Part shown: positions 1 through 64,000 of the stretch, in pieces
Numbering within the stretch: the first letter of the stretch is position 1
Layout of the letters: each line of letters opens with the position of its first letter
Assembly (NCBI RefSeq): GCF_900104965.1
Contig: NZ_LT629757.1
Coordinates: 2,604,001-2,668,000, forward strand
Direction of reading: 5' to 3'
DNA length: 64,000 bases
DNA from: Nocardioides scoriae
GTDB lineage: Bacteria; Actinomycetota; Actinomycetes; Propionibacteriales; Nocardioidaceae
Notes under the pieces: generated by a model
The model's input: only the letters and a program-made list of their open reading frames with translations
Database searches by the model: none
Told to the model about the DNA's origin: nothing
Position numbers and translations under genes: made by a program

Positions 1-924
1 CGGGAAGTCGGCGGCGTCGATGCGGGCTCCGACCACGACCACCGGGTGGTCCGTCGTACGACGCACCAGGGCGTCGCGGTGCACGTCGTACGACGTCCAG
101 CGCACGCCCGGGCTGCCGAACACCTGGTCGATCCCGGTCTCCGGCGGTCGGCAGCGGCCGCCGTCGTGGCTGCCGCCGGCCGGTGAGGTGAGCGGGGTGG
201 CCGCGGTGACCCGGCAGAAGTAGTGGCCCCGCTCGTTCATGTCGCCGGTGACCAGCTGCGGCACCCCGGTGGCCTCGAGCCGGAGGAACAGCGCGATCTC
301 GGCGTCGGTGGCCGCGTCGCGGTGCACCTGCTGGCCGGGGTTGCGTGGCGTGCTCGCCGGGTTGTGGAAGGTCGACAGCCACACCCGCAGGCCGGTCTCC
401 CGGTGGCGCAGCAGCACGTACGGCGCCCGCACCAGCCGTCCGCGGAAGTAGGGCACCTCGACCAGCTCGGTGCGCACCGGGGCCCAGGTGTCGCTGCGCC
501 AAGCGACGCTGTTCTCGCCCACGCCGGGCCCGAGCGTCGTCCCGGGGAAGGCCCGCCAGCCGGTGGCCCGCGCCGCGAAGGCGGCCCGCTGGTCGCCCTC
601 GAACTCCTGGAGGCCCACGAGGGTGAGGTCGTGGCGGGCCAGGACCTCCAGCACCCCGCCCATCCGCTCCTCGGCCGGCGCGAAGCCGGGCCGGTCGCCG
701 CCCGGACGGGTGTGGCGCGAGGCGAGCAGGTTGAAGGTCGCCAGCCGAAGGTCGACCACCGGCGGCACCTCCTCCGACGGGGTCGGCGCGGGGGTGCTGG
801 GGGCCGCACCGGGGTCGGGCGCACCGCCGGGAGCGGGGCGTCGCACCCACCAGCCGGTGACCACCACGGCCGCCACCAGGACGGCGACGACCGCCAGGAG
901 CGTCCGCCTCGGGACGCCCGTCAC
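1..924 (-). CDS. Endonuclease/exonuclease/phosphatase family protein, membrane-anchored (3' end outside window)
   Basis: The frame is open from the GTG at 924 to the window edge (308 codons), so the C-terminus is missing. After a short basic start comes one hydrophobic segment of about 20 residues (LLAVVAVLVAAVVVTGWWV), then a Pro/Ala-rich linker and a DNase I-like fold: LRLATFNLL near the start of the domain, the Mg-binding GLQEFE, and TGDMNE further on. This is the endonuclease/exonuclease/phosphatase superfamily, whose members hydrolyse phosphodiesters or phosphomonoesters. The anchor places the domain outside the membrane (inference). It starts 7 bp after the MBL gene on the same strand and is probably co-transcribed. 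The substrate cannot be told. Confidence 0.82.
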   Translation of the reverse strand, partial: MTGVPRRTLLAVVAVLVAAVVVTGWWVRRPAPGGAPDPGAAPSTPAPTPSEEVPPVVDLRLATFNLLASRHTRPGGDRPGFAPAEERMGGVLEVLARHDLTLVGLQEFEGDQRAAFAARATGWRAFPGTTLGPGVGENSVAWRSDTWAPVRTELVEVPYFRGRLVRAPYVLLRHRETGLRVWLSTFHNPASTPRNPGQQVHRDAATDAEIALFLRLEATGVPQLVTGDMNERGHYFCRVTAATPLTSPAGGSHDGGRCRPPETGIDQVFGSPGVRWTSYDVHRDALVRRTTDHPVVVVGARIDAADFP

Positions 925-931
925 GGGCGCC

Positions 932-1780
932 TCAGGAGCGGGGACCCGGACCCGCGGCCCGGCCACCCCGCTCGAGGTGGGCCAGCTGCGCCCGGACCGA
1001 CAGCTCGGCCGCGCCCCACAGCACCGGGTCGACGTCGGCGTAGACGATCTCCACGACGCGGCGGGGCAGCACCTCGTCGGTGACCTGGCCCTCGGCGCGG
1101 GCGTCGGCGAGCCCGACCAGGGCCGCCTCCACCTGTGCCAACCGGTCGCGCCGGTGGGCGCGGTAGTGGTCCAGCACCCCGAGGGCGTCGTCGACCACGG
1201 GACCGTGGCCGGGCCAGATCGCGCGCAGGCCCTGCGCCTCGGCCAGCGCGTGCAGCCGGTCCAGCGAGCCGAGGTAGGCGCCGAGCTCGCCGTCGGGGTG
1301 GGCGACCACGGTGGTGCCGCGGCCCAGGACGGTGTCGCCGGTCAGCACGGCGTCCTCGGCGGGCAGCACGAACGACAGCGAGTCGGCCGTGTGTCCGGGG
1401 GTGGCCACCACCCGCACCTCGAGGCCGTCGACCTCCACGACGTCGCCGTCGCCGAGCCCCTCGTCGCCCAGGCGGTACGCCGGGTCGAGCGCCCGCACGC
1501 CGCAGCCCACCCGCTCCGCGAACTCGCGAGCGGCCTCGGAGTGGTCGAGGTGGTGGTGGGTCAGCAGCACCACGGCGACCTCGCCGGCCGCCGCCGCGAC
1601 GGCGTCGAGGTGGCCCTGGTCGGAGGGTCCCGGGTCGACGACCACCGAGCGCCGGGCGCCGGGCTCGCGCAGCACCCAGGTGTTGGTGCCGTCGAGCGTC
1701 ATCACGTCGGCGTTCGGCGCCAGCAGGCACCGGGCCCGCTCGCCGAAGCTCCCGCCGGTCCAGGAGGACGCCGTGCTCAC
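932..1780 (-). CDS. MBL-fold metallo-hydrolase (LACTB2-like, Rv3677c-type)
   Basis: A 282-aa metallo-beta-lactamase-fold hydrolase. The zinc motif THHHLDH is clear near residue 75, followed by ATPGHTADS, LTGD and PGHGPV, the other metal-ligand segments. The GTG start overlaps the stop of the upstream Nudix gene by 4 bp (GTGA), so the two are translationally coupled. The same neighbour order (MBL, RidA, small protein, Get3 pair, WhiB4, PonA2) occurs in Mycobacterium tuberculosis around Rv3677c. The C-terminal helical part fits the LACTB2-like group, which in other organisms contains RNases; the substrate here is unknown. Confidence 0.88.
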   Translation of the reverse strand: MSTASSWTGGSFGERARCLLAPNADVMTLDGTNTWVLREPGARRSVVVDPGPSDQGHLDAVAAAAGEVAVVLLTHHHLDHSEAAREFAERVGCGVRALDPAYRLGDEGLGDGDVVEVDGLEVRVVATPGHTADSLSFVLPAEDAVLTGDTVLGRGTTVVAHPDGELGAYLGSLDRLHALAEAQGLRAIWPGHGPVVDDALGVLDHYRAHRRDRLAQVEAALVGLADARAEGQVTDEVLPRRVVEIVYADVDPVLWGAAELSVRAQLAHLERGGRAAGPGPRS

Positions 1781-2646
1781 GCGCGGGAGTCCAGCAGGTC
1801 GTGCATCCACGGCGGTGCGCTCAGGGTGGCGCCGCCGTCGCCCGCCCCGGGGTCCTCGACCAGCTCGGGCATGAACATCTCCACGCGCCGCCCGCGGGCC
1901 TCGGCGAGGACCGAGGCGGGGTCGGCGTGCTGCCCGACCTCGAGGCAGGTCATGTAGGTGGGGGGCAGCATCATCAGCTCCTCGGCCTCGACGTCGGCGA
2001 CCGCCTGCATCGCCGGGAGCCAGGTGACCGACGACGACTCGGTCGACACGTCGCGGGTGACCTGGCCCTCGGGCAGGTCGGCGACGAAGAACCAGGTGCG
2101 GTAGCGGCGGGGCTCGAACTGCGGCGTCAGCCACGCCCGCCACACGCCGAGCAGGTCGGTGCGCAGCACCAGGCCGCGCTGCTCTAGGAAGTCGGTGAAG
2201 GCCAGCTCGCGGCCCTCCAGCGCAGCGCGGTCGCGCTCCCAGTCCTCCCCGGTGGTGTCGGCCACGACGGTGTCGGGGGACTCCCCCGCCAGCAGCACGC
2301 CCGACTCCTCGAAGGTCTCGCGGACCGCGGCGCACACCAGCGCGCGGGCCGTGGCCTCGTCGGTGCCGAGCTGAGCAGCCCAGGTGGCGGCGTCGGGGCC
2401 GGCCCAGCGCACGTCGTGGTCGTCGAAGTCGCGCTGGTCGACGCCGCCGCCCGGGAAGACCGCCATGCCGCCGGCGAAGGCCATCGAGGTCTGCCGCCGC
2501 AGCAGGTAGACTTCCGGTCCGCCCGTCCCGCGGCGCATCAGCACCACGGTGGCCGCGTTGCGCGGCTCGACCGGCTGCACGGCCCCGGAGGTGAAGGCGC
2601 GGGCGCTCTCGACGAACGACGCGGGCAGCTGCACCCGCGTCGCCAT
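1777..2646 (-). CDS. Nudix hydrolase (NUDT19-like)
   Basis: 289 aa. The core Nudix helix RETFEESGVLL is present, but the preceding Gly-rich strand (FPGGGVD) is separated from it by an insertion of about 40 residues. That split Nudix box is typical of the NUDT19/RP2 type, which includes CoA diphosphatases. It should hydrolyse a nucleoside diphosphate linked to another moiety, and the insertion favours a CoA or acyl-CoA-like substrate (inference). It overlaps RidA upstream (ATGA) and the MBL gene downstream (GTGA), the middle of a coupled three-gene set. Confidence 0.87.
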   Translation of the reverse strand: MATRVQLPASFVESARAFTSGAVQPVEPRNAATVVLMRRGTGGPEVYLLRRQTSMAFAGGMAVFPGGGVDQRDFDDHDVRWAGPDAATWAAQLGTDEATARALVCAAVRETFEESGVLLAGESPDTVVADTTGEDWERDRAALEGRELAFTDFLEQRGLVLRTDLLGVWRAWLTPQFEPRRYRTWFFVADLPEGQVTRDVSTESSSVTWLPAMQAVADVEAEELMMLPPTYMTCLEVGQHADPASVLAEARGRRVEMFMPELVEDPGAGDGGATLSAPPWMHDLLDSRA

Positions 2647-3104
2647 CAGACCTCCACCAGCAGCTCGACCTCGACCGGGGCGTCGAGCGGCAGCACCGAG
2701 ACGCCCACCGCGGAGCGCGCGTGGCGACCGGTGTCGCCGAAGACCTGGCCGAGCAGCTCCGAGACGCCGTTGGCGACCTGCGGCTGCGCGGTGAAGTCGG
2801 CCGTCGAGGCCACGAAGACCACGACCTTGACGACCCGCACCACCGCCGAGAGGTCACCGACCTCGGCCCGCACCGCGGCGAGCGCGTTGAGGGCGCACTG
2901 GCGGGCGCAGTCGACGGCCTCCTCGAGGCTCACCTCGCCGCCGACCTTGCCGGTCAGCAGCAGCTGGCCCTGGCGCATCGGCAGCTGGCCGGAGGTGAAC
3001 ACCTGCGACCCGCTGCGCACCGCCGGGACGTACGCCGCGACGGGCGCGGCCACCTCCGGCACGCTCAGCCCCAGCTCGGACAGCCGCTCCTCGGGGGTGC
3101 TCAT
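2646..3104 (-). CDS. RidA/YjgF/Rid family protein
   Basis: 152 aa, the normal length of the family. It has the typical strand pattern (VFTSGQLPM, then the CALNALAAV helix) and the end LDAPVEVELLVEV. RidA proteins deaminate reactive enamine/imine intermediates made by PLP enzymes. The canonical catalytic Arg of RidA lies in a segment RxxxxVxxLPxxxxVE; here ARSAVGVSVLPLDAPVEVE keeps an Arg at that place. It starts 7 bp after the DUF4177 gene and overlaps the Nudix gene by 3 bp. M. tuberculosis has the equivalent Rv3678c in the same position. Confidence 0.88.
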   Translation of the reverse strand: MSTPEERLSELGLSVPEVAAPVAAYVPAVRSGSQVFTSGQLPMRQGQLLLTGKVGGEVSLEEAVDCARQCALNALAAVRAEVGDLSAVVRVVKVVVFVASTADFTAQPQVANGVSELLGQVFGDTGRHARSAVGVSVLPLDAPVEVELLVEV

Positions 3105-3111
3105 CGCGGGC

Positions 3112-3267
3112 TCAGGCGACCGGGCGCTTGAAGTAGGCCACGAGGTTCTCGGGGTTCATCCCCGGGACCATCTGCACCAGCTCCCACCCGTCGGAGCCGA
3201 AGTTGTCCAAGATGGCCTTGGTCGAGTGCACCAGCACGGGCGCGGTCAGGTATTCCCACTTCGTCAT
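3112..3267 (-). CDS. DUF4177-like small protein (Rv3678A-type)
   Basis: A 51-aa ORF beginning MTKWEYLTAPVL and ending AYFKRPVA, with the WEYxxxP...GWELV pattern of DUF4177 proteins. It has no Cys and no membrane segment. The ATG is placed 7 nt downstream of TAGGGT on the minus strand, so the mRNA is probably leaderless. It is the first gene of the leftward set DUF4177-RidA-Nudix-MBL-EEP, and M. tuberculosis carries a protein of the same size at the same place. The function is unknown; constant linkage to RidA suggests a shared role (inference). Confidence 0.85.
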   Translation of the reverse strand: MTKWEYLTAPVLVHSTKAILDNFGSDGWELVQMVPGMNPENLVAYFKRPVA

Positions 3268-3274
3268 GCCGGTC

Positions 3275-3306
3275 ACCCTAGACCCGGCGCCGGACGTCCC
3301 TACAGT
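3275..3306. promoter_or_regulatory. Compact divergent pair of leaderless-type promoters
   Basis: On the minus strand TAGGGT (3280-3275) lies 7 nt before the DUF4177 ATG. On the plus strand TACAGT (3301-3306) lies 6 nt before the hydrolase GTG. Both match the TAnnnT-N6/7-start arrangement of leaderless actinobacterial genes. The two -10 boxes are only 20 bp apart, so RNA polymerase binding to one should exclude the other (inference). Confidence 0.6.
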
Positions 3307-3312
3307 GGCGCG

Positions 3313-4083
3313 GTGACCGACTCCGCGACCTCACCGCAGGTCCAGCCCGACGCCGTGCTGCGGTACGCCGACCACCCCTCGCCCGACGACGGCGTGGTCG
3401 ACGTCCACCTGCCGGGCGGACGCGTGCCCGAGGGGCCGGCCCGGGTGCTGCTCGTGGTCCACGGCGGCTTCTGGAAGGCGGCCTGGGACCGTCGGCACAC
3501 CCGCCCGCAGGCCCGGGCGCTGGCCGACCTGGGCTGGGTGGTGGCCACGCCGGAGTACCGCCGGGTCGGGGCCGGGGGCGGCTGGCCCACCACGGGCGAC
3601 GACGTCCGCCGGGCCCTCGACGCGCTGCCGGAGCTGCTGGCCAGGATCGGGGTCGCCACCGCGCAGACGTGGGCGATGGGCCACTCGGCGGGTGGCCACC
3701 TCGTGCTCTGGCTCGCCGGCACCGACGCCCCGCTGGCCGGGGTGGTGGCGCTGGCGCCGGTCGCCGACCTGGACGCCGCGATCGCGCTCGACCTGGGCGA
3801 CGGCGCCACGACCGCGCTGCTGGGCGGCCACGACCCGGCCGGGGCCGACCCGCTGCGGCTGCTGGACCGCCGACCGGCGCACGACGTGACGGTGGTGCAC
3901 GGCAGCGCCGACGACGCCGTGCCGCTGTCGCAGAGCCTGGGCCTGGTGGCGCGACACCCGTGGATCGGGCTGCGCCGGCTCGACTGCGACCACATGAGCC
4001 TGGTCGACCCGACCTCGCCGGCGTGGGCCACCGTGGTCGGGTGCCTGCCCCCGGACGCACGTGTGCCCCAGGACGCGCACTAG
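3313..4083 (+). CDS. Alpha/beta hydrolase (kynurenine formamidase/BD-FAE-like)
   Basis: 256 aa. The oxyanion motif HGGFWK occurs near residue 51, the nucleophile elbow GHSAGG near residue 120, an acidic residue in HGSADDAVP, and a C-terminal His in CDHMSL. This is the arrangement of small esterases of the BD-FAE/kynurenine formamidase group. The start is GTG 3313 because TACAGT ends 6 nt before it; a longer upstream frame would run through the promoter. The last codons and stop lie inside a perfect hairpin. The substrate is unknown. Confidence 0.86.
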   Translation: MTDSATSPQVQPDAVLRYADHPSPDDGVVDVHLPGGRVPEGPARVLLVVHGGFWKAAWDRRHTRPQARALADLGWVVATPEYRRVGAGGGWPTTGDDVRRALDALPELLARIGVATAQTWAMGHSAGGHLVLWLAGTDAPLAGVVALAPVADLDAAIALDLGDGATTALLGGHDPAGADPLRLLDRRPAHDVTVVHGSADDAVPLSQSLGLVARHPWIGLRRLDCDHMSLVDPTSPAWATVVGCLPPDARVPQDAH

Positions 4084-4100
4084 CGCGTCCTGGGGCACAC
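4061..4100. terminator. Bidirectional hairpin terminator overlapping a stop codon
   Basis: A perfect 17-bp stem (GTGTGCCCCAGGACGCG with its complement) has a 6-nt loop that contains the TAG stop of the alpha/beta hydrolase. The convergent old yellow enzyme gene ends at 4120. There is no U-tract on either side, as is common in high-GC Actinobacteria. Confidence 0.75.
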
Positions 4101-4119
4101 GACCCCGGGGACCGGTCGG

Positions 4120-5205
4120 TCAGCTGGCCTCGAGGGTGGGGTAGTCGGTGTAGCCCTCGGCGCCGCCGCCGTAGAAGGTCGCCTGGTCGGGCTCGTTGAG
4201 CTCGGCGTCCTTGCTCCAGCGCTGCGGCAGGTCGGGGTTGGCCAGGAACGGCCGACCGACGACGACCGCGTCGGCGAGGCCGGTCTCGAGCAGCTCCTCG
4301 ACGGACTCGCGGCTGGTGACGTCACCGAAGCCGGAGTTGAGCAGAACGCTGCCGCCGAAGCGGGCCTTGAGGTCCTTGACCAGCGACTCGAGGGGCTCCA
4401 GGGGGCTGGCCAGCACGCTGAGGTACGCCAGTCCGAGCGGGGCGACCCCGTCGACGACGGCCTGGTAGGTCGCCTCGAGGTCCTCGCCGAGCTCCTCGCC
4501 GATGCCGTTGAACTGGTGGCCGGGCGAGAGCCGCAGGCCGACCTGGCCCGCGCCGATCTCGGCGGCGACGGCCGTGACGACCTCGACGACGAAGCGGGCG
4601 CGGTTGGCGGGCGAGCCGCCGTACTGGTCGTCGCGCAGGTTGATCGTCGGGTCGAGGAACTGGTGGAGCAGGTAGCCGTTGGCCGCGTGGACCTCGACCC
4701 CGTCGAGCCCGGCGTCGACCGCGTTGCGGGCGGCCGTCACGAAGTCCTGGACCAGCGCCGCGACCTCGTCGGTCCCGACGGCGCGGGGCACGTCGTGGGG
4801 CTTGGGGCCCTCGGCGGTGACCATCTCGCCGGGCGCCTGCACGGCGCTGGGGGCGATGGTCTCGACGCCGTCCTTGTTGTCGGCGTGCGCGATCCGGCCG
4901 GCGTGCATCAGCTGCGCCACGATGGTGGCGTCCTTGCGGTGCACCTCGTCGGCCACCAGGCGCCAGCCGGCGACCTGGTCCTTGGTGTACAGCCCGGGCA
5001 CGTTCAGGTAGCCCTGGCCCACGGCGCTGGGCGCCACGCCCTCGGTGATGATGAGGCCGGCGCTCGCCCGCTGCGCGTAGTAGGTGGCGTTCAGCTCGGT
5101 GGGGGCGTTGCCCTCACCCGCGCGGTTGCGCGTCAGCGGCGCCATCACGAAGGACTGGGGGAGCTCCCAGTGGCCGATCCGGACGGGGGCGAAAGCACGG
5201 GACAT
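4120..5205 (-). CDS. Old yellow enzyme family alkene reductase (NemA-like)
   Basis: 361 aa, an FMN-dependent TIM-barrel ene-reductase using NAD(P)H. Seen: N-terminal MAPLTRNRA, the flavin-site QLMHAGR, the substrate-binding EVHAANGYL and HQFLDP, then DQYGGS and the C-terminal phosphate-binding VVVGRPFLAN. The HxxN pair places it with NemA/xenobiotic reductases that reduce activated C=C bonds. A GGAGG lies 11 nt before the ATG. It stands alone between convergent and same-strand neighbours. The physiological substrate is unknown. Confidence 0.92.
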   Translation of the reverse strand: MSRAFAPVRIGHWELPQSFVMAPLTRNRAGEGNAPTELNATYYAQRASAGLIITEGVAPSAVGQGYLNVPGLYTKDQVAGWRLVADEVHRKDATIVAQLMHAGRIAHADNKDGVETIAPSAVQAPGEMVTAEGPKPHDVPRAVGTDEVAALVQDFVTAARNAVDAGLDGVEVHAANGYLLHQFLDPTINLRDDQYGGSPANRARFVVEVVTAVAAEIGAGQVGLRLSPGHQFNGIGEELGEDLEATYQAVVDGVAPLGLAYLSVLASPLEPLESLVKDLKARFGGSVLLNSGFGDVTSRESVEELLETGLADAVVVGRPFLANPDLPQRWSKDAELNEPDQATFYGGGAEGYTDYPTLEAS

Positions 5206-5306
5206 CGGGATGTTGACCTCCGGGTAGTGGAAAGCTTGACGACCTGTGGAACCGTCGTCGCGCTCCAGGCATTCCCGACATCAGCCCGCAACCGTGGTGG
5301 AGCCGG

Positions 5307-5933
5307 TCACACCAGCGCGGGCTCGGTCTTCTCCCGCACCTCGTCCTCGGTGACGCCGGGCGCCAGCTCGACCAGCCGCAGCCCCTCGGGGGTCACGTCG
5401 AGGACGCACAGGTCGGTGATGATCCGCTGCACCACGCCCCGCCCGGTGAAGGGCAGCGAGCACTCCTCGACGATCTTGTAGGAGCCGTCCTTGGCGGTGT
5501 GCTCCATCAGCACGATCACCTTCTTGGCGCCGTGGACCAGGTCCATCGCCCCGCCCATGCCCTTGACCATCTTGCCGGGGATCATCCAGTTGGCGATGTC
5601 GCCGGCGGCCGAGACCTGCATCGCGCCGAGGATCGCGGCGTCGATCTTGCCGCCGCGGATCATCCCGAAGGACAGCGCCGAGTCGAAGATCGAGGCGCCG
5701 CGGCGCAGCGTGACGGTCTCCTTCCCGGCGTTGATCAGGTCGGCGTCCTCCTCGCCCTCGAGCGGGTATGCACCCACCCCGAGCAGGCCGTTCTCCGACT
5801 GCAGCACCAGCTCCACGTCGTCGTCGACGTAGTTGGGCACCAGCGTGGGCAGCCCGATGCCGAGGTTGACGTAGGACCCGTCGGTCAGCTCCGAGGCCGC
5901 CCGCGCGGCCATCTCCTCGCGGCTCCAGCTCAC
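5307..5933 (-). CDS. scoB: 3-oxoacid CoA-transferase subunit B
   Basis: 208 aa. The catalytic Glu lies in the SENGLLGVG motif, and [14 protein letters not shown] occurs at the start as in SCOT beta subunits. The GTG start overlaps the subunit A stop (GTGA). With subunit A it transfers CoA between succinyl-CoA and an acetoacetate-like 3-oxoacid. PcaJ of the beta-ketoadipate pathway has the same fold and length; without pca neighbours the ketone-body type is preferred. Confidence 0.9.
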
Positions 5934-6709
5934 GACTGCTCCTTCGATCGCACGGTGCGCTTCTCGATGCGCTTCTCGGACGCCTGCTCGGGGGTCAGCG
6001 GCACCACGCGGTGCACGAAGACGCCGGGCGTGTGGACCTGGTTGGGGTCGAGCTCGCCGGGCTCGACGAGCTCCTCGACCTCGGCGATGGTCACCCGGCC
6101 GCACATCGCGGCGAGCGGGTTGAAGTTCTGCGCTGAGTCGCGGTAGACGAGGTTGCCGTGGCGGTCGCCCTTCCAGGCACGCACCAGGCCGAAGTCGGCG
6201 ACCAGCGCCTCCTCCATCACGAACTCGCGAGGGCCGTCGGGGGTCTCGAAGGTGCGGGTCTCCTTGGCCGGGGAGGCCACGACCACGTTGCCCGCGTCGT
6301 CGTAGCGCCACGGCAGGCCGCCCTCGGCGACCTGGGTGCCGCCGCCGGTCGCGGTGAAGAAGGCCGGGATGCCGACGCCACCGGCGCGCATCCGCTCGGC
6401 GAGGGTCCCCTGCGGGGTCAGCTCGACCTCGAGCTCGCCCTGGAGGTACTGCCGGGCGAACTCCTTGTTCTCCCCGACGTACGACGCGACCATCCGGCGG
6501 ATCCGCTTGGCCGCCAGCAGCCGGCCCAGGCCCCAGTCGTCGACGCCGCAGTTGTTGGAGTACGCCTCCAGGTCGGTCGTGCCGGCCTCCAGCAGCGCCT
6601 CGATCAGCACCGACGGGATGCCGCACAGGCCGAAGCCACCGACCGAGAGCGTCGCGCCGTCCGGGATGTCCGCGACGGCCTGCGCCGCGCTCGCTGTCAC
6701 CTTGTCCAT
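5930..6709 (-). CDS. scoA: 3-oxoacid CoA-transferase subunit A
   Basis: 259 aa. It shows the family signature [10 protein letters not shown] near residue 22, [13 protein letters not shown] and FFTATGGGT. It pairs with the downstream subunit B, which supplies the catalytic Glu. GGAGG is present 12 nt upstream of the ATG. The pair sits alone between the old yellow enzyme and the divergent Get3-like operon. Its role is activation or release of acetoacetate-type acids, linking them to acetyl-CoA. Confidence 0.91.
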
Positions 6710-6836
6710 GGTCCGTCACCACCTCCGCGGCGATCCTGCCACGGGCATGGCGCACGTCACATGTCGGCACCGACCACTGTCGACCCCCTCCACATGTCCT
6801 CGCTCACATCCTCCGTGGGACCGGGTCGCGGCCCTC

Positions 6837-6842
6837 TACCCT
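6837..6842 (+). promoter_or_regulatory. Leaderless-type -10 for the Get3-like operon
   Basis: TACCCT ends 6 nt before the ATG at 6849. It supports this start over the longer upstream frame. Confidence 0.5.
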
Positions 6843-6848
6843 CGGGAC

Positions 6849-7880
6849 ATGCCTGCCGAGCCCTCCCCGAGCTCCGCCTCGGACTCCCCCGCGGGGTCGC
6901 TGTTCCCCGGCGTCCAGCTCCACGTGGTGACCGGCAAGGGAGGCACCGGCAAGTCGACCGTGGCCGCCGCCCTCGCGCTCGCGCTCGCGTCGCGGGGCAG
7001 GACCGTGCTGCTGTGCGAGGTCGAGGGCCGCCAGGGCATCGCCCAGCTGTTCGACGTCGCGCCGCTGCCCTACGAGGAGCGGCTGCTGGTCCGGCCCCAG
7101 GCCGGCGCCGGCGAGGTCTACGCCCTGGCCATCGACCCCGAGTCGGCGCTGCTGGAGTACCTCGACATGTACTACCGCCTCGGCCGCGCCGGCAAGGCGC
7201 TGGACCGCTTCGGCGTCATCGAGTTCGCCACCACCATCGCGCCCGGCGTGCGCGACGTGCTGCTCACCGGCAAGGTCTACGAGGCCGCCAACCGCAACCG
7301 CCGCAACAAGGGCGCCCGGACCTACGACGCCATCGTGCTCGACGCCCCGCCGACCGGCCGGATCACGCAGTTCCTCAACGTCAACAACGAGCTGGCGGGC
7401 CTGGCCAAGGTCGGCCCGATCAAGGCGCAGGCCGACACCGTCACCACCCTGCTCCGCTCGGACCGCACCGCGATCCACCTCGTCACCGTCCTCGAGGAGA
7501 TGCCCGTGCAGGAGACCGGCGACGGCATCGCCGAGCTGCGGGAGGCCGACCTGCCGGTGGGCGGCGTCGTGGTCAACCTGGTGCGGCCGCAGGACCTCGA
7601 CGCCGAGGACCGCGCCGACCTGGTCGAGGGCGGCACCGACCGGGCCGCGCTCGCCTCCAGCCTGGAGAAGGCCGGCGTCACGGCCTCCGAGCCGCTGCTC
7701 GACGGGCTGCTCGAGGAGGGTCTGCACCACGCCGAGCGGCGGCGCCTGGAGGACGGCCAGCGCGCACTGGTGGAGCGCCTCGGCGTCCCGGTGCTGGAGC
7801 TGCCGCGCCTGCCGGGCGGCGTCGACATGGGCGGGCTGTACGAGCTCGCCGAGCACCTCTGCCAGGACGGACTCGCATGA
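6849..7880 (+). CDS. Get3/ArsA-like ATPase, first of pair (Rv3679/BagA-type)
   Basis: 343 aa. A deviant Walker A TGKGGTGKST lies near residue 30, switch-like LLCEVEG after it, and the Walker B/switch II region IVLDAPPTGRI near residue 160. This is the ArsA/Get3 branch of SIMIBI ATPases, which work as dimers. It overlaps the second paralogue by the ATGA of stop and start, so a heterodimer is likely, as reported for the M. tuberculosis Rv3679-Rv3680 pair (called BagA/BagB there). Eukaryotic Get3 inserts tail-anchored proteins; the bacterial client is not settled. It is unlikely to be an arsenite pump: no ars genes are nearby and the arsenite-site Cys residues are not seen. Confidence 0.9.
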   Translation: MPAEPSPSSASDSPAGSLFPGVQLHVVTGKGGTGKSTVAAALALALASRGRTVLLCEVEGRQGIAQLFDVAPLPYEERLLVRPQAGAGEVYALAIDPESALLEYLDMYYRLGRAGKALDRFGVIEFATTIAPGVRDVLLTGKVYEAANRNRRNKGARTYDAIVLDAPPTGRITQFLNVNNELAGLAKVGPIKAQADTVTTLLRSDRTAIHLVTVLEEMPVQETGDGIAELREADLPVGGVVVNLVRPQDLDAEDRADLVEGGTDRAALASSLEKAGVTASEPLLDGLLEEGLHHAERRRLEDGQRALVERLGVPVLELPRLPGGVDMGGLYELAEHLCQDGLA

Positions 7881-9118
7881 CGCCGAAGCAGCCCGGGTCC
7901 CGCTCGGCCCGCACCTCCCCCCGCGTCGGCCCGCTGGTGACCGACCGCCACGGCGTTCCCGTGCCCGACCGCGTCCTGGACGTCGACGCGCTGCTCGACG
8001 ACCGCGAGCGCGGCATCATCGTGTGCTGCGGCTCCGGCGGCGTCGGCAAGACCACCACCTCGGCCGCGCTCGCGCTGCGGGCCGCCGAGCGGGGCCGCAA
8101 GGTCGTGGTGCTCACCATCGACCCGGCCCGCCGGCTGGCGCAGTCGATGGGCATCGAGTCGCTCGACAACACCCCGCGGCCGGTGCCGGGCGTGGGCCGC
8201 GACGGCGGCTCGCTCGACGCGATGATGCTCGACATGAAGCGCACCTTCGACGAGGTGGTGCAGAGCCAGGCCAGCCCCGAGAAAGCGGCCCAGATCCTGG
8301 CCAACCCCTTCTACGTCGCGGTGTCGAGCTCGTTCGCCGGGACGCAGGAGTACATGGCGATGGAGAAGCTGGGCCAGCTCGACGCCGAGGCCCGGCGCAC
8401 CGGCAGCCACGACCTGATCGTGGTCGACACCCCGCCCTCGCGCAGCGCGCTGGACTTCCTCGACGCACCGGAGCGGCTCTCGAGCTTCCTCGACGGGCGG
8501 TTCATGAAGCTGCTGCTGGCGCCGGCCAAGGGACCGGCCCGGCTGATGACGGCGGGCTTCGGGATGGTGACCAACGCGGTCACCAAGATCATCGGCGCCC
8601 AGGTGCTGCAGGACATGAAGGCCTTCGTGGCGGCCTTCGACACCCTGTTCGGCGGCTTCCGGGCGCGGGCGCAGCGCACCTTCGAGCTGCTGCAGGACCG
8701 GCGCACGGCGTTCGTGGTGGTCGCGGTGCCGGAGCCCGACGCGCTGCGCGAGGCGGCGTACTTCGTCGAGCGGCTGCGCGCCGAGGACATGCCGCTGGCG
8801 GGCCTCGTCGTCAACCGGGCGAGCACGCTGCCCGAGGGCAACCTGTCGGCCAACGCCGCGCGCGCCGCCGTGGAGCGGCTGCGCACCTCGGGCGAGGACC
8901 ACGACCTGGCGGCCGGGCTGCTGCGGCTGCACGCCGACCGGCTGATGCTGGTCGAGCGCGAGCAGCGGCTCACGGGCCGCTTCGCCACCAGCCACCCCGA
9001 CGTGGCCACGGCCGTGCTGCCGGCCCTGTCGACCGACGTGCACGACCTCGACGGGCTGCGTCGCATCGGCGAGCTCCTGGCGGACCAGGGTGTCGCCGAG
9101 CGGGACGCCACCGCCTAG
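7877..9118 (+). CDS. Get3/ArsA-like ATPase, second of pair (Rv3680/BagB-type)
   Basis: 413 aa. Walker A CGSGGVGKTTTS near residue 55, TIDPARRLAQSMG (switch I region), and IVVDTPPSRSALDFL near residue 190. The extra length over its partner lies in a helical middle part (TFDEVVQSQASPEKAAQIL and MKAFVAAFDTLFGGFRARA) where Get3 carries its client-binding groove. Its start is fused to the stop of the first ATPase, indicating translational coupling and equal stoichiometry. It is followed by a hairpin and the convergent whiB gene, the same order as in Mycobacterium. Confidence 0.9.
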   Translation: MTPKQPGSRSARTSPRVGPLVTDRHGVPVPDRVLDVDALLDDRERGIIVCCGSGGVGKTTTSAALALRAAERGRKVVVLTIDPARRLAQSMGIESLDNTPRPVPGVGRDGGSLDAMMLDMKRTFDEVVQSQASPEKAAQILANPFYVAVSSSFAGTQEYMAMEKLGQLDAEARRTGSHDLIVVDTPPSRSALDFLDAPERLSSFLDGRFMKLLLAPAKGPARLMTAGFGMVTNAVTKIIGAQVLQDMKAFVAAFDTLFGGFRARAQRTFELLQDRRTAFVVVAVPEPDALREAAYFVERLRAEDMPLAGLVVNRASTLPEGNLSANAARAAVERLRTSGEDHDLAAGLLRLHADRLMLVEREQRLTGRFATSHPDVATAVLPALSTDVHDLDGLRRIGELLADQGVAERDATA

Positions 9119-9123
9119 ACCGA

Positions 9124-9153
9124 CGCGGAACGACCCTCCCCGACCGTTCCGCG
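9124..9153. terminator. Hairpin terminator between Get3 pair and whiB
   Basis: Perfect 9-bp arms CGCGGAACG / CGTTCCGCG (9124-9132 and 9145-9153) with a 12-nt loop, just after the ATPase stop and before the whiB stop. No U-tract. It may serve both directions. Confidence 0.62.
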
Positions 9154-9166
9154 GCGTGCGGGTGGA

Positions 9167-9466
9167 TCAGACGGCCGCGCGGCCGACGCTCTGCTCGTGC
9201 TCGACCTTGGCGGTCTCGAGCAGCTCGCGCCACGAGGTGACGTTGGGCCGCTTGCGCAGCAGCGCCCGGCGCTCACGCTCGGTGAGGCCACCCCACACGC
9301 CCCACTCGATCTCGTTGTCCAGCGCCTCGGCCAGGCACTCGGCGCGCACGGGGCACGCCCCGCACACGACCTTCGCCTTGTGCTGCTCCGCGCCGCGGAC
9401 GAACAGCTCGTCCGGCTTCGCGGTCTTGCACAGCGCCACGTTGGCCCACATCTCGTTCCAGGACAT
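9167..9466 (-). CDS. WhiB-family iron-sulfur regulator (WhiB4-like)
   Basis: 99 aa. Four conserved Cys at 13, 35, 38 and 44 (spacing C-x21-C-x2-C-x5-C) hold a [4Fe-4S] cluster, followed by the GVWGG turn and a basic tail (ERERRALLRKRP) that binds DNA or sigma factor. GGAGGGG precedes the ATG. Its position between the Get3 pair and a PonA2-like gene equals that of whiB4 (Rv3681c) in M. tuberculosis, a redox-sensing repressor. The WhiB4 assignment rests on this synteny; the family assignment is direct. Confidence 0.92.
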   Translation of the reverse strand: MSWNEMWANVALCKTAKPDELFVRGAEQHKAKVVCGACPVRAECLAEALDNEIEWGVWGGLTERERRALLRKRPNVTSWRELLETAKVEHEQSVGRAAV

Positions 9467-9656
9467 GTCCCCTCCAAGTTTCAGGTCCTGGGCTTTGTAC
9501 GGTCCGCACCAATACGTCCGTTTCCACCCAGAAACAGACTAAAGAGAACGGGAGACTCGAAACAGACACAGAGGGGGCAATCTCGTATAGCCCAGATGGA
9601 CTAGATCAGTTGAGACGCACGGTCGGGTTTGGATGCCCCTCCCGTAGGGTTGTGAT
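9467..9656. promoter_or_regulatory. Divergent whiB / ponA control region with low-GC patch
   Basis: 190 bp between divergent starts. About 9500-9615 is distinctly AT-richer than the surroundings, as expected for a promoter region. TAGGGT at 9645-9650 lies 6 nt before the ponA ATG (leaderless type). No convincing -10/-35 pair for whiB could be chosen. Autoregulation by the WhiB protein is possible but not shown. Confidence 0.5.
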
Positions 9657-11918
9657 ATGTCGCGACGCCGTCCCCACGTCACGTTCGGCTCGGTCGTCTC
9701 CCACCTCGGGGTGATCGTGGTCGTCTCGGTGGTCCTGGGAGTCCTCACCGCTGGCCTGGCCGTCCCCGTCGTCGGGGCCCTCGGTCTCGGCACCAAGGCG
9801 GCGGCCGACTCCATGAAGAACCTGCCCGAGGAGCTCAAGGCCGAGCCCCTGGCCCAGCGCACCCGCGTGCTCGACTCCAAGGGTGACGTGATCGCGACGT
9901 TCTACGCCGAGAACCGCGTCAACGTCGAGCTCTCCGAGGTCGCGCCGATCATGCGCCGGGCGATCGTCGCCATCGAGGACTACCGCTTCTTCCAGCACGG
10001 CGCCCTCGACCTCAAGGGCACGCTGCGCGCCTTCGTCAACAACCAGACGGGCGACAGCACCCAGGGCGGCTCGTCGATCACCCAGCAGATGGCCAAGATG
10101 ACGCTGCTGACCCAGGCCAAGACCGACGAGGCGCGGGCTGCCGCCACGGAGAACACCTACCAGCGCAAGATCCAGGAGCTGCGCCACGCGATCGCCTTCG
10201 AGGAGAACTACTCGAAGAGCTGGATCCTGGAGCGCTACCTCAACCTGGCCTACTTCGGCGACGGCGCCTACGGCATCCAGGCCGCCGCCCGCCACTACTT
10301 CTCGGTGCCGGCCTCGGAGCTGAACGCCAAGCAGGCCGCCACGCTGGCCGGCCTGGTGAAGAACCCCGTCGGCTTCGACCCGACCCGCTTCCCGGACCGG
10401 ACCCGCGCGCGCCGCGACGTGGTGCTGCAGCGGATGGGCGAGCTCGACGTCATCACCCCCGCCCGGGCCGAGAAGCTCAGCACCCAGAAGCTCGGCCTCA
10501 AGGTCAGCCGCACCCGCAACGGCTGCCTCGGCACGCAGGCGCCGTTCTTCTGCGACTACGTGCGCCGCTACCTGCTGGCCGACCCCGCGCTGGGCCGCAC
10601 CGTCGCCGACCGCGATGCGCTGCTCAAGAACGGCGGCCTCACCATCAAGACGACGCTGGACCTCGACTACCAGCGCGCGGCCGACGCCGCGACCGCCGAC
10701 GCGGTCGACCCCACCGACACCGCCATCGGCGCCCTGGCGATGGTGCAGCCCGGCACCGGCGAGGTGCGGGCGGTCTCGCAGAGCCGCCCCATGGGCCGCG
10801 AGAAGTCCAAGGGCGAGACCTACCTCAACTACGCCGTCGACACGCAGTACGGCGACGCCAACGGCTTCCAGGCCGGCTCGACGTTCAAGGCGTTCGTCCT
10901 GGCCGCGGCCCTGGAGCAGGGCATCCCGGTCTCGACGACGATCAACTCCCCCGAGACCATCAGCATCCCGCAGAACCGGTTCTCGACCTGCGAGGGCCAG
11001 TACCCCATCACCTCGCCCTGGGAGCCCAGCAACAGCACCACGAGCGGCAGCAAGAACCTCACGACCGGCACGCGCGAGTCGGTCAACACGTTCTTCGCCC
11101 AGCTCGAGGAGCGCACCGGCCTGTGCGAGCCCTACGCCCTGGCCAAGGCGATGGGCATCGACCTCACCGACCCGGGCCTGGAGCGGGTGCCGTCCTTCGT
11201 GCTCGGCATCGCCGACACCAGCCCGCTCGAGCTCGCCACGGCGTACGCCACCTTCGCGGCCCGCGGCACCCACTGCGACGCCCGCCCCGTGACGCAGGTG
11301 CTCAACAGCGACGGCAAGGTCTTCAAGGACTACCCCGCCAAGTGCGAGCAGGTCATCAAGCAGTCGACCGCCGACAACGTCAACGCGATCCTGCGCGGCG
11401 TGCTCCAGCCCGGCGGCTTCGGGCAGGCGCTCGCCCTCGACAAGCCCAGCGCCGGCAAGACCGGCACGATCAACAGCAACATGGCCGTGTGGTTCGCGGG
11501 CTACACCCCGACCATGTCGACGGCCGCGATGATCGCGGGCGCCGACCAGGACGGCAACTGGGTGACGCTCAACAACCAGACCGTCGGCGGCAGCTACGTC
11601 TACTCCGCCGCCGGCTCGACGCTGGCCGGGCCGATGTGGGCCTCGGCGATGCGGGCGATCTCGGGCGGGCTGCCCTACGAGGACTTCACGACCCCCAGCA
11701 GCACCCCCGAGGCCCCGATCCAGGTCGGCATCGACGACGTCAAGGGCCTCAAGCCCGAGAAGGCCGCCGAGCTGCTCTCGCTCGAGGGCTTCCTGGTCTC
11801 GATCGGCACCCCCCAGCAGTCCGACGAGCGCAAGGGGCGGGTCGCCGGCACCAGCCCCAGCGCGGGCATGGCGGCTCCCCGGGGCACGGCGATCACTATC
11901 TATCCCTCGGCCGGCTGA
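9657..11918 (+). CDS. ponA2: Bifunctional penicillin-binding protein (PonA2-like, class A) with PASTA domain
   Basis: 753 aa. One N-terminal membrane segment (residues about 14-42) is followed by a GT51 transglycosylase domain with EDYRFFQHGALD (catalytic Glu near 107) and GGSSITQQMAK. The transpeptidase domain has the SxxK nucleophile in GSTFKAF near 408 and KTGT near 601. A C-terminal PASTA-like repeat covers about 690-753. It polymerises and cross-links peptidoglycan outside the membrane. Its place next to whiB4 and a metallophosphoesterase mirrors M. tuberculosis ponA2 (Rv3682). The -10 TAGGGT sits 6 nt from the ATG, so no leader is expected. Confidence 0.94.
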   Translation: MSRRRPHVTFGSVVSHLGVIVVVSVVLGVLTAGLAVPVVGALGLGTKAAADSMKNLPEELKAEPLAQRTRVLDSKGDVIATFYAENRVNVELSEVAPIMRRAIVAIEDYRFFQHGALDLKGTLRAFVNNQTGDSTQGGSSITQQMAKMTLLTQAKTDEARAAATENTYQRKIQELRHAIAFEENYSKSWILERYLNLAYFGDGAYGIQAAARHYFSVPASELNAKQAATLAGLVKNPVGFDPTRFPDRTRARRDVVLQRMGELDVITPARAEKLSTQKLGLKVSRTRNGCLGTQAPFFCDYVRRYLLADPALGRTVADRDALLKNGGLTIKTTLDLDYQRAADAATADAVDPTDTAIGALAMVQPGTGEVRAVSQSRPMGREKSKGETYLNYAVDTQYGDANGFQAGSTFKAFVLAAALEQGIPVSTTINSPETISIPQNRFSTCEGQYPITSPWEPSNSTTSGSKNLTTGTRESVNTFFAQLEERTGLCEPYALAKAMGIDLTDPGLERVPSFVLGIADTSPLELATAYATFAARGTHCDARPVTQVLNSDGKVFKDYPAKCEQVIKQSTADNVNAILRGVLQPGGFGQALALDKPSAGKTGTINSNMAVWFAGYTPTMSTAAMIAGADQDGNWVTLNNQTVGGSYVYSAAGSTLAGPMWASAMRAISGGLPYEDFTTPSSTPEAPIQVGIDDVKGLKPEKAAELLSLEGFLVSIGTPQQSDERKGRVAGTSPSAGMAAPRGTAITIYPSAG

Positions 11919-11922
11919 GGCC

Positions 11923-11940
11923 CGCCGCCGTCGGGCGGCG
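11923..11940. terminator. Hairpin between convergent ponA2-like gene and yqeY
   Basis: CGCCGCC / GGCGGCG stem of 7 bp with loop GTCG, starting 5 nt after the ponA stop. Confidence 0.5.
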
Positions 11941-11966
11941 ACCCGGAGCCTGTCCGTCCCCGCGGA

Positions 11967-11982
11967 GGTCGCCCTGGCGACC
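11967..11982. terminator. Second hairpin downstream of yqeY
   Basis: GGTCGCC-CT-GGCGACC, 7 bp, just beyond the yqeY stop at 11997. It is directly followed by a GTCTCGAAGGG repeat core (11983-11993) that recurs near 48.6-49.1 kb. Confidence 0.38.
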
Positions 11983-11996
11983 GTCTCGAAGGGCCG

Positions 11997-12455
11997 TCAG
12001 CCGACGAGCTGGCGGCGGACCTCGCCCGCGACGGCGCCGCCGTCGGCGCGGCCCTTGGTGCGCGGCGTCAGCACGCCCATCACCTTGCCCATCGCCCGCG
12101 GGCCCTCGGCGCGCACGCCGAGCTCGTCGATGGCCTCGGTGACGAGCACCTCGATCTCGGCGGGCGTGAGCTGCTCGGGGAGGTACTCCGAGATCACGGC
12201 CGACTCCGCGCGCTCCTTGGCGGCCTGCTCGTCGCGACCGGCGTCGGCGAAGGCCTCGGCGGCCTCGCGACGCTTCTTGCCCTCGCTGGTGAGCACCCCG
12301 AGCACGTCCTCGTCGGTCAGCTCGCGGTGCTCCTTGCCGGCGACCTCGGCGTTGGTGACGGCGGTCAGCACCATCCGCAGGGTCGAGGAGCGCACCTCGT
12401 CACGCGCCTTGATGGCGGTGGTGAGGTCGCTGCGGAGCCGCTCCTTGAGAGTCAT
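11997..12455 (-). CDS. yqeY: GatB/YqeY domain protein
   Basis: 152 aa from MTLKERLRSD, matching the usual YqeY length (about 150). It is related to the tail domain of GatB and is thought to aid tRNA amidation, though the bacterial stand-alone form is poorly understood. Signature parts: STLRMVLTAVTNAE, LTPAEIEVLV and MGKVMGVL. An ATG 9 nt further upstream is possible, but CACAAT lies exactly 7 nt before 12455, which fits a leaderless start there. Confidence 0.9.
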   Translation of the reverse strand: MTLKERLRSDLTTAIKARDEVRSSTLRMVLTAVTNAEVAGKEHRELTDEDVLGVLTSEGKKRREAAEAFADAGRDEQAAKERAESAVISEYLPEQLTPAEIEVLVTEAIDELGVRAEGPRAMGKVMGVLTPRTKGRADGGAVAGEVRRQLVG

Positions 12456-12481
12456 GCCGGCCATTGTGGCAGCCTGACCGC

Positions 12482-13426
12482 ATGCAGCCGACCTCGATGT
12501 CCCTGGCCCGCGCGGCCGGCCTCACCGTCGGGGCCGGGGCGCTCGCGGGGGCGGCGACGCTGGCGTGGGCGGCCGGCGTCGAGGTCCGCAGCTTCGTGGT
12601 GCGGCGCGTGGAGGTGCCGGTGCTGCCGCCCGGCCACCGCCCGCTGCGGGTGCTGCACGTCAGCGACCTGCACCTCACCCCGTCGCAGGGCGTCAAGCGT
12701 CGCTGGATCGCCTCGCTGCGCGACCTCGAGCCGGACCTGGTGGTCAACACGGGCGACAACCTGGCGCACATGGAGTCGGTCGGCCCGCTCCTGGAGGCGT
12801 TCGGCCCGCTGCTCGACGTGCCGGGGGTCTACGTCTTCGGGTCCAACGACTACTTCGCACCCAAGCCCCGCAACCCGCTGTGGTACCTCTTCCCCGACGA
12901 CGGCCGCCGCAACACCGCCACGCCGCGGCTGCCCCACGGCGACCTGCGCGACGCCTTCGACCGCCACGGCTGGCTCGACCTGACCAACACGACCGGCCGC
13001 CTGACGGTGGGCGGGACCACGCTGGCGTTCGCCGGCGTCGACGACCCGCACCTGGAGTACGACGACCTCGCCGCCGTCGCCGGCCCCGCCCCCGCGGACG
13101 CCGACCTGCGCGTGGGCGTGGCACACGCGCCGTACCTGCGGGTGCTCGACCAGTACGCCCGCGACGGCTACGAGCTGACCGTAGCCGGCCACACCCACGG
13201 CGGCCAGGTCTGCCTGCCGTTCGCCGGTGCCCTGGTCACCAACTGCGACCTCGACCGCGCCCGCGCCAAGGGCCTGCACCGCCACCCGGCCGACTCCTCG
13301 CCCGGTGACCCGGGGTCCTCGTGGCTGCACGTCTCGGCGGGCGCCGGCACCTCGCCGTACGCCCCGGTGCGGCTGTGCTGCCGCCCCGAGGCGACCCTCG
13401 TGACGCTGCTGCCGCGGCTCGCGTGA
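12482..13426 (+). CDS. Metallophosphoesterase (Rv3683-type)
   Basis: 314 aa. An N-terminal Ala-rich hydrophobic segment (probable anchor or signal, residues 6-30) is followed by the calcineurin-like motifs HVSDLH, NTGDN, FGSNDYF and GHTHGGQ. The third block reads GSND rather than GNHD/E, a variant also seen in mycobacterial relatives. It hydrolyses phosphoesters with a bimetal centre, possibly at the envelope given the N-terminus and the ponA2 neighbour (inference). The ATG at 12482 is chosen because CAGCCT lies 6 nt before it and the upstream frame runs into yqeY. Confidence 0.89.
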   Translation: MQPTSMSLARAAGLTVGAGALAGAATLAWAAGVEVRSFVVRRVEVPVLPPGHRPLRVLHVSDLHLTPSQGVKRRWIASLRDLEPDLVVNTGDNLAHMESVGPLLEAFGPLLDVPGVYVFGSNDYFAPKPRNPLWYLFPDDGRRNTATPRLPHGDLRDAFDRHGWLDLTNTTGRLTVGGTTLAFAGVDDPHLEYDDLAAVAGPAPADADLRVGVAHAPYLRVLDQYARDGYELTVAGHTHGGQVCLPFAGALVTNCDLDRARAKGLHRHPADSSPGDPGSSWLHVSAGAGTSPYAPVRLCCRPEATLVTLLPRLA

Positions 13427-13479
13427 GCGCCTCGCCGACCGAGGACCGACCCCGATTCGGCGCACGGCCGGGGCTTGTA

Positions 13480-13485
13480 TAGACT
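13480..13485 (+). promoter_or_regulatory. -10 element for tRNA-Pro
   Basis: TAGACT within TTGTATAGACT, ending 11 nt before the mature 5' end of the tRNA. Confidence 0.5.
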
Positions 13486-13496
13486 CGCGCAGGCTT

Positions 13497-13573
13497 CGGG
13501 GTGTGGCGCAGCTTGGTAGCGCGCGTCGTTCGGGACGACGAGGCCGCAGGTTCAAATCCTGTCACCCCGACCA
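13497..13573 (+). tRNA. tRNA-Pro(CGG)
   Basis: Cloverleaf read by hand: acceptor CGGGGTG pairs with CACCCCG, D stem GCGC/GCGC, anticodon stem CGTCG/CGACG with loop TTCGGGA giving anticodon CGG, and T loop TTCAAAT. The 3' CCA is encoded (13571-13573). It decodes CCG, a dominant proline codon in GC-rich genomes. Confidence 0.96.
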
Positions 13574-13580
13574 GGCTCAC

Positions 13581-13616
13581 CAGCTCCCGGATCCGCTGCG
13601 GCGGGTCCGGGAGCTG
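13581..13616 (+). terminator. tRNA-Pro terminator hairpin
   Basis: A 16-bp stem starting CAGCTCCCGGA with loop TGCG and a single G-U pair, 8 nt after the tRNA CCA, followed by ACTGCTTCCC. Confidence 0.7.
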
Positions 13617-13721
13617 ACTGCTTCCCGGGGGTGGTGCGGGCCCTCGGCAGGCGCGATCCACGGACCGGACGTCTTCCCCGGAACCCGGCGCCTGCCCGTG
13701 CCCCCGTGGCACGATGCCGCC

Positions 13722-14708
13722 ATGGCGTCAGGACCAGACAGCGACGGTGACGACCGGACCGAGGCCAAGCTCGAGATGCCGTCGTTCTTCGGTCGCAGGA
13801 AGAAGCAGCGGGACGCCGAGCCGACCCCGCCGACGCCGCCGGAGCACGACGAGGGTGCGTCGGCGGCCGCCGAGCCCGCCCCCACCCAGCCGCTGCGCGT
13901 CTCCGACCGGGCCCGCCGCGTCCCGCCCGTGCCGCCGCCGCCCGCCTCCACCCGTCCGGCGTCCGTGGAGCCGGACCCCGCGGCACCGGAGCCGACGGCA
14001 CCGGTGGCCCCAGCGGCCGCGTCCTCCACCACCCCGGCTCCCACACCCCCCGCTGCCCCGCCGGCCCCCCGGCGCCGCCCCGCGGCTGCGTCGGCGCCCG
14101 CGCCCGCGCGGCCGGCCGCGCGCACGGCCCCCGAGACGCCCGCTGCCGCCGGCACCCCGACGACCGAGACCCACCCGGGGCCGGAGATGAGCTGGACGGA
14201 GGAGACGACCGTCCTGACGGCGCCCCGTCCGCCGGCGGACGACGTGGCCACCGACCCGGACGGGTCCGAGGGTGACGGCCCCCGTCGGTCGCGCCGTCCG
14301 CGGCTGCCGGCGGGCGGCGTACGACTGCCGGCGGTGCCGATCCGCCTCGCGGCCGCCCTCACCGGTGTGGTCGTGGCGCTCATGGGCGTCGGGCTGGCCT
14401 GGCTGTCGCTGCAGGGCTGCGCGCTGGTGCGCGGCGTCTCCAGCTGCGGCGGCATCGGCCTGCTCGCGCTGGCCGTCATCGTGGTGGCCGAGATCGTGGT
14501 CGGCGCGGCGCTGCTCAGGGCGTTCCGCTCGGCGACCCCGCTCAGCACCAGCATCCTCGGGGTCGGCCTGGTGGCCGTGGTGGGGCTGCTGCTGCCCTAC
14601 GGCTCCCTCAGCTCGCCCTGGATGACCCTGGTGCTGCCGCTGGTCACCGCCCCCGCGTTCGTCGTCGCCCAGGCCACCGCCGACGCCCGGGTGGACCTCG
14701 GCGACTGA
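13722..14708 (+). CDS. Pro/Ala-rich membrane protein of unknown function
   Basis: 328 aa. Residues 1-205 are a charged then Pro/Ala-rich, low-complexity region without Cys, probably cytosolic and disordered. The C-terminal 120 residues hold about four membrane helices (LAAALTGVVVALMGVGLAWL, GIGLLALAVIVVAEIVVGAAL, ILGVGLVAVVGLLLPY, and the one ending PAFVVAQAT). Two Cys (SLQGCALVRGVSSCGG) lie in the first loop and could form a disulfide. CACGAT lies 6 nt before the ATG. The family is not recognised. It is convergent with asd. Confidence 0.78.
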   Translation: MASGPDSDGDDRTEAKLEMPSFFGRRKKQRDAEPTPPTPPEHDEGASAAAEPAPTQPLRVSDRARRVPPVPPPPASTRPASVEPDPAAPEPTAPVAPAAASSTTPAPTPPAAPPAPRRRPAAASAPAPARPAARTAPETPAAAGTPTTETHPGPEMSWTEETTVLTAPRPPADDVATDPDGSEGDGPRRSRRPRLPAGGVRLPAVPIRLAAALTGVVVALMGVGLAWLSLQGCALVRGVSSCGGIGLLALAVIVVAEIVVGAALLRAFRSATPLSTSILGVGLVAVVGLLLPYGSLSSPWMTLVLPLVTAPAFVVAQATADARVDLGD

Positions 14709-14762
14709 CGCCGCCTCGCAGGTCCACACCGGTCGGGCCCCCGGCCGCCGGTGGCCCCGCTC

Positions 14763-17115
<2,353 letters not shown>

Positions 17116-17173
17116 GGGGATGCCCTTGCTGCTCGACTGCTGGGACGGTGGTCCGACCTGCGGACCAGCGACG

Positions 17174-17179
17174 ATTCTA
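17174..17179 (-). promoter_or_regulatory. -10 element for lysC-asd
   Basis: TAGAAT on the minus strand, about 59 nt upstream of the GTG at 17115, giving a leader of roughly 50 nt. No riboswitch-sized structure fits in this leader. Confidence 0.45.
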
Positions 17180-17186
17180 CGGGGCG

Positions 17187-17798
17187 TCAGCGGGTTGGCG
17201 TGCCCGCGTCCATCCCCGCGTCGGACCCCTCGGGAGCACCGACCAGCGCGTCGGCGGCCTCGATCTGCTCGCCCTCGAACTCCAGCTCGCGGTCGAGCCG
17301 GTCGTGGGCCACCACGGAGTGCAGCGCACCGAGCACGCCGCACGCGCTGGTGCCCCAGGAGGAGAGGTAGGAAAACTGCCACCACCACAGCGCCTCGGTG
17401 ACGTCGCCGTTGCGGAAGTGGCGCAGGCCCAGTGCCACGTCGTAGGCGATGCTCGCCAGGTCGTCCGAGAGCTGGCTGGGGAAGGTCTCGGGGTCGTAGG
17501 GCTCGAAGTTGTGGCTGTAGGTGTCGATCTCCCCCAGCACGTCGGCGAGCCGCAGCCGCATCGCGTCGAGGTCGGGGTCGGGCCCGACGTCAGGCTGGTA
17601 CTCGGTCGTGGTCTCGAAGTCGATCTGCGCCCCGAGCCGGGCGCCGGCCAGCAGCAGCTGGCTGACCTCCAGCAGCAGCAGCGGCACGGCGGCACCGGCC
17701 GCCTCGCCGCGCGAGATCGCCTGCAGGCCCACGAGGTAGGTCTCGCACGCGTCCGCGATCTGCTGCGCGAAGTCCAGGTGCTCCTCGGTCTCACTCAC
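17187..17798 (-). CDS. DUF5063 family protein
   Basis: 203 aa, acidic and mostly helical, with no Cys pair or membrane span. Conspicuous parts: [39 protein letters not shown] and a loose acidic tail. The GTG start overlaps the recR stop by 8 bp, with GGGAGG 10 nt upstream. Function unknown; it is found after recR in many Actinobacteria. Confidence 0.82.
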
Positions 17799-18390
17799 CG
17801 GCGTTGCGCCTCCCAGCGAAAGCTCGTCCCAGGGTGACCTCGTCGGCGTACTCCAGGTCACCGCCCACCGGCAGTCCACTCGCCAGACGCGTGACGCGCA
17901 AGTCGAGGGTCTTGAGGAACCGCGAGAGGTACGCCGCGGTCGCGTCGCCCTCGATGTTGGGGTCGGTGGCCAGGATCACCTCGGTGACGGTGCCGTCGGC
18001 CAGGCGCCCCATCAGCTCGCGGATGCGCAGCTGGTCGGGACCGATGCCCTCCAGCGGCGAGATCGCCCCGCCCAGCACGTGGTAGCGGCCGCGGAACTCA
18101 CGGGTGCGCTCGATGGCCACGACGTCCTTGGGCTCCTCGACCACGCAGATCAGCGTCGGGTCGCGGCGCGGGTCGGCACAGATGCGGCACTGCTCGGCCT
18201 GGGAGACGTTGCCGCACACCGAGCAGAAGGTGGCCTTCGCCTTCATCTCGAGCATGGTCTCGGCCAGGCGGCGCACGTCGACCGGGTCGCTGGCCAGCAG
18301 GTGGAAGGCGATCCGCTGCGCGCCCTTGGGGCCGACGCCGGGGAGCCGGGCCAGCTCGTCGATCAGGTCCTGGAGGACGCCCTCATACAC
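17791..18390 (-). CDS. recR: Recombination mediator RecR
   Basis: 199 aa, family-typical length. An N-terminal helix-hairpin-helix ([20 protein letters not shown]) is followed by a four-Cys zinc finger ([16 protein letters not shown]), a Toprim domain ([14 protein letters not shown] to [12 protein letters not shown]) and a C-terminal Walker-like strand. It loads RecA at gaps with RecF/RecO. The GTG start overlaps the ybaB stop by 8 bp; the longer frame upstream is the ybaB shadow. Confidence 0.96.
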
Positions 18391-18808
18391 CGAAGCCGCC
18401 CGGTCGCCGGGGCTCGTCGTCGGACGCCCCGCCGGGCAGGGCCCCACCCGGCTGGCCGCCGAGGCCGCCCAGGGCGTCCCCGAGGTCCATGCCGCCACCG
18501 GCCAGCGGGCCGAGCGCCTGCGCCGCGAGGGCGTCGACCTGGCTCTTGGCGTCGCGGTACGCCGCCACGACGAGGTCGCCGAGGTCGGCCAGCGCCTCCG
18601 CGTCGGTGCCGCCCACCGCCTCGGCGGTGAGCTCGACGCCGGTCAGGTCGCCCGTGCCGCTGAGGGTCACCGTGACGCCACCGGTCGAGCCGCTCACCGA
18701 GGTCTCGGCCAGCTCCTCCTGCGCGGCCATCAGCTGCGACTGCATCTGCTGGGCCTGCTCGAGCATGGCGTTGAGGTCGAAGCCGCCGCCGAAGGGGTTG
18801 TCGGTCAT
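18383..18808 (-). CDS. ybaB: YbaB/EbfC nucleoid-associated protein
   Basis: 141 aa. The coiled start [22 protein letters not shown] and the strands [18 protein letters not shown] are typical. A Gly-rich tail ([18 protein letters not shown]) replaces the usual short end. It binds DNA as a dimer. GGGAG stands 7 nt before the ATG. It lies between dnaX and recR, a very conserved order. Confidence 0.94.
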
Positions 18809-18871
18809 GTGGTCGCTCCCGGGAGGGGTGGGGCTGGGCCGCCGGTCGGCGGCCCAGGTCGTGCGTCGAGG

Positions 18872-20950
18872 TCAGCTGTGCGGGATGTCCTCGATCACCG
18901 TGGCGCCGAGCTCGCGGGCCAGCAGCTCGGTGGTGTCGATGCCGTGGTCGGCCGACCCGGGGTCGTCGCGGTGGACGTCGGCGTCGAGGTCGGGCCCGGC
19001 CGGGCCCGTCGGGGCGCCGGCCGTGCCGGGGTCGCGGGTGGCCGCGATCCGGGCCCGAGCCTGCTCGCTCGCCGCGTTGCGGGCCGAGGGCGACGGGGCG
19101 GCGCCGCCGGGGGCGTCGCCCCCGCCCAGGTCGGGAGGACCGTCGCTCGGCGGCGGCTCCTCGTCGGGCGGCGGGGCGTCGGGCACCGCCGGGCGGGTCA
19201 CCCGGTGGGCGGTGTGCACGCCCGGCTCGGCCGAGGAGTCGACGGCCGTCTCGATCTTCCAGTCGGCCCCGACCATGTCGATGGCCGCCTGGCGCAGGAT
19301 CTCCTCGCTGCCACCACCGAGGAACGAGTCGCGGGCGCCCGCGGTCTTGAAGGCGATCGTGAGGCTGTTCCCGTCGACCCCGATCACCTGGGCGTTCTGG
19401 CTGAGCAGGATCCAGGTGAAGCGACGCATCCGCTTGACCTGGTCGAGCAGGTCGGGCCACAGCCGGCGCACGTCGCCGAGCGAGAGCTGGCCGGGAGCGG
19501 CCTCGGCGGCCGGCGCGGCCGGCTCCGGTGCGGCCGGCTCCGGGGTGGGACGGACGGGCTGGACGGGTGGCGCGGACGGCGGGGCCTCGGGCGGCGCGAC
19601 GGGCGCCGGGGCCTGGGCGGCGGGCGCGGGCCGGACCTGCTCGGGCCGGACCTGCTCGGGCCGGACCTGCTCGGGCCGGACCTGCTGGGGCCGGACCTGC
19701 TCGGGCTGGCTCTGCTCGGGCCGGCGGTCGACCTGCGGGGCCGGGGGGCGGCCCGTCGGGACGCTGAGCGGGCCGGACCCGGCGACGTCGAGGCGGCGCT
19801 CGAGGCGGTCCATCCGCGAGAGCAGCCCGAGCTCGGCGTGGTCGACGCCGGGGAGCAGCACCTTGGCGCACAGCAGCTCGAGCAGCAGCCGCGGCGTGGT
19901 CGCCCCCCGCATCTCGGTCAGCCCGGCGGCGACCAGGTCGGCGGCGCGCACCAGCTCGGCGCGGCCGAACCGCGCCGCCTGGGCGGTGAGCCGCTCGGCC
20001 TGGTCCTGGGGCACGTCGATGAGCCCCGAGGTGTGGGCCTCGGGCACGGCGGCCACGATCACCAGGTCGCGCAGCCGGCGCAGCACGTCCTCGGTGAAGC
20101 GGCGGGGGTCCTGGCCGGTCTCGATGACCTTGTCGACGACCCCGAACACGCCCGCGCCGTCCTGGGCGGCGAACGCGTCGACCACCTCGTCGAGCAGGTT
20201 GTCGGGGGTGTAGCCCAGCAGCCCGGTGGCGATCTCGTAGGTGACGCCGTCGGGGCCGGCACCACCCAGCAGCTGGTCGAGCACCGAGAGGGAGTCGCGG
20301 GCCGAGCCGGCGCCGGCGCGGACGACCAGCGGCAGCGCGGCGGGGTCGATCGTGACGCCCTCCTGGTCGCAGAGGCCGGCGAGGTAGTCCGAGAGCACCC
20401 GCGGCGGGATCAGCCGGAAGGGGTAGTGGTGCGTGCGCGAGCGGATGGTCGCGATGACCTTCTCCGGCTCGGTGGTGGCGAAGATGAACTTGAGGTGCTC
20501 CGGGGGCTCCTCGACCAGCTTGAGCAGGGCGTTGAAGCCCTGCGAGGAGACCATGTGGGCCTCGTCGATGATGTAGACCTTGTAGCGGCTGCTGACCGGG
20601 GCGAAGAACGCCCGCTCCCGCAGGTCGCGGGCGTCGTCGACGCCGCCGTGGCTCGCCGCGTCGATCTCGATGACGTCGATCGACCCGGGACCCCCGCGGG
20701 CCAGGTCGCGGCACGACTGGCACTCCCCGCACGGGTCGGAGATGGGGGCGCGCTCGCAGTTGAGCGCGCGCGCCAGGATCCGGGCGCTGGTGGTCTTGCC
20801 GCAGCCGCGCGGTCCCGAGAACAGGTAGGCGTGGTTGACCCGGTTGTTGGCCAGCGCCGCGCGCAGCGGCTCCGTGACGTGGTCCTGCCCGATCACCTCG
20901 GCGAACGTCTCCGGCCGGTAGCGGCGGTAGAGGGCGAGGGAGGCTTGCAC
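18872..20950 (-). CDS. dnaX: DNA polymerase III subunits gamma/tau
   Basis: 692 aa. A clamp-loader AAA+ module (residues 1-365) shows Walker A GPRGCGKT, a zinc module CGECQSC, IIDEAHM (Walker B) and the SRD sensor GSARDSLS. A Pro-rich linker (about 400-480) contains an RPEQV repeat, and a tau-like domain follows (LRRLWPDLLDQVKRM onward). It loads the beta clamp and holds polymerase cores. The GTG start lies 6 nt after TAGGGT, so the mRNA is probably leaderless. No A-rich slippery site was seen, so a gamma form by frameshift is not expected. Confidence 0.96.
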   Translation of the reverse strand: MQASLALYRRYRPETFAEVIGQDHVTEPLRAALANNRVNHAYLFSGPRGCGKTTSARILARALNCERAPISDPCGECQSCRDLARGGPGSIDVIEIDAASHGGVDDARDLRERAFFAPVSSRYKVYIIDEAHMVSSQGFNALLKLVEEPPEHLKFIFATTEPEKVIATIRSRTHHYPFRLIPPRVLSDYLAGLCDQEGVTIDPAALPLVVRAGAGSARDSLSVLDQLLGGAGPDGVTYEIATGLLGYTPDNLLDEVVDAFAAQDGAGVFGVVDKVIETGQDPRRFTEDVLRRLRDLVIVAAVPEAHTSGLIDVPQDQAERLTAQAARFGRAELVRAADLVAAGLTEMRGATTPRLLLELLCAKVLLPGVDHAELGLLSRMDRLERRLDVAGSGPLSVPTGRPPAPQVDRRPEQSQPEQVRPQQVRPEQVRPEQVRPEQVRPAPAAQAPAPVAPPEAPPSAPPVQPVRPTPEPAAPEPAAPAAEAAPGQLSLGDVRRLWPDLLDQVKRMRRFTWILLSQNAQVIGVDGNSLTIAFKTAGARDSFLGGGSEEILRQAAIDMVGADWKIETAVDSSAEPGVHTAHRVTRPAVPDAPPPDEEPPPSDGPPDLGGGDAPGGAAPSPSARNAASEQARARIAATRDPGTAGAPTGPAGPDLDADVHRDDPGSADHGIDTTELLARELGATVIEDIPHS
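19631..19720 (-). repeat. 15-bp tandem repeat inside dnaX (RPEQV units)
   Basis: Six consecutive 15-bp units CCGGACCTGCTCGGG (plus strand); four are perfect and two are altered. They encode RPEQV pentapeptides on the minus strand, in the Pro-rich linker between the AAA+ module and the tau domain. Copy number is likely variable between strains. Confidence 0.9.
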
Positions 20951-20956
20951 GCCTAG

Positions 20957-20962
20957 ACCCTA
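20957..20962 (-). promoter_or_regulatory. Leaderless-type -10 of dnaX
   Basis: TAGGGT on the minus strand, 6 nt before the GTG at 20950. Confidence 0.6.
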
Positions 20963-21034
20963 ACTTTCGGCGCCGACAGGACAACGGGGGTGCTCACCCT
21001 CGGCCCCCGGCCCGCCGTCCCGGAGACGCGAAGG

Positions 21035-21120
21035 CCCCCCGTGCACCCGGAAGAGCCCACCTGCCCTTGCTGCCTTCCGGCCCTGGGGGAGTTCAGTGAG
21101 GTACCGCCGCACGGGGGGTT
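21035..21120 (-). ncRNA. ffs: Signal recognition particle RNA, small (4.5S) type
   Basis: On the minus strand the ends CCCCCCGTGC and GCACGGGGGG pair perfectly, and the apical part CAGGGCCGGAAGGCAGC carries the GGAA tetraloop and Ffh-binding symmetric loop conserved in bacterial SRP RNA. About 86 nt, no Alu domain. TAGACT (21133-21128) is 7 nt before the inferred 5' end at 21120. It binds Ffh and targets membrane proteins to FtsY. Confidence 0.9.
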
Positions 21121-21127
21121 GTCGAGG

Positions 21128-21133
21128 AGTCTA
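21128..21133 (-). promoter_or_regulatory. -10 element of SRP RNA
   Basis: TAGACT on the minus strand, 7 nt before the deduced RNA 5' end. It is divergent to the tRNA-Ser promoter TAGCCT (21168-21173), which ends 7 nt before the tRNA 5' end. Confidence 0.55.
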
Positions 21134-21167
21134 GGAGGTCGATTTCGCAGACGCGAATCGGCCCCTG

Positions 21168-21173
21168 TAGCCT
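21168..21173 (+). promoter_or_regulatory. -10 element of tRNA-Ser
   Basis: TAGCCT with a 7-nt gap to G1 of the tRNA, implying that transcription starts at or very near the mature end. Confidence 0.5.
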
Positions 21174-21180
21174 CTCCGGC

Positions 21181-21266
21181 GGAGGATTCGCCTAGTGGCC
21201 TATGGCGCTCGCTTGGAAAGCGGGTTGGGTTAACAGCCCTCAGGGGTTCGAATCCCCTATCCTCCG
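21181..21266 (+). tRNA. tRNA-Ser(GGA)
   Basis: Acceptor GGAGGAT pairs with ATCCTCC. The anticodon stem CTCGC/GCGGG carries loop TTGGAAA with anticodon GGA. A long variable arm (TTGGGTTAACAGCCCTCA region) is the class II hallmark. T arm AGGGG-TTCGAAT-CCCCT. CCA is not encoded (CCG follows). It decodes TCC and TCT. Confidence 0.95.
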
Positions 21267-21416
21267 CCGCTCCGCTCTGCGGACCCGCCGGGTCGACCAC
21301 GTCGGCCCGGCGTCTGCGTTCCCGGAACAGGCCCGCAGGTCCTCCGGCACCGTTCGCGGCCCGCAGCCGTGGGTACCTCGGTCCCGACGGCGTCCGCCGT
21401 CGCGTGAGGAGGCGTC

Positions 21417-22169
21417 GTGCCGGTCTGGGCCCAAGCCGGCGGCTACGGCCTGCTCGCCGGGGGTGCCCTCGTGCTCGGCGCCCTGGTCGCGTGGTTCGTC
21501 ACGCTCCCGCGGGCGGTGGTCGCCTCGGTGATGGCCTTCGGTGCGGGCGTGCTGATCTCCGCGCTCGCCTACGACCTCGTCGACGAGGCGGAGACCACGG
21601 GCGGTCTCGGACCGACCCTGGCCGGGTTCCTCGGCGGCGCGGTGGTCTACGTCCTGGCCAACGTGGCGCTGGCCAGGCGCGGGGCCCGCCACCGCAAGCG
21701 CTCCGGGGACCAGCAGCCCTCCGAGCGGGACCACGGCGGCAGTGGCGCCGCGATCGCCGTGGGGGCGCTGCTCGACGGCATCCCCGAGTCCGTCGTCCTG
21801 GGGCTGACGCTGCTCTCGGGCCAGGGCGTCGGCGTGCCCGTGCTGGTGGCGATCTTCCTGTCCAACCTCCCGGAGGGCCTGTCCAGCGCCGCCGGCATGA
21901 AGCGGTCGGGCCGCAGCGCGACGTACGTCTTCGGGGTGTGGGTGGGCATCGCCGTGGCCAGCGGCCTGGCCGGCCTGGTCGGCGTGCTGCTCCTGCAGGA
22001 CGCCGGGCCCGCCACGATCGCGGTCATCACCGCCGTCGCCGCCGGCGCCATCCTGGCCATGGTCGCGGACACCATGATCCCGGAGGCCTTCGAGCGCACC
22101 CACCTCTACGCCGGCCTGCTGGCCACCCTCGGCTTCGCCCTGTCCTTCGCCATCGAGCGCGCCGGCTGA
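21417..22169 (+). CDS. ZIP-family metal transporter-like membrane protein
   Basis: 250 aa with about eight hydrophobic helices. The two intramembrane metal motifs are recognisable: LLDGIPESVVLG (helix IV type) and SNLPEGLSSA (helix V type), as in ZIP/ZupT zinc transporters. A His/Lys-rich loop (ARHRKRSGDQQPSERDHGG) lies between helices III and IV, the usual metal-sensing place. GAGGAGG precedes the GTG start. Substrate zinc or another divalent metal (inference). Confidence 0.83.
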   Translation: MPVWAQAGGYGLLAGGALVLGALVAWFVTLPRAVVASVMAFGAGVLISALAYDLVDEAETTGGLGPTLAGFLGGAVVYVLANVALARRGARHRKRSGDQQPSERDHGGSGAAIAVGALLDGIPESVVLGLTLLSGQGVGVPVLVAIFLSNLPEGLSSAAGMKRSGRSATYVFGVWVGIAVASGLAGLVGVLLLQDAGPATIAVITAVAAGAILAMVADTMIPEAFERTHLYAGLLATLGFALSFAIERAG

Positions 22170-22246
22170 GGCGCTCGGGGCCCGCGCGTGCGGTGGTCCC
22201 GAACGGGTATGGGGCCGGCACCCCATCCCGACGGCCAGGAGACGCC

Positions 22247-22687
22247 ATGAGCGACGGTCCCGACAGCGAGCACCAGCGTCCCGACGGCGTGGACGACGAC
22301 ACCGTCACCGCCCTGGACACCTTCACCCGCGCGCTCGAGACGATCGAGGTCGCCCGCGGCCACCTGCTGCAGTTCCACCGCCTCACCGGCACGGGCGACA
22401 CCCAGCTGCGCGAGTCGGTCGAGCAGCTGCGCGCCGCCGGGCACGCCGACCTGGCCGACCGCGTCGAGCACGACCTGGTGGGCCGCAACGTCCTCGAGGG
22501 CCGCTGGACCTTCCAGGTCGTCGAGGAGTACGACGACACCTACTTCTCCGTGTGGCGCGACCTCGAGCGGCAGGCCCGCGACGAGCTGGTCGGCGGTCGC
22601 CGCCACCTGCTGGAGGCGGAGATGAAGGAGGACCACCGCACCCACGGCCACCCCCACCACACCGCCCGCCCGACGACCGGGTCGTGA
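22247..22687 (+). CDS. Conserved actinobacterial protein of unknown function
   Basis: 146 aa, acidic and helical, no membrane span or Cys. It contains DTFTRALETIEVARGHLLQFHRLTG and VEEYDDTYFSVWRDLERQARDEL, and ends in a His/Thr-rich tail. CAGGAGACGCC precedes the ATG. It lies between a ZIP-like gene and a convergent SRPBCC gene. Not recognised; the amphipathic helices suggest a cytosolic binding protein, no more. Confidence 0.75.
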   Translation: MSDGPDSEHQRPDGVDDDTVTALDTFTRALETIEVARGHLLQFHRLTGTGDTQLRESVEQLRAAGHADLADRVEHDLVGRNVLEGRWTFQVVEEYDDTYFSVWRDLERQARDELVGGRRHLLEAEMKEDHRTHGHPHHTARPTTGS

Positions 22688-22693
22688 GGGCGA

Positions 22694-22713
22694 GGGGGCG
22701 CCCTGGCGCCCCC
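22694..22713. terminator. Bidirectional hairpin terminator
   Basis: Perfect GGGGGCGCC-CT-GGCGCCCCC, 9-bp stem, between the convergent genes ending at 22687 and 22720. Confidence 0.7.
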
Positions 22714-22719
22714 GGGGAC

Positions 22720-23250
22720 TCACGACCCGCCGACGCGCTCCCGCAGGCCGGCCGCGAGCCCGACCACGGTGACGTGGTCGAAGGCCCCGCCCACCGCCCC
22801 GGCCAGCCGGACGTGCCGCACCGGGCCGAGCCGCAGCCGCAGGTGCACCCGGGTCGACCCGGCCGGCGCAGGGCGCAGCGCCAGGCACCAGGTCAGCCGG
22901 GTGCGGCCGCGGGTCGAGGAGTAGAGCAGGTGCTGCCCCGCCACCAGCTCCTCGACGGTGAAGGTCGCGTCGCGCCCTCCCCAGTCGGGCACGACGTCGC
23001 CGACGGCCAGTCCCTGGTGGGCCAGGTCGATCCAGCGCAGGCCGCGCCGCGACGGCGGCACCAGCCGCTCGACCGGGCGCGGGAGGTACCACCCCGCCCG
23101 GCGCTTGCCCAGCTGCACCAGCCACGGCCAGACCGCGTCCGGGGGCGCCGGCAGCGTGAAGGCCCGGTCCATCACCACGTCGGCCGCCACGAGGTCGTCC
23201 CCGGGCAGCGCCGCCGACCGCTCGGCGGCCGTGGGCTCCACGGCGCTCAC
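22720..23250 (-). CDS. SRPBCC superfamily protein
   Basis: 176 aa. The START/Bet v1-like pattern FTLPAPPDAVWPWLVQLGKRRAGWY is followed by strands with FTVEELVAGQHLLYSS and the C-terminal helix around GGAFDHVTVVGLAAGLRERV. Such proteins bind hydrophobic ligands in a deep pocket. No catalytic motif can be named. It is divergent from the ABC importer. Confidence 0.8.
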   Translation of the reverse strand: MSAVEPTAAERSAALPGDDLVAADVVMDRAFTLPAPPDAVWPWLVQLGKRRAGWYLPRPVERLVPPSRRGLRWIDLAHQGLAVGDVVPDWGGRDATFTVEELVAGQHLLYSSTRGRTRLTWCLALRPAPAGSTRVHLRLRLGPVRHVRLAGAVGGAFDHVTVVGLAAGLRERVGGS

Positions 23251-23488
23251 GCGGGCACGTGCGGGTCGGCGGGCACGGCGCCATCGTGCCAGCCGGGCGC
23301 CGGTGGCGGGGACCCGTCACTCCCGCCCCGCCCGCGCGTACGACGAAGCGCCGGGGGTACGGACGGCCCACGAGCTCGAACCTGAGGGTCCGGCACAGAC
23401 CAGCAGGCTCGCGTCGTGACCGCACCGCAGCCTCTCGGGAACGCCAGGGCGCTGCGGCGACCACGCGAGACCTGACGAGAGACGTGCC
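23251..23488. other. Intergenic region upstream of ABC importer
   Basis: 238 bp between divergent genes. No clear LacI-type palindrome, -10/-35 pair or hairpin of note could be identified by eye. Confidence 0.4.
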
Positions 23489-24781
23489 ATGCAGCTGAGC
23501 AGACGAACCTTCCTCGGGGCCACCGGCCTGGCCACGGCCGCACCGCTGCTGTCGAGCTGCGGCTTCTCGACCGGCGGCTCGCAGGCGAGCACCGACGCGA
23601 TCACCTTCACCACCTGGGGCACCGACGCCGAGCTGGCCGGCTTCCGCAGCGCGATCCAGCGCTTCGAGAAGGCCAACGACGGGGCGAGGGTGACCCTCAA
23701 CGCCGTGCCCTACGAGCAGATCTTCACCAACGTCGACGCGCAGATCCAGGCCGGCAACCCGCCCGACGTGTTCCGGGTGCCCTACTACTCCTTCGGCCGC
23801 TACGCCGGCGCCGGCCAGCTGCTCGACCTCACGCCGCACCTCGAGGACGGCTTCGCGGACCGGTTCACCCCGCAGGCCTGGTCGGCGGTGCAGAACGACG
23901 ACAAGCCGTACGGCGTGCCCCACCACACCGACACCTCGGTGATCCTCTACAACACCCGGCTGCTGCGCGAGGCGGGCGTGACCGACGTGCCGACCACGAT
24001 CGAGGACGCCTGGACGTGGGACGAGCTGGGCCAGGTGGCCACCCGGCTGCGCTCCTCGCTGCCGCAGGACCGCTACCCGATGATCTACAACTGGCAGGGC
24101 AACGGCGTCACCCGCTGGCTGTCGTGGCTCTTCGAGGCCGACGGCCGCTTCCTGGCCGAGGACCTCACGACGCCCGCGATCGACTCCGAGGCCGGACGGG
24201 CCGCCGTCGACTTCACCCGGAGCTTCTTCTCGAAGGGCTGGGTGCCGCCGAACAGCTCGGTCAAGGCCACGACGTACGCCGCGGACACCTGGTTCGCCCA
24301 GACCGCCGCCATGACCTGGGGCGGGGCCTTCCTGCTGCCCGACGCCGACAGCGCCCTCGACTTCGAGTGGGGCGCGACCTACTCGCCCCGGCGCGACCGC
24401 TCGGCCGGCGACTTCGGCGGCAACGCCCTGGTCGTCACCAAGGACGCGAAGCAACCCGAGCTGGCGGCGTCGTTCCTGGCCTCGGTCACCGAGGCCGAGC
24501 CGATGCGCGACTTCTGCCAGAGCGCCTCGCTGCTGCCGACGCGGGCCGACCTCGCCGGGTCGGGCATCACCTTCGACGTGCGCGGCGACCTGTCGGAGGT
24601 GTTCGTGGGGCAGGCCCGCTCGGTGCTCCCCCGCGACTCCGGCCAGGTGGCCTCGCCGTCGATGGCCGAGATCATCACGGTGCTCCAGGACCAGCTCGAG
24701 CGGTCCTTCGTCGGCGGCCAGGGCACGGCCGCGACGCTGCGGGCGATGGCCTCGGGCATCGCCGAGGCGACGAAGGCGTGA
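23489..24781 (+). CDS. ABC importer sugar-type substrate-binding lipoprotein
   Basis: 430 aa. The leader SRRTFLGATGLATAAPLLSSC combines a twin-arginine motif with a lipobox (cleavage before Cys about 27), so it is probably a Tat-exported lipoprotein. The mature part is a family 1 solute-binding protein (ITFTTWGTDAELAGF; NPPDVFRVPYYSFG; AQTAAMTWGGAFLL). It is the first gene of a three-gene importer set. The ligand is probably a mono- or oligosaccharide (inference). Confidence 0.92.
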   Translation: MQLSRRTFLGATGLATAAPLLSSCGFSTGGSQASTDAITFTTWGTDAELAGFRSAIQRFEKANDGARVTLNAVPYEQIFTNVDAQIQAGNPPDVFRVPYYSFGRYAGAGQLLDLTPHLEDGFADRFTPQAWSAVQNDDKPYGVPHHTDTSVILYNTRLLREAGVTDVPTTIEDAWTWDELGQVATRLRSSLPQDRYPMIYNWQGNGVTRWLSWLFEADGRFLAEDLTTPAIDSEAGRAAVDFTRSFFSKGWVPPNSSVKATTYAADTWFAQTAAMTWGGAFLLPDADSALDFEWGATYSPRRDRSAGDFGGNALVVTKDAKQPELAASFLASVTEAEPMRDFCQSASLLPTRADLAGSGITFDVRGDLSEVFVGQARSVLPRDSGQVASPSMAEIITVLQDQLERSFVGGQGTAATLRAMASGIAEATKA

Positions 24782-24788
24782 GCCGCGC

Positions 24789-25748
24789 GTGACCCAGCAG
24801 CTGGACGCCCCGACCGACGTCGACCCGCCCCTGCCGCGGGTGGGCCGTCCCACCCGCCGGCCCCGGGCCCGCACCACCGCCGCCCGCCAGGAGGCGGTCG
24901 CGGGCTACGCGTTCGTCTCCCCCGTGGTGCTGCTGCTCGGGGTGTTCGTGCTGTTCCCGCTCGTCGCCGCGGTGGTGATCAGCCTGCAGCGCACCGACGG
25001 CTTCGGCTCCGGGGTCTTCGTCGGGCTCGACAACTACGCCCGGCTGGTGCAGGACGGGCTGTTCTGGCGGGTGCTGCTCAACACGGTCGTCTACACCGTC
25101 GTGGTGACCGCGCTCTCGATGGCCCTGGGGCTCGGGGCCGCGATCCTCCTCGACTCCGCGCTGCCCGCCACGCCGCTGTTCCGGTCGATCATGATCCTGC
25201 CGATGGCGATCTCGGGCGTGGCGACGGCGCTGATGGGCCTGCTGTTCTTCGACGAGAACAGCGGGATGCTCGACGCCCTGCTGCGCGCGGTCGGGCTGCC
25301 CGCGGTCGCCTGGCAGTCCAGCGGCCCCGCGGCCTTCGCCTCGGTGGTGATGGTGACGCTGTGGTGGCGGGTGGGCTTCAACATGCTGATCTACCTGGCC
25401 GCGCTGCAGTCGGTCGACCCCGGGCTCCACGAGGCGGCCCGCCTCGACGGCGCGTCGGCCTGGCAGCGGCTGCGCCACGTCACGGTGCCGATGGTCGGCC
25501 CGGCGTCGTTCTTCCTGCTGGTGCTCAACGTCATCTACTCCTTCCAGGTCTTCGACGTGATCTTCGTGATGACCGGGGGCGGACCCCAGGACGCCACCGA
25601 GGTGCTGGTGACCTACGCCTACGACTACGGCTTCGTCACCGGCGACCAGGGGTACGCCGCGGCCCTCGGCATGGTGCTGCTGCTGCTCGTGCTGGCCCTG
25701 ACCCTGCTGCGGTGGCGCACCAGCCGGACCCGGGACCTGGCCGGATGA
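24789..25748 (+). CDS. ABC importer permease, MalF/UgpA type
   Basis: 319 aa, six membrane helices after a long basic N-terminus. The EAA loop EAARLDGASAWQRLRHVTVP, which contacts the ATPase, is present near residue 215. The GTG start follows 7 bp after the binding protein. It overlaps the second permease by 4 bp (ATGA), so the two form a heterodimeric channel. Confidence 0.94.
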   Translation: MTQQLDAPTDVDPPLPRVGRPTRRPRARTTAARQEAVAGYAFVSPVVLLLGVFVLFPLVAAVVISLQRTDGFGSGVFVGLDNYARLVQDGLFWRVLLNTVVYTVVVTALSMALGLGAAILLDSALPATPLFRSIMILPMAISGVATALMGLLFFDENSGMLDALLRAVGLPAVAWQSSGPAAFASVVMVTLWWRVGFNMLIYLAALQSVDPGLHEAARLDGASAWQRLRHVTVPMVGPASFFLLVLNVIYSFQVFDVIFVMTGGGPQDATEVLVTYAYDYGFVTGDQGYAAALGMVLLLLVLALTLLRWRTSRTRDLAG

Positions 25749-26629
25749 GCGGCCCCACGACCACGGGCCTGCTCGCCCGCCGCCGCGGCCCGTCGTACGT
25801 CGCCCCGACGCCGCGGCAGCGGGCCGCGACCGCCGCCCGCACCCTGCTCGCCGTGCTGGTCGCGGCCGTGGTGCTGCTGCCGCTGGCGTGGATGGTGCTG
25901 GTCGCCTTCTCGCCGCGCGCCGAGGTGCTGGCCGGCGAGCTGCGGCTGTGGCCGGCCGACCCCACGCTCGACAACTTCCGCCGGGCGCTCGAGTCGTTCC
26001 CGATCGGGGCGTGGTTCGGCAACTCGCTCGCGATCGCGCTCACCGTCTCGCTGCTGACGATGCTGGTCAGCCTGCTGGGGGGCTACGCCTTCGCGCACCT
26101 GCGCTTCCCCGGGTCGAGCCTGCTCTTCCTGGGCGCCGTGGCGACGTTGATGCTGCCCGTGCAGGTGATCATGGTGCCGCTGTTCCGGCTGGTCGTGGAC
26201 CTCGGCCTCTACGGCAGCTACTGGGCGGTGATCCTGCCCTCCAGCGCCTCGGCCTTCGGCATCTTCCTCTCGCGCCAGTTCATCCTGGCCATCCCGCGCG
26301 AGCTCATCGAGGCGGCCCGCGTCGACGGCGCCGGCAACCTGCGGATCTTCTGGTCGGTCGTGCTGCCGCTGTGCCGTCCGCTGCTGGCCGTGCTGTTCTT
26401 CATGAGCCTGCTGCAGACCTGGAACGACTTCGCCTGGCCGCTGATCGCGCTCCAGGACAACGAGCTGTTCACGCTGCCGATCGGGCTGCTGTTCCTCCAG
26501 GGCCAGAACTCCGCCGACTACGGCGCCACCATGGCCTTCGCGCTGCTCACGGTGCTGCCGATGGTGCTGCTGTTCCTGGTCTTCCAGCGCTACTTCGTGC
26601 AGGGGTTCGCCCGCAGCGGCATCCGCTGA
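25745..26629 (+). CDS. ABC importer permease, MalG/UgpE type
   Basis: 294 aa, six membrane helices, EAA loop EAARVDGAGNLRIFWSVVLP near residue 200, and the end QRYFVQGFARSGIR typical of MalG-like subunits. The operon ends here without an ATP-binding subunit; in Actinobacteria a shared MsiK-type ATPase elsewhere usually energises such carriers (known for Streptomyces; inferred here). Confidence 0.94.
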   Translation: MSGPTTTGLLARRRGPSYVAPTPRQRAATAARTLLAVLVAAVVLLPLAWMVLVAFSPRAEVLAGELRLWPADPTLDNFRRALESFPIGAWFGNSLAIALTVSLLTMLVSLLGGYAFAHLRFPGSSLLFLGAVATLMLPVQVIMVPLFRLVVDLGLYGSYWAVILPSSASAFGIFLSRQFILAIPRELIEAARVDGAGNLRIFWSVVLPLCRPLLAVLFFMSLLQTWNDFAWPLIALQDNELFTLPIGLLFLQGQNSADYGATMAFALLTVLPMVLLFLVFQRYFVQGFARSGIR

Positions 26630-26635
26630 CGGGCC

Positions 26636-27154
26636 TCAGGCGTTGCGGCGCGCCAGCGTGCCGTTGAGCACGGTCGCGAACGAGCACCACGCGGGGTACG
26701 GCGCCAGCGCCGCGGCCAGCGCCGGCTCCACCTCACCGACCCGGCGCACCAGGACGCCGGAGTGCGCGGCCAGGGCGGCGCACCAGACCGTCGAGAACCA
26801 GGGGCGTCGCGAGCGCCAGAAGAGCACGCTCCAGCCGGTGTTGAGGACCAGGTTGACCGCCAGCGTGCGGCGCAGCATCGAGGCCTCCTCGCGGCGGCCC
26901 TGCTCCTCGAGGGCGGTGAGCGCGGCGGCGGAGGTGACGGCCAGGTCGGCGTACAGCGGGGTCCACACGGCGGGGTAGACCCAGCCCGGCGGGTCCCACG
27001 ACGGCTTGTCGAGGGCGGCGTACCACGGGTCGTCGGGGGTGGTCGCGACGGCGCCAAGCCCGGCGCCCAGGGTCGTGGCCGCTCCGGTGGCCGCGAGGGT
27101 GCGACGCCCCCGCGGCGTGCTCAGCAGGCTCCGCAGCCGGTCGCTCGCTCCCAT
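26636..27154 (-). CDS. tspO: TspO/MBR family protein
   Basis: 172 aa, five membrane helices. Family motifs: YAALDKPSWDPPGWVYPAVW, NTGWSVLFW and PYPAWCSFATVLN near the end. TspO proteins bind porphyrins and are linked to stress and light responses. The N-terminus is longer than usual by about 30 residues (RSLLSTPRGRRTLAATG). It is 12 bp downstream of the DUF2236 gene on the same strand. Confidence 0.88.
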   Translation of the reverse strand: MGASDRLRSLLSTPRGRRTLAATGAATTLGAGLGAVATTPDDPWYAALDKPSWDPPGWVYPAVWTPLYADLAVTSAAALTALEEQGRREEASMLRRTLAVNLVLNTGWSVLFWRSRRPWFSTVWCAALAAHSGVLVRRVGEVEPALAAALAPYPAWCSFATVLNGTLARRNA

Positions 27155-27166
27155 GGCCGTCCTCCG

Positions 27167-28069
27167 TCAGTCCTCGATCGGTCCGTCACCGGGCCGGCGG
27201 TCCGCCAGCCCGGCCATGCCCCAGCGCACCAGCGCGGTCGACAGGGCGCCCGCCCCGGCCGCGACGGTGACCCCCGGCCCGAAGACCGGCAGCGTCAGCT
27301 CGCGCCGCGCCCAGCGCGGCAGCAGCGCCACCCCGCCCGCCGCGATCAGCGCGTAGCCCGGGCGGGCCACCACCGGCACCGGCGGGTTGAGCAGCATGAA
27401 GCGGGTGGCCTCGCGGGCGGCGGGCGTGACCCGCAGCTCGGGGCGGTACGCCGCGAGGACCTCGTCGAGCTCGGCCACGCTCTCCGGCAGGTCGGTGGCC
27501 CCCAGCCGCGACGCGGCGACGTTGGTCTGGCGGACGTAGAGGTCGGCCTCGGCGTCGCTCAGCGGCGAGCCGGAGTAGCGCTGGAAGGCCTGCAGGAACG
27601 ACCAGATCTCGGCGACGTGGACCCAGCGCAGCAGGTGGGGGTCGTCGGCGGCGTACGGCACGCCCTCGTGCTCGCCGCGGACCCGGCGGTGCACCGAGCG
27701 CACCACGGCGATCGACTGCTCGGCGTCCTCGACGGTGCCGAAGGTGGTGACGGCCAGGTAGTGGCTGGTGCGCTGCAGGCGGCCCCAGGGGTCGCCCTTG
27801 TAGCCGCTGTGGCCCGCGACCCCGGCCATCGCCAGCGGGTGCAGCGACTGCAGCAGCAGCGCGGCGATCCCGCCGGGGAACATCGAGGCGTCCGCGTTGA
27901 CCCGCCACACGGGGTCCTCGGCGGTGAACCAGCGCTCGCCCTCCGCGCCCCAGATCCGCTGCGCCCGCTCGGGGGCGTCGTCACCGGCCACCTTCGACCG
28001 GAGCGCGAGGCCCAGGCGGCGTTGCGCGGCCCGCGAGGCGGCGCGGGGCAGGTCGAGCGGTGAGGTCAC
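27167..28069 (-). CDS. Oxygenase MpaB family (DUF2236) protein
   Basis: 300 aa. The signature DASMFPGGIAALLLQSLHPLAM near residue 60, then GHSGYKGDPWGRLQRT and LLRWVHVAEIWSFL. The His and Arg residues in these segments are those that bind haem in the related rubber oxygenase Lcp and in MpaB. It could be a haem-dependent oxygenase with unknown substrate. It is probably co-transcribed with tspO, itself a porphyrin binder, which makes a haem link attractive (inference). Confidence 0.84.
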   Translation of the reverse strand: MTSPLDLPRAASRAAQRRLGLALRSKVAGDDAPERAQRIWGAEGERWFTAEDPVWRVNADASMFPGGIAALLLQSLHPLAMAGVAGHSGYKGDPWGRLQRTSHYLAVTTFGTVEDAEQSIAVVRSVHRRVRGEHEGVPYAADDPHLLRWVHVAEIWSFLQAFQRYSGSPLSDAEADLYVRQTNVAASRLGATDLPESVAELDEVLAAYRPELRVTPAAREATRFMLLNPPVPVVARPGYALIAAGGVALLPRWARRELTLPVFGPGVTVAAGAGALSTALVRWGMAGLADRRPGDGPIED

Positions 28070-28145
28070 GTCCCGAACGTACCCAGAGGAGCCAGGGACG
28101 ACGCGGGGCCGGAAGGGGCGGGCCGGCCGTCGGAGCCGCCGGCTG

Positions 28146-29780
28146 CTAGCGGCGGCCCGTGCGGAACATGCCGCGCACGATCTCGCGGGCGGCGGTGCGC
28201 ACGACCTGCTTGAAGGCGGTGGAGCCCATGACCTCCTCGACGACCGTCTTGTCCTGGCGCGACGACCGCGTCGAGCGGGGGCGGGACCGGGTGGCGCGCT
28301 CGGCCTCGCGTCGCAGCCGGTCCTCCGCGGTGTCCTGCTCCCGGCGGGCCTTCGCGTCCTCGGCGGCCTCCTGCTCGGCCCGGGCCTTGGCGGCGCCCTG
28401 CTCGAGCTTGCCGGCGAGGATCTCGCGGGCCGACTCGCGGTCGACGGCGGCGGCGTACTTCGCGTGCAGCGTAGAGCCCGTCACGGCCTGCTCCATGGCG
28501 GCCGTGTCGGCCGGGCCCATGAGCGACTGCGGGGCGCGCAACCGGGTCCAGGCCACCGGGGTCGGGGCCCCGCGCTCGCTCATCACCGTCACGACGGCCT
28601 CGCCGATGCCGAGCGAGAGGATCACGCGGCCGAGGTCGTCGTACGCCGAGTGGGGGTAGGTCGCGACCGTCTGCTTGAGCGCCTTGGCGTCGTTGGGCGT
28701 CGCGGCCCGCAGCTGGTGCTGCACCCGCGAGCCGAGCTGGGCCAGCACGGCGTCGGGCACGTCGGTCGGCGACTGGGTCACGAAGAAGACGCCGACGCCC
28801 TTGGAGCGGATCAGCCGGACGGTCTGGGCGACGGAGTCGAGGAACGCCTTGGAGGCGTCGTTGAACAGCAGGTGGGCCTCGTCGAAGAAGAACACCAGCT
28901 TGGGCTTGTCGACGTCGCCGACCTCGGGCAGGTCGTGGAACAGGTCGGCCAGCAGCCACATCAAGAAGGTGGAGAACAGCGCCGGGCGGTCCTGGAGGCG
29001 CGGCAGCTCGACCAGCGAGATCACCCCGACGCCCTCGGCCGTGGTGCGCAGCAGGTCGGCGGTCTCGAACTCCGGCTCGCCGAAGAACGCGTCGGCGCCC
29101 TGGTCGGAGAAGGCGATCAGCTCGCGCAGGATCACCCCGGCCGTGGCCGCGGACAGGCCGCCGAGGTCCTTGAGGTCGGCCTTGCCCTCGTCGGAGGTGA
29201 GGAACTTGACGACCTCGCGCAGGTCGGCGAGGTCGAGCAGCGGCAGGCCGGCCCGGTCGGCGTAGTGGAAGACCAGGCCCAGCGAGGACTCCTGCGTGTC
29301 GTTGAGGCCGAGGACCTTGCTGAGCAGCGTCGGCCCGAAGGCCGTCATGGTGACCCGCAGCGGGATGCCGGTGCCCTCGCCGCCCAGGGCGTAGAACTCG
29401 ACCGGGTGGCCGGTGGCCACCCACTGCTGACCGACCGAGGCGGCCCGGTCGACGATCTTGGGGCTGGTCGCCCCGGGGGCCGAGAGGCCGGACAGGTCGC
29501 CCTTGATGTCGGCGGCGAAGACCGGCACCCCCTGCGCCGAGAGCTGCTCCGCGAGCAGCTGCAGGGTCTTGGTCTTGCCGGTGCCGGTCGCCCCGGCGAC
29601 CAGGCCGTGGCGGTTGACCATGGCGAGCGGGATCCGGATGCGGACGTCGCTGAGGCGGGTCTCGTCGAGCATCAGCCCGCCGAGCTCGAGCGCGGCGCCC
29701 TCGAAGGCGTAGCCCGGACGCACCGCCTCGACGATCGGGTCGGCGGCGTCTGCGGCGGCGGGGCTGCTGGGCTCGCTCAT
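28146..29780 (-). CDS. HerA-like/DUF853 AAA ATPase
   Basis: 544 aa from the ATG at 29780, chosen because TACTGT lies exactly 7 nt upstream; a GTG 9 nt earlier would begin inside that spacing. Walker A GATGTGKTKT near residue 48, Walker B LVFFFDEAHLLF near 260, and the sensor FVTQSPTDVP. The C-terminal 100 residues are a charged coiled coil (AKARAEQEAAEDAKARREQD) and a basic end. DUF853 proteins resemble archaeal HerA DNA translocases; the bacterial role is unknown. No NurA-like nuclease is adjacent. Confidence 0.88.
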   Translation of the reverse strand: MSEPSSPAAADAADPIVEAVRPGYAFEGAALELGGLMLDETRLSDVRIRIPLAMVNRHGLVAGATGTGKTKTLQLLAEQLSAQGVPVFAADIKGDLSGLSAPGATSPKIVDRAASVGQQWVATGHPVEFYALGGEGTGIPLRVTMTAFGPTLLSKVLGLNDTQESSLGLVFHYADRAGLPLLDLADLREVVKFLTSDEGKADLKDLGGLSAATAGVILRELIAFSDQGADAFFGEPEFETADLLRTTAEGVGVISLVELPRLQDRPALFSTFLMWLLADLFHDLPEVGDVDKPKLVFFFDEAHLLFNDASKAFLDSVAQTVRLIRSKGVGVFFVTQSPTDVPDAVLAQLGSRVQHQLRAATPNDAKALKQTVATYPHSAYDDLGRVILSLGIGEAVVTVMSERGAPTPVAWTRLRAPQSLMGPADTAAMEQAVTGSTLHAKYAAAVDRESAREILAGKLEQGAAKARAEQEAAEDAKARREQDTAEDRLRREAERATRSRPRSTRSSRQDKTVVEEVMGSTAFKQVVRTAAREIVRGMFRTGRR

Positions 29781-29787
29781 GCCGGTC

Positions 29788-29824
29788 ACAGTAGACGGGC
29801 GGCAGGACGGCGTCTCCCTATGAT
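29788..29824. promoter_or_regulatory. Divergent leaderless-type promoters (HerA-like / 100-aa gene)
   Basis: Minus-strand TACTGT (29793-29788) is 7 nt from the HerA-like ATG. Plus-strand TATGAT (29819-29824) is 6 nt from the GTG at 29831. The starts are only 50 bp apart. Confidence 0.6.
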
Positions 29825-29830
29825 GACCGC

Positions 29831-30133
29831 GTGATCTTCAAGCGCGTCGGCGACGGCCGGCCCTATCCCGACCACGGGCTGGCCGCCCGTGACTGGGCCG
29901 CCCTGCCCCCGCGGCCGGTGCGTCTCGACGAGCTCGTCACCACCAAGGACACCCTCCAGCTGGCCGCGCTGCTGGACGAGGACTCCACCTTCTTCGGCGA
30001 CCTGTTCGCCCACGTCGTCGAGTGGGGCGACGACCTCTACCTCGAGGACGGCCTGCACCGCGCGCTGCGCGCCGCGCTGCACCAGCGCCACGTGCTGCAC
30101 GCCCGGGTCCACGTCGTGCCGGACGCCTCGTGA
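29831..30133 (+). CDS. Small protein, possibly ParB/Srx-fold
   Basis: 100 aa. The order VRLDELVTTKDTLQL, then HVVEWGDDLYLEDGLHRALRAAL and ARVHVVP resembles the ParB/sulfiredoxin nuclease-like fold, where a DGxHR segment binds nucleotide phosphate. This is a weak, pattern-based suggestion. GTG start with leaderless spacing. Its stop overlaps the start of the LytR_C gene (GTGA). It is divergent from the HerA-like ATPase. Function not known. Confidence 0.7.
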   Translation: MIFKRVGDGRPYPDHGLAARDWAALPPRPVRLDELVTTKDTLQLAALLDEDSTFFGDLFAHVVEWGDDLYLEDGLHRALRAALHQRHVLHARVHVVPDAS

Positions 30134-30648
30134 ACCGCCGCCACGTCACGACCGGGGTGACCCTGGCCGTGCTCGTCGTCGTGCTCGGCGCCATGGCCGT
30201 GCTCGGCTTCCGGGCGGCGACCGCGCCGTTCCCGGGCACGGGCAGCGCCTCGGGCGACGACTGCACCGCGGCCGAGAAGCAGACCCGGACGACGGTCTCC
30301 CGCGGCCAGGTGCAGGTCAGCGTCTTCAACGGCGGCACCCGCTCGGGCCTCGCGGGCGAGACCCTGCAGAAGCTGGAGGACGCCGGCTTCCGGGGCGGCA
30401 ACGCGGGCAACGCCCCGGAGGGCGAGACCATCCGCCGGGCCGTCGTGTGGACCACCGAGCCCGACGACACCTCCGCGAGGCTGGTCGCGCGCGCGATGGG
30501 CAAGGGCGTGCCGGTGCGGATCGTCTCGCAGGACCTCGGCCCCGGGGTCGACGTCATCGTCGGCGACCGGTTCCGGGCCGTGGACCCGTCGGCACCCCAG
30601 AAGATGGAGCTGCCCGCGCCCGTCTCCACCTGCGTCGACGTCGGCTGA
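30130..30648 (+). CDS. LytR_C domain membrane-anchored protein
   Basis: 172 aa. One N-terminal membrane helix (VTLAVLVVVLGAMAVLGF) is followed by an outside LytR_C domain with VQVSVFNGGTRSGLAGETLQ, and a late CVDVG. Two Cys (CTAAEK and CVDVG) could form a disulfide. The domain occurs at the end of LytR-CpsA-Psr cell-wall glycopolymer ligases; here it stands alone, without the catalytic domain. The start overlaps the upstream stop by 4 bp. Confidence 0.83.
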   Translation: MNRRHVTTGVTLAVLVVVLGAMAVLGFRAATAPFPGTGSASGDDCTAAEKQTRTTVSRGQVQVSVFNGGTRSGLAGETLQKLEDAGFRGGNAGNAPEGETIRRAVVWTTEPDDTSARLVARAMGKGVPVRIVSQDLGPGVDVIVGDRFRAVDPSAPQKMELPAPVSTCVDVG

Positions 30649-30663
30649 CGCCTCGGGACGGGC

Positions 30664-32163
30664 TCAGTGCGGCGGGGTGCGCCCCAGCCACTGGGCGAGC
30701 CGGCCGCCGACCGAGACCGCGCGCAGCCGCTGCTCGGTCGCCTCGCGGTCGGCACGGGGGGTGACGACCAGGACGTCGTCGCCGCGGCGCAGGACCGTGC
30801 GCCGCTCCGGCACGAGCGTGGCCCCGTCGCGCACGATCAGCGCCACCGAGGCACCCGAGGGCAGGCGGAGCTCTCCCACCTCCACGCCGTGCATCAGCGA
30901 CTTCGGCGAGATGGTCACCTGGAGCAGGTCGGCCGCGATCCGCTCCAGCGGGGCCGCCTCGACCTCCAGGTCGCGCGGCTCGTTGCGGCGCGCCACCCCC
31001 AGCACCCGGGCCACCCACGGCAGCGTCGGACCGGTCACCAGGGTGTCGAGGACGACCATCACGAAGACGATGTCGAACAGCTGCTGGGCACCGTCGACGG
31101 CGTCGGCCAGCGGGATGGTGGTGAGCACGATCGGCACCGCGCCGCGCAGGCCCGCCCACGACAGGAACGCCCCCTCCCGCCAGGTCACCGGCTGCACGAC
31201 GGTCGCGACGGCCACCGACAGCGGCCGGGCGACGAAGGTCAGCGCGAGCACGGCCAGCACCGCGATCACGACCGTCTCCACCGAGATCCGGCCCGGGGCC
31301 GCGAGCAGGCCGAGCATCACGAACAGCCCGATCTGCGCCAGCCACGCCACGCCCTCAGAGAACGACCGCGTGGCCGCGCGGTGGGGCAGCTCGGCGTTGC
31401 CGAGGATCAGCGCGGCGACGTACACCGCGGCGAAGCCGGAGCCGTGCAGGGTGGCCGTGCCGGCGTACGCCAGGACGGTGAAGGAGAGCACCGCCAGCGG
31501 GTAGAGGCCCGAGGCGGGCAGGGCCGAGCGGCGCAGCAGCCACGCGCCCCCGGCGCCCACCACGACGCCGCCGAGGACGCCCAGGACCAGCTCGAACGCG
31601 ATCTCGCCCACGAACCCGAGCGCACCGTGGCTGCCGCCCGCGCTGACGATGGTCACCAGCACCACGGTGGGGGCGTCGTTGAGGCCCGACTCGGCCTCGA
31701 GCGACCCGGTGAGGCGGCGGGGCAGCGGCACCCGCCGCAGCACCGAGAACACCGCCGCTGCGTCGGTCGGCGAGGTGACGGCCCCGAGCAGCACGGCCAG
31801 CTGCCAGCTCAGGCCCAGGACGTAGTGCCCCACCAGCGCCATCGCGAGCACGCTCACGGCGACCCCCAGGGTCGCCAGCGACACCCCGATCCGCATCACC
31901 GGCCGGATCTCCGGCCACGGGGTCGTGAGCCCGCCCTCGGCCAGGATCAGCACCAGGGCGGCGAAGCCGAGGGCGTGGGCCAGCTCCGCGTCGTCGAAGC
32001 GGACGCCGAGCCCGGCCTCGCCCAGGGCGACGCCCATGAACAGGTAGATCAGCAGGCTCGGCAGACCGGCCCGCACGCTCACTCGGACCGCGAGGATGGC
32101 CAGGAGCAGCACGCCCGCACCGACCAGCAGCAAGCGGTCCAGCTCGTGCACGTCGAGTGTCAC
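30664..32163 (-). CDS. CPA1 K+(Na+)/H+ antiporter with TrkA_C domain
   Basis: 499 aa. About 12-13 membrane helices (residues 10-395) carry the family motifs SPTDAAAVFSVLRR and ESGLNDAP, the Asp pair for ion exchange, and WAGLRGAVPIVL. A C-terminal RCK_C/TrkA_C domain (about 405-480) gives ligand control, as in NhaP2-like K+/H+ antiporters. The GTG at 32163 has GAGGTG upstream. It exchanges cytosolic K+ or Na+ for protons; the ion is not certain from sequence. Confidence 0.92.
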   Translation of the reverse strand: MTLDVHELDRLLLVGAGVLLLAILAVRVSVRAGLPSLLIYLFMGVALGEAGLGVRFDDAELAHALGFAALVLILAEGGLTTPWPEIRPVMRIGVSLATLGVAVSVLAMALVGHYVLGLSWQLAVLLGAVTSPTDAAAVFSVLRRVPLPRRLTGSLEAESGLNDAPTVVLVTIVSAGGSHGALGFVGEIAFELVLGVLGGVVVGAGGAWLLRRSALPASGLYPLAVLSFTVLAYAGTATLHGSGFAAVYVAALILGNAELPHRAATRSFSEGVAWLAQIGLFVMLGLLAAPGRISVETVVIAVLAVLALTFVARPLSVAVATVVQPVTWREGAFLSWAGLRGAVPIVLTTIPLADAVDGAQQLFDIVFVMVVLDTLVTGPTLPWVARVLGVARRNEPRDLEVEAAPLERIAADLLQVTISPKSLMHGVEVGELRLPSGASVALIVRDGATLVPERRTVLRRGDDVLVVTPRADREATEQRLRAVSVGGRLAQWLGRTPPH

Positions 32164-32332
32164 GGGGGCACCTCGGCGGTCGTGGGGGCGGTGTCCCAGT
32201 CTAGGGCGCCACGACCTCCCCACGTCTCACTCGGTGGTCGCACCCGCGCGGCCCACCGTCTCCGGTGCCCGCGTCGGGGAGGATGCCGGGATCCCCCGGC
32301 ACTGCCCGGGTCCCGGGGGCCGGGGGTGAGGC

Positions 32333-34675
32333 ATGGCGGCAGGAACCGCTCCCCGCGCCGCGCTCGCGGCCACCCGTCGCGGGCTGCTCCTGCCGCTGTG
32401 CCTGGTGGGCGGGCTGATGTCGGTCGGCACGCTCGCGACCGCCCTCTCCGCGGGCCCGCTCCCCGGGAGCGGCGCGCACGTGCTCGCGCTCGGCACCGGC
32501 CTGGTCGGCGTGCTCACCTGGCTCGCGCTGGCCCGGCCCCGCGAGCAGACCTCGCCCGCGGTCGCGGTGGCGCTGGTGGTGACGACGCTGGCCTTCCAGG
32601 TCACCACCGTGGCCAGCGAGGGACCGCTGCTGTTCTTCACCCAGATCGGCCTCGCGCTCGCGCTGCTGGCCGACGTCGTGGCCCTGGGCGCCGCACTGCT
32701 GGTGCCGCTGGTGGTGGTCTGCCTGGGCGCCGGGGTGCTGCTGGAGACGCCCGACGACGTGGTCGACTCCTACGTCCTGCTCGCCCTCAACGTCGCCATG
32801 CTGGCCACGGCCCAGGCGCTGGTCAGCACGCTCCTCGCCACCGCCCGGCGCACCGACACCACCACCCGCGAGCTGACGGCCGTCGAGGTCGAGCGGCAGC
32901 GGCGCGAGCTGGCCCGCACCTTCGAGGGCCGGGTGCGGCGGGTGCTCCACGACGACGTGCTGGCCGCCCTGCGCTCGGTGATCGACACCCCGGTGCCGCC
33001 GGGACCGGCGGGCGAGCAGCAGGCCGACGGCGTACGACGCGAGTGCGCGCGGGCGCTGGACGCGCTCGACGAGGCGGCCGGCGCCGGACCCGCGACCGGT
33101 GCCGCTCCGGACGCCGGTGGCCCCACCCCGCTCGAGGGGGTGCTCGACCGGCTGGTGCGCGCCAGCCCGGTCGACGTGGATCTCGACCTCGACCCGGCCG
33201 TGGCCGCGGTGCGGGTGCCGGCCGAGGTCCTGGAGGCGCTGGAGGGGGCGGCGGGCGAGGCGATGCGCAACGTCGACCGCCACGCCGGGGTCGACCGGGC
33301 CCGGCTGCGGGTCTCCCCCGTCGCCACGGGCCTGCGGGTCGTCGTCGAGGACGCGGGCACCGGGGTCCCGGCCGGACCCGACGAGGCTCCCGGCTTCGGG
33401 CTCACGGAGTCCATCGGCTCCCGGCTCGTCGAGGTCGGCGGCGCGGCGGAGGTCGGGCCCCGGCCCGGCGGCGGCACCCGGGTCGAGCTGCGCTGGCCGG
33501 CCCCGGCGGCGCCGTCGTCGCGCGCGGCCCGCCGCTCGGCGACGCTGCGCGCGACCTACGAGGGCGCGGTCACGCACACCGGGATGCTGCAGGTGCTGGG
33601 GCGCATCGCCTACCCGCTGCTGGCCGGCCACCTGGTCGTGGCCCTGACCTACAGCCACGACGCACCGCACCCGGTCCTGCTCCACCTCGCGGCGGCGGCG
33701 TACGCCGTGTGGACCTGGGCGTGCGTGCGCCGCCTGCGCGAGCGCCCACCGACCCTGCGGATGGGCGTGGCGTACGCCGTGGCGGCGCCGCTGTCCGTGC
33801 TCGTGGTGCTGCCGCTGACCGGGCCGGGGACCACCGAGGGCTTCGCGTCCTGGCCGATCAGCATCGCCACGGTGCCGATGGTGCTGCTGGTGTTCACGCT
33901 GCCGCGCCGCTACGTCGCGCTCTACACCCTGCCGAGCCTGCTGGTCGTGGTGGCGCTGGTGGCCCGCGACCCGGAGGCGAGCCTGGTCGGGTCGCTGGGC
34001 GCGCTCAACGCGACCACCACGCCGGTGGTGATCTCGTCGCTGTTCGGCGGCGCCATCCGGGCCAGCGGCCGACGGCTGGGCCGCGAGCGCCGGGAGCTGG
34101 CCCGCACCCAGGCCCGGGAGCGCAGCGCCGAGCTGCTCGAGGCGGCCCGCCGGCGCCACCTCGAGCACGCTCGCAGCGACGTGGCGCCGTTCATGCGCGA
34201 CGTGGCCACCGGTGTGCTGCCGCTGACCGAGGAGGTCCGCGACCGGGCCCGGGCGCTCGCGCTGGAGACCCGCGACCACCTCTACGCGCCCGGCTTCTTC
34301 GACGAGGAGGGACGCCGCCGGGCCCGGGGCTTCCGCGACCGCGGCGGCCGCCTCGACCTGCGCGCGGGCGTCAGCGACGAGCTGCTCCCGACCGCGCCCC
34401 GCGCGCTGCTGGGCGAGCTCCTGGCCTCGCTGCCCGGCCACCACCGGGTGACGCTCTCGCCGCCCACGCCGATCTCCGCGGGCCGCCTCAGCGTGGTGCC
34501 GTCGGTGCCGGCCGACGACCTGTCGCGCTGGCGACGGGCCTTCCCCGCGCTCTCCTGGCAGCACGACGACTTCGTGACCACGGCGCTGTTCGAGGTGACC
34601 AGGCCCGACGCCGACCGGGGCCCCCGATCGGGGGGTGCTGCCCCGCCCCCCGCGACCGCTACCCAGGTGCCATGA
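32333..34675 (+). CDS. Sensor histidine kinase with two membrane modules
   Basis: 780 aa, far longer than a usual NarL-type kinase (about 400). Module 1: five membrane helices (18-170), a helical DHp segment with VLHDDVLAAL (His near 205), and a HATPase with N box EAMRNVDRH near 310, DAGTGVPAG and GFGLTES. Module 2: four more membrane helices (about 420-562), a coiled segment RRELARTQARERSAELLEAARRRH and a C-terminal domain without recognisable N or G boxes. The last codons overlap the response regulator start (ATGA). The signal is unknown. Confidence 0.85.
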   Translation: MAAGTAPRAALAATRRGLLLPLCLVGGLMSVGTLATALSAGPLPGSGAHVLALGTGLVGVLTWLALARPREQTSPAVAVALVVTTLAFQVTTVASEGPLLFFTQIGLALALLADVVALGAALLVPLVVVCLGAGVLLETPDDVVDSYVLLALNVAMLATAQALVSTLLATARRTDTTTRELTAVEVERQRRELARTFEGRVRRVLHDDVLAALRSVIDTPVPPGPAGEQQADGVRRECARALDALDEAAGAGPATGAAPDAGGPTPLEGVLDRLVRASPVDVDLDLDPAVAAVRVPAEVLEALEGAAGEAMRNVDRHAGVDRARLRVSPVATGLRVVVEDAGTGVPAGPDEAPGFGLTESIGSRLVEVGGAAEVGPRPGGGTRVELRWPAPAAPSSRAARRSATLRATYEGAVTHTGMLQVLGRIAYPLLAGHLVVALTYSHDAPHPVLLHLAAAAYAVWTWACVRRLRERPPTLRMGVAYAVAAPLSVLVVLPLTGPGTTEGFASWPISIATVPMVLLVFTLPRRYVALYTLPSLLVVVALVARDPEASLVGSLGALNATTTPVVISSLFGGAIRASGRRLGRERRELARTQARERSAELLEAARRRHLEHARSDVAPFMRDVATGVLPLTEEVRDRARALALETRDHLYAPGFFDEEGRRRARGFRDRGGRLDLRAGVSDELLPTAPRALLGELLASLPGHHRVTLSPPTPISAGRLSVVPSVPADDLSRWRRAFPALSWQHDDFVTTALFEVTRPDADRGPRSGGAAPPPATATQVP

Positions 34676-35322
34676 GGGATCCACGCGCCATCGACCGCAC
34701 CAGCGTCGCCGTGGTGGACAACCACGACGCGCTCTTCCCCGGCATCGAGGGACTGGTCAGCCGTCCCGGGTCGGGCCTGGTCCACGTCGGCTCCTTCACC
34801 AGCGTGCCGCCCGTGCTGGCGCTGGACTCCGCCCCCGACGTCGTCGTGCTCGACCTGCTGCTCGGGCGCCAGGACGAGAAGTCCACCTCCTGGATCCCGC
34901 AGCTGACCGCCCGCGGGTCGGTCGTGGTGGTGCACACCTCGGAGGAGCGCCCGGTGGAGCTGCGCCGCGCCGTGCGCGCCGGCGCCGCCGGCCTGGCCCT
35001 GAAGAACGACGGTGCCGCCTCGCTGCTCGAGGTCGTCCGGGAGTGCGCGGCCGGCGGCTTCGGCTGCACCAGCACGCTGGCGCGTGCCCTGATCACCGAC
35101 GAGACCCTGGTCGCCCAGCTCTCGCCGCGCGAGGTGGAGACGCTCTCGGGCATCGACGACGGCCTCACCCGCCAGCAGATCGCCCGCCGGCTCGGCATCG
35201 AGGAGGGGACGGTGCGCTCCTACGTCAAGGAGGTCCGCCGCAAGTACGTCGAGCTCGGCCGCGAGGTCACCAACGCCAGCAGCCTGGTCCGCGAGGCGAC
35301 CCGCGACGGCTACCTCGACTGA
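34672..35322 (+). CDS. NarL/LuxR-family response regulator
   Basis: 216 aa. The receiver domain has acidic D16/D19 (VVDNHD), phospho-acceptor D61 in VVVLDLLLG and Lys in GLALKND. A LuxR-type HTH (about 145-205) has LSPREVETL, RQQIARRLGIEEGTVRSYVKEV. It is coupled to the preceding kinase by ATGA. The first switch region reads DNHDALFPGIEGL, a divergent form. Targets unknown; the divergent antiporter could be one (speculation). Confidence 0.92.
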   Translation: MRDPRAIDRTSVAVVDNHDALFPGIEGLVSRPGSGLVHVGSFTSVPPVLALDSAPDVVVLDLLLGRQDEKSTSWIPQLTARGSVVVVHTSEERPVELRRAVRAGAAGLALKNDGAASLLEVVRECAAGGFGCTSTLARALITDETLVAQLSPREVETLSGIDDGLTRQQIARRLGIEEGTVRSYVKEVRRKYVELGREVTNASSLVREATRDGYLD

Positions 35323-35328
35323 GCGCTG

Positions 35329-35342
35329 CTCCCGTTCGGGAG
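35329..35342. terminator. Short hairpin after response regulator
   Basis: CTCCC-GTTC-GGGAG, 7 nt after the stop codon. The remaining spacer to 35500 shows no other gene. Confidence 0.42.
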
Positions 35343-35500
35343 GGGCGACGCCGGTCGCGAGCCGCGCCTAGCCTGGCCGGGCAGGGGGCTCGGGCCCGCC
35401 TCGGCACGACGGTGCGGGATCACTGCCTCGTCGGGGCGGGCCCTTCCACGCCCCTCGCGGGGCAGGCGGCCGAGCCGGCAGGACGCGACCTGGGGGCGGC

Positions 35501-35959
35501 TCAGCCGCCGAGCGCCTCCGCGCAGGCGACGAGCACGGCACCCTGCACGCTCCCGGCCTGCTCGCGCAGCCGCGCCAGCTCGGCCGCGGGCGGTGGCGGG
35601 GCGAGCGCCGCGGCGTACGCCGTGAGGGTGGCCGCCGCCTCGCGGTAGGCGCGGACGAGCCCCGGGCTCTGCGCCTGCTCGGCGAACCAGCCGCTCTGCT
35701 CCCGGGCGGCCCGGACGGCACCGCGCAGCGCCGCGCGGTCGGCGGGGTCGGCGTCGAGGGCCTGGCGCAGCGTCGCGCGCCACTCGCCGAGGGCCGCCCG
35801 GCCGCACGCGGTGGCGTCGCCGCTCGCGACCGAGGCGCTGGGGGTCGTGGCCGCCGGCTGCTCCTCCGGGTCGGAGCCGCACCCCGCGAGGGCCAGCGCC
35901 AGCGCCCCCACGAGCACGCCGGACCGGATCGCACGGGCGGTGGACGGGACGGGGCGCAC
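35501..35959 (-). CDS. Small secreted lipoprotein, unknown function
   Basis: 152 aa from GTG 35959, which has GGAAGGA 6-7 nt upstream. Signal peptide with lipobox LALAGC (Cys near 25), then a Thr/Ser/Pro linker and a helical domain with Cys residues CGRAAL and VACAEALGG that may pair. Ala-rich (AAREQSGWFAEQAQSPGL). It is divergent from the Eis-like gene. Family not recognised. Confidence 0.78.
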   Translation of the reverse strand: MRPVPSTARAIRSGVLVGALALALAGCGSDPEEQPAATTPSASVASGDATACGRAALGEWRATLRQALDADPADRAALRGAVRAAREQSGWFAEQAQSPGLVRAYREAAATLTAYAAALAPPPPAAELARLREQAGSVQGAVLVACAEALGG

Positions 35960-36074
35960 GGCGGTCCTTCCGGGACGGGGGGCGGGCCGGCGCCAGTCTG
36001 CCGGACCGCTCCCAGCCGCCCCGCGGACCGGAAACCGGTTGGTGGCCGGGCGTGGAGTCGGCTGGAATGGCCCC

Positions 36075-37331
36075 ATGTCGCCCGCACCCCACCTGTCCAC
36101 CCCGGAGCTGACCTACGTCGAGGACGACACCTTCGACCCCTGGCTGCGCGCCGTCGCGCGCGGCTTCCAGGAGGAGTTCCACGCCGACGAGACCGGCCTC
36201 GACCGGGCGGTGTTCGCCAACGACCGCAGCTTCGGGTTCGCCGTCGACGGCCGCTGGGTGGCGACCTGCGGGGCGCTGAGCCGGGCGCTGGTCGTGCCCG
36301 GCGGGGCGAGCGTGCCGACGGCGGCCGTGACCGTGGTGACCGTGCACGCGCCGTACCGCCGCCGCGGGCTGCTCACCGCGATGATGCGCCACCAGCTCGA
36401 GGACGTCGCCCGCCGCGGGGAGCCGCTGGCGACGCTGTGGGCCTCGGAGTCGCTGATCTACGGCCGCTTCGGCTACGGCCCCGCGGTGACCCGCGCGGTG
36501 CTGTCGGGCCAGACCCGCAAGCTCGACTTCCTGCCCGACGTCCGCACCGCCGGCTCGGTCGACGAGGTCACCCGCGAGGAGTTCCTCGCCCTGGCCGCGC
36601 CGCTGCACGAGCGGCTGCGGTCCTCGCGACCCGGCACCATGGCCCGCACCGGCGAGCGTGGCTGGGACTTCGCGACGTACGACGCGGAGCACGTGCGCGG
36701 CGGGGCCAGCGAGCTGCGCCACGTCGTCCACTACGACGAGGCGGGCCAGGCCGACGGCTTCGCGACGTACCGCTACAAGGAGGAGGACGACGGCGCCGAG
36801 ACCGCCAGCGAGGTCCGCATCGGCGAGCTGTGGGCCGAGGAGCCGACGGCGCACGCGGGGCTGTGGCGCTACCTGCTCGACCTCGACCTGGTGCGCCGCT
36901 TCCGGCTGCGCAGCGGTCCCGTCGACGAGCCGCTGCGCCTGCTCGTCCGCGACGCCCGAGCGGTCGGCACCCAGGTCCTCGACGGCCTCTACGTGCGGGT
37001 GGTGGACGTCGCGGCGGCGCTGCGCGCACGCACGTACGCCGCCCCGCTCGACGTCGTCCTGGGGGTCGACGACCCCCTCCTCCCCGCCAACTCCGGCCGC
37101 TGGCGGCTGACGGCCGCGGGCCAGGGCGCCGCCGCAACGGTCGAGCGCGTGGACACCGAACCCGACGTCTCCCTGGGCGTCCTCGAGCTCGGCACCGTCT
37201 ACCTCGGCGGCACCCGGCTTTCCGAGCTGCACCGCGTCGCCCGCGTCACCGAGCACACCCCCGGCGCCGTCGCCGCCGCCTCCGTCGCCTTCGCCACCGA
37301 CCGGGCGCCCTGGTGCCCGGACTTCTTCTGA
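36075..37331 (+). CDS. GNAT acetyltransferase, Eis family
   Basis: 418 aa, the length of Eis proteins. The N-terminal GNAT domain has VVTVHAPYRRRGLLTAMM for acetyl-CoA binding near residue 95, followed by a second GNAT-like domain and a sterol-carrier-like C-terminal domain. The final CPDFF supplies the C-terminal carboxylate that acts as general base in Eis. Mycobacterial Eis acetylates aminoglycosides at several amines and also host protein; the natural substrate here is unknown. Confidence 0.9.
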   Translation: MSPAPHLSTPELTYVEDDTFDPWLRAVARGFQEEFHADETGLDRAVFANDRSFGFAVDGRWVATCGALSRALVVPGGASVPTAAVTVVTVHAPYRRRGLLTAMMRHQLEDVARRGEPLATLWASESLIYGRFGYGPAVTRAVLSGQTRKLDFLPDVRTAGSVDEVTREEFLALAAPLHERLRSSRPGTMARTGERGWDFATYDAEHVRGGASELRHVVHYDEAGQADGFATYRYKEEDDGAETASEVRIGELWAEEPTAHAGLWRYLLDLDLVRRFRLRSGPVDEPLRLLVRDARAVGTQVLDGLYVRVVDVAAALRARTYAAPLDVVLGVDDPLLPANSGRWRLTAAGQGAAATVERVDTEPDVSLGVLELGTVYLGGTRLSELHRVARVTEHTPGAVAAASVAFATDRAPWCPDFF

Positions 37332-37374
37332 GGGGGGTCGGGGCCGCCGGAGGGGGGCCGTCGGCGGGCGCTCC

Positions 37375-37380
37375 TACGAT
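37375..37380 (+). promoter_or_regulatory. Leaderless-type -10 of aminotransferase
   Basis: TACGAT, 7 nt before ATG 37388. It overlaps the alternative ATG at 37379, which argues against that start. Confidence 0.55.
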
Positions 37381-37387
37381 GGAGCCG

Positions 37388-38593
37388 ATGACCCTCCTCC
37401 CCCGCCTCCAGGTCGCCACCCGAGCCGACGTGCCGCCGTTCCACGTGATGGACCTGCTCGCGGCCGCCCAGCGCCGTCAGCTGTCGCACGGCGACCTGGT
37501 CAACTGCGTCGCCGGGCAGCCCTCGACGGGGGCGCCGCGGGCCGTGCGCGAGGAGGCCAAGCGGCTGCTCGACCAGGACGTGCTCGGCTACACCGTCTCG
37601 ACCGGCATCCCCAACCTGCGCCAGGCCGTCGCCGACCACCACCGGCGCACGAGCGGCATCGAGGTCGACCTCGACGACGTCATCCTCACGACCGGCTCCT
37701 CCGGCGGCTTCCTGCTGGCCTTCCTGGCCTCCTTCGAGCCCGGCGACCGCGTCGTGATGGCCCGGCCCGGCTACGCCTGCTACCGCAACGTCCTGGCCGC
37801 GCTCGGCTGCGAGGTGGTCGAGGTCGACTGCGGCCTCGAGACCCGCTTCCAGCCGACGGTCGAGCTGCTCGACGCGGTCGAGGGGCCGATCGCGGGGCTC
37901 GTGATCGCCTCGCCGGCCAACCCGACCGGCACGATGGTGGCGCCCGACGAGCTGGCCGGGATCGCCGCGTGGTGCGAGGCCCGCGGCGTACGCCTGGTGA
38001 GCGACGAGATCTACCACGGCATCACCTACGGCGACCCGGCCGATCCGGCCACCGTCGCGACCAGCTCCGCGTGGGAGACCTCGCGCACGGGCGTGGTCTT
38101 CGGGTCGTTCAGCAAGTACTTCTCGATGACCGGCTGGCGCCTGGGCTGGATGCTGGTGCCCGAGGACCTGCGCCGGCCCGTCGAGGTGCTGACCGGCAAC
38201 TTCACGATCTGCCCGCCGGCGCTGAGCCAGCACGCCGCGCTGGCCGCCTTCACCCCCGAGTCGTACGCCGAGCTCGACGGCCACGTCGCGCGCTACGCCG
38301 CCAACCGCCGGCTGCTCCTCGACCGGCTGCCGGCCCTCGGCATCGACCGGCTGGCGCCCGCGGACGGCGCGTTCTACGTGTACGCCGACATCGGCCACCT
38401 CCTCGAGCGCGACGGCGACTCCTACGCCTGGTGCCTGCGGCTGCTCGCCGAGACCGGTGTGGCCACCGCCCCGGGCCGCGACTTCGACACCCGGCGCGGC
38501 GACGAGTTCGTCCGGCTCTCCTTCGCGGGCGGCACCGCCGAGATCGCCGAGGGCCTCGACCGGCTCGCGGCCTGGCTGCCGACCTCGGCCTGA
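37388..38593 (+). CDS. Class I/II PLP-dependent aminotransferase
   Basis: 401 aa. The conserved GYTVSTGIPNLRQAVA start region, ASPANPTGTMV, SDEIYHGITY and the PLP lysine in FGSFSKYFSMTGWRLGW (near residue 240), with a late Arg (VRLSFAGG) that binds the substrate carboxylate. Fold type I, aspartate-aminotransferase superfamily. The substrate cannot be told from sequence alone. A 20-bp palindrome follows the stop. Confidence 0.92.
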   Translation: MTLLPRLQVATRADVPPFHVMDLLAAAQRRQLSHGDLVNCVAGQPSTGAPRAVREEAKRLLDQDVLGYTVSTGIPNLRQAVADHHRRTSGIEVDLDDVILTTGSSGGFLLAFLASFEPGDRVVMARPGYACYRNVLAALGCEVVEVDCGLETRFQPTVELLDAVEGPIAGLVIASPANPTGTMVAPDELAGIAAWCEARGVRLVSDEIYHGITYGDPADPATVATSSAWETSRTGVVFGSFSKYFSMTGWRLGWMLVPEDLRRPVEVLTGNFTICPPALSQHAALAAFTPESYAELDGHVARYAANRRLLLDRLPALGIDRLAPADGAFYVYADIGHLLERDGDSYAWCLRLLAETGVATAPGRDFDTRRGDEFVRLSFAGGTAEIAEGLDRLAAWLPTSA

Positions 38594-38600
38594 GCCCGCG

Positions 38601-38620
38601 TGCTCAGCCCGGGCTGAGCA
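38601..38620. terminator. Palindromic terminator after aminotransferase
   Basis: TGCTCAGCCCGGGCTGAGCA, a perfect 20-bp palindrome, 8 nt after the stop codon. Confidence 0.58.
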
Positions 38621-38704
38621 GCGCGACGCTGTCCGGGGCGGCCGGGCGTTCCTAGCGTGGATCCACCGGGCCGGACCGCGGCCCGCCACCTCCTGGAGAC
38701 CACC

Positions 38705-39313
38705 ATGCCCGCGATCGCCGCTCGTCACCTCTCCCGCGCCCTGGCCGCCACCGTCGCTGCCGCCGCCTGCACCACGCTGCTCACCGCCCCCGCGCTGGCC
38801 CAGACCCGCACGCTGCACGACGCGACCGGCGACGTGGTCTCGGGCCCCGAGGAGGTCGACCTCCCGACCACGCCGGAGCCGGACCGCACGGCCGGCGACG
38901 TGACCAGCATCCGTGTCGAGCACCGGCGCCACGTCGTACGCCTGGTGATGCGCGAGGCCGAGGTGCCGGAGGTGACCGGTGACGCGATGGCGGTGCACGT
39001 CCTGAGCCTGCGCACCGACGAGGGCAAGCGCGCCGAGCTCGACCTCGTCACCTCGGCCGATCGCCCGCAGGGGCAGCGGGTGTGGAGCTTCGGCGAGCGC
39101 ACCAGCTGCCGCGGGCTGCGGACCACCGTGTCGTACGCCGACGACGAGGTCCGCGTGACCATCCCCCGTCGCTGCCTCTCGGCGCCGCGCTGGGTGAAGG
39201 TCGGCGGTGGCGCCGGCGTGCTGGACGGCGACCGCCTGTTCGCCGACGACGCGCAGCTCGACGGCGAGGTCCGCCAGGACGTCGTGCTGGGCCCGAAGGT
39301 GCGCCGGGGCTGA
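38705..39313 (+). CDS. Secreted protein, paralogue A
   Basis: 202 aa. A Sec signal peptide (residues 1-30, ending PALAQT) is followed by a beta-rich domain: DATGDVVSG, VTSIRVEHRRHVVRLVMREAEV, LRTDEGKRAELDLV, two Cys (TSCRGL and RRCLSAP), and the end GPKVRRG. GGAG precedes the ATG. It shares architecture and end motif with the secreted gene at 39621, so the two are paralogues. Function unknown; the DATGD opening recalls calcium-binding-like surface domains, but no binding site can be claimed. Confidence 0.82.
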   Translation: MPAIAARHLSRALAATVAAAACTTLLTAPALAQTRTLHDATGDVVSGPEEVDLPTTPEPDRTAGDVTSIRVEHRRHVVRLVMREAEVPEVTGDAMAVHVLSLRTDEGKRAELDLVTSADRPQGQRVWSFGERTSCRGLRTTVSYADDEVRVTIPRRCLSAPRWVKVGGGAGVLDGDRLFADDAQLDGEVRQDVVLGPKVRRG

Positions 39314-39338
39314 GGGCTGCGGTGGGGGTGCGGCGGTG

Positions 39339-39402
39339 GAGGTGGCGCCCGGGGAGGTCGGTAGTCCGCGAGGTGGCGCCCGGGGGAGGTCGGTAGTCCG
39401 CG
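39339..39402 (+). repeat. 32/33-bp direct tandem repeat
   Basis: GAGGTGGCGCCCGGGGAGGT followed by CGGTAGTCCGCG at 39339-39370 is repeated at 39370-39402 with one extra G. The end of copy 2 merges into the left arm of a 21-bp inverted repeat. Confidence 0.85.
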
Positions 39403-39454
39403 ACGTTCGGCAGGGACGAACCGGACAGTGGGATGCCGAACGTCGCGGACTACC
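39392..39454. repeat. 21-bp perfect inverted repeat
   Basis: Left arm 39392-39412 (GGTAGTCCGCGACGTTCGGC plus A) and right arm 39434-39454 are perfect complements, with a 21-nt spacer. It is far longer than needed for termination and sits between paralogous secreted genes. Confidence 0.9.
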
Positions 39455-39461
39455 CGGCCTC

Positions 39462-39495
39462 GGGCAGTTTCCCCGGCCGACCGGGTAAACTGCCC
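39462..39495. repeat. Second long hairpin in the same spacer
   Basis: GGGCAGTTT and AAACTGCCC arms, extended inward by CCCGG-CCGA-CCGGG with one mismatch. It follows directly on the inverted repeat. The 307-bp spacer 39314-39620 contains no gene. Confidence 0.8.
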
Positions 39496-39620
39496 CGCCC
39501 GGACAAGTCCGACTTGCTGGGCCAGAACCGGCTAGACCACCTCACAATTCGCCGTACGCCGACCCCGGGGGCGTCCTAGCGTCGCGTCGTCCCACCCGTC
39601 CTGTGCTCTCGGGAGCTGCT

Positions 39621-40232
39621 GTGCCCCTGTCGCGTCGCCGTGCCGCGCGTCCTGTCCTGCTCGTCCTCGCGCCGCTGCTGGCCGCGGCGACCCTGCTCGG
39701 CCCGACCGCTGCCGAGGCGGCCAGCCACACCGGGGCCGACGCCGCCTCGGACGTGGTGGTGAGCACGGGCGCCAAGCCGGGCAAGGTCGACGCCGACCAC
39801 CGCAACGGTGACGTGCTCTCGGCCACGGTGGTCCACGGCCCCAAGGCGGTCACGCTCTCCCTCGGCTTCGCCAAGCTGGTGCGGACGGGGGCGTGGCAGC
39901 GCCACTTCTTCCGCCTGGTGACCGACGAGGGCGTGCGCCGCGAGCTCGTCGTCGACGCCGCACCGGGCCGCTGGTCCGGCCGGGCGACCCTGACCGGGCT
40001 CGACCAGCACCTCGAGGCGTGCGACGTCCGACCCACCATCACCTATGCCGCCGACAGCACCGCGCGGGTCCGCGTCGTGCTCCCGCGGGTCTGTCTGAGC
40101 GGCCCGTCGTGGGTCCGCGTCTCGGCCGGGACGGTCACCGCGTCGGGCAGCTCGGTGCACGCCGACGACGCCCGCACCCAGGGCAAGCTGTACGACGCCC
40201 CGGTGTTCGGACCGAAGGTCGCCCGCGGCTGA
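39621..40232 (+). CDS. Secreted protein, paralogue B
   Basis: 203 aa from GTG 39621 (GGGAG 7 nt upstream; a GTG 18 nt earlier is less likely). Signal peptide ends near AEAASHTG. The mature part parallels paralogue A: DADHRNGDVLSATVVHGPKAVTLSLGF, FRLVTDEGVRRELVV, Cys in EACDVRP and PRVCLSGPSWV, end GPKVARG. Same length, same two Cys, same end. Probably exported and disulfide-bonded; function unknown. Confidence 0.82.
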   Translation: MPLSRRRAARPVLLVLAPLLAAATLLGPTAAEAASHTGADAASDVVVSTGAKPGKVDADHRNGDVLSATVVHGPKAVTLSLGFAKLVRTGAWQRHFFRLVTDEGVRRELVVDAAPGRWSGRATLTGLDQHLEACDVRPTITYAADSTARVRVVLPRVCLSGPSWVRVSAGTVTASGSSVHADDARTQGKLYDAPVFGPKVARG

Positions 40233-40277
40233 TCGGGACGTCCCCGGCCCCGGGCCCCGTGGACTCCGACGACGATG

Positions 40278-40293
40278 TGTGACTACGGTCACA
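40278..40293. promoter_or_regulatory. CRP/GlxR-like operator
   Basis: TGTGACTACGGTCACA matches TGTGA-N6-TCACA exactly. It is the core of a longer palindrome ATGTGTGAC-TACG-GTCACACAT (40275-40296). It overlaps a possible -10 TACGGT (40284-40289) and lies 28 bp before the PhoX-family ATG, so binding would probably repress (inference). Confidence 0.65.
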
Positions 40294-40321
40294 CATCCGC
40301 CCCGACTCGGAGGAGCCCACC

Positions 40322-41752
40322 ATGACCCAGCACGACACCAGCCCGACCGACCTGGAGGACCACCTCCGCCGCAGCTCGCAGGCGCTGACCCGACGCAGCC
40401 TGCTGCTCGGCACCGGCGCCGCCGGGCTCGCGATCGGCCTGGCCGGCCGCTCCGACGCGCTCTACACCTCGATGCCCGAGGCCGGCCGGCGCGGGCCGCG
40501 CCGCGGCTACGGACCGCTGGTGCGCGACCCCCGCGGCATCCTCGACCTGCCGCGCGGGTTCTCCTACCGGATCCTCTCGCGCGAGGGGCAGCCGATGCGC
40601 TCCGGCGGCGGCCTGGTCCCCAGCAACCACGACGGCATGGGCAGCTTCAAGACGGCCCGTGGCGGCTTTCGGCTGGTGCGCAACCACGAGGTCTACCCCG
40701 ACGCCGAGCACTTCGTGCCGACCGAGGGGCTCGCCACGACGTACGACCCCGGCGCCGGCGGTGGCACCACCAACCTGCTGCTCAGCTCGAGCCTGAAGGT
40801 GCGCGCCGAGTACGTCAGCCTCGGCGGCACGGCCATCAACTGCTCGGGCGGCATCACCCCGTGGGGCACCTGGCTGACCTGCGAGGAGACCGAGGACAAG
40901 GCCGGCGTGGGCAACTACGAGAAGGACCACGGCTGGATCTTCGAGGTCGACCCCTACGACAACACCCGCAACGCCGACCCGTTCCCGCTCAAGGACATGG
41001 GTCGGTTCATGCACGAGGCGGTGGCCATCGACCCCGGCACCGGCATCGCCTACGAGACCGAGGACGCCTTCTCCGGCGCCCCGCTCGGCAGCTACTACCG
41101 CTTCGTGCCCAACAAGCCCGGCGGCGGCTACGGCTCGCTGCGGGCCGGCGGCAACCTGCAGGCGCTGCACGTCCCGGGGCTGGAGGACCTCAGCACGGTG
41201 CGCGAGGCCGGCACGACGTTCCGCGACATCGAGTGGCTCGACGTGCCCGACCCGACGGCGGCGCAGACCCCCACCCGCGCCCAGGACTACCCCAAGCCGA
41301 TCACCCGCGGCCAGAAGCTCGAGGGCGCCTGGTGGGGCCGGTCGGACCACTCGTCGTACTTCGTCTCCTCGTTCGCGCGACCCAAGGACGGCTCGCAGCG
41401 CAGCCACGACGGGCAGGTGTGGCGCTACGACCCGCGGCGCAACACCCTGACGCTGGAGCTGATCTTCCTCGGAGACGACTCCGACGACCGCTACGAGTGC
41501 CCCGACAACATCTGCGTCTCGCCGTACGGCGGGCTGATGATCTGCGAGGACTCCTCGGGCGAGAACTACCTGCTCGGCACGACCGCCGGAGGCGACCCGT
41601 TCGTCTTCGCGCGCAACCGCCAGCAGATCGGCGGAGGCAACACCGGTGAGCTGTCCGGGGTGTCGTTCTCGCCGGGTGGCCGGGTGATGTTCTTCAACGT
41701 CTACGACCCCGGCACGACGTTCGCCGTGACGGGGCCGTGGAAGCGGCGCTGA
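40322..41752 (+). CDS. PhoX-family (DUF839) Tat-exported protein
   Basis: 476 aa. The twin-arginine leader TRRSLLLGTGAAGLAIGLAG lies near residues 23-42. The body is a beta-propeller of the PhoX/DUF839 type with NHEVYP, GGTAINCSGGITPWGTWLTCEE (Cys and Glu of the metal site) and CPDNICVSPYGGLMICEDS. PhoX enzymes are Ca/Fe-dependent alkaline phosphatases of the periplasm; actinobacterial members may differ in substrate. GGAGGAG precedes the ATG. Possible cAMP-type control by the site upstream. Confidence 0.87.
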   Translation: MTQHDTSPTDLEDHLRRSSQALTRRSLLLGTGAAGLAIGLAGRSDALYTSMPEAGRRGPRRGYGPLVRDPRGILDLPRGFSYRILSREGQPMRSGGGLVPSNHDGMGSFKTARGGFRLVRNHEVYPDAEHFVPTEGLATTYDPGAGGGTTNLLLSSSLKVRAEYVSLGGTAINCSGGITPWGTWLTCEETEDKAGVGNYEKDHGWIFEVDPYDNTRNADPFPLKDMGRFMHEAVAIDPGTGIAYETEDAFSGAPLGSYYRFVPNKPGGGYGSLRAGGNLQALHVPGLEDLSTVREAGTTFRDIEWLDVPDPTAAQTPTRAQDYPKPITRGQKLEGAWWGRSDHSSYFVSSFARPKDGSQRSHDGQVWRYDPRRNTLTLELIFLGDDSDDRYECPDNICVSPYGGLMICEDSSGENYLLGTTAGGDPFVFARNRQQIGGGNTGELSGVSFSPGGRVMFFNVYDPGTTFAVTGPWKRR

Positions 41753-41769
41753 GGCTCAGCCCCTGACGC

Positions 41770-42525
41770 TCATCCCCGGGGGCGCGCGAGGAAGGCGGCC
41801 ATCGCCTCGCGCGCCCCGTCGGAGGCGAACAGCCGCGAGCTGAGGCTGGCCATCTCCTCGGCGCGGGCGTCGATGTGGGCCACCAGGTCGCGCGCGAGCA
41901 GCGCCTTGGTCTCGCGCAGCCCCTGCGGGTGGGCCTGGCGCAGGCCCTCGCAGGCCTCCTCGACGGCGGCGTCGAGCTGCTCCGGCGGCACCGACCGGGT
42001 GACCAGGCCCATCGTCGCCGCCTCGTCGGCCCCGAAGGTGCGCCCGGTGAGGAAGGTGTCAGCCGCTGCCCGGCTGGTCAGCCGCGGCAGCACCGTCAGC
42101 GAGATCACCGCGGGGGCCAGCCCCAGCCGGCTCTCGGTGAAGGCGAAGGTCACGTCGTCGCTGCACAGCACCACGTCGCTGGCGGCCACGATGCCCAGCC
42201 CACCCGCCCGCACCGGCCCCGCGAGCCGGGTGACGACGGGCTTGGGGTGGGTCACCAGACGGCGCTGCAGGGCGACCAGGGCCCGCGCCCCCTCGTCCAT
42301 GCCGCCCGCGCCGGCCTCCTTGAGGTCGGCCCCGCTGCAGAACACCCGGTCCGCCGAGCGGACGACCACCACCCGCGCCTCCTCGTCGGCCGCCGCCCGG
42401 TCGAGGCCGTCGAACAGCTGCGTCACGAGCGCCGCCGAGAGGGCGTTGCGGTTGTGCGGCGAGTCGAGCGTCAGGGTCGCGACGGCGTCGCGGACGTCGT
42501 ACCTCACCAGGGTGGCGTCGGTCAT
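41770..42525 (-). CDS. Enoyl-CoA hydratase/isomerase family protein
   Basis: 251 aa. The crotonase fold motifs are FCSGADLKEAG (oxyanion hole 1), PVRAGGLGIVAASD (oxyanion hole 2) and FTESRLGLAPAV with the catalytic-region Glu. It should hydrate a 2-enoyl-CoA or act on a related acyl-CoA. CCGGAGG precedes the ATG. It is the last gene of the leftward Atu/Liu-like set, but is separated from the preceding gene by 166 bp with a long inverted repeat, so it may have its own promoter. Confidence 0.9.
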   Translation of the reverse strand: MTDATLVRYDVRDAVATLTLDSPHNRNALSAALVTQLFDGLDRAAADEEARVVVVRSADRVFCSGADLKEAGAGGMDEGARALVALQRRLVTHPKPVVTRLAGPVRAGGLGIVAASDVVLCSDDVTFAFTESRLGLAPAVISLTVLPRLTSRAAADTFLTGRTFGADEAATMGLVTRSVPPEQLDAAVEEACEGLRQAHPQGLRETKALLARDLVAHIDARAEEMASLSSRLFASDGAREAMAAFLARPRG

Positions 42526-42572
42526 GCGGTCCTCCGGGGGCGAGCGTGTCGGGGCGGGGCGGGGCGGGTCGG

Positions 42573-42650
42573 CGCATGTAACGCTCCGTTACCAGCGGCG
42601 TACACCCGTCGTGGCGGTCACTCGGTGACAGCAACGGAGCGTTACATGCG
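42573..42650. repeat. 18-bp perfect inverted repeat with operator-like arms
   Basis: Left arm 42573-42590 and right arm 42633-42650 are perfectly complementary (CGCATGTAACGCTCCGTT / AACGGAGCGTTACATGCG). The left arm continues as GTAACG-CTC-CGTTAC, itself a palindrome of 6-bp halves with a 3-bp centre; the right arm has the near-copy AACG-GAG-CGTT. It lies between the acyl-CoA dehydrogenase stop and the enoyl-CoA hydratase start. It resembles a double TetR-type operator; a terminator role is also possible. Confidence 0.75.
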
Positions 42651-42691
42651 GTGCGGTGCGGCGCCGTGCGGCGCCGGGCTGGGCGCCGGCC

Positions 42692-43852
42692 TCAGTACGA
42701 CTTCGGGAGGCCGAGGGAGTGCATGCCGACGAAGTTGAGGATCATCTCGCGGCTGACGGGGGCGATCCGGCCGGCGCGGGCGGCGACGAGGAGGCCGGCG
42801 ACGCCGTACTCCTGGGTGATGCCGTTGCCGCCGTGGGACTGCACGGCGCGGTCGGCGGCGTCGCAGGCGGCCTCGGCGGCGGCGTACTTGGCCATGTTGG
42901 CGGCCTCGCCCGCACCCGCGTCGTCGCCGGAGTCGTAGAGGGCCGCGGCCTTCTGCGTCATCAGGCGGGCCAGCTCGATCTCGATCTTCGACTGGGCCAG
43001 CGGGTGCGCAATGCCCTGGTGGGCGCCGATGGGGGTGCCCCACACCTCCCGCTCCTTGACGTACGCCGCGGCCTTGTCGAGGGCGAACCGGGCCAGGCCG
43101 GTCGAGAACGACGCCGCCATGATGCGCTCGGGGTTGAGCCCGGCGAACAGCTGCACCAGGCCGCCGTCCTCGTCGCCCACCACCGCGTCGGCGGGCAGCC
43201 GGACGTCGTCGATGAAGACCTGGAACTGCTTCTCGGGGCTGACGATCTCCATCGGGATCGGGTGGGCCTCGAAGCCGGGGGCGTCGGTGGGGACGACGAA
43301 GAGCACCGGCTTGACCCGGCCGGTGCGGTCGTCGCCGACCCGAGCGACCACCAGCACGTGGTCGGCCTCGTCGACGCCCGAGATCCACACCTTGCGGCCG
43401 TTGAGCACCCACTCGTCGCCGTCGCGGCGCCCGGTGGTCGTGATGTTGTGGGTGTTGGTGCCGGCGTCGGGCTCGGTGATGGCGAAGGCCATCGTCGCGG
43501 TGCCGTCGCAGATCCCGGGCAGCCAGCGCTGCTTCTGCTCCTCGGTGCCGAACCGCTCGATGACGGTGCCGCAGATGGCCGGGCTGACCACCATCATCAG
43601 CAGCGGGCAGCCCTGGGCGGCCAGCTCCTCGCAGACGGCCGCGACGTCGCCGATGCCACCGCCGCCGCCGCCGTACGCCTCGGAGATGTTGGCCCCGAGG
43701 AAGCCGGCCTTGCCGATGGCCAGCCACAGGTCGGTGGTCTTCTCGCCCTCGCGGGCGCAGCGGGTGAAGTACTCCCGGCCGTACGTCGAGGCCAGCTTCG
43801 CGACCTCCCGGCGCAGCGCCAGTCGCTCCTCGGACTCCGTGAAGGTGCTCAT
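42692..43852 (-). CDS. Acyl-CoA dehydrogenase (AtuD-like), second copy
   Basis: 386 aa. FAD-binding FAITEPDAGTNTHNI and KVWISG, the C-terminal QSHGGNGITQEYG, and the start LALRREVAKLASTYGREYF. It oxidises an acyl-CoA to the 2-enoyl-CoA and passes electrons to ETF. The ATG overlaps the carboxylase alpha stop by 4 bp. Two different dehydrogenases in one operon suggest two oxidation steps on one branched substrate (inference). Confidence 0.92.
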   Translation of the reverse strand: MSTFTESEERLALRREVAKLASTYGREYFTRCAREGEKTTDLWLAIGKAGFLGANISEAYGGGGGGIGDVAAVCEELAAQGCPLLMMVVSPAICGTVIERFGTEEQKQRWLPGICDGTATMAFAITEPDAGTNTHNITTTGRRDGDEWVLNGRKVWISGVDEADHVLVVARVGDDRTGRVKPVLFVVPTDAPGFEAHPIPMEIVSPEKQFQVFIDDVRLPADAVVGDEDGGLVQLFAGLNPERIMAASFSTGLARFALDKAAAYVKEREVWGTPIGAHQGIAHPLAQSKIEIELARLMTQKAAALYDSGDDAGAGEAANMAKYAAAEAACDAADRAVQSHGGNGITQEYGVAGLLVAARAGRIAPVSREMILNFVGMHSLGLPKSY

Positions 43853-45867
43853 GCCGTCTCCTGCTCCTCGTGCGTTGCTGGTTGGTTCGTGACCACGGCG
43901 AGCACGTCGCCCGCCGCCACCTGCACCCCGGCGGCGACGAGGTCGGTGACGACGCCGTCGACGGGGGCCTTGATCGTGTGCTGCATCTTCATCGCCTCCA
44001 GGACGACGACCGCCTGGCCCGCGCTGACCGGCGCGCCCTCGGCGACGGGGACGCCCACCACCGTGCCAGGCATCGGCGCCAGCAGCGACCCCTCCGCCAG
44101 GACGTCGGCGGGGTCGACGAAGCGCGGCACCTCGCGCAGACGCGCGGACCCGAGTCCGCCGTCGAGGAGCAGCTCACGCTGGCCGGGCGCGGCGGTCGGG
44201 GACATGTGTCCGCGCGTCTGCGTGCGGACGCCGTCGACCTCCAGCACCACGAGGTCGGGCGCGGCGCTGACCACGACCAGGTCGTCGCGGGTGGCGTGGC
44301 GGTAGCCGTCGCGGCCGGCGTGCCACTCCACGACCCGTGGCTCCCCGTCCAGGTCGGGCGCCTCCAGGACGGTCCGCTGGGGCTGGGAGACGACGTTGCG
44401 CCAGCCGACCGGCGCACCCCGCTGCACCCGGCGGGCGAGGCGGTCGCGCTCGGCCAGCATGACCGCCGCGGCGAGGGCCAGGGGCTCGCGGTCGCCGCTG
44501 CGTCCGCGCGGCACCTCGGGGTGGGTGGTGAGGAACTCCGTCGACAGCTCGCCGGCCAGGAACGCCTCGTGCGTCAGCACCGCCACCAGCAGGTCCCGGT
44601 TGGTGCGCACGCCGTGCAGCCGCGCCCGGCGCAGCGCCCCGGCCAGCCGTCGCGCCGCCAGCTCGCGGGTCGGCGCCCAGGCGATCACCTTGGCCAGCAT
44701 CGCGTCGTAGTGCGTGGAGACCTCGTCGCCGGTCGCGAACCCGGAGTCGAGCCGGATCCCCGGCCCGGTCAGCGGACCGAAGCAGACGTCGACGTCCGGG
44801 ACCTCGAAGCCGGCCAGCGTGCCGCTCTGGGGGCGGTAGTCGGCGGCGGGGTCCTCGGCGTACAGCCGGACCTCGATGGCGTGCCCGACCGGCCCCTCGG
44901 GACCGTCGCCGCGCGACCTGCTCGGGGACCGGAGGTCGAGCCCCCCGGCGACCTGGAGCTGCAGCTCCACGAGGTCGACGCCGAAGACCGCCTCGGTGAC
45001 GGGGTGCTCGACCTGCAGGCGGGTGTTCATCTCCAGGAAGGCGACCCGGTCGCCGGAGACCATGAACTCCACCGTGCCGGCGCCGACGTACCCGATCGCC
45101 TCGGCGGCGCTGCGGGCCGCGGCGTGCAGGGTGCGCCGCACGTCGTCGGACAGGCCGGGCGCCGGCGCCTCCTCGACGACCTTCTGGTGGCGTCGCTGGA
45201 CCGAGCAGTCGCGCTCGCCCAGCACCAGCACGCCGCCGTGCGCGTCGCCCACGACCTGGACCTCGACGTGGCGGCCGTGCTCGAGGTAGGCCTCCACGAA
45301 GACCGTGCCGTCGCCGAACGCCGAGGCCGCCTCGGCCTGCGCGCCCGCCACCGCCTCCGCGAGGTCGTCGAGCGTGCGCACCACCCGCATGCCGCGGCCG
45401 CCGCCACCGGCCGAGGCCTTGACCAGCACCGGCAGGTCGGCCTCGGAGACCGCGCCCGGGTCGAGGTCGGTCAGCACCGGCACGCCCGCGGCCGCCATCA
45501 GCCGCTTGGCCTTGATCTTGGAGCCCATCGCCTCGATCGACGCCGGCGTCGGGCCCACCCAGGTCAGGCCGGCGTCGAGGACCGCGCGGGCGAAGCCGGC
45601 GTTCTCGGACAGGAAGCCGTAGCCCGGGTGCACCGCGTCGGCCCCGGCCCGGCGGGCGGCGTCGACCACGAGGTCGGCGCGGAGGTAGGTCTCGGACGGG
45701 GTGGAGCCCGGCAGGTGGACCGCGACGTCGGCCTCGCCGACGAACGGCAGCCCCGCGTCGGCGTCGGAGTGCACCGCCACGGTCTCGATGCCGAGCCGGC
45801 GGCAGGTCGCGAACACGCGCCGCGCGATCTCGCCGCGGTTGGCCACGAGCAGCCGGGTGATGGTCAT
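43849..45867 (-). CDS. Acyl-CoA carboxylase alpha subunit (biotin carboxylase plus BCCP)
   Basis: 672 aa. Biotin carboxylase: RLLVANRGEIARRVF, HPGYGFLSENAGFA, ASAGGGGRGMRVV (ATP-grasp), EFMVSGDRVAFLEMNTRLQVEHPVTE. The C-terminal biotinyl domain has EAMKMQH, Lys near 626. It carboxylates biotin and serves the beta subunit just upstream, as in methylcrotonyl- or geranyl-CoA carboxylase. Starts 8 nt after the beta subunit stop. Confidence 0.95.
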   Translation of the reverse strand: MTITRLLVANRGEIARRVFATCRRLGIETVAVHSDADAGLPFVGEADVAVHLPGSTPSETYLRADLVVDAARRAGADAVHPGYGFLSENAGFARAVLDAGLTWVGPTPASIEAMGSKIKAKRLMAAAGVPVLTDLDPGAVSEADLPVLVKASAGGGGRGMRVVRTLDDLAEAVAGAQAEAASAFGDGTVFVEAYLEHGRHVEVQVVGDAHGGVLVLGERDCSVQRRHQKVVEEAPAPGLSDDVRRTLHAAARSAAEAIGYVGAGTVEFMVSGDRVAFLEMNTRLQVEHPVTEAVFGVDLVELQLQVAGGLDLRSPSRSRGDGPEGPVGHAIEVRLYAEDPAADYRPQSGTLAGFEVPDVDVCFGPLTGPGIRLDSGFATGDEVSTHYDAMLAKVIAWAPTRELAARRLAGALRRARLHGVRTNRDLLVAVLTHEAFLAGELSTEFLTTHPEVPRGRSGDREPLALAAAVMLAERDRLARRVQRGAPVGWRNVVSQPQRTVLEAPDLDGEPRVVEWHAGRDGYRHATRDDLVVVSAAPDLVVLEVDGVRTQTRGHMSPTAAPGQRELLLDGGLGSARLREVPRFVDPADVLAEGSLLAPMPGTVVGVPVAEGAPVSAGQAVVVLEAMKMQHTIKAPVDGVVTDLVAAGVQVAAGDVLAVVTNQPATHEEQETA

Positions 45868-45875
45868 GTCGCTCC

Positions 45876-47488
<1,613 letters not shown>

Positions 47489-47492
<4 letters not shown>

Positions 47493-48655
47493 GCGGTGTA
47501 CCCCAGCAGGCGGGCACTCAGGTCGGTCAGCACTTCGGTCGCTCCTCCTCCGATGCCGAGGATCCGGGAGTCGCGGTAGTGCCGCTCCACCTCGGTCCCG
47601 TGCAGGTAGCCGGTGCCGCCGTGCAGCTGCACCGCCCGGTCGACGACGTGGTCGCAGGCCTCGACGGCCGTCTGCTTGGCCAGGCAGGCCTCCGCGACGA
47701 CGTCCTCCCCCGCGACGTGCCGCGCGGCGACGTGGCGGGTGTAGACGCGGGCGGTCTCGACCTGCCGGTGCATCTCGACCAGCTGGTGCTGCACCACCTG
47801 GCGGCTGGCCAGCGGGCGGCCGAAGGTCTCCCGCTCCCGTGCGTACGCCGCGGCGAGCGCCAGCGACCGCGCCGCGATCCCGTAGGCGTGCACGGCCAGC
47901 GCGATCCGCTCGACGACGAACTGCTCGGCGATCTGGACGAAGCCGCTGTGCTCCTCGCCGACGAGGTTCGCGACGGGGACGCGCACGTCGGCGTACGCCA
48001 GCTCGGCGGTGTCGGAGCAGTGCCAGCCCATCTTGCCCAGCGAGCGGTCGACGGTGAACCCGGGCGTGCCCTTCTCGACCACGAGCAGGCTGATGCCGCC
48101 GTGACCGGGGCCGCCGGTGCGCACCGCGGTGGTCACGAAGTCGGCCCGCACCCCGCTGGTGATGAAGGTCTTGGTGCCGTTGACGACGTAGTGGTCGCCG
48201 TCGCGCACTGCGGTCGTGCGCAGGCGCGCGACGTCGGAGCCGCCGCCGGGCTCGGTGACGGCCAGCGCACCGATCAGCTCCCCCGCCAGGGTCGGGCGCA
48301 CCCAGCGGTCGACCTGCTCGGGGGTGCCGCGGGCCGCGAGGTGCGGCAGCGCGATGCCGGCGGTGAACAGCCCGGCGGCCAGCCCCGAGGACCCGCCCGC
48401 GGCGAAGAACGCCTCCTGCAGCGCGACGGAGTCGAGCAGGGTGCCGCCCTCGCCGCCGACCGCCTCGGGGAAGGAGAGGCCCAGCAGGCCGGCCCTCGCC
48501 GCGGCCTGGTGGAGCGAGCGCGGGATCTCCCCGGCGTCCTCCCAGTCCTGCAGGTGGGGCAGCACCTCGCGGCGCACCAGCTCGGCCGTCGACTCCTGCA
48601 GCGCGCGCTGCTCGTCGGTCCAGGCTCCCGGTCCCTGAGCGTGTCGAAGGGTCAC
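47489..48655 (-). CDS. Acyl-CoA dehydrogenase (AtuD/LiuA-like), first copy
   Basis: 388 aa. LAVTEPGGGSDVARLRTTA, TKTFITSGVRADF, MGWHCSDTAEL, and QLHGGTGYLHGTEVERHYRDSRIL with the catalytic-region residues. The GTG start has AGGAG 5 nt upstream and overlaps the AtuA-like stop. Codons 2-9 (TLRHAQGP) are encoded by a CCCTTCGACACGCTCAGGGA repeat that recurs elsewhere in the window, so the extreme N-terminus is probably a repeat insertion. Confidence 0.92.
48641..48652. repeat. Dispersed repeat core GTGTCGAAGGGT
   Basis: Part of CCCTGAGCGTGTCGAAGGGT next to the dehydrogenase start. Related cores GTCTCGAAGGGT occur at 49088-49099 and 49103-49114, inverted at 48983-48994, and GTCTCGAAGGG at 11983-11993. 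Confidence 0.7.
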
Positions 48656-50442
48656 AGCAGCTCCTGGGGGACGTCGACGTGACGCGAGCGCAACCACTCG
48701 CCCAGCGCCTTGGCCTGCGGGTCGAACCGGGTCGAGGCGGCCACCCCGTCGCCGAGCAGGCCGCGCACCAGCACGTTGACGCCGTGCAGGTTGGGCAGCC
48801 CGACCACCTCGACCTCGAGGTCGGCGGCCTCGGGCAGCAGCGCCTTGACGCGTGCGGGCGTCACGAAGCCGGCCAGCCACCGCCCGCGCGCCTCCTGCAG
48901 CTCGCCCGAGCGGGCCCACAGGCCCACGTTGGCGTCGCCGCCCTTGTCGCCGGACCGGGCGTGGACGAAGGTGCCGAGCGGGACCCTTCGAGACGGCTGC
49001 CGCGCCCCCTCCTCCGGGACCGACCCCACCTCGGACGACGCCTCGCTCCCCGAGTTCCCCCCGTTCCCTGAGGAAGGACGAAGTCCTGTCTCGAAGGGTC
49101 CTGTCTCGAAGGGTGTCCCGAAGGGTCCGGTCTCGGGGACCACCTCGGTCGTGCCGTCGGGCAGGTGCACGGTGTGGGTGACGACGTCGCGGTCGACGTA
49201 CGCCGGCCGGTAGACGCCGTACGGCACGGCGGGGCCGGGGGGCGAGGTGAGCGTGAAGCCGGGGTACGACGCCAGCGCGAGCTCCACGCCGACGGCGGTG
49301 AAGGCCTTGCCGACGGGGTCGGGCGAGGGGTCCTTGACGCTGACCCGCAGCAGGCACGAGGCCCCCTCCTCGGTGTCGGCGTCCTCCTGCGGTGCCCGGG
49401 TCCGCGACCAGGTGACCTCGGCGGCACCGAGGCGCGGCTCGAGCTGCGCCCGCACCCAGGCGGCCTTCTCGTCGAGGTCGAGACCGGTCAGCACCAGCTC
49501 GAGCTGGTTGCGCCAGCCGCCGAGCTCGTTGACGCAGACCTTGAGCCGGGCGGGCGCGGGGAGGCCGCGGACCCCGGAGACGCGCACCCGGTCGGGGCCC
49601 TCCTGGTGCAGCACGACCGAGGTGAGGTCGACGGTGACGTCGGGGCCGAGGTAGGCGGTCGTCTGCACCTCGTACATCAGCTGCGCGGTGACGGTGTCGA
49701 CCGAGACCAGCCCGCCGGTGCCGTCGTGCTTGGTGATCACGCTGCTGCCGTCGGCGGCGACCTCGGCGATCGGGAAGCCGAGCGGCCGGGCGTCGCGGGC
49801 CAGCTCGAGGAAGCCGGAGAAGTTGCCCCCGGTGGCCTGGGTGCCGCACTCGACCACGTGGCCGGCGACGACGGCCCCGGCGAGCTGGTCGAGGTCGGCG
49901 GGCGTCCAGCCGTGGTGCCAGGCGGCGGGGCCCACGACCACCGACGCGTCGGTGACGCGACCGGTCACGACGACGTCGGCGCCGGCCTCCAGCGCCCGGG
50001 CGATGCCGAAGCCGCCGAGGTAGGCGTTGGCGGTGAGCGCGCCGTCGAGCCCGAGCTCGGCCGCGCGGGGCGCGAGGTCGTCGCCGTCGACCCAGGCGAT
50101 CGACGGCGAGAGGCCGAGCCCGTCGGCCACCTCGCGCAGCCGGGCCGCGAGGCCGGCGGGGTTGAGGCCGCCCGCGTTGGAGACCAGCCGCACGCCCCGC
50201 TCCAGCGCCAGGCCGAGGCAGTCCTCGACCTGCCGCACGAAGGTCCGGGCGTAGCCCGTCGAGGGGTCCTTGAGCCGGTCACGGCCCAGGATCAGCATCG
50301 TCAGCTCGGCCAGGTAGTCGCCGGTGACCACGTCGAGGGGTGCCCCGCCCTCCAGCACCTCGCGCATGGCCGAGAGCCGGTCGCCGTAGAAGCCGCTGCA
50401 GTTGGCGACGACCAGGGGCCGCGCGGCGTCGGGGAGGCTCAC
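48652..50442 (-). CDS. AtuA-family (DUF1446) acyclic terpene utilization protein
   Basis: 596 aa. Residues 1-440 form the AtuA domain (CSGFYGDRLSAMREVLEGG, VSNAGGLNPAGLA, GRVTDASVVVGPAAWHHGW, VECGTQATGGNFSGF). Residues 500-596 form the small AtuA-like C-terminal domain (FVHARSGDKGGDANVGLWAR, GLPNLHGVNVLVRGLL). The linker of about 55 residues is encoded by repeats. AtuA is needed for citronellol/geraniol growth in Pseudomonas, with no proven reaction. GTG start coupled to TIGR03084 (GTGA). Confidence 0.91.
   Translation of the reverse strand: MSLPDAARPLVVANCSGFYGDRLSAMREVLEGGAPLDVVTGDYLAELTMLILGRDRLKDPSTGYARTFVRQVEDCLGLALERGVRLVSNAGGLNPAGLAARLREVADGLGLSPSIAWVDGDDLAPRAAELGLDGALTANAYLGGFGIARALEAGADVVVTGRVTDASVVVGPAAWHHGWTPADLDQLAGAVVAGHVVECGTQATGGNFSGFLELARDARPLGFPIAEVAADGSSVITKHDGTGGLVSVDTVTAQLMYEVQTTAYLGPDVTVDLTSVVLHQEGPDRVRVSGVRGLPAPARLKVCVNELGGWRNQLELVLTGLDLDEKAAWVRAQLEPRLGAAEVTWSRTRAPQEDADTEEGASCLLRVSVKDPSPDPVGKAFTAVGVELALASYPGFTLTSPPGPAVPYGVYRPAYVDRDVVTHTVHLPDGTTEVVPETGPFGTPFETGPFETGLRPSSGNGGNSGSEASSEVGSVPEEGARQPSRRVPLGTFVHARSGDKGGDANVGLWARSGELQEARGRWLAGFVTPARVKALLPEAADLEVEVVGLPNLHGVNVLVRGLLGDGVAASTRFDPQAKALGEWLRSRHVDVPQELL
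48979..49140. repeat. Repeat cluster inside the AtuA-like coding sequence
   Basis: Two adjacent 15-bp units CCTGTCTCGAAGGGT (49085-49099 and 49100-49114), a partial third (49115-49126) and one inverted copy ACCCTTCGAGAC (48983-48994). They encode the low-complexity linker between the two AtuA domains without breaking the frame. Confidence 0.75.
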
Positions 50443-51257
50443 GCCACCGGGCCCGCGGGGTCGTCGAGACCCGTGGCGCCGGGCGCGCGGCCCGGTCCGG
50501 GCGGGCCGGCGAAGGCCTGCGCGAGGTCGAGCCAGCGGTCGGCGACGGGCCCCACCGCCGTCAGGTCGAGGTCGTCGCGGTGGCGGCGCTGGGTCACCCG
50601 CAGGCAGAAGTCGTACGCCGACCCGGTGACCCGCTGCTCGGCCGCCTCGTCGCCCCAGGTCCAGGCCTCGCCCGACGGCGCGACCAGCTCGACGCGGACC
50701 TCCTCGGTCGGCGCGGGCAGCCCGTGGGTGGCGAACGCGAACCCGCGGGTCCGCACCCCCAGGTGGGCGACGTGGCGGATCCGGTCGGTCGGGAGCACCA
50801 CCGCGTCGAGCGCGTCGGCGACGTCGAGCGCGTGCGCCCAGGTCTCCATGAAGCGGGCGGTGGCCATCGAGGTGGCGCTCATCGGCGGCCCGAACCACGG
50901 CATCCTCCGTCCCTCGGGGGCGCTGCGCAGCGCGGCGGCCAGGGCCGCGCGGCCAGCCCGCCACCGGGCCAGCAGGTCGGCGGGCGGCACCCGACCGCCG
51001 GCCAGCGCCTCGGCGTCGACGAACCCGTCGGGGTCCTCCAGCGCGCGGAGCACCAGTGCGTCCCAGACGTCCTTGCTGGTGGCGGCGGCGACCGCGGCGT
51101 CGTCGGTCCAGGCCAGGTGGGCGACCTGGGTGGCGACGTCCCAGCCGGGCGCCGGGGTCGGCGTGCGCCAGCCGGTCTCGTCGAGGTCGGCGACCAGCCG
51201 CTCGAGCTGCGCACCCTCCGCCTCCAGGTCGGCGAGGACCTGCTCCAGCACGTTCAT
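50439..51257 (-). CDS. TIGR03084 family metal-binding protein
   Basis: 272 aa. A DinB/MDMPI-like four-helix bundle with His ligands in VAHLAWTDD and ETWAHALDVADAL, the pattern that binds one divalent metal, and a C-terminal sterol-carrier-like domain. The family is related to mycothiol-dependent isomerases. It is constantly found next to AtuA-like and acyl-CoA carboxylase genes in Actinobacteria. It overlaps TetR and AtuA by 4 bp each. The reaction is unknown. Confidence 0.86.
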   Translation of the reverse strand: MNVLEQVLADLEAEGAQLERLVADLDETGWRTPTPAPGWDVATQVAHLAWTDDAAVAAATSKDVWDALVLRALEDPDGFVDAEALAGGRVPPADLLARWRAGRAALAAALRSAPEGRRMPWFGPPMSATSMATARFMETWAHALDVADALDAVVLPTDRIRHVAHLGVRTRGFAFATHGLPAPTEEVRVELVAPSGEAWTWGDEAAEQRVTGSAYDFCLRVTQRRHRDDLDLTAVGPVADRWLDLAQAFAGPPGPGRAPGATGLDDPAGPVA

Positions 51258-51856
51258 GCGGCCTCCAGGGCGGCGTCGAGGGTCTGCGCCCAGGCCGCGA
51301 GGATGCGTCCCCGGCGGGCGGTGTCGTCGCTGATCGTGTTGGCCAGGCCCAGGCCGCGCACCAGGTCGAGGGTGCCCTGGACCAGCTCGCGGACGCCGGG
51401 ACGGCTCTCGTCGACGCCGAGCGCGGCGACGGCGATCCGGTGGGCGTCGCGGCCCACCCGCTGCTCCAGCGGCAGCACCGCGGCGTGCAGCGCGGGGTCG
51501 GTGCGCGCCGCCACCCACAGCTCGAGCGCGGCGGAGAAGACCGGCGAGGTGAAGTGGTCGGCGAACATCTCCAGCACCGCGCGCGTGCGTCGCCTGCCCG
51601 TCGGCAGCCCCGCCGCGGCGGCCCGCAGCTCCTCGCCGCGGACCTCGCTCAGGTGGGCCACCGCCGCGAGGACGAGGTCGCTCTTGGTCGGGAAGTGGTG
51701 CAGCTGGGCCCCGCGGCTCACCCCGGCGCGCTGGGAGACCAGCGTCGTGGAGGTGCCGGACCAGCCGTGCTCGACCAGGCACTCGATGGTGGCCTCGAGC
51801 AGCCGCTGCCGCATGGCGCGGGTGCGCTGCTCCTGGGGCACCCGCGTCGTGGTCAC
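51254..51856 (-). CDS. TetR/AcrR family regulator of the Atu/Liu-like operon
   Basis: 200 aa. N-terminal HTH: MRQRLLEATIECLVEHGWSGTSTTLVSQRAGVSRGAQLHHFPTK pattern near residues 15-60, a clear TetR fold, with a helical ligand domain after it. It is the first gene of the leftward operon and overlaps TIGR03084 (ATGA), so it probably controls its own operon in response to an acyl-CoA (inference). A CAGTC-AA-GACTG palindrome lies 30 bp upstream. Confidence 0.92.
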   Translation of the reverse strand: MTTTRVPQEQRTRAMRQRLLEATIECLVEHGWSGTSTTLVSQRAGVSRGAQLHHFPTKSDLVLAAVAHLSEVRGEELRAAAAGLPTGRRRTRAVLEMFADHFTSPVFSAALELWVAARTDPALHAAVLPLEQRVGRDAHRIAVAALGVDESRPGVRELVQGTLDLVRGLGLANTISDDTARRGRILAAWAQTLDAALEAA

Positions 51857-51885
51857 CGGGCGATCCTCGCCCGCTCACCAACAAA

Positions 51886-51897
51886 CAGTCAAGACTG
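51886..51897. promoter_or_regulatory. Palindromic operator upstream of tetR
   Basis: CAGTCAAGACTG, perfect 5-bp halves with a 2-bp centre. On the minus strand it contains TTGACT, a good -35, so a bound repressor would block the promoter. The AT-rich patch is unusual for this region. Confidence 0.5.
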
Positions 51898-51901
51898 ACT
51901 T

Positions 51902-53308
51902 TTAGTGGGTCCGCGCGCCGCGCCGCGCGGCGACGAGCACGACGACCGCCGCGGCCCACGACAGCGCGGCCGCGACCACCACCGCCACCTGCCAGCCGTC
52001 GACCACCGCGGCGGCACCGGCGCCCGGGCCGGCGTGCTGGACCAGGACCGAGAACAGCGTGATGCCGCACGCGGCCCCGAGGTAGCGCGCGGTGTTGTTG
52101 GTGCCCGACCCCATGGCCGCCCGGTCGGGCGGCACGTGGGCCACCGCCTCGCGCCCCAGGCCCGCGTTGAGCACCCCGGTGGCCAGGCCCGCGACCGCCA
52201 GCGCCGGCACCAGCCGCCAGGCCGAGGAGCCCGTGGTGAGGCCGAGCCCCAGGAGCTGGCCGGCGCCGACCACGACGAGGGCGACGCCGAGCGTGGCCGA
52301 GCCCGACAGCGGCAGCGCGACCCGGCGCACCAGCAGCGAGGTGCCCACGCTGGTCGCCGACCACACGAGGATCAGCCAGGTCGCGGTCCACACCCCCTCC
52401 CCCAGGCCGAGCTGCACGACCAGCGGCACGTTGGAGGTCATCGCGATGATCCCCAGGCCCACCCCCAGGGCCCCGACCGTCGCGGCCAGGAACCCCGGCT
52501 CGGCCAGCAGCCGCAGCTCCACCATCGGCTCGGCGACCCGGCGCTCGACCACCACGAAGGCGACCAGCGAGGCCACCGCCAGCGCCAGCAGCGCGACGAC
52601 GAGCGGCGAGAGCCCCGCCCGGATCCCCGTCAGGCCCGCGACCAGGAGCGTGAGGCCACCGGCGAGGGCGATCGTCCCCGCGACGTCCAGCCGCCTCGGG
52701 TGGGCCGCCCGCGACTCGCCCAGCCCGCGAGCGCTCGGCACCACGAGGGCCAGCACGAGCACGGCCGTCAGCGCGTAGCCCTCGCGCCACCCGGTGCCGA
52801 CGTCGAGGCCGGCCGCCAGGAGCGCGCCCACCGTGATGCCCAGGCCCACGCTCGCGCCCCACACGCCGGTCGCCCGGCCGCGCTCGACGGGGTCGGTGAA
52901 GGTGTGGGCCAGGATCGCCAGCCCGCAGGAGAGGACCGCGGCGCCGCCGAGGCCCTCCACGACGCGGGCCCCGACGAAGACCGCGCTGACGGGGGCCAGC
53001 GCGCACAGCAGCGCCCCGAGGCCCATGACGGCCAGGCCGCCGACGTACACCCTCCGGCGGCCGCGGGCGTCGCCCAGCGCCCCGCTGGCCAGCAGGCCCG
53101 CCGCGAGGCCGACGCTCATCGAGCTGAGGATCCAGGCACGGGCACCCGACCCCGACCCGAGGTCGGCGGCGGTCGCCGGCACGGTCGACATCGGGGTCAC
53201 GTAGGTGACCAGCACCAGCGCGGTCCCGAGCGCCACGAGCAGCACCGGCCGCTCGGGACGCACGGCGTCGAGGGGCGGACGGGGGGTCGGTTTGACTTCC
53301 GAACTCAC
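51902..53308 (-). CDS. MFS drug/proton antiporter-like transporter (DHA2, 14-helix type)
   Basis: 468 aa, about 14 membrane helices. Motif A GALGDARGRRRVYVGG between helices 2 and 3, motif C-like GASVGLGITVGALLAAG. The GTG at 53308 is chosen because TACGTT lies exactly 7 nt upstream; a TTG 9 nt earlier would fall within that spacing. It lies upstream of tetR in the same direction. Substrate unknown; most relatives export drugs or metabolites. Confidence 0.9.
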   Translation of the reverse strand: MSSEVKPTPRPPLDAVRPERPVLLVALGTALVLVTYVTPMSTVPATAADLGSGSGARAWILSSMSVGLAAGLLASGALGDARGRRRVYVGGLAVMGLGALLCALAPVSAVFVGARVVEGLGGAAVLSCGLAILAHTFTDPVERGRATGVWGASVGLGITVGALLAAGLDVGTGWREGYALTAVLVLALVVPSARGLGESRAAHPRRLDVAGTIALAGGLTLLVAGLTGIRAGLSPLVVALLALAVASLVAFVVVERRVAEPMVELRLLAEPGFLAATVGALGVGLGIIAMTSNVPLVVQLGLGEGVWTATWLILVWSATSVGTSLLVRRVALPLSGSATLGVALVVVGAGQLLGLGLTTGSSAWRLVPALAVAGLATGVLNAGLGREAVAHVPPDRAAMGSGTNNTARYLGAACGITLFSVLVQHAGPGAGAAAVVDGWQVAVVVAAALSWAAAVVVLVAARRGARTH

Positions 53309-53315
53309 TCGCGGC

Positions 53316-53321
53316 AACGTA
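53316..53321 (-). promoter_or_regulatory. Leaderless-type -10 of the MFS gene
   Basis: TACGTT on the minus strand, 7 nt before GTG 53308. Confidence 0.55.
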
Positions 53322-53400
53322 GCAGCGAAACGCCCGCACGACCACCCCGTGCCCCCCGCTGTCCCTGCCCCCGGCCACCCCGCGACCCGCTCGGAGCCCC

Positions 53401-53811
53401 ATGCCCACCGTCCCGCTGGCCCCGCTCGCCGCCCTGCCCGGCCGACCGTGCCCGATGGCCGCGTCGCTGGAGGTCGTCGGCGAGCGGTGGGCGCTGCTGG
53501 TGGTGCGCGAGGTGGCGCTCGGCCAGCACCGCTTCTCCGGGATCGTCGCCGGCACCGGCGCGCCCCGGGACCGGGTGACCGCCCGGCTGCGCAGCCTGGT
53601 GGCGGCCGGGGTGCTGGAGCGGCGGCAGTACCAGTCCGGCCCGGACCGCTTCGACTACCACCTCACCGACGCCGGGCGCGACCTGCTGCCGGTGCTCGAC
53701 GCCCTCGTCGGCTGGGGCCGGGTCCACGCCGTGCACCCCGACGACCCCGACCTGCCCCGACACCGGCGACGCCGCTGGGTCGACCCCGCCACCCCCCAGG
53801 AGAGCCCGTGA
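53401..53811 (+). CDS. HxlR-type winged-helix regulator
   Basis: 136 aa. CPMAASLEVVGERWALLVVREVALGQHRFSGI is the HxlR signature with its Cys, followed by the recognition helix DRVTARLRSLVAAGVLERRQYQ and the wing DYHLTDAGRDLL. The stop overlaps the thioesterase start (GTGA), so it may regulate that gene. It may also act on the divergent MFS gene (inference). Confidence 0.9.
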   Translation: MPTVPLAPLAALPGRPCPMAASLEVVGERWALLVVREVALGQHRFSGIVAGTGAPRDRVTARLRSLVAAGVLERRQYQSGPDRFDYHLTDAGRDLLPVLDALVGWGRVHAVHPDDPDLPRHRRRRWVDPATPQESP

Positions 53812-54365
53812 CCGACGTGACCGACCCCGCGACGACCGCCCCCGAGTCCCCCGACTCCCCCGACTGGGGCGAGCCGCGCTCGCGCACCGTCACCTGGCAC
53901 GACCCGCTGCGCTCGGCCCAGGCCGGGCTGGCCATGGCCGGGATCGACTACCTGCACGCCATGGTCGAGGGCAGGATCCCGCCGCCGCCGATCGCACAGC
54001 TGGTCCAGATGGACTTCACGGCCGCCGAGCCGGGGCGGGTGGAGTTCACCTGCACGCCGGACGAGTCGGCGTACAACCCGATCGGGGCGGTGCACGGCGG
54101 GCTGGTCTGCACGCTGCTCGACTCGGTCGCCGGGTGCGCGCTGCACAGCACGCTGCCGGCCGGCAAGGGCTACACCTCGGTCGAGATCAAGGTCAGCTAC
54201 CTCAAGGCCGTCCGGGCCTCCAGCGGGCAGCTCACCGCCGTCGGCACGGTGGTGAAGGCCGGCTCGCGGGTGGGCTTCACCGAGGGCGTGGTCACCGACG
54301 CGTCGGGGGCCGTGGTCGCCACCTGCTCCAGCACGCTGCTCGTCTTCGACCTGCCGACCGGCTGA
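53808..54365 (+). CDS. PaaI-type hotdog-fold thioesterase
   Basis: 185 aa. NPIGAVHGGLVCTLLDSVAGCALHS is the hotdog helix with the catalytic-region Asp, then SVEIKVSYLKAVR. It should hydrolyse an acyl- or aryl-CoA thioester. An N-terminal extension of about 50 residues precedes the domain. It is coupled to the HxlR regulator. Confidence 0.88.
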   Translation: MTDVTDPATTAPESPDSPDWGEPRSRTVTWHDPLRSAQAGLAMAGIDYLHAMVEGRIPPPPIAQLVQMDFTAAEPGRVEFTCTPDESAYNPIGAVHGGLVCTLLDSVAGCALHSTLPAGKGYTSVEIKVSYLKAVRASSGQLTAVGTVVKAGSRVGFTEGVVTDASGAVVATCSSTLLVFDLPTG

Positions 54366-54463
54366 GCGGCTCGCGGACGGGGCGACGGGGCGCGGCCCGC
54401 ACCCCGGATCGACCCGACCGGCGTGGGACGACTGGGAACGCGCCGCCTGGGCACGGTGTCGGC

Positions 54464-54970
54464 GTGAGCGAGCCGACCGACCGCGACCCCGCCGACGCCC
54501 GTCCCGACGCCCGGTCCGACGCCCGGTCCCACCCCGAGACCTACCGGGTGGCGCGCGGCGAGCAGGGCGTGCTGACGGTCGAGCCCTACAAGAGCGAGCT
54601 GCTGCCGCTGTGGCGCTTCGCGACGCCCGACAAGGCGCGGGAGAGCGCGGTGGCGATCACCGAGCGGTTCCACGCCTACCTCGAGGCCGGCGACGTCGTC
54701 GGGGCCGACATGGCGCGCAAGTTCCTCCAGATGGGCTACACGCGCTCGCGGCGCTACGCGAACCACCCCGGGGGCAGGAAGTACGACGGCCCGGTGCCGG
54801 TGGACCGCAAGGGGCAGAGCGGGGCGCACGGTCGCGCCGAGCTGCCCCGCGGCCCCGAGGACCCCGTCAAGGCCGAGAGCGCCCGCATCTTCAAGCAGGC
54901 CTGGGACGCCGTCGAGCAGGTCGAGGCCTACACGCGGGCCCGCGCGGAGCACCGCCGCCGGTTCGGCTGA
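54464..54970 (+). CDS. DUF4385 family protein
   Basis: 168 aa. After an acidic DARSDARS-type repeat the conserved body reads YRVARGEQGVLTVEPYKSELLPLWRF, then DMARKFLQMGYTRSRRYANHPGG, close to the DUF4385 pattern. CACGGT lies 6 nt before the GTG. No known function. The family is widespread in bacteria and cytosolic by appearance. Confidence 0.86.
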   Translation: MSEPTDRDPADARPDARSDARSHPETYRVARGEQGVLTVEPYKSELLPLWRFATPDKARESAVAITERFHAYLEAGDVVGADMARKFLQMGYTRSRRYANHPGGRKYDGPVPVDRKGQSGAHGRAELPRGPEDPVKAESARIFKQAWDAVEQVEAYTRARAEHRRRFG

Positions 54971-55015
54971 GGGCGAACCCCGCCCTCGCGGCTCCCGGCT
55001 GTCGGCGTACGCCGG

Positions 55016-55021
55016 TAGATT
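55016..55021 (+). promoter_or_regulatory. Leaderless-type -10 of M13 peptidase
   Basis: TAGATT, 7 nt before GTG 55029. Confidence 0.6.
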
Positions 55022-55028
55022 CGACCGG

Positions 55029-56981
55029 GTGACGATTCTCGACGACGCCCGCGAGGGCATGAACCCCGCCATCCGCGTCCAGGACGACCTCTTCGGCCAC
55101 GTCAACGGCACCTGGCTCGAGACGGCCCGGATCCCCGACGACCGGTCCTCGTGGGGCCCCTTCGTGGTGCTGGCCGACCAGGCCGAGGAGCACGTGCGCG
55201 AGATCGTCGAGGCGTGCGCCCAGGGCCGCGTCGAGGGCGAGGAGGCCCGCAAGATCGGCGACCTCTACGCCAGCTTCATGGACGAGGAGCGCATCGAGGA
55301 GCTCGGCCACAGCCCGATCGTGCCGCTGCTCGAGCAGATCGACGCGATCACCGACCTCCCCGGCCTCGCGGCCTTCCTCGGCTCCTTCGAGCGCCGCGGC
55401 GGCGGCGGGCTGTTCGGCTCCTACGTCGACAGTGACGACCGCGACTCCGACCGCTACCTCGTGCAGCTCGGCCAGGGCGGCATCGGCCTGCCCGACGAGA
55501 GCTACTACCGCGACGAGAAGTACGCCGAGATCCGCGACAAGTACCTCGCCTACCTCCGCACCCTGCTCACCCTCGCCGAGCTGCCCGACGCCGAGGCCAC
55601 CGCAGCCCGCGTGCTGGCGCTCGAGACCCGGATCGCCGAGGGCCACTGGGAGCGCGCCGCGACCCGCGACGTCATCAAGACCTACAACCTGCGCACCCTG
55701 GCCGAGCTCGAGGCCACCGTGCCGAGCTTCGACTTCACCGCCTGGGTGAGCGGCCTCGGCGGCACCCGCGACACCGTCTTCGAGACCGTGGTCCGCCAGC
55801 CGTCGTTCTTCGAGCACCTCGAGACCGTGCTCGGCGAGACCTCGATCGCCGACTGGAAGGCGTTCTTGCAGGTCCGCGCGATCCGCACGGCGGCGTCGTA
55901 CCTCTCGAGCGACTTCGTCGAGACCAACTTCGACTTCTACGGCCGCACCCTGTCCGGCACGCCCGAGCTGCGGGCCCGCTGGAAGCGAGGCGTCGGCCTC
56001 GTGCAGGGCGCGCTGGGCGAGGCCGTGGGCCAGGAGTACGTCGCCCGCCACTTCCCGCCGCGCTCCAAGGAGCTGATGGACGCGCTGGTCGGCAACCTGC
56101 TCGAGGCCTACCGGCAGTCGATCACCGAGCTCGACTGGATGACCGAGGAGACCAAGCAGCGGGCCTTCGACAAGCTCGACACGTTCCTGCCCAAGATCGG
56201 CTACCCGACGAAGTGGCGCGACTACTCCGCGCTGGAGGTGTCGGCCGACGACCTGCTCGGCAACGTGCTGGCCTCGACCGCCTTCGAGACCGACCGCGAG
56301 CTGCGCAAGATCGGCGCCCCGGTCGACCGCGACGAGTGGTTCATGCTCCCGCAGACCGTCAACGCCTACTACAACCCCGGCACCAACGAGATCTGCTTCC
56401 CCGCGGGCATCCTGCAGAAGCCGTTCTTCGACGCCGAGGCCGACCCGGCGGAGAACTACGGCGGCATCGGCGCGGTCATCGGCCACGAGATCGGCCACGG
56501 CTTCGACGACCAGGGCGCGCAGTACGACGGCCACGGCAACCTCAACGACTGGTGGACCGCCGACGACAAGGCCGCCTTCGAGGTCAAGTCCAAGGCCCTG
56601 GTCGCGCAGTACGACGCCTTCGAGCCCCGCGACCTCCCCGGCGAGCACGTCAACGGCTCCCTGACCGTCGGCGAGAACATCGGCGACCTCGGCGGCCTCA
56701 CCATCGCCCTGCGCGCCTACCGGATCTTCCTCGGCGACCAGCCCGTCCCCGAGCGCGACGGCCTCACCGGCGTCCAGCGCCTGTTCCTCAACTGGGCCTA
56801 CGTGTGGCGCACCAAGCGCCGCAAGGAGCTCGCCGAGACCTTCCTGGCCACCGACCCCCACTCCCCGCCGGAGTTCCGCGCCAACATCGCCCGCAACCTC
56901 GCGGAGTTCCACGAGGCCTTCGAGGTCCGGCCCGGCGACCAGCTCTGGCTCGACCCCGAGGACCGCGTCCGGATCTGGTAG
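55029..56981 (+). CDS. M13 family zinc metallopeptidase (neprilysin-like)
   Basis: 650 aa. The zinc site HEIGHGFDDQGAQYDGHG (HExxH near residue 486), the third ligand in GENIGDLGG, substrate-binding NAYYNPGTNEICFPAG, and a C-terminal W (VRIW) as in the family. There is no signal peptide or membrane anchor, so it is probably cytosolic, as with other actinobacterial members such as Zmp-like PepO. It cleaves small peptides on the amino side of hydrophobic residues (family knowledge). Confidence 0.95.
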   Translation: MTILDDAREGMNPAIRVQDDLFGHVNGTWLETARIPDDRSSWGPFVVLADQAEEHVREIVEACAQGRVEGEEARKIGDLYASFMDEERIEELGHSPIVPLLEQIDAITDLPGLAAFLGSFERRGGGGLFGSYVDSDDRDSDRYLVQLGQGGIGLPDESYYRDEKYAEIRDKYLAYLRTLLTLAELPDAEATAARVLALETRIAEGHWERAATRDVIKTYNLRTLAELEATVPSFDFTAWVSGLGGTRDTVFETVVRQPSFFEHLETVLGETSIADWKAFLQVRAIRTAASYLSSDFVETNFDFYGRTLSGTPELRARWKRGVGLVQGALGEAVGQEYVARHFPPRSKELMDALVGNLLEAYRQSITELDWMTEETKQRAFDKLDTFLPKIGYPTKWRDYSALEVSADDLLGNVLASTAFETDRELRKIGAPVDRDEWFMLPQTVNAYYNPGTNEICFPAGILQKPFFDAEADPAENYGGIGAVIGHEIGHGFDDQGAQYDGHGNLNDWWTADDKAAFEVKSKALVAQYDAFEPRDLPGEHVNGSLTVGENIGDLGGLTIALRAYRIFLGDQPVPERDGLTGVQRLFLNWAYVWRTKRRKELAETFLATDPHSPPEFRANIARNLAEFHEAFEVRPGDQLWLDPEDRVRIW

Positions 56982-56997
56982 CGACCGGGCATCACCC

Positions 56998-57152
56998 CGA
57001 CCGGGCGATAGGCGTACGCCCCAGCCCGCCGACCGGGCACTTGTCGCACGCCCCAGCCCGCCGACCGGGCACTTGTCGCCCGCCCCAGCCCGCCGACCGG
57101 GCACTTGTCGCACGCCCCGGCCCGCCGATCGGGCAGTCCGCGCACGCCCGGC
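56998..57152. repeat. 32-bp tandem repeat array
   Basis: Three near-perfect 32-bp units (57025-57056, 57057-57088, 57089-57120) containing GACCGGGCACTTGTCGC, a degenerate unit before (56998-57024) and a diverged one after (57121-57152). There are no unique spacers. It fills the gap between the convergent M13 and metF genes. Confidence 0.85.
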
Positions 57153-57160
57153 GTACGACG

Positions 57161-57241
57161 AACGCCCGCTCGACGCCTCGCGCCGTGCTGCAATCGCCCG
57201 CTCGACGCCTCCCGGCGTACGCCAAACGCCCGCTCGGCGAC
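57161..57241. repeat. Second 32-bp-period repeat set
   Basis: Units beginning AACGCCCGCTCGACGCCTC, ATCGCCCGCTCGACGCCTC and AACGCCCGCTCGGCGACC recur every 32 bp. The sequence differs from the first set but the period is the same. Confidence 0.7.
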
Positions 57242-58159
57242 CTACGCGGGCAGCTCCGAGAGCAGCTTCTGGCGCCAGGCCTCGGTCTCGGCGACCTGGT
57301 TGAAGGTGAAGACGTGCAGGCCCTCGATGCCGGCAGAGGGCTGGGCGGCCACGACGGCGCAGTCGCGCAGGAAGCGCTCGCCGGTGAAGCCGCCGGGGGC
57401 GGCGAGGCGGGCGAAGGTGCCCTTGTGCTTGGCCAGGAAGCGGGTGGACTCCCCGACGCCGATCTTGGTCGCCATGGTGAGCAGCTTGGCGCGGTCGATG
57501 GGGCCCGGCATGCCGAGCAGCAGCGGCATGGTGATGCCGCGCAGCCGCATCCGAGCGACCCAGTCGCGGATGGTGGCGGGGTCGAAGGTCAGGTTGCTCA
57601 CCACGTGGGTGGCGTGGCGGCGCTTGTCCCACATCGCCTGCACCGTGAGGTCGTCGGCGATGGTGGGGTGGCTCTCGGGGTAGCCCGCGATGCCGACGTG
57701 GACGAAGGGGTCCTCCAGGGTGGCGAGGTCCTCGAGCAGCCCGAAGGCGTCGGCGTAGTCGCCGGCCGGCTCGGCGTCGCCGCCCGGCACGAAGATCGAC
57801 GAGATCCCGGCCTCGCGGAGCCGGGCCCGGATCTCGACGAGCTCGACCCGGTCGCGGACCATCCGCGCCGCGAGGTGGGGCACCACGGCGTACCCGTGGC
57901 CGGCCAGCCGCTCGCTCAGCGCCAGCGTGGCCTCCAGGCCCTTGCCCGGCGAGGCGGTGACTGTGACCGCGACGTCGGTCGGCACCGAGGCGACCACCTT
58001 GTCCTCGGTCGTGGCGGTCGGCAGCACCTCGTAGCGGGTCTGGGTCAGCAGCCGGCGCATCGCCCGGTCGCGGTCGGCGCGCTGCCCGCGCCGGGCCAGC
58101 GGCGCCGACTTGTGCACCGACCTCTGGACGGACTTGTGCACGGACTTCAGGGCGGACAT
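57242..58159 (-). CDS. Methylenetetrahydrofolate reductase (MetF-like)
   Basis: 305 aa. TIM-barrel flavoprotein pattern: VTASPGKGLEATLALSERL, FVPGGDAEPAG, HPTIADDLT, GITMPLLLGMPGPID and a C-terminal LHVFTFNQV. An N-terminal basic repeat KSVHKSVQRSVHKS is unusual. AGGAGG stands 4 nt before the ATG, which overlaps the DUF1638 end by 13 bp. In this operon it probably works in the oxidative direction, methyl-THF to methylene-THF, closing the one-carbon route (inference). Confidence 0.88.
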   Translation of the reverse strand: MSALKSVHKSVQRSVHKSAPLARRGQRADRDRAMRRLLTQTRYEVLPTATTEDKVVASVPTDVAVTVTASPGKGLEATLALSERLAGHGYAVVPHLAARMVRDRVELVEIRARLREAGISSIFVPGGDAEPAGDYADAFGLLEDLATLEDPFVHVGIAGYPESHPTIADDLTVQAMWDKRRHATHVVSNLTFDPATIRDWVARMRLRGITMPLLLGMPGPIDRAKLLTMATKIGVGESTRFLAKHKGTFARLAAPGGFTGERFLRDCAVVAAQPSAGIEGLHVFTFNQVAETEAWRQKLLSELPA

Positions 58160-58761
58160 GCGGCCTCCTCGGGGAGCAGCGACCGGAGGGCCAGGGCCAG
58201 CCCCCCGGCCCCGGTGGGTACGACGTGCAGCGGCAGCCCGAGCCGGTCCGCGGCGTCCTGGGCGAGCGGGCGCAGCTCGGCCAGCTCGGCGGCGTCGTCG
58301 CTCTGGGCGAGCCACACGACGCGGGTGTAGTGGCGGAAGTAGTCGTCGCGCAGCTCGGGGTGGCGGTCGAGCCCCAGCTCGGCGACCACGGTGCGCTCGA
58401 AGGACCGCACCAGGAAGTCGGTCAGCAGGTAGGTGCCGGGCTCGGCGTCGGTCAGCGCCTCGACGGTCTCCGGGCCGGCGTACAGGTCGTAGCAGTGCAG
58501 CCCCGCCAGCCGCGCGACGCCCAGCCGCGTGCAGACCTCGTCGAGCGCGCCGTAGGTGCCGCAGTCGGCGTACCCCACCGCCACCCGGTCGTACGTCGGT
58601 CGCAGCTCCTCGACCAGCGCCTCGACGGCCGCCGCGATGCGATCGGGGCGGTTGTGCAGCAGCGGGGGCAGCGGGTGCACGTCGAGGTCCCACCCCTGGG
58701 CCGCCGCGACCCGGGCCGCCGGCTGCGCGATCGCACCGCAGGCGACCAGGGCGGTGGCCAC
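58147..58761 (-). CDS. DUF1638 family protein
   Basis: 204 aa from GTG 58761. VACGAIAQP, LPPLLHNRPDRI, VGYADCGTYGALD and GLHCYDLYAG match the DUF1638 pattern: conserved Cys in ACG, ADCGT and HCY that could bind a metal. The family is regularly found with MttB-type corrinoid methyltransferases. Function unknown. The GTG lies next to the activator stop (overlap/abutment). The longer frame upstream is a shadow of the activator gene. Confidence 0.84.
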   Translation of the reverse strand: MATALVACGAIAQPAARVAAAQGWDLDVHPLPPLLHNRPDRIAAAVEALVEELRPTYDRVAVGYADCGTYGALDEVCTRLGVARLAGLHCYDLYAGPETVEALTDAEPGTYLLTDFLVRSFERTVVAELGLDRHPELRDDYFRHYTRVVWLAQSDDAAELAELRPLAQDAADRLGLPLHVVPTGAGGLALALRSLLPEEAACPP

Positions 58762-58762
58762 C

Positions 58763-60703
58763 TCAGGCCCCGCCCGGGAAGGACAGCAGGTCCACGAACC
58801 GGTCGTTGAACTCCGGTCGGTCGGAGAGCTCGACGTACTCGACGGTGTCGAGCAGGGTGGCCGCACCGACCCGCTCGCGCACCGAGAGCAGCGCCATCTT
58901 CGCGCCCTCGCCGGCGACGTTGCCGGCCGAGACGATCCGCAGCACGGGGATCTTGGGCACCAGCCCGATCCGGATCGCCGAGGCGGGCGAGAGGTAGGAG
59001 CCGAAGGAGCCCGCCAGCAGCACCTGCTGCACGTCGTCCTGCTCGAGGCCGAGCTGCTCGAGCAGCAGCGCCCAGCCGGTCGCGATCGCGCCCTTGGCGA
59101 ACTGGAGCTCGCGGACGTCGCGCTGGGAGAGGTAGACGCAGTCGGCGACCTCCGCGTCGGGGGTGGGCCGGTGCAGCACGAAGACGCGCTCCTCGCCGAC
59201 CTGGGTGAGCCGGTCGGCCAGCAGCGGCAGCGACTCCTTGGCCGCGTCGGCGGTGACGAAGCGGCCCGACGCGTCCAGCAGCCCGACCCGGACCAGCTCG
59301 GCCACCGCGTCGACCAGGCCGGAGCCGCACAGGCCCCGGGGCGTGGTGTCGCCGATGACCCCGAGCACGACCGTGCCCTCGGCGGGGTCCACGCGGACCA
59401 CCTCGATGGCGCCGTCGGCCGCCCGCATGCCGCACCGGATGGCGCCGCCCTCGAAGGCCGGCCCGGCGGGCGCCGCGGTGGAGACGAGGGTGTCGCCGTC
59501 GCTGAGCACGATCTCGCAGTTGGTGCCGACGTCGATGAACAGCCGGGTCCGCTTGTCGCGGTCCATGCCGGTGGCGAGCATGCCGGCGACGATGTCGCCG
59601 CCGACGTAGGCGCCCAGCGCCGGGAACAGCGCCACCCGGGCCCGCGGGTGCAGGTGCAGGCCGACCTCGCTCGCGAGCACGACCGGCGGGTGGGCGGTCG
59701 GCATCACGAAGGGCGCCACCCCGAGCGGCTCCGGGTCGATGCCGAGCAGCAGCGAGGTCATGGTCGCGTTGCCGGCGACGGCGACCTCGTAGACGTGGGC
59801 GGGGTCGACGCCACCCTCGGTGCAGACCTGGAGCGCCAGCTCGTCGAGGGTCTCGGACGCCAGCTGCTGGAGCCGACCGAGGGCGTCGGGGTCCATCATC
59901 GTGGCGCTGATGCGGCTGATGACGTCACCGCCGAACGGCTGCTGCTTGTTGAGCCGCGAGGCCACCGCGACCGGGGTGCCGGTCGAGAGGTCGAGCAGGG
60001 TCGCGACGACCGTCGTGGTGCCGAGGTCGAAGGCGATGCCGTAGCGGTCGGCCGTGGTGTCGCCCGGCTCGACGTCGACCAGCGCCTCGTCCACGACGAC
60101 GGCGGTCACCTTCCAGTCGGCCTCGCGCAGCACCACCGGCAGGCGCCGGAGCACCGCCAGGTCGACGGTCACCTCGAGGTCGTCGATGGCGTCGGTCAGC
60201 CGCACCAGGTCGGTGCGCTGGTCGGCCAGCGAGGGCGCGACCAGCTCGACGTAGCGCTTCTGCACGGCCGGTCGCAGGATCACCTGGCGCCCGACGCCCA
60301 CGGTGGCGGCCTTGGGCCGCGTCGTCAGCGGCGGCACCTCGACGGCCAGGTCGCGGGTCGCGGTCGCCAGGCACGCGAGCCGCCACCCCTGCTCCAGCTC
60401 GGTGGGCGAGAACGTGCGCCGGTCGTGCCGCGAGACCGGCGTCTGGACGTCGAGCCGCACCTTGCACTTGTGGCAGGTGCCGTGGCCGCCGCAGGTCGAG
60501 TCGATCGCGATGCCGTTCCACGACGCGGAGTCGAAGACCGTCACCCCCGGCGGCACCCGGACGCTGCGGTCCTGGCCGCCCACCACGGTGAACGACAGCT
60601 GCACCCGCCCCGACCCGTCGTGGGCCGGGGTGACCGCGCCCGGGGGTGCCATCAGCCCCTCGCGGGCGATGGCGTCCAGGTCGACGTCAGGACCGGTGCT
60701 CAC
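58763..60703 (-). CDS. Corrinoid activation protein (RACo/RamA-like, 2Fe-2S plus ASKHA)
   Basis: 646 aa. N-terminal ferredoxin-like domain with plant-type [2Fe-2S] Cys: STCGGHGTCHKCKV (near 68, 74, 77) and RLACLA (near 110). A linker domain is followed by an ASKHA ATPase-like part (from about 220) with YGIAFDLGTTTVVATLL, VAGNATMTSLLLG and FIDVGTNCEI. It reduces inactive Co(II) to Co(I) in the corrinoid protein using ATP. GTG start coupled to the pterin methyltransferase. Confidence 0.92.
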   Translation of the reverse strand: MSTGPDVDLDAIAREGLMAPPGAVTPAHDGSGRVQLSFTVVGGQDRSVRVPPGVTVFDSASWNGIAIDSTCGGHGTCHKCKVRLDVQTPVSRHDRRTFSPTELEQGWRLACLATATRDLAVEVPPLTTRPKAATVGVGRQVILRPAVQKRYVELVAPSLADQRTDLVRLTDAIDDLEVTVDLAVLRRLPVVLREADWKVTAVVVDEALVDVEPGDTTADRYGIAFDLGTTTVVATLLDLSTGTPVAVASRLNKQQPFGGDVISRISATMMDPDALGRLQQLASETLDELALQVCTEGGVDPAHVYEVAVAGNATMTSLLLGIDPEPLGVAPFVMPTAHPPVVLASEVGLHLHPRARVALFPALGAYVGGDIVAGMLATGMDRDKRTRLFIDVGTNCEIVLSDGDTLVSTAAPAGPAFEGGAIRCGMRAADGAIEVVRVDPAEGTVVLGVIGDTTPRGLCGSGLVDAVAELVRVGLLDASGRFVTADAAKESLPLLADRLTQVGEERVFVLHRPTPDAEVADCVYLSQRDVRELQFAKGAIATGWALLLEQLGLEQDDVQQVLLAGSFGSYLSPASAIRIGLVPKIPVLRIVSAGNVAGEGAKMALLSVRERVGAATLLDTVEYVELSDRPEFNDRFVDLLSFPGGA

Positions 60704-61616
60704 GCCGTCGCGGGGGCTTCCTGCGCCGCCGCCCCGGCCGCCGCCTTCTCCGCGGCCGCCTTGGCCGCACGGTGCCGCGAGATCCACTCCATGCCCCACT
60801 CGTCGTGGCCCAGCAGCAGGTCGGTCGCCTTGACGGCGTCCACCACCGCCGGCGTGCGGGTGTCCATGATCGCGCTGGTCAGGCCGGCCGCCATCGCCAG
60901 CGAGAGCCAGGTGCCGTTGAGCTCGTGGCGACCGGGCATCCCGAAGGAGACGTTGCTGGCCCCGCAGGTCATGTTGAGGCCGTGCTCGTCGCGGATCCGG
61001 CGCATCGTCTCCAGGGTGGCCAGCCCGGTGGTCTGGTCGGCGCCGATCGGCATGGCGAGCGGGTCGATGACGATGTCGGCCAGCGCGATGCCGTACTCCG
61101 TGGTCGCGACGCGCACGATCTTCTCGACCAGCTCGAGCCGCTTGGCGGGCTCCATCGGGATCTCGTCGACGTCGTTGGGCAGCGCGATCACCGCGGCGTC
61201 GTACTTCTTCACGAGCGGGAGGATCTGCTCCATGCGCTCGTCCTCGGCGGTGATCGAGTTGACCAGCGCCCGCCCGTGGTACGCCGAGAGGCCGGCCTCG
61301 AGCGCCTCCACGACGCTGCTGTCGATGCACAGCGGCAGGTCGGTCAGCTCCTGGACCATCGTGACGACCTTGGCCAGCAGCTCGGCCTCGTCGACGAGCG
61401 GCACGCCCATGTTGATGTCGAGCACGTCGGCGCCGCCCGCGACCTGCGCCTTGACGTCGCGCTCGACGGCCGACAGGTCGCCGGCCCGGATCTGCTCCTG
61501 GAAGATGCGCCGACCGGTCGGGTTGATGCGCTCGCCGATGAGGCAGAAGCGGTGCTGGCCGCCGATGACGACCTCGCGCGAGGCGGACCGGATCCGCGTC
61601 TCCTGCAGCGGGGCGC

Positions 61617-61620
<4 letters not shown>
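60700..61620 (-). CDS. MtgA-like methylcorrinoid:tetrahydrofolate methyltransferase
   Basis: 306 aa. The pterin-binding TIM barrel of the DHPS/MetH/AcsE type: LIGERINPTG, DVLDINMGVP, LPLCIDSS, ALVNSITAED, MTCGASNVSFGMPGR. It moves the methyl group from methyl-Co(III) to tetrahydrofolate. The C-terminal 35 residues are an Ala-rich tail. ATG coupled to the corrinoid protein, GTGA to the activator. Confidence 0.92.
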
Positions 61621-62278
<658 letters not shown>

Positions 62279-62282
<4 letters not shown>

Positions 62283-63073
62283 CTCACGCCTTTCGTGCTG
62301 CTGCCGGTGGAGCTGCCGGGTCGCAGGCGCCTCGTCAGCGCCTGCGTGTGGTCGATCAGGAGCTGTCCGATCTCCTCGGCGCGCGCCTCGAGCCGCGCCG
62401 TGGGACCGGACACACCGACCGCGGCGACCACGTCGTCGTCGGGGCCGAACACAGGGGCGGCGACACCGGAGAGCCCGACCTCGAGCTCGTCGTGGGTGAC
62501 GGCGTAGCCGCGCTGCCGCGCCCACTCGAGGTCGCCCTCGAGGTCGACGCGGGTGGTGATGGTCTGGTCGGTCAGCTGGAGCAGCCGACCGGCCGGGAGC
62601 TCGAGCACCTTCCAGGCGAGCAGGACCTTGCCCAGGGCCGAGCAGTGCAGCGGGACCTCGACGTCGTTCCAGTCGCGGGCGCCGAGCAGGTAGGTGCCGT
62701 CGACCTGGGCGACGTGCTCGACCCGGCCGCCGTTGTCGACCGCGAGGTGGACGGTCTCGCCGGTCGCGGCGCCCACCTCCTCCAGGACGGGCTGCGCCAG
62801 GCGGGTGAGCTGCTGGTGGCGGTCGTGGCGGGCGGCGTACAGCACGAACAGCGGGCCGCCGACGTACTCCCCGTGCGCGGTGCGGGTGACCAGCCGGGTG
62901 CGCTCCAGGGCGGCGAGCAACCGCGACGTCGTCGACCGGGCCAGCCCCGAGGACTCGCTGAGCTCGGCGAAGGTGACCGCGGCGTCGGCCTCGACGACCC
63001 GGGTGAGCAGCGCTGCCGCGCGGTCGACCGCCTGGGTCCCGCTCGCGCCGATCGCCTCTGGTCTGCCCGTCAC
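62279..63073 (-). CDS. IclR family regulator of the corrinoid methyltransferase operon
   Basis: 264 aa from GTG 63073, which has GGAGGG 9 nt upstream; an ATG at 63148 would add 25 residues but overlaps a palindrome. HTH: FAELSESSGLARSTTSRLLAALERTRLV; effector domain with GTYLLGARDWNDVEVPLHCSALGKVLLA. First gene of the leftward operon, divergent from mttB; it probably senses the methylated substrate or product (inference). Confidence 0.92.
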
Positions 63074-63126
63074 GCTTGACCGCCCTCCGTGGTCCGGTCC
63101 AAGGTTGTCCCGCAGGGACTCCCACG

Positions 63127-63148
63127 ATGTGGAACTCATTGCCCACAT
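63127..63148. promoter_or_regulatory. Candidate IclR operator
   Basis: ATGTGG-N10-CCACAT, perfect 6-bp halves between iclR and mttB. It covers the -35 area of a mttB promoter whose -10 would be TAGGTT (63157-63162). Confidence 0.5.
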
Positions 63149-63156
63149 GGTGAGGC

Positions 63157-63162
63157 TAGGTT
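63157..63162 (+). promoter_or_regulatory. -10 element of mttB-like gene
   Basis: TAGGTT, about 45 nt before the region carrying AGGAG and the ATG at 63214. The leader would be short. Confidence 0.4.
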
Positions 63163-63213
63163 TCCTGCACAGCCAGGGTCAAGCACTCGAGCCGCGCCAG
63201 TTCAGGAGCCGAC

Positions 63214-64000
63214 ATGTTCCGCAACCGCATGCCCCGCTACGAGGTCCTCTCGCAGGACGCCATGGCCACCCTCGACAAGGGGTGGCGACGGCTCGTGTCC
63301 GAGCTGGGGGTGGAGTTCATGAGCCAGCGCGCGCTCGACCTGCTCGGCGCCGCCGGCCAGAAGATCGAGGGCGACAAGGTCTTCTTCGACCCCGACTGGA
63401 TCCTCGAGCAGGTGGCCAAGGCGCCCCGGGAGTTCGACCTGCAGGCCCGCAACCCCGCGCACGACCTGCACATCGGCGGCGACGCGATGGCCTTCGGCGC
63501 GGTCTACGGCCCGCCGTTCGTCCGCGAGGGGCAGGTGCGGCGCGACGCCACCATGGAGGACTTCCGCAACTTCACCAAGCTGGCCCAGTCGTTCCCCACG
63601 CTCGACTCCGCCGGCGGCGTCATCTGCGAGCCCAACGACGCCCCGCTCGACAGCCGCCACCTCGACATGACCTACGCGCTGGCGACGCTGACCGACAAGC
63701 CCTTCATGGGCAACGTCGTCTCGGGCCCCAACGCGATCGACACCATCGAGCTGACCTCGATCCTGCTCGGCGGCGGCCAGGGCCGCGAGGCCGGCCGCGC
63801 CAGGATGGAGCAGACCCCCGCGCTGATCTCGCTCATCAACTGCAACTCCCCGCTGCGCTGGGACGACCGGATGCTCGACTCGCTGTTCGAGTACGCCGAG
63901 GCCAACCAGGCGGTCGTGCTCACGCCCTTCATCCTCATGGGCGCGATGAGCCCGGTGACGATCCCGGCGGCGCTGGTCCAGCAGATCGCCGAGGCGCTCA
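63214..64000 (+). CDS. MttB superfamily methyltransferase, trimethylamine/betaine type (5' part)
   Basis: 262 codons are visible; the gene runs off the window. It begins MFRNRMPRYEVLSQD, with LGVEFMSQRALDLL, GAVYGPPFVREGQVRR, GGVICEPNDAPLDSRHLDMTYAL and FILMGAMSPVTIPAAL, the MttB/MtgB pattern. AGGAG lies 5 nt before the ATG. It cleaves a methyl group from a quaternary or tertiary amine onto Co(I). The pyrrolysine position of true MttB (near residue 334) is not covered, so it cannot be excluded, but no amber occurs in the visible part. Probably non-Pyl (MtgB-like). Confidence 0.93.
   Translation, partial: MFRNRMPRYEVLSQDAMATLDKGWRRLVSELGVEFMSQRALDLLGAAGQKIEGDKVFFDPDWILEQVAKAPREFDLQARNPAHDLHIGGDAMAFGAVYGPPFVREGQVRRDATMEDFRNFTKLAQSFPTLDSAGGVICEPNDAPLDSRHLDMTYALATLTDKPFMGNVVSGPNAIDTIELTSILLGGGQGREAGRARMEQTPALISLINCNSPLRWDDRMLDSLFEYAEANQAVVLTPFILMGAMSPVTIPAALVQQIAEAL

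Follow-up and report, generated by a model that had tools for sequence, protein, structure and literature searches.

At the right-hand end of a 64,000-nucleotide stretch of Nocardioides scoriae DNA (the window), a group of genes for corrinoid-dependent methyl transfer raises the question of what such an island demethylates in an aerobic, soil-type actinobacterium and where the methyl groups go. Our analysis suggests that it is very probably an aerobic cobalamin-dependent glycine betaine demethylase, which would feed methyl groups into THF oxidation. The initial annotation had listed genes for an MttB-type methyltransferase, a corrinoid protein, a pterin methyltransferase, a RACo-type activator, a DUF1638 protein, an MTHFR and an IclR regulator. 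All were found, each with Pfam matches exceeding the curated cut-offs. All but mttB form a leftward run with junctions of -13, +1, -4, -4 and -4 nt. The earlier description of genes mostly overlapping by 4 bp or less agrees with four of these five junctions, and the -13 value depends on the chosen start. The gene set thus stood, but the end placed at 64000 was too short, as purU and then a block of choline, betaine and dimethylglycine genes follow beyond it.

The mttB gene (63214..64000, plus strand) continues past the window to 64674. A truncation or frameshift in this part had been considered, but the gene is intact: its 486-aa frame has no internal stop or in-frame amber codon, and hence no pyrrolysine codon. 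The product belongs to the MttB superfamily and matched the MTTB domain (PF06253) with 612.8 bits over profile positions 25-500 of 500. It scored 437 bits with Sinorhizobium meliloti 4yyc (44% identity to the S. meliloti protein), 374-376 bits with Desulfitobacterium hafniense MtgB and 123 bits with pyrrolysine-type MttB. Phylogenetic analysis placed it in a clade of 21 rows with 100/100 support, apart from both the S. meliloti 4yyc clade and Desulfitobacterium MtgB in a tree built without R. pomeroyi proteins. To our knowledge, this clade contains no characterised enzyme, and it would be a new, actinobacterial branch of the superfamily. Further MttB superfamily members have other substrates. 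Of eight plasmid homologs whose surroundings we inspected, five (from Rhodobacter, Leisingera (two), Mesorhizobium and a second one from S. meliloti) have a different gene context in which no corrinoid gene is listed up to 9 kb away; superfamily membership alone therefore does not imply the substrate. Y94, N199, R309, H345 and F/Y353 were predicted as docking residues of MtgB (PMC6855144). The window protein keeps the first four and has Gly at position 353, but these four are also common outside the clade and are shared too widely to prove specificity.

The remaining methyl-transfer proteins are encoded on the minus strand. The corrinoid-binding protein MtgC (61617..62282; PF02310/PF02607, 107/58 bits) has a DxHxxG motif at residue 102 and is 44% identical to its S. 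meliloti counterpart; its match to NCBIfam MtgC_2 (188 bits) is under the cut-off of 370. Next to it is a methylcobalamin:THF methyltransferase, an MtgD/AcsE-like pterin-binding protein (60700..61620; PF00809, 104 bits; PRK07535, 312 bits, cut-off 259), which shares 47% identity with its equivalent in S. meliloti. It had been called MtgA-like. The assignment as a pterin methyltransferase holds, but the protein is AcsE/MetH-like, and Desulfitobacterium MtgA (6SJ8, 6SK4 type) was absent among the 17 sequences matching it at E ≤ 0.001; a more distant kinship may exist. The RACo-type ATP-dependent reductive activator (58763..60703) carries an N-terminal 2Fe-2S domain (Fer2, 28 bits) followed by RACo_linker, Raco_middle and RACo_C_ter domains (84/195/253 bits). 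It scored 331 bits with 3zyy and has CX5CX2C at 71 and RLAC at 108. In relatives, RACo re-reduces the corrinoid after it has slipped to Co(II). The DUF1638 protein (58147..58761; PF07796, 85 bits), an accessory of corrinoid systems, is 42% identical to that of the S. meliloti set. Thus a pfam06253 protein is encoded together with separate corrinoid and pterin proteins, as in aerobic MtgBCD systems, and both reactivation genes of those systems (RamA/RACo and DUF1638) are in the island.

The direction of the pathway is suggested by the MTHFR-like protein (57242..58159, minus strand), predicted to oxidise methyl-THF to methylene-THF (MetF2 role). Its PF02219 match is weak (35 bits, cut-off 24). 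Its best solved relative was 7xg9, a 5,10-methylenetetrahydrofolate reductase, which scored 105.7 bits in the aligned region; the second-ranked sequence reached 34.6 bits. We take 7xg9 to be the Sphingobium SYK-6 enzyme, a partner of THF-dependent O-demethylases. A review describes the SYK-6 MTHFR subfamily as favouring oxidation of methyl-THF (PMC13001107). A second, canonical MTHFR (294 bits) is encoded elsewhere in the genome, which also encodes a cytochrome oxidase subunit I family protein. These observations support the earlier proposal that this aerobic actinobacterium runs a corrinoid route in the oxidative direction, starting from a betaine-like compound and leading to methyl-THF and methylene-THF, and the island would be a further physiological setting for the oxidative MTHFR type. 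Among 197 genomes of the family, the MTHFR-like protein was present in all 64 with mttB and in 8 others. Of 58 relatives, 56 have the gene on the opposite strand, so its operon position is particular to close kin of the window. The purU gene and the mttB stop codon share 1 nt; among 68 loci, 21 had no purU detected within 6.5 kb downstream.

Past purU, a second iclR, betB, betA (808 bits, equivalog cut-off 732), proVWX-like genes (proV and a ProX-like protein were identified), a dimethylglycine-dehydrogenase-type gene whose product carries a GcvT domain, and etfBA extend to about 81366 in extended coordinates. Given the betaine and dimethylglycine genes downstream, the most likely reaction is demethylation of glycine betaine to dimethylglycine. 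A homolog of betA, betB, proV or the dehydrogenase gene was found in 56 of the 60 loci reaching 11.3 kb downstream, and none in the other four. No Ring_hydroxyl_A oxygenase (GbcA type, of the Rieske glycine betaine monooxygenase GbcAB) was matched in the N. scoriae genome; control rings were matched in 4 of 14 genomes.

Conservation of the gene set greatly exceeds chance. Across 80 related loci, with only covered places counted, we found the corrinoid gene in 74/74, the pterin methyltransferase in 71/71, RACo in 66/66 and DUF1638 in 62/62. Across the family (64 genomes with and 133 without mttB, related genomes whose counts are not independent), RACo was present in 63/64 mttB genomes versus 1/133 others, and the dehydrogenase in 64/64 (62 close) versus 7/133. 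Two mttB genomes (G404 and G426) had the dehydrogenase at just 39-40%. The mttB and dehydrogenase genes were at most 34 kb apart in all 50 genomes that had both on one contig; they were on different contigs in 14.

The regulator gene iclR1 (62279..63073, minus strand; PF01614/PF09339, 110/40 bits) is present in 75 of the 76 covered loci and diverges from mttB in each of them. Between the two genes, overlapping palindromes around TGTGGAAC form a predicted IclR1 operator (63120..63158, plus strand), which agreed at 29 of 35 positions and scored 52.6 bits against a matrix built from 58 other loci. The next best place in 94 kb, overlapping the operator, scored 3.9 bits, and the best of five simple shuffles -9.6. 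This promoter motif was clear (at least 22/35) in 67 of 81 upstream regions; the other 14 scored 18-21, near the shuffle level. IclR1 is predicted to be the switch of the demethylase promoter, and such regulation of the actinobacterial set would be new.

In all five genomes with the close dehydrogenase but without mttB, we detected a GcvT/DmdA-type protein with 79-100% identity to the query; none of the 64 mttB genomes had it at this level. In two of the five, which belong to the same genus (g244), the operator motif of mttB starts approximately 100 bp before the GcvT-type gene (38.0 and 29.9 bits); the operator evidence is thus limited to a single genus. The closest solved relative of the protein was 3tfh, listed as a GcvT-like aminomethyltransferase, which we take to be SAR11 DmdA, the DMSP demethylase. 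The GcvT-type protein differs from DmdA in its NCBIfam DMSP demethylase scores, which at 248.5-255.5 bits do not reach the cut-off of 410, and in its gene setting. It is probably not a DMSP enzyme, as it is encoded with betaine and dimethylglycine genes. We lean slightly towards the view that the first glycine betaine demethylation in Nocardioidaceae is an exchangeable slot, filled in most betaine users by the MttB/corrinoid/RACo chain. Several lineages would have exchanged the entire cobalamin module for a single GcvT/DmdA-type protein, an undescribed B12-free demethylase passing the methyl directly to THF, with the MTHFR-like and dimethylglycine dehydrogenase genes kept and, in one genus, IclR1 and the operator as well. 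This apparent swap would be new and makes the roles of both the mttB set and the B12-free gene testable. It offers related strain pairs for testing the cobalamin dependence of the same pathway, and the GcvT-type protein is a candidate new THF-dependent demethylase.

Other explanations were considered. One is that MttB demethylates a different quaternary amine, such as proline betaine, carnitine or ergothioneine, and merely lies near choline genes. The superfamily has several substrates, as indicated by papers on MtyB, choline and glycine betaine, and the window protein belongs to a clade without a tested member and is unlike MtgB at position 353. However, the tight linkage of the dehydrogenase, present in every mttB genome, and the replacement of MttB by the GcvT-type protein in 5/5 genomes make this improbable. 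Context, co-occurrence and swap instead indicate glycine betaine. The initial annotation's betaine-like substrate thus stands, and its identity, left open there, is narrowed. It is more improbable still that a BHMT-like protein encoded elsewhere demethylates glycine betaine while the island has another purpose. This protein did match PRK07534 (betaine-homocysteine methyltransferase) with 277.5 bits, but the curated cut-off is 338, a MetH structure was matched better than BHMT structures (174 versus 86 bits), and it is unlinked to the island and missing in 29/64 mttB genomes and 5/5 GcvT-type genomes.

An addition to, rather than a replacement of, the glycine betaine explanation is that the corrinoid and pterin proteins additionally contribute to methionine synthesis together with an unlinked MtgE/Bmt-like homocysteine methyltransferase, as in Ruegeria pomeroyi. 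Such a protein, with 45% identity to S. meliloti bmt, is encoded at C1:2324907-2325824. It was found in 36 of the 197 family genomes (E ≤ 1e-60), 35 with mttB and the 36th with RACo, and in 0/5 GcvT-type genomes. This nested pattern may, however, reflect shared ancestry, 0/5 gives p = 0.025 only, and the protein is missing from 29 of the 64 mttB genomes. The dual role is not needed either, because the genome has MetH (a 1246-aa open frame; TIGR02082, 1285 bits on part of the sequence). We regard it as a tentative possibility, somewhat less probable than its absence.

In the preferred glycine betaine pathway, ProVWX-like proteins, BetA and BetB would import choline and oxidise it to glycine betaine. 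MttB would transfer one N-methyl group to the Co(I) centre of the corrinoid protein, with dimethylglycine as the product, and the MtgD-like pterin protein would pass the methyl to THF. The MTHFR-like protein would convert methyl-THF to methylene-THF, FolD-type steps would follow, and PurU would free formate. RACo would re-reduce corrinoid that has slipped to Co(II), with the DUF1638 protein as a helper. Dimethylglycine would be oxidised by the downstream-encoded dehydrogenase with EtfBA, and IclR1 would control demethylation via the operator upstream of mttB. The sequences themselves show the gene content and order, their conservation and co-occurrence and a conserved promoter motif; the substrate, the direction and the function of the operator are inferred. 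Both glycine betaine and choline occur abundantly as osmolytes. The island offers named candidates for every step and would link aerobic betaine use to cobalamin supply. In the open-licence literature, we found no paper tying the first glycine betaine demethylation to genes in Nocardioidaceae.

The machinery itself is already known: an aerobic MtgBCD glycine betaine demethylase was shown genetically in R. pomeroyi (PMC12478193). Plasmid annotations of S. meliloti and Paracoccus list this gene set as well, so the initial view that such sets are best known from anaerobes has to be widened to aerobes. An Azoarcus plasmid homolog of MttB is also near betA, betB, a choline-binding protein gene and folD. 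The island resembles the aerobic pseudomonadotal systems in its MttB-type, separate corrinoid and pterin proteins, RamA/RACo, DUF1638, second MTHFR, homocysteine methyltransferase relative in the genome and aerobic host. It differs in its MttB, which is in a clade apart from the S. meliloti protein, and in being clustered with choline, dimethylglycine and IclR genes, unlike in R. pomeroyi. Its MTHFR is stand-alone, whereas Sinorhizobium and Paracoccus are annotated with an MTHFR and C-terminal-domain pair. MetH is retained; its loss, recorded for 108 of 156 genomes (PMC12478193), is common but not universal in aerobic MtgBCD systems and does not define them. D. hafniense MtgABC shares a non-pyrrolysine MttB superfamily member, a corrinoid protein and methyl transfer to THF, but belongs to an anaerobe, uses another pterin methyltransferase (its own MtgA) and has the lower-scoring MtgB. 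The SYK-6 MTHFR is the closest solved relative and shares methyl-THF oxidation as C1 entry. There the methyl donor is a lignin aromatic, via a LigM-type enzyme, whereas here methyl groups would arrive through the corrinoid chain or, in mttB-less relatives, through the GcvT/DmdA-type protein.

The initial annotation had allowed for mttB being truncated or frameshifted beyond position 64000. When read past the window edge, however, mttB (63214–64674) was intact, encoding 486 aa with no internal stop, and it is the single PF06253 gene in a genome assembled as one contig of 4.06 Mb. Six genes run leftward from mttB on the opposite strand. They encode, in order, an IclR regulator (IclR1), the corrinoid protein, the pterin methyltransferase, the RACo-type activator, DUF1638 and the MTHFR-like protein, and the junctions between them, counted from IclR1, are −4, −4, −4, +1 and −13 nt. 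On the right side, purU (formyl-THF deformylase, 337 bits versus a PurU cut-off of 286) shares one base with the mttB stop and is followed by genes for a histidine kinase (Pfam) and RNase H (translation read by eye) and then, in order, by a second iclR gene (IclR2), betB, betA, proV, genes for a ProW-like permease (named from its translation by eye), a ProX-like binding protein and a two-domain, dimethylglycine-type dehydrogenase that includes a GcvT domain, etfB and etfA. Downstream names other than betA, proV and purU rest partly on context, because only these three pass NCBIfam cut-offs there. Between the operon end and an M13 peptidase gene (56990–57239), a 32-nt unit is tandemly repeated, in degenerate form, approximately 8 times.

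Judged from their sequences, the parts of the island look functional. The DxHxxG motif is kept in the corrinoid protein, and the CX5CX2C cluster motif in RACo, which aligned with 3zyy over most of its length (331 bits). The MTHFR-like protein scores weakly against its Pfam family, and its best solved relative by far (105.7 bits versus 34.6 for the next) is 7xg9, which we take to be the Sphingobium SYK-6 enzyme. A review describes the SYK-6 subfamily as favouring oxidation of methyl-THF (PMC13001107). As a canonical MTHFR (294 bits) occurs elsewhere in the genome, the island protein represents a second enzyme, with a probably catabolic role. In DUF1638 (58147–58761), Cys8, Cys67, Cys90 and His36 were invariant among 36 aligned sequences and might have a metal-holding or redox role.

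Relatives of the locus were sought by a scan with one genome per species, and the best 80 of 441 were retained, coming from Nocardioides, Marmoricola, Phycicoccus, Asanoa, Kineosporia, Geodermatophilaceae and others. With the counts restricted, among these best 80, to loci whose DNA extends over the position concerned, we found the corrinoid gene in 74/74, the pterin protein gene in 71/71, RACo in 66/66, DUF1638 in 62/62 and IclR1 in 75/76 loci. The MTHFR-like gene was present in 58/61 loci, 56 times on the plus strand and twice on the minus strand, the orientation seen in the window. These counts, strand included, indicate that the corrinoid core is fixed and that the in-operon MTHFR-like gene of the window is a local rearrangement. 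In the same set, purU was found within 6.5 kb in 47/68, betB in 47/64 and betA in 44/60 covered loci, and 56 of the 60 loci extending 11.3 kb downstream had at least one of betA, betB, proV and the dehydrogenase anywhere in the stretch.

A motif near TTCCATgaTGTGGAACNNNNGTCCCACATCATGAGGCTA was present upstream of mttB in most loci: 67 of 81 upstream regions (the window and the 80 loci) matched at least 22 of 35 motif positions, compared with 0.02% of 4050 trials with shuffled regions. The remaining 14 scored 18–21 of 35, which is weak one by one (shuffles reach 18 in 6%). With a matrix built from 58 strong sites, window excluded, the predicted operator at 63120 scored 52.6 bits, versus 3.9 bits for the next site in 94 kb, which overlaps it, and −9.6 bits for the best in five shuffled copies. 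Separate palindromes built from GACCGGGGAAACTGCCCG, with no called gene there, were observed at 39461–39496 and, in the extended DNA past the window edge (L002), at 14273–14310, where the palindrome is perfect over 38 nt; two sites with 1–2 mismatches occur in the window versus 0.03 expected by chance.

We then have the occurrence of these genes in 197 genomes of the family (MttB type at E≤1e-100, dehydrogenase at E≤1e-150), which are related to one another and in some cases fragmented. The MttB type was detected in 64 genomes and the dehydrogenase in 71, comprising all 64 mttB genomes (62 with a close copy) versus 7/133 without mttB. Both genes shared a contig in 50 genomes, always within 34 kb and in 49 cases within 25 kb; in 14 they were on separate contigs. 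RACo accompanied mttB in 63/64 genomes and occurred in one other, and the MTHFR-like protein in 64/64 and eight others. We relied on this pattern rather than on a Fisher test, because kinship of the genomes inflates any p value. All evidence here comes from sequence, and the substrate, direction and regulation of the island are inferred.

Five genomes had a close dehydrogenase without mttB. In four of these stretches a GcvT-fold protein of 434–435 aa was encoded (L130:12889–14193, L128:4468–5772, L129:5493–6797 and L127:5549–6856), clustered with genes for the MTHFR-like protein, IclR2, the dehydrogenase and etfA, etfB being called in three; in the fifth (G416), the stretch stops beside the dehydrogenase, and the GcvT-type and MTHFR-like genes are on other contigs. 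The best NCBIfam match of this protein was DMSP demethylase (248.5–255.5 bits, below the cut-off of 410), and the best structure match was 3tfh (166 bits). Copies at ≥78% identity occurred in 6/197 genomes, namely these five and G446, and in none of the 64 mttB genomes. G446 is 77% complete, and both mttB and the dehydrogenase were sought there without success. Distant copies (44–45%) in seven genomes, four of them with mttB (G398, G405, G421 and G433), are taken as paralogs. The GcvT/DmdA-like protein is a candidate for a B12-free glycine betaine demethylase that replaces the corrinoid module in relatives without mttB. Three of the five genomes belong to genera that also hold mttB genomes (g242, g257 and g258) and two share g244, which suggests that the exchange happened repeatedly. 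In L128 (g244), the run of MTHFR-like, IclR1, purU and IclR2 genes corresponds to the arrangement in L010 and similar Nocardioides loci minus the DUF1638-RACo-pterin-corrinoid block and mttB, although the bet genes are on the other side. IclR1 was found in L128 and L129, and the operator matrix scored 38.0 and 29.9 bits there, respectively, approximately 100 bp before the GcvT-type gene, so in this genus regulator and predicted site appear to have stayed with the demethylation step despite the changed chemistry. Nothing above 0 bits was detected in L127, L130, L131, L136 and L137, nor IclR1 in L127, L130 and L131; in other mttB-less lineages either both were lost or the stretches are too short to tell. 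In L127, a formate-THF ligase gene (6853–8571; PF01268, 807 bits) adjoins the GcvT-type gene and no purU was recognised within the 20 kb examined; drainage of formyl-THF may therefore yield ATP there. Distant GcvT/DmdA-like genes (44–45%) also share contigs with MTHFR-like paralogs (42–47%) in G397:C159, G405:C147, G421:C291, G433:C214 and G435:C101, and possibly represent DMSP or other demethylation modules.

The window's genome carries both MetH and an MtgE/Bmt-like homocysteine methyltransferase (C1:2324907–2325824; L088:1480–2403, minus strand), located approximately 340 kb away and 45% identical to S. meliloti bmt. The latter was found in 36 of the 197 family genomes; 35 of these have mttB and the remaining one (G510) has RACo. 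This nesting within corrinoid-set genomes supports a possible additional role of the corrinoid protein in methionine synthesis. Second MttB paralogs, 40–42% identical to the window MttB, were observed in G402:C87, G411:C191, G424:C276 and G430:C238, with a RACo match within about 2 kb on the same contig; they probably belong to a further corrinoid system that acts on a different substrate.

The window MttB matched Desulfitobacterium MtgB (2qne, 9yce) with 374–376 bits, S. meliloti 4yyc with 437 bits and pyrrolysine-type MttB with 123 bits, and in a 57-row tree its clade (21 rows, support 100/100) was distinct from both the 4yyc clade and MtgB. An Azoarcus plasmid MttB homolog was near betA, betB and folD; no corrinoid gene was listed within 9 kb of the five other plasmid MttB homologs examined, and these gene tables have gaps. 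In R. pomeroyi, mtgC and mtgD mutants did not grow on glycine betaine, Mtg proteins were induced, and the authors linked the mtg set to methionine synthesis (PMC12478193). The same study attributed 5% of the mtgC reads from the ocean to Actinomycetota; its main text has no word starting with Nocardio (PMC12478193). S. meliloti and Paracoccus methylovorus have the same annotated gene set, with divergent mttB, on plasmids; the MttB, corrinoid, pterin and DUF1638 proteins of the island are 42–47% identical to S. meliloti counterparts and its RACo is 33% identical to that of Paracoccus. The MTHFR of these sets is of another kind (25 bits). Given the R. pomeroyi results and the gene sets of these relatives, the mechanism of the island is already known in kind.
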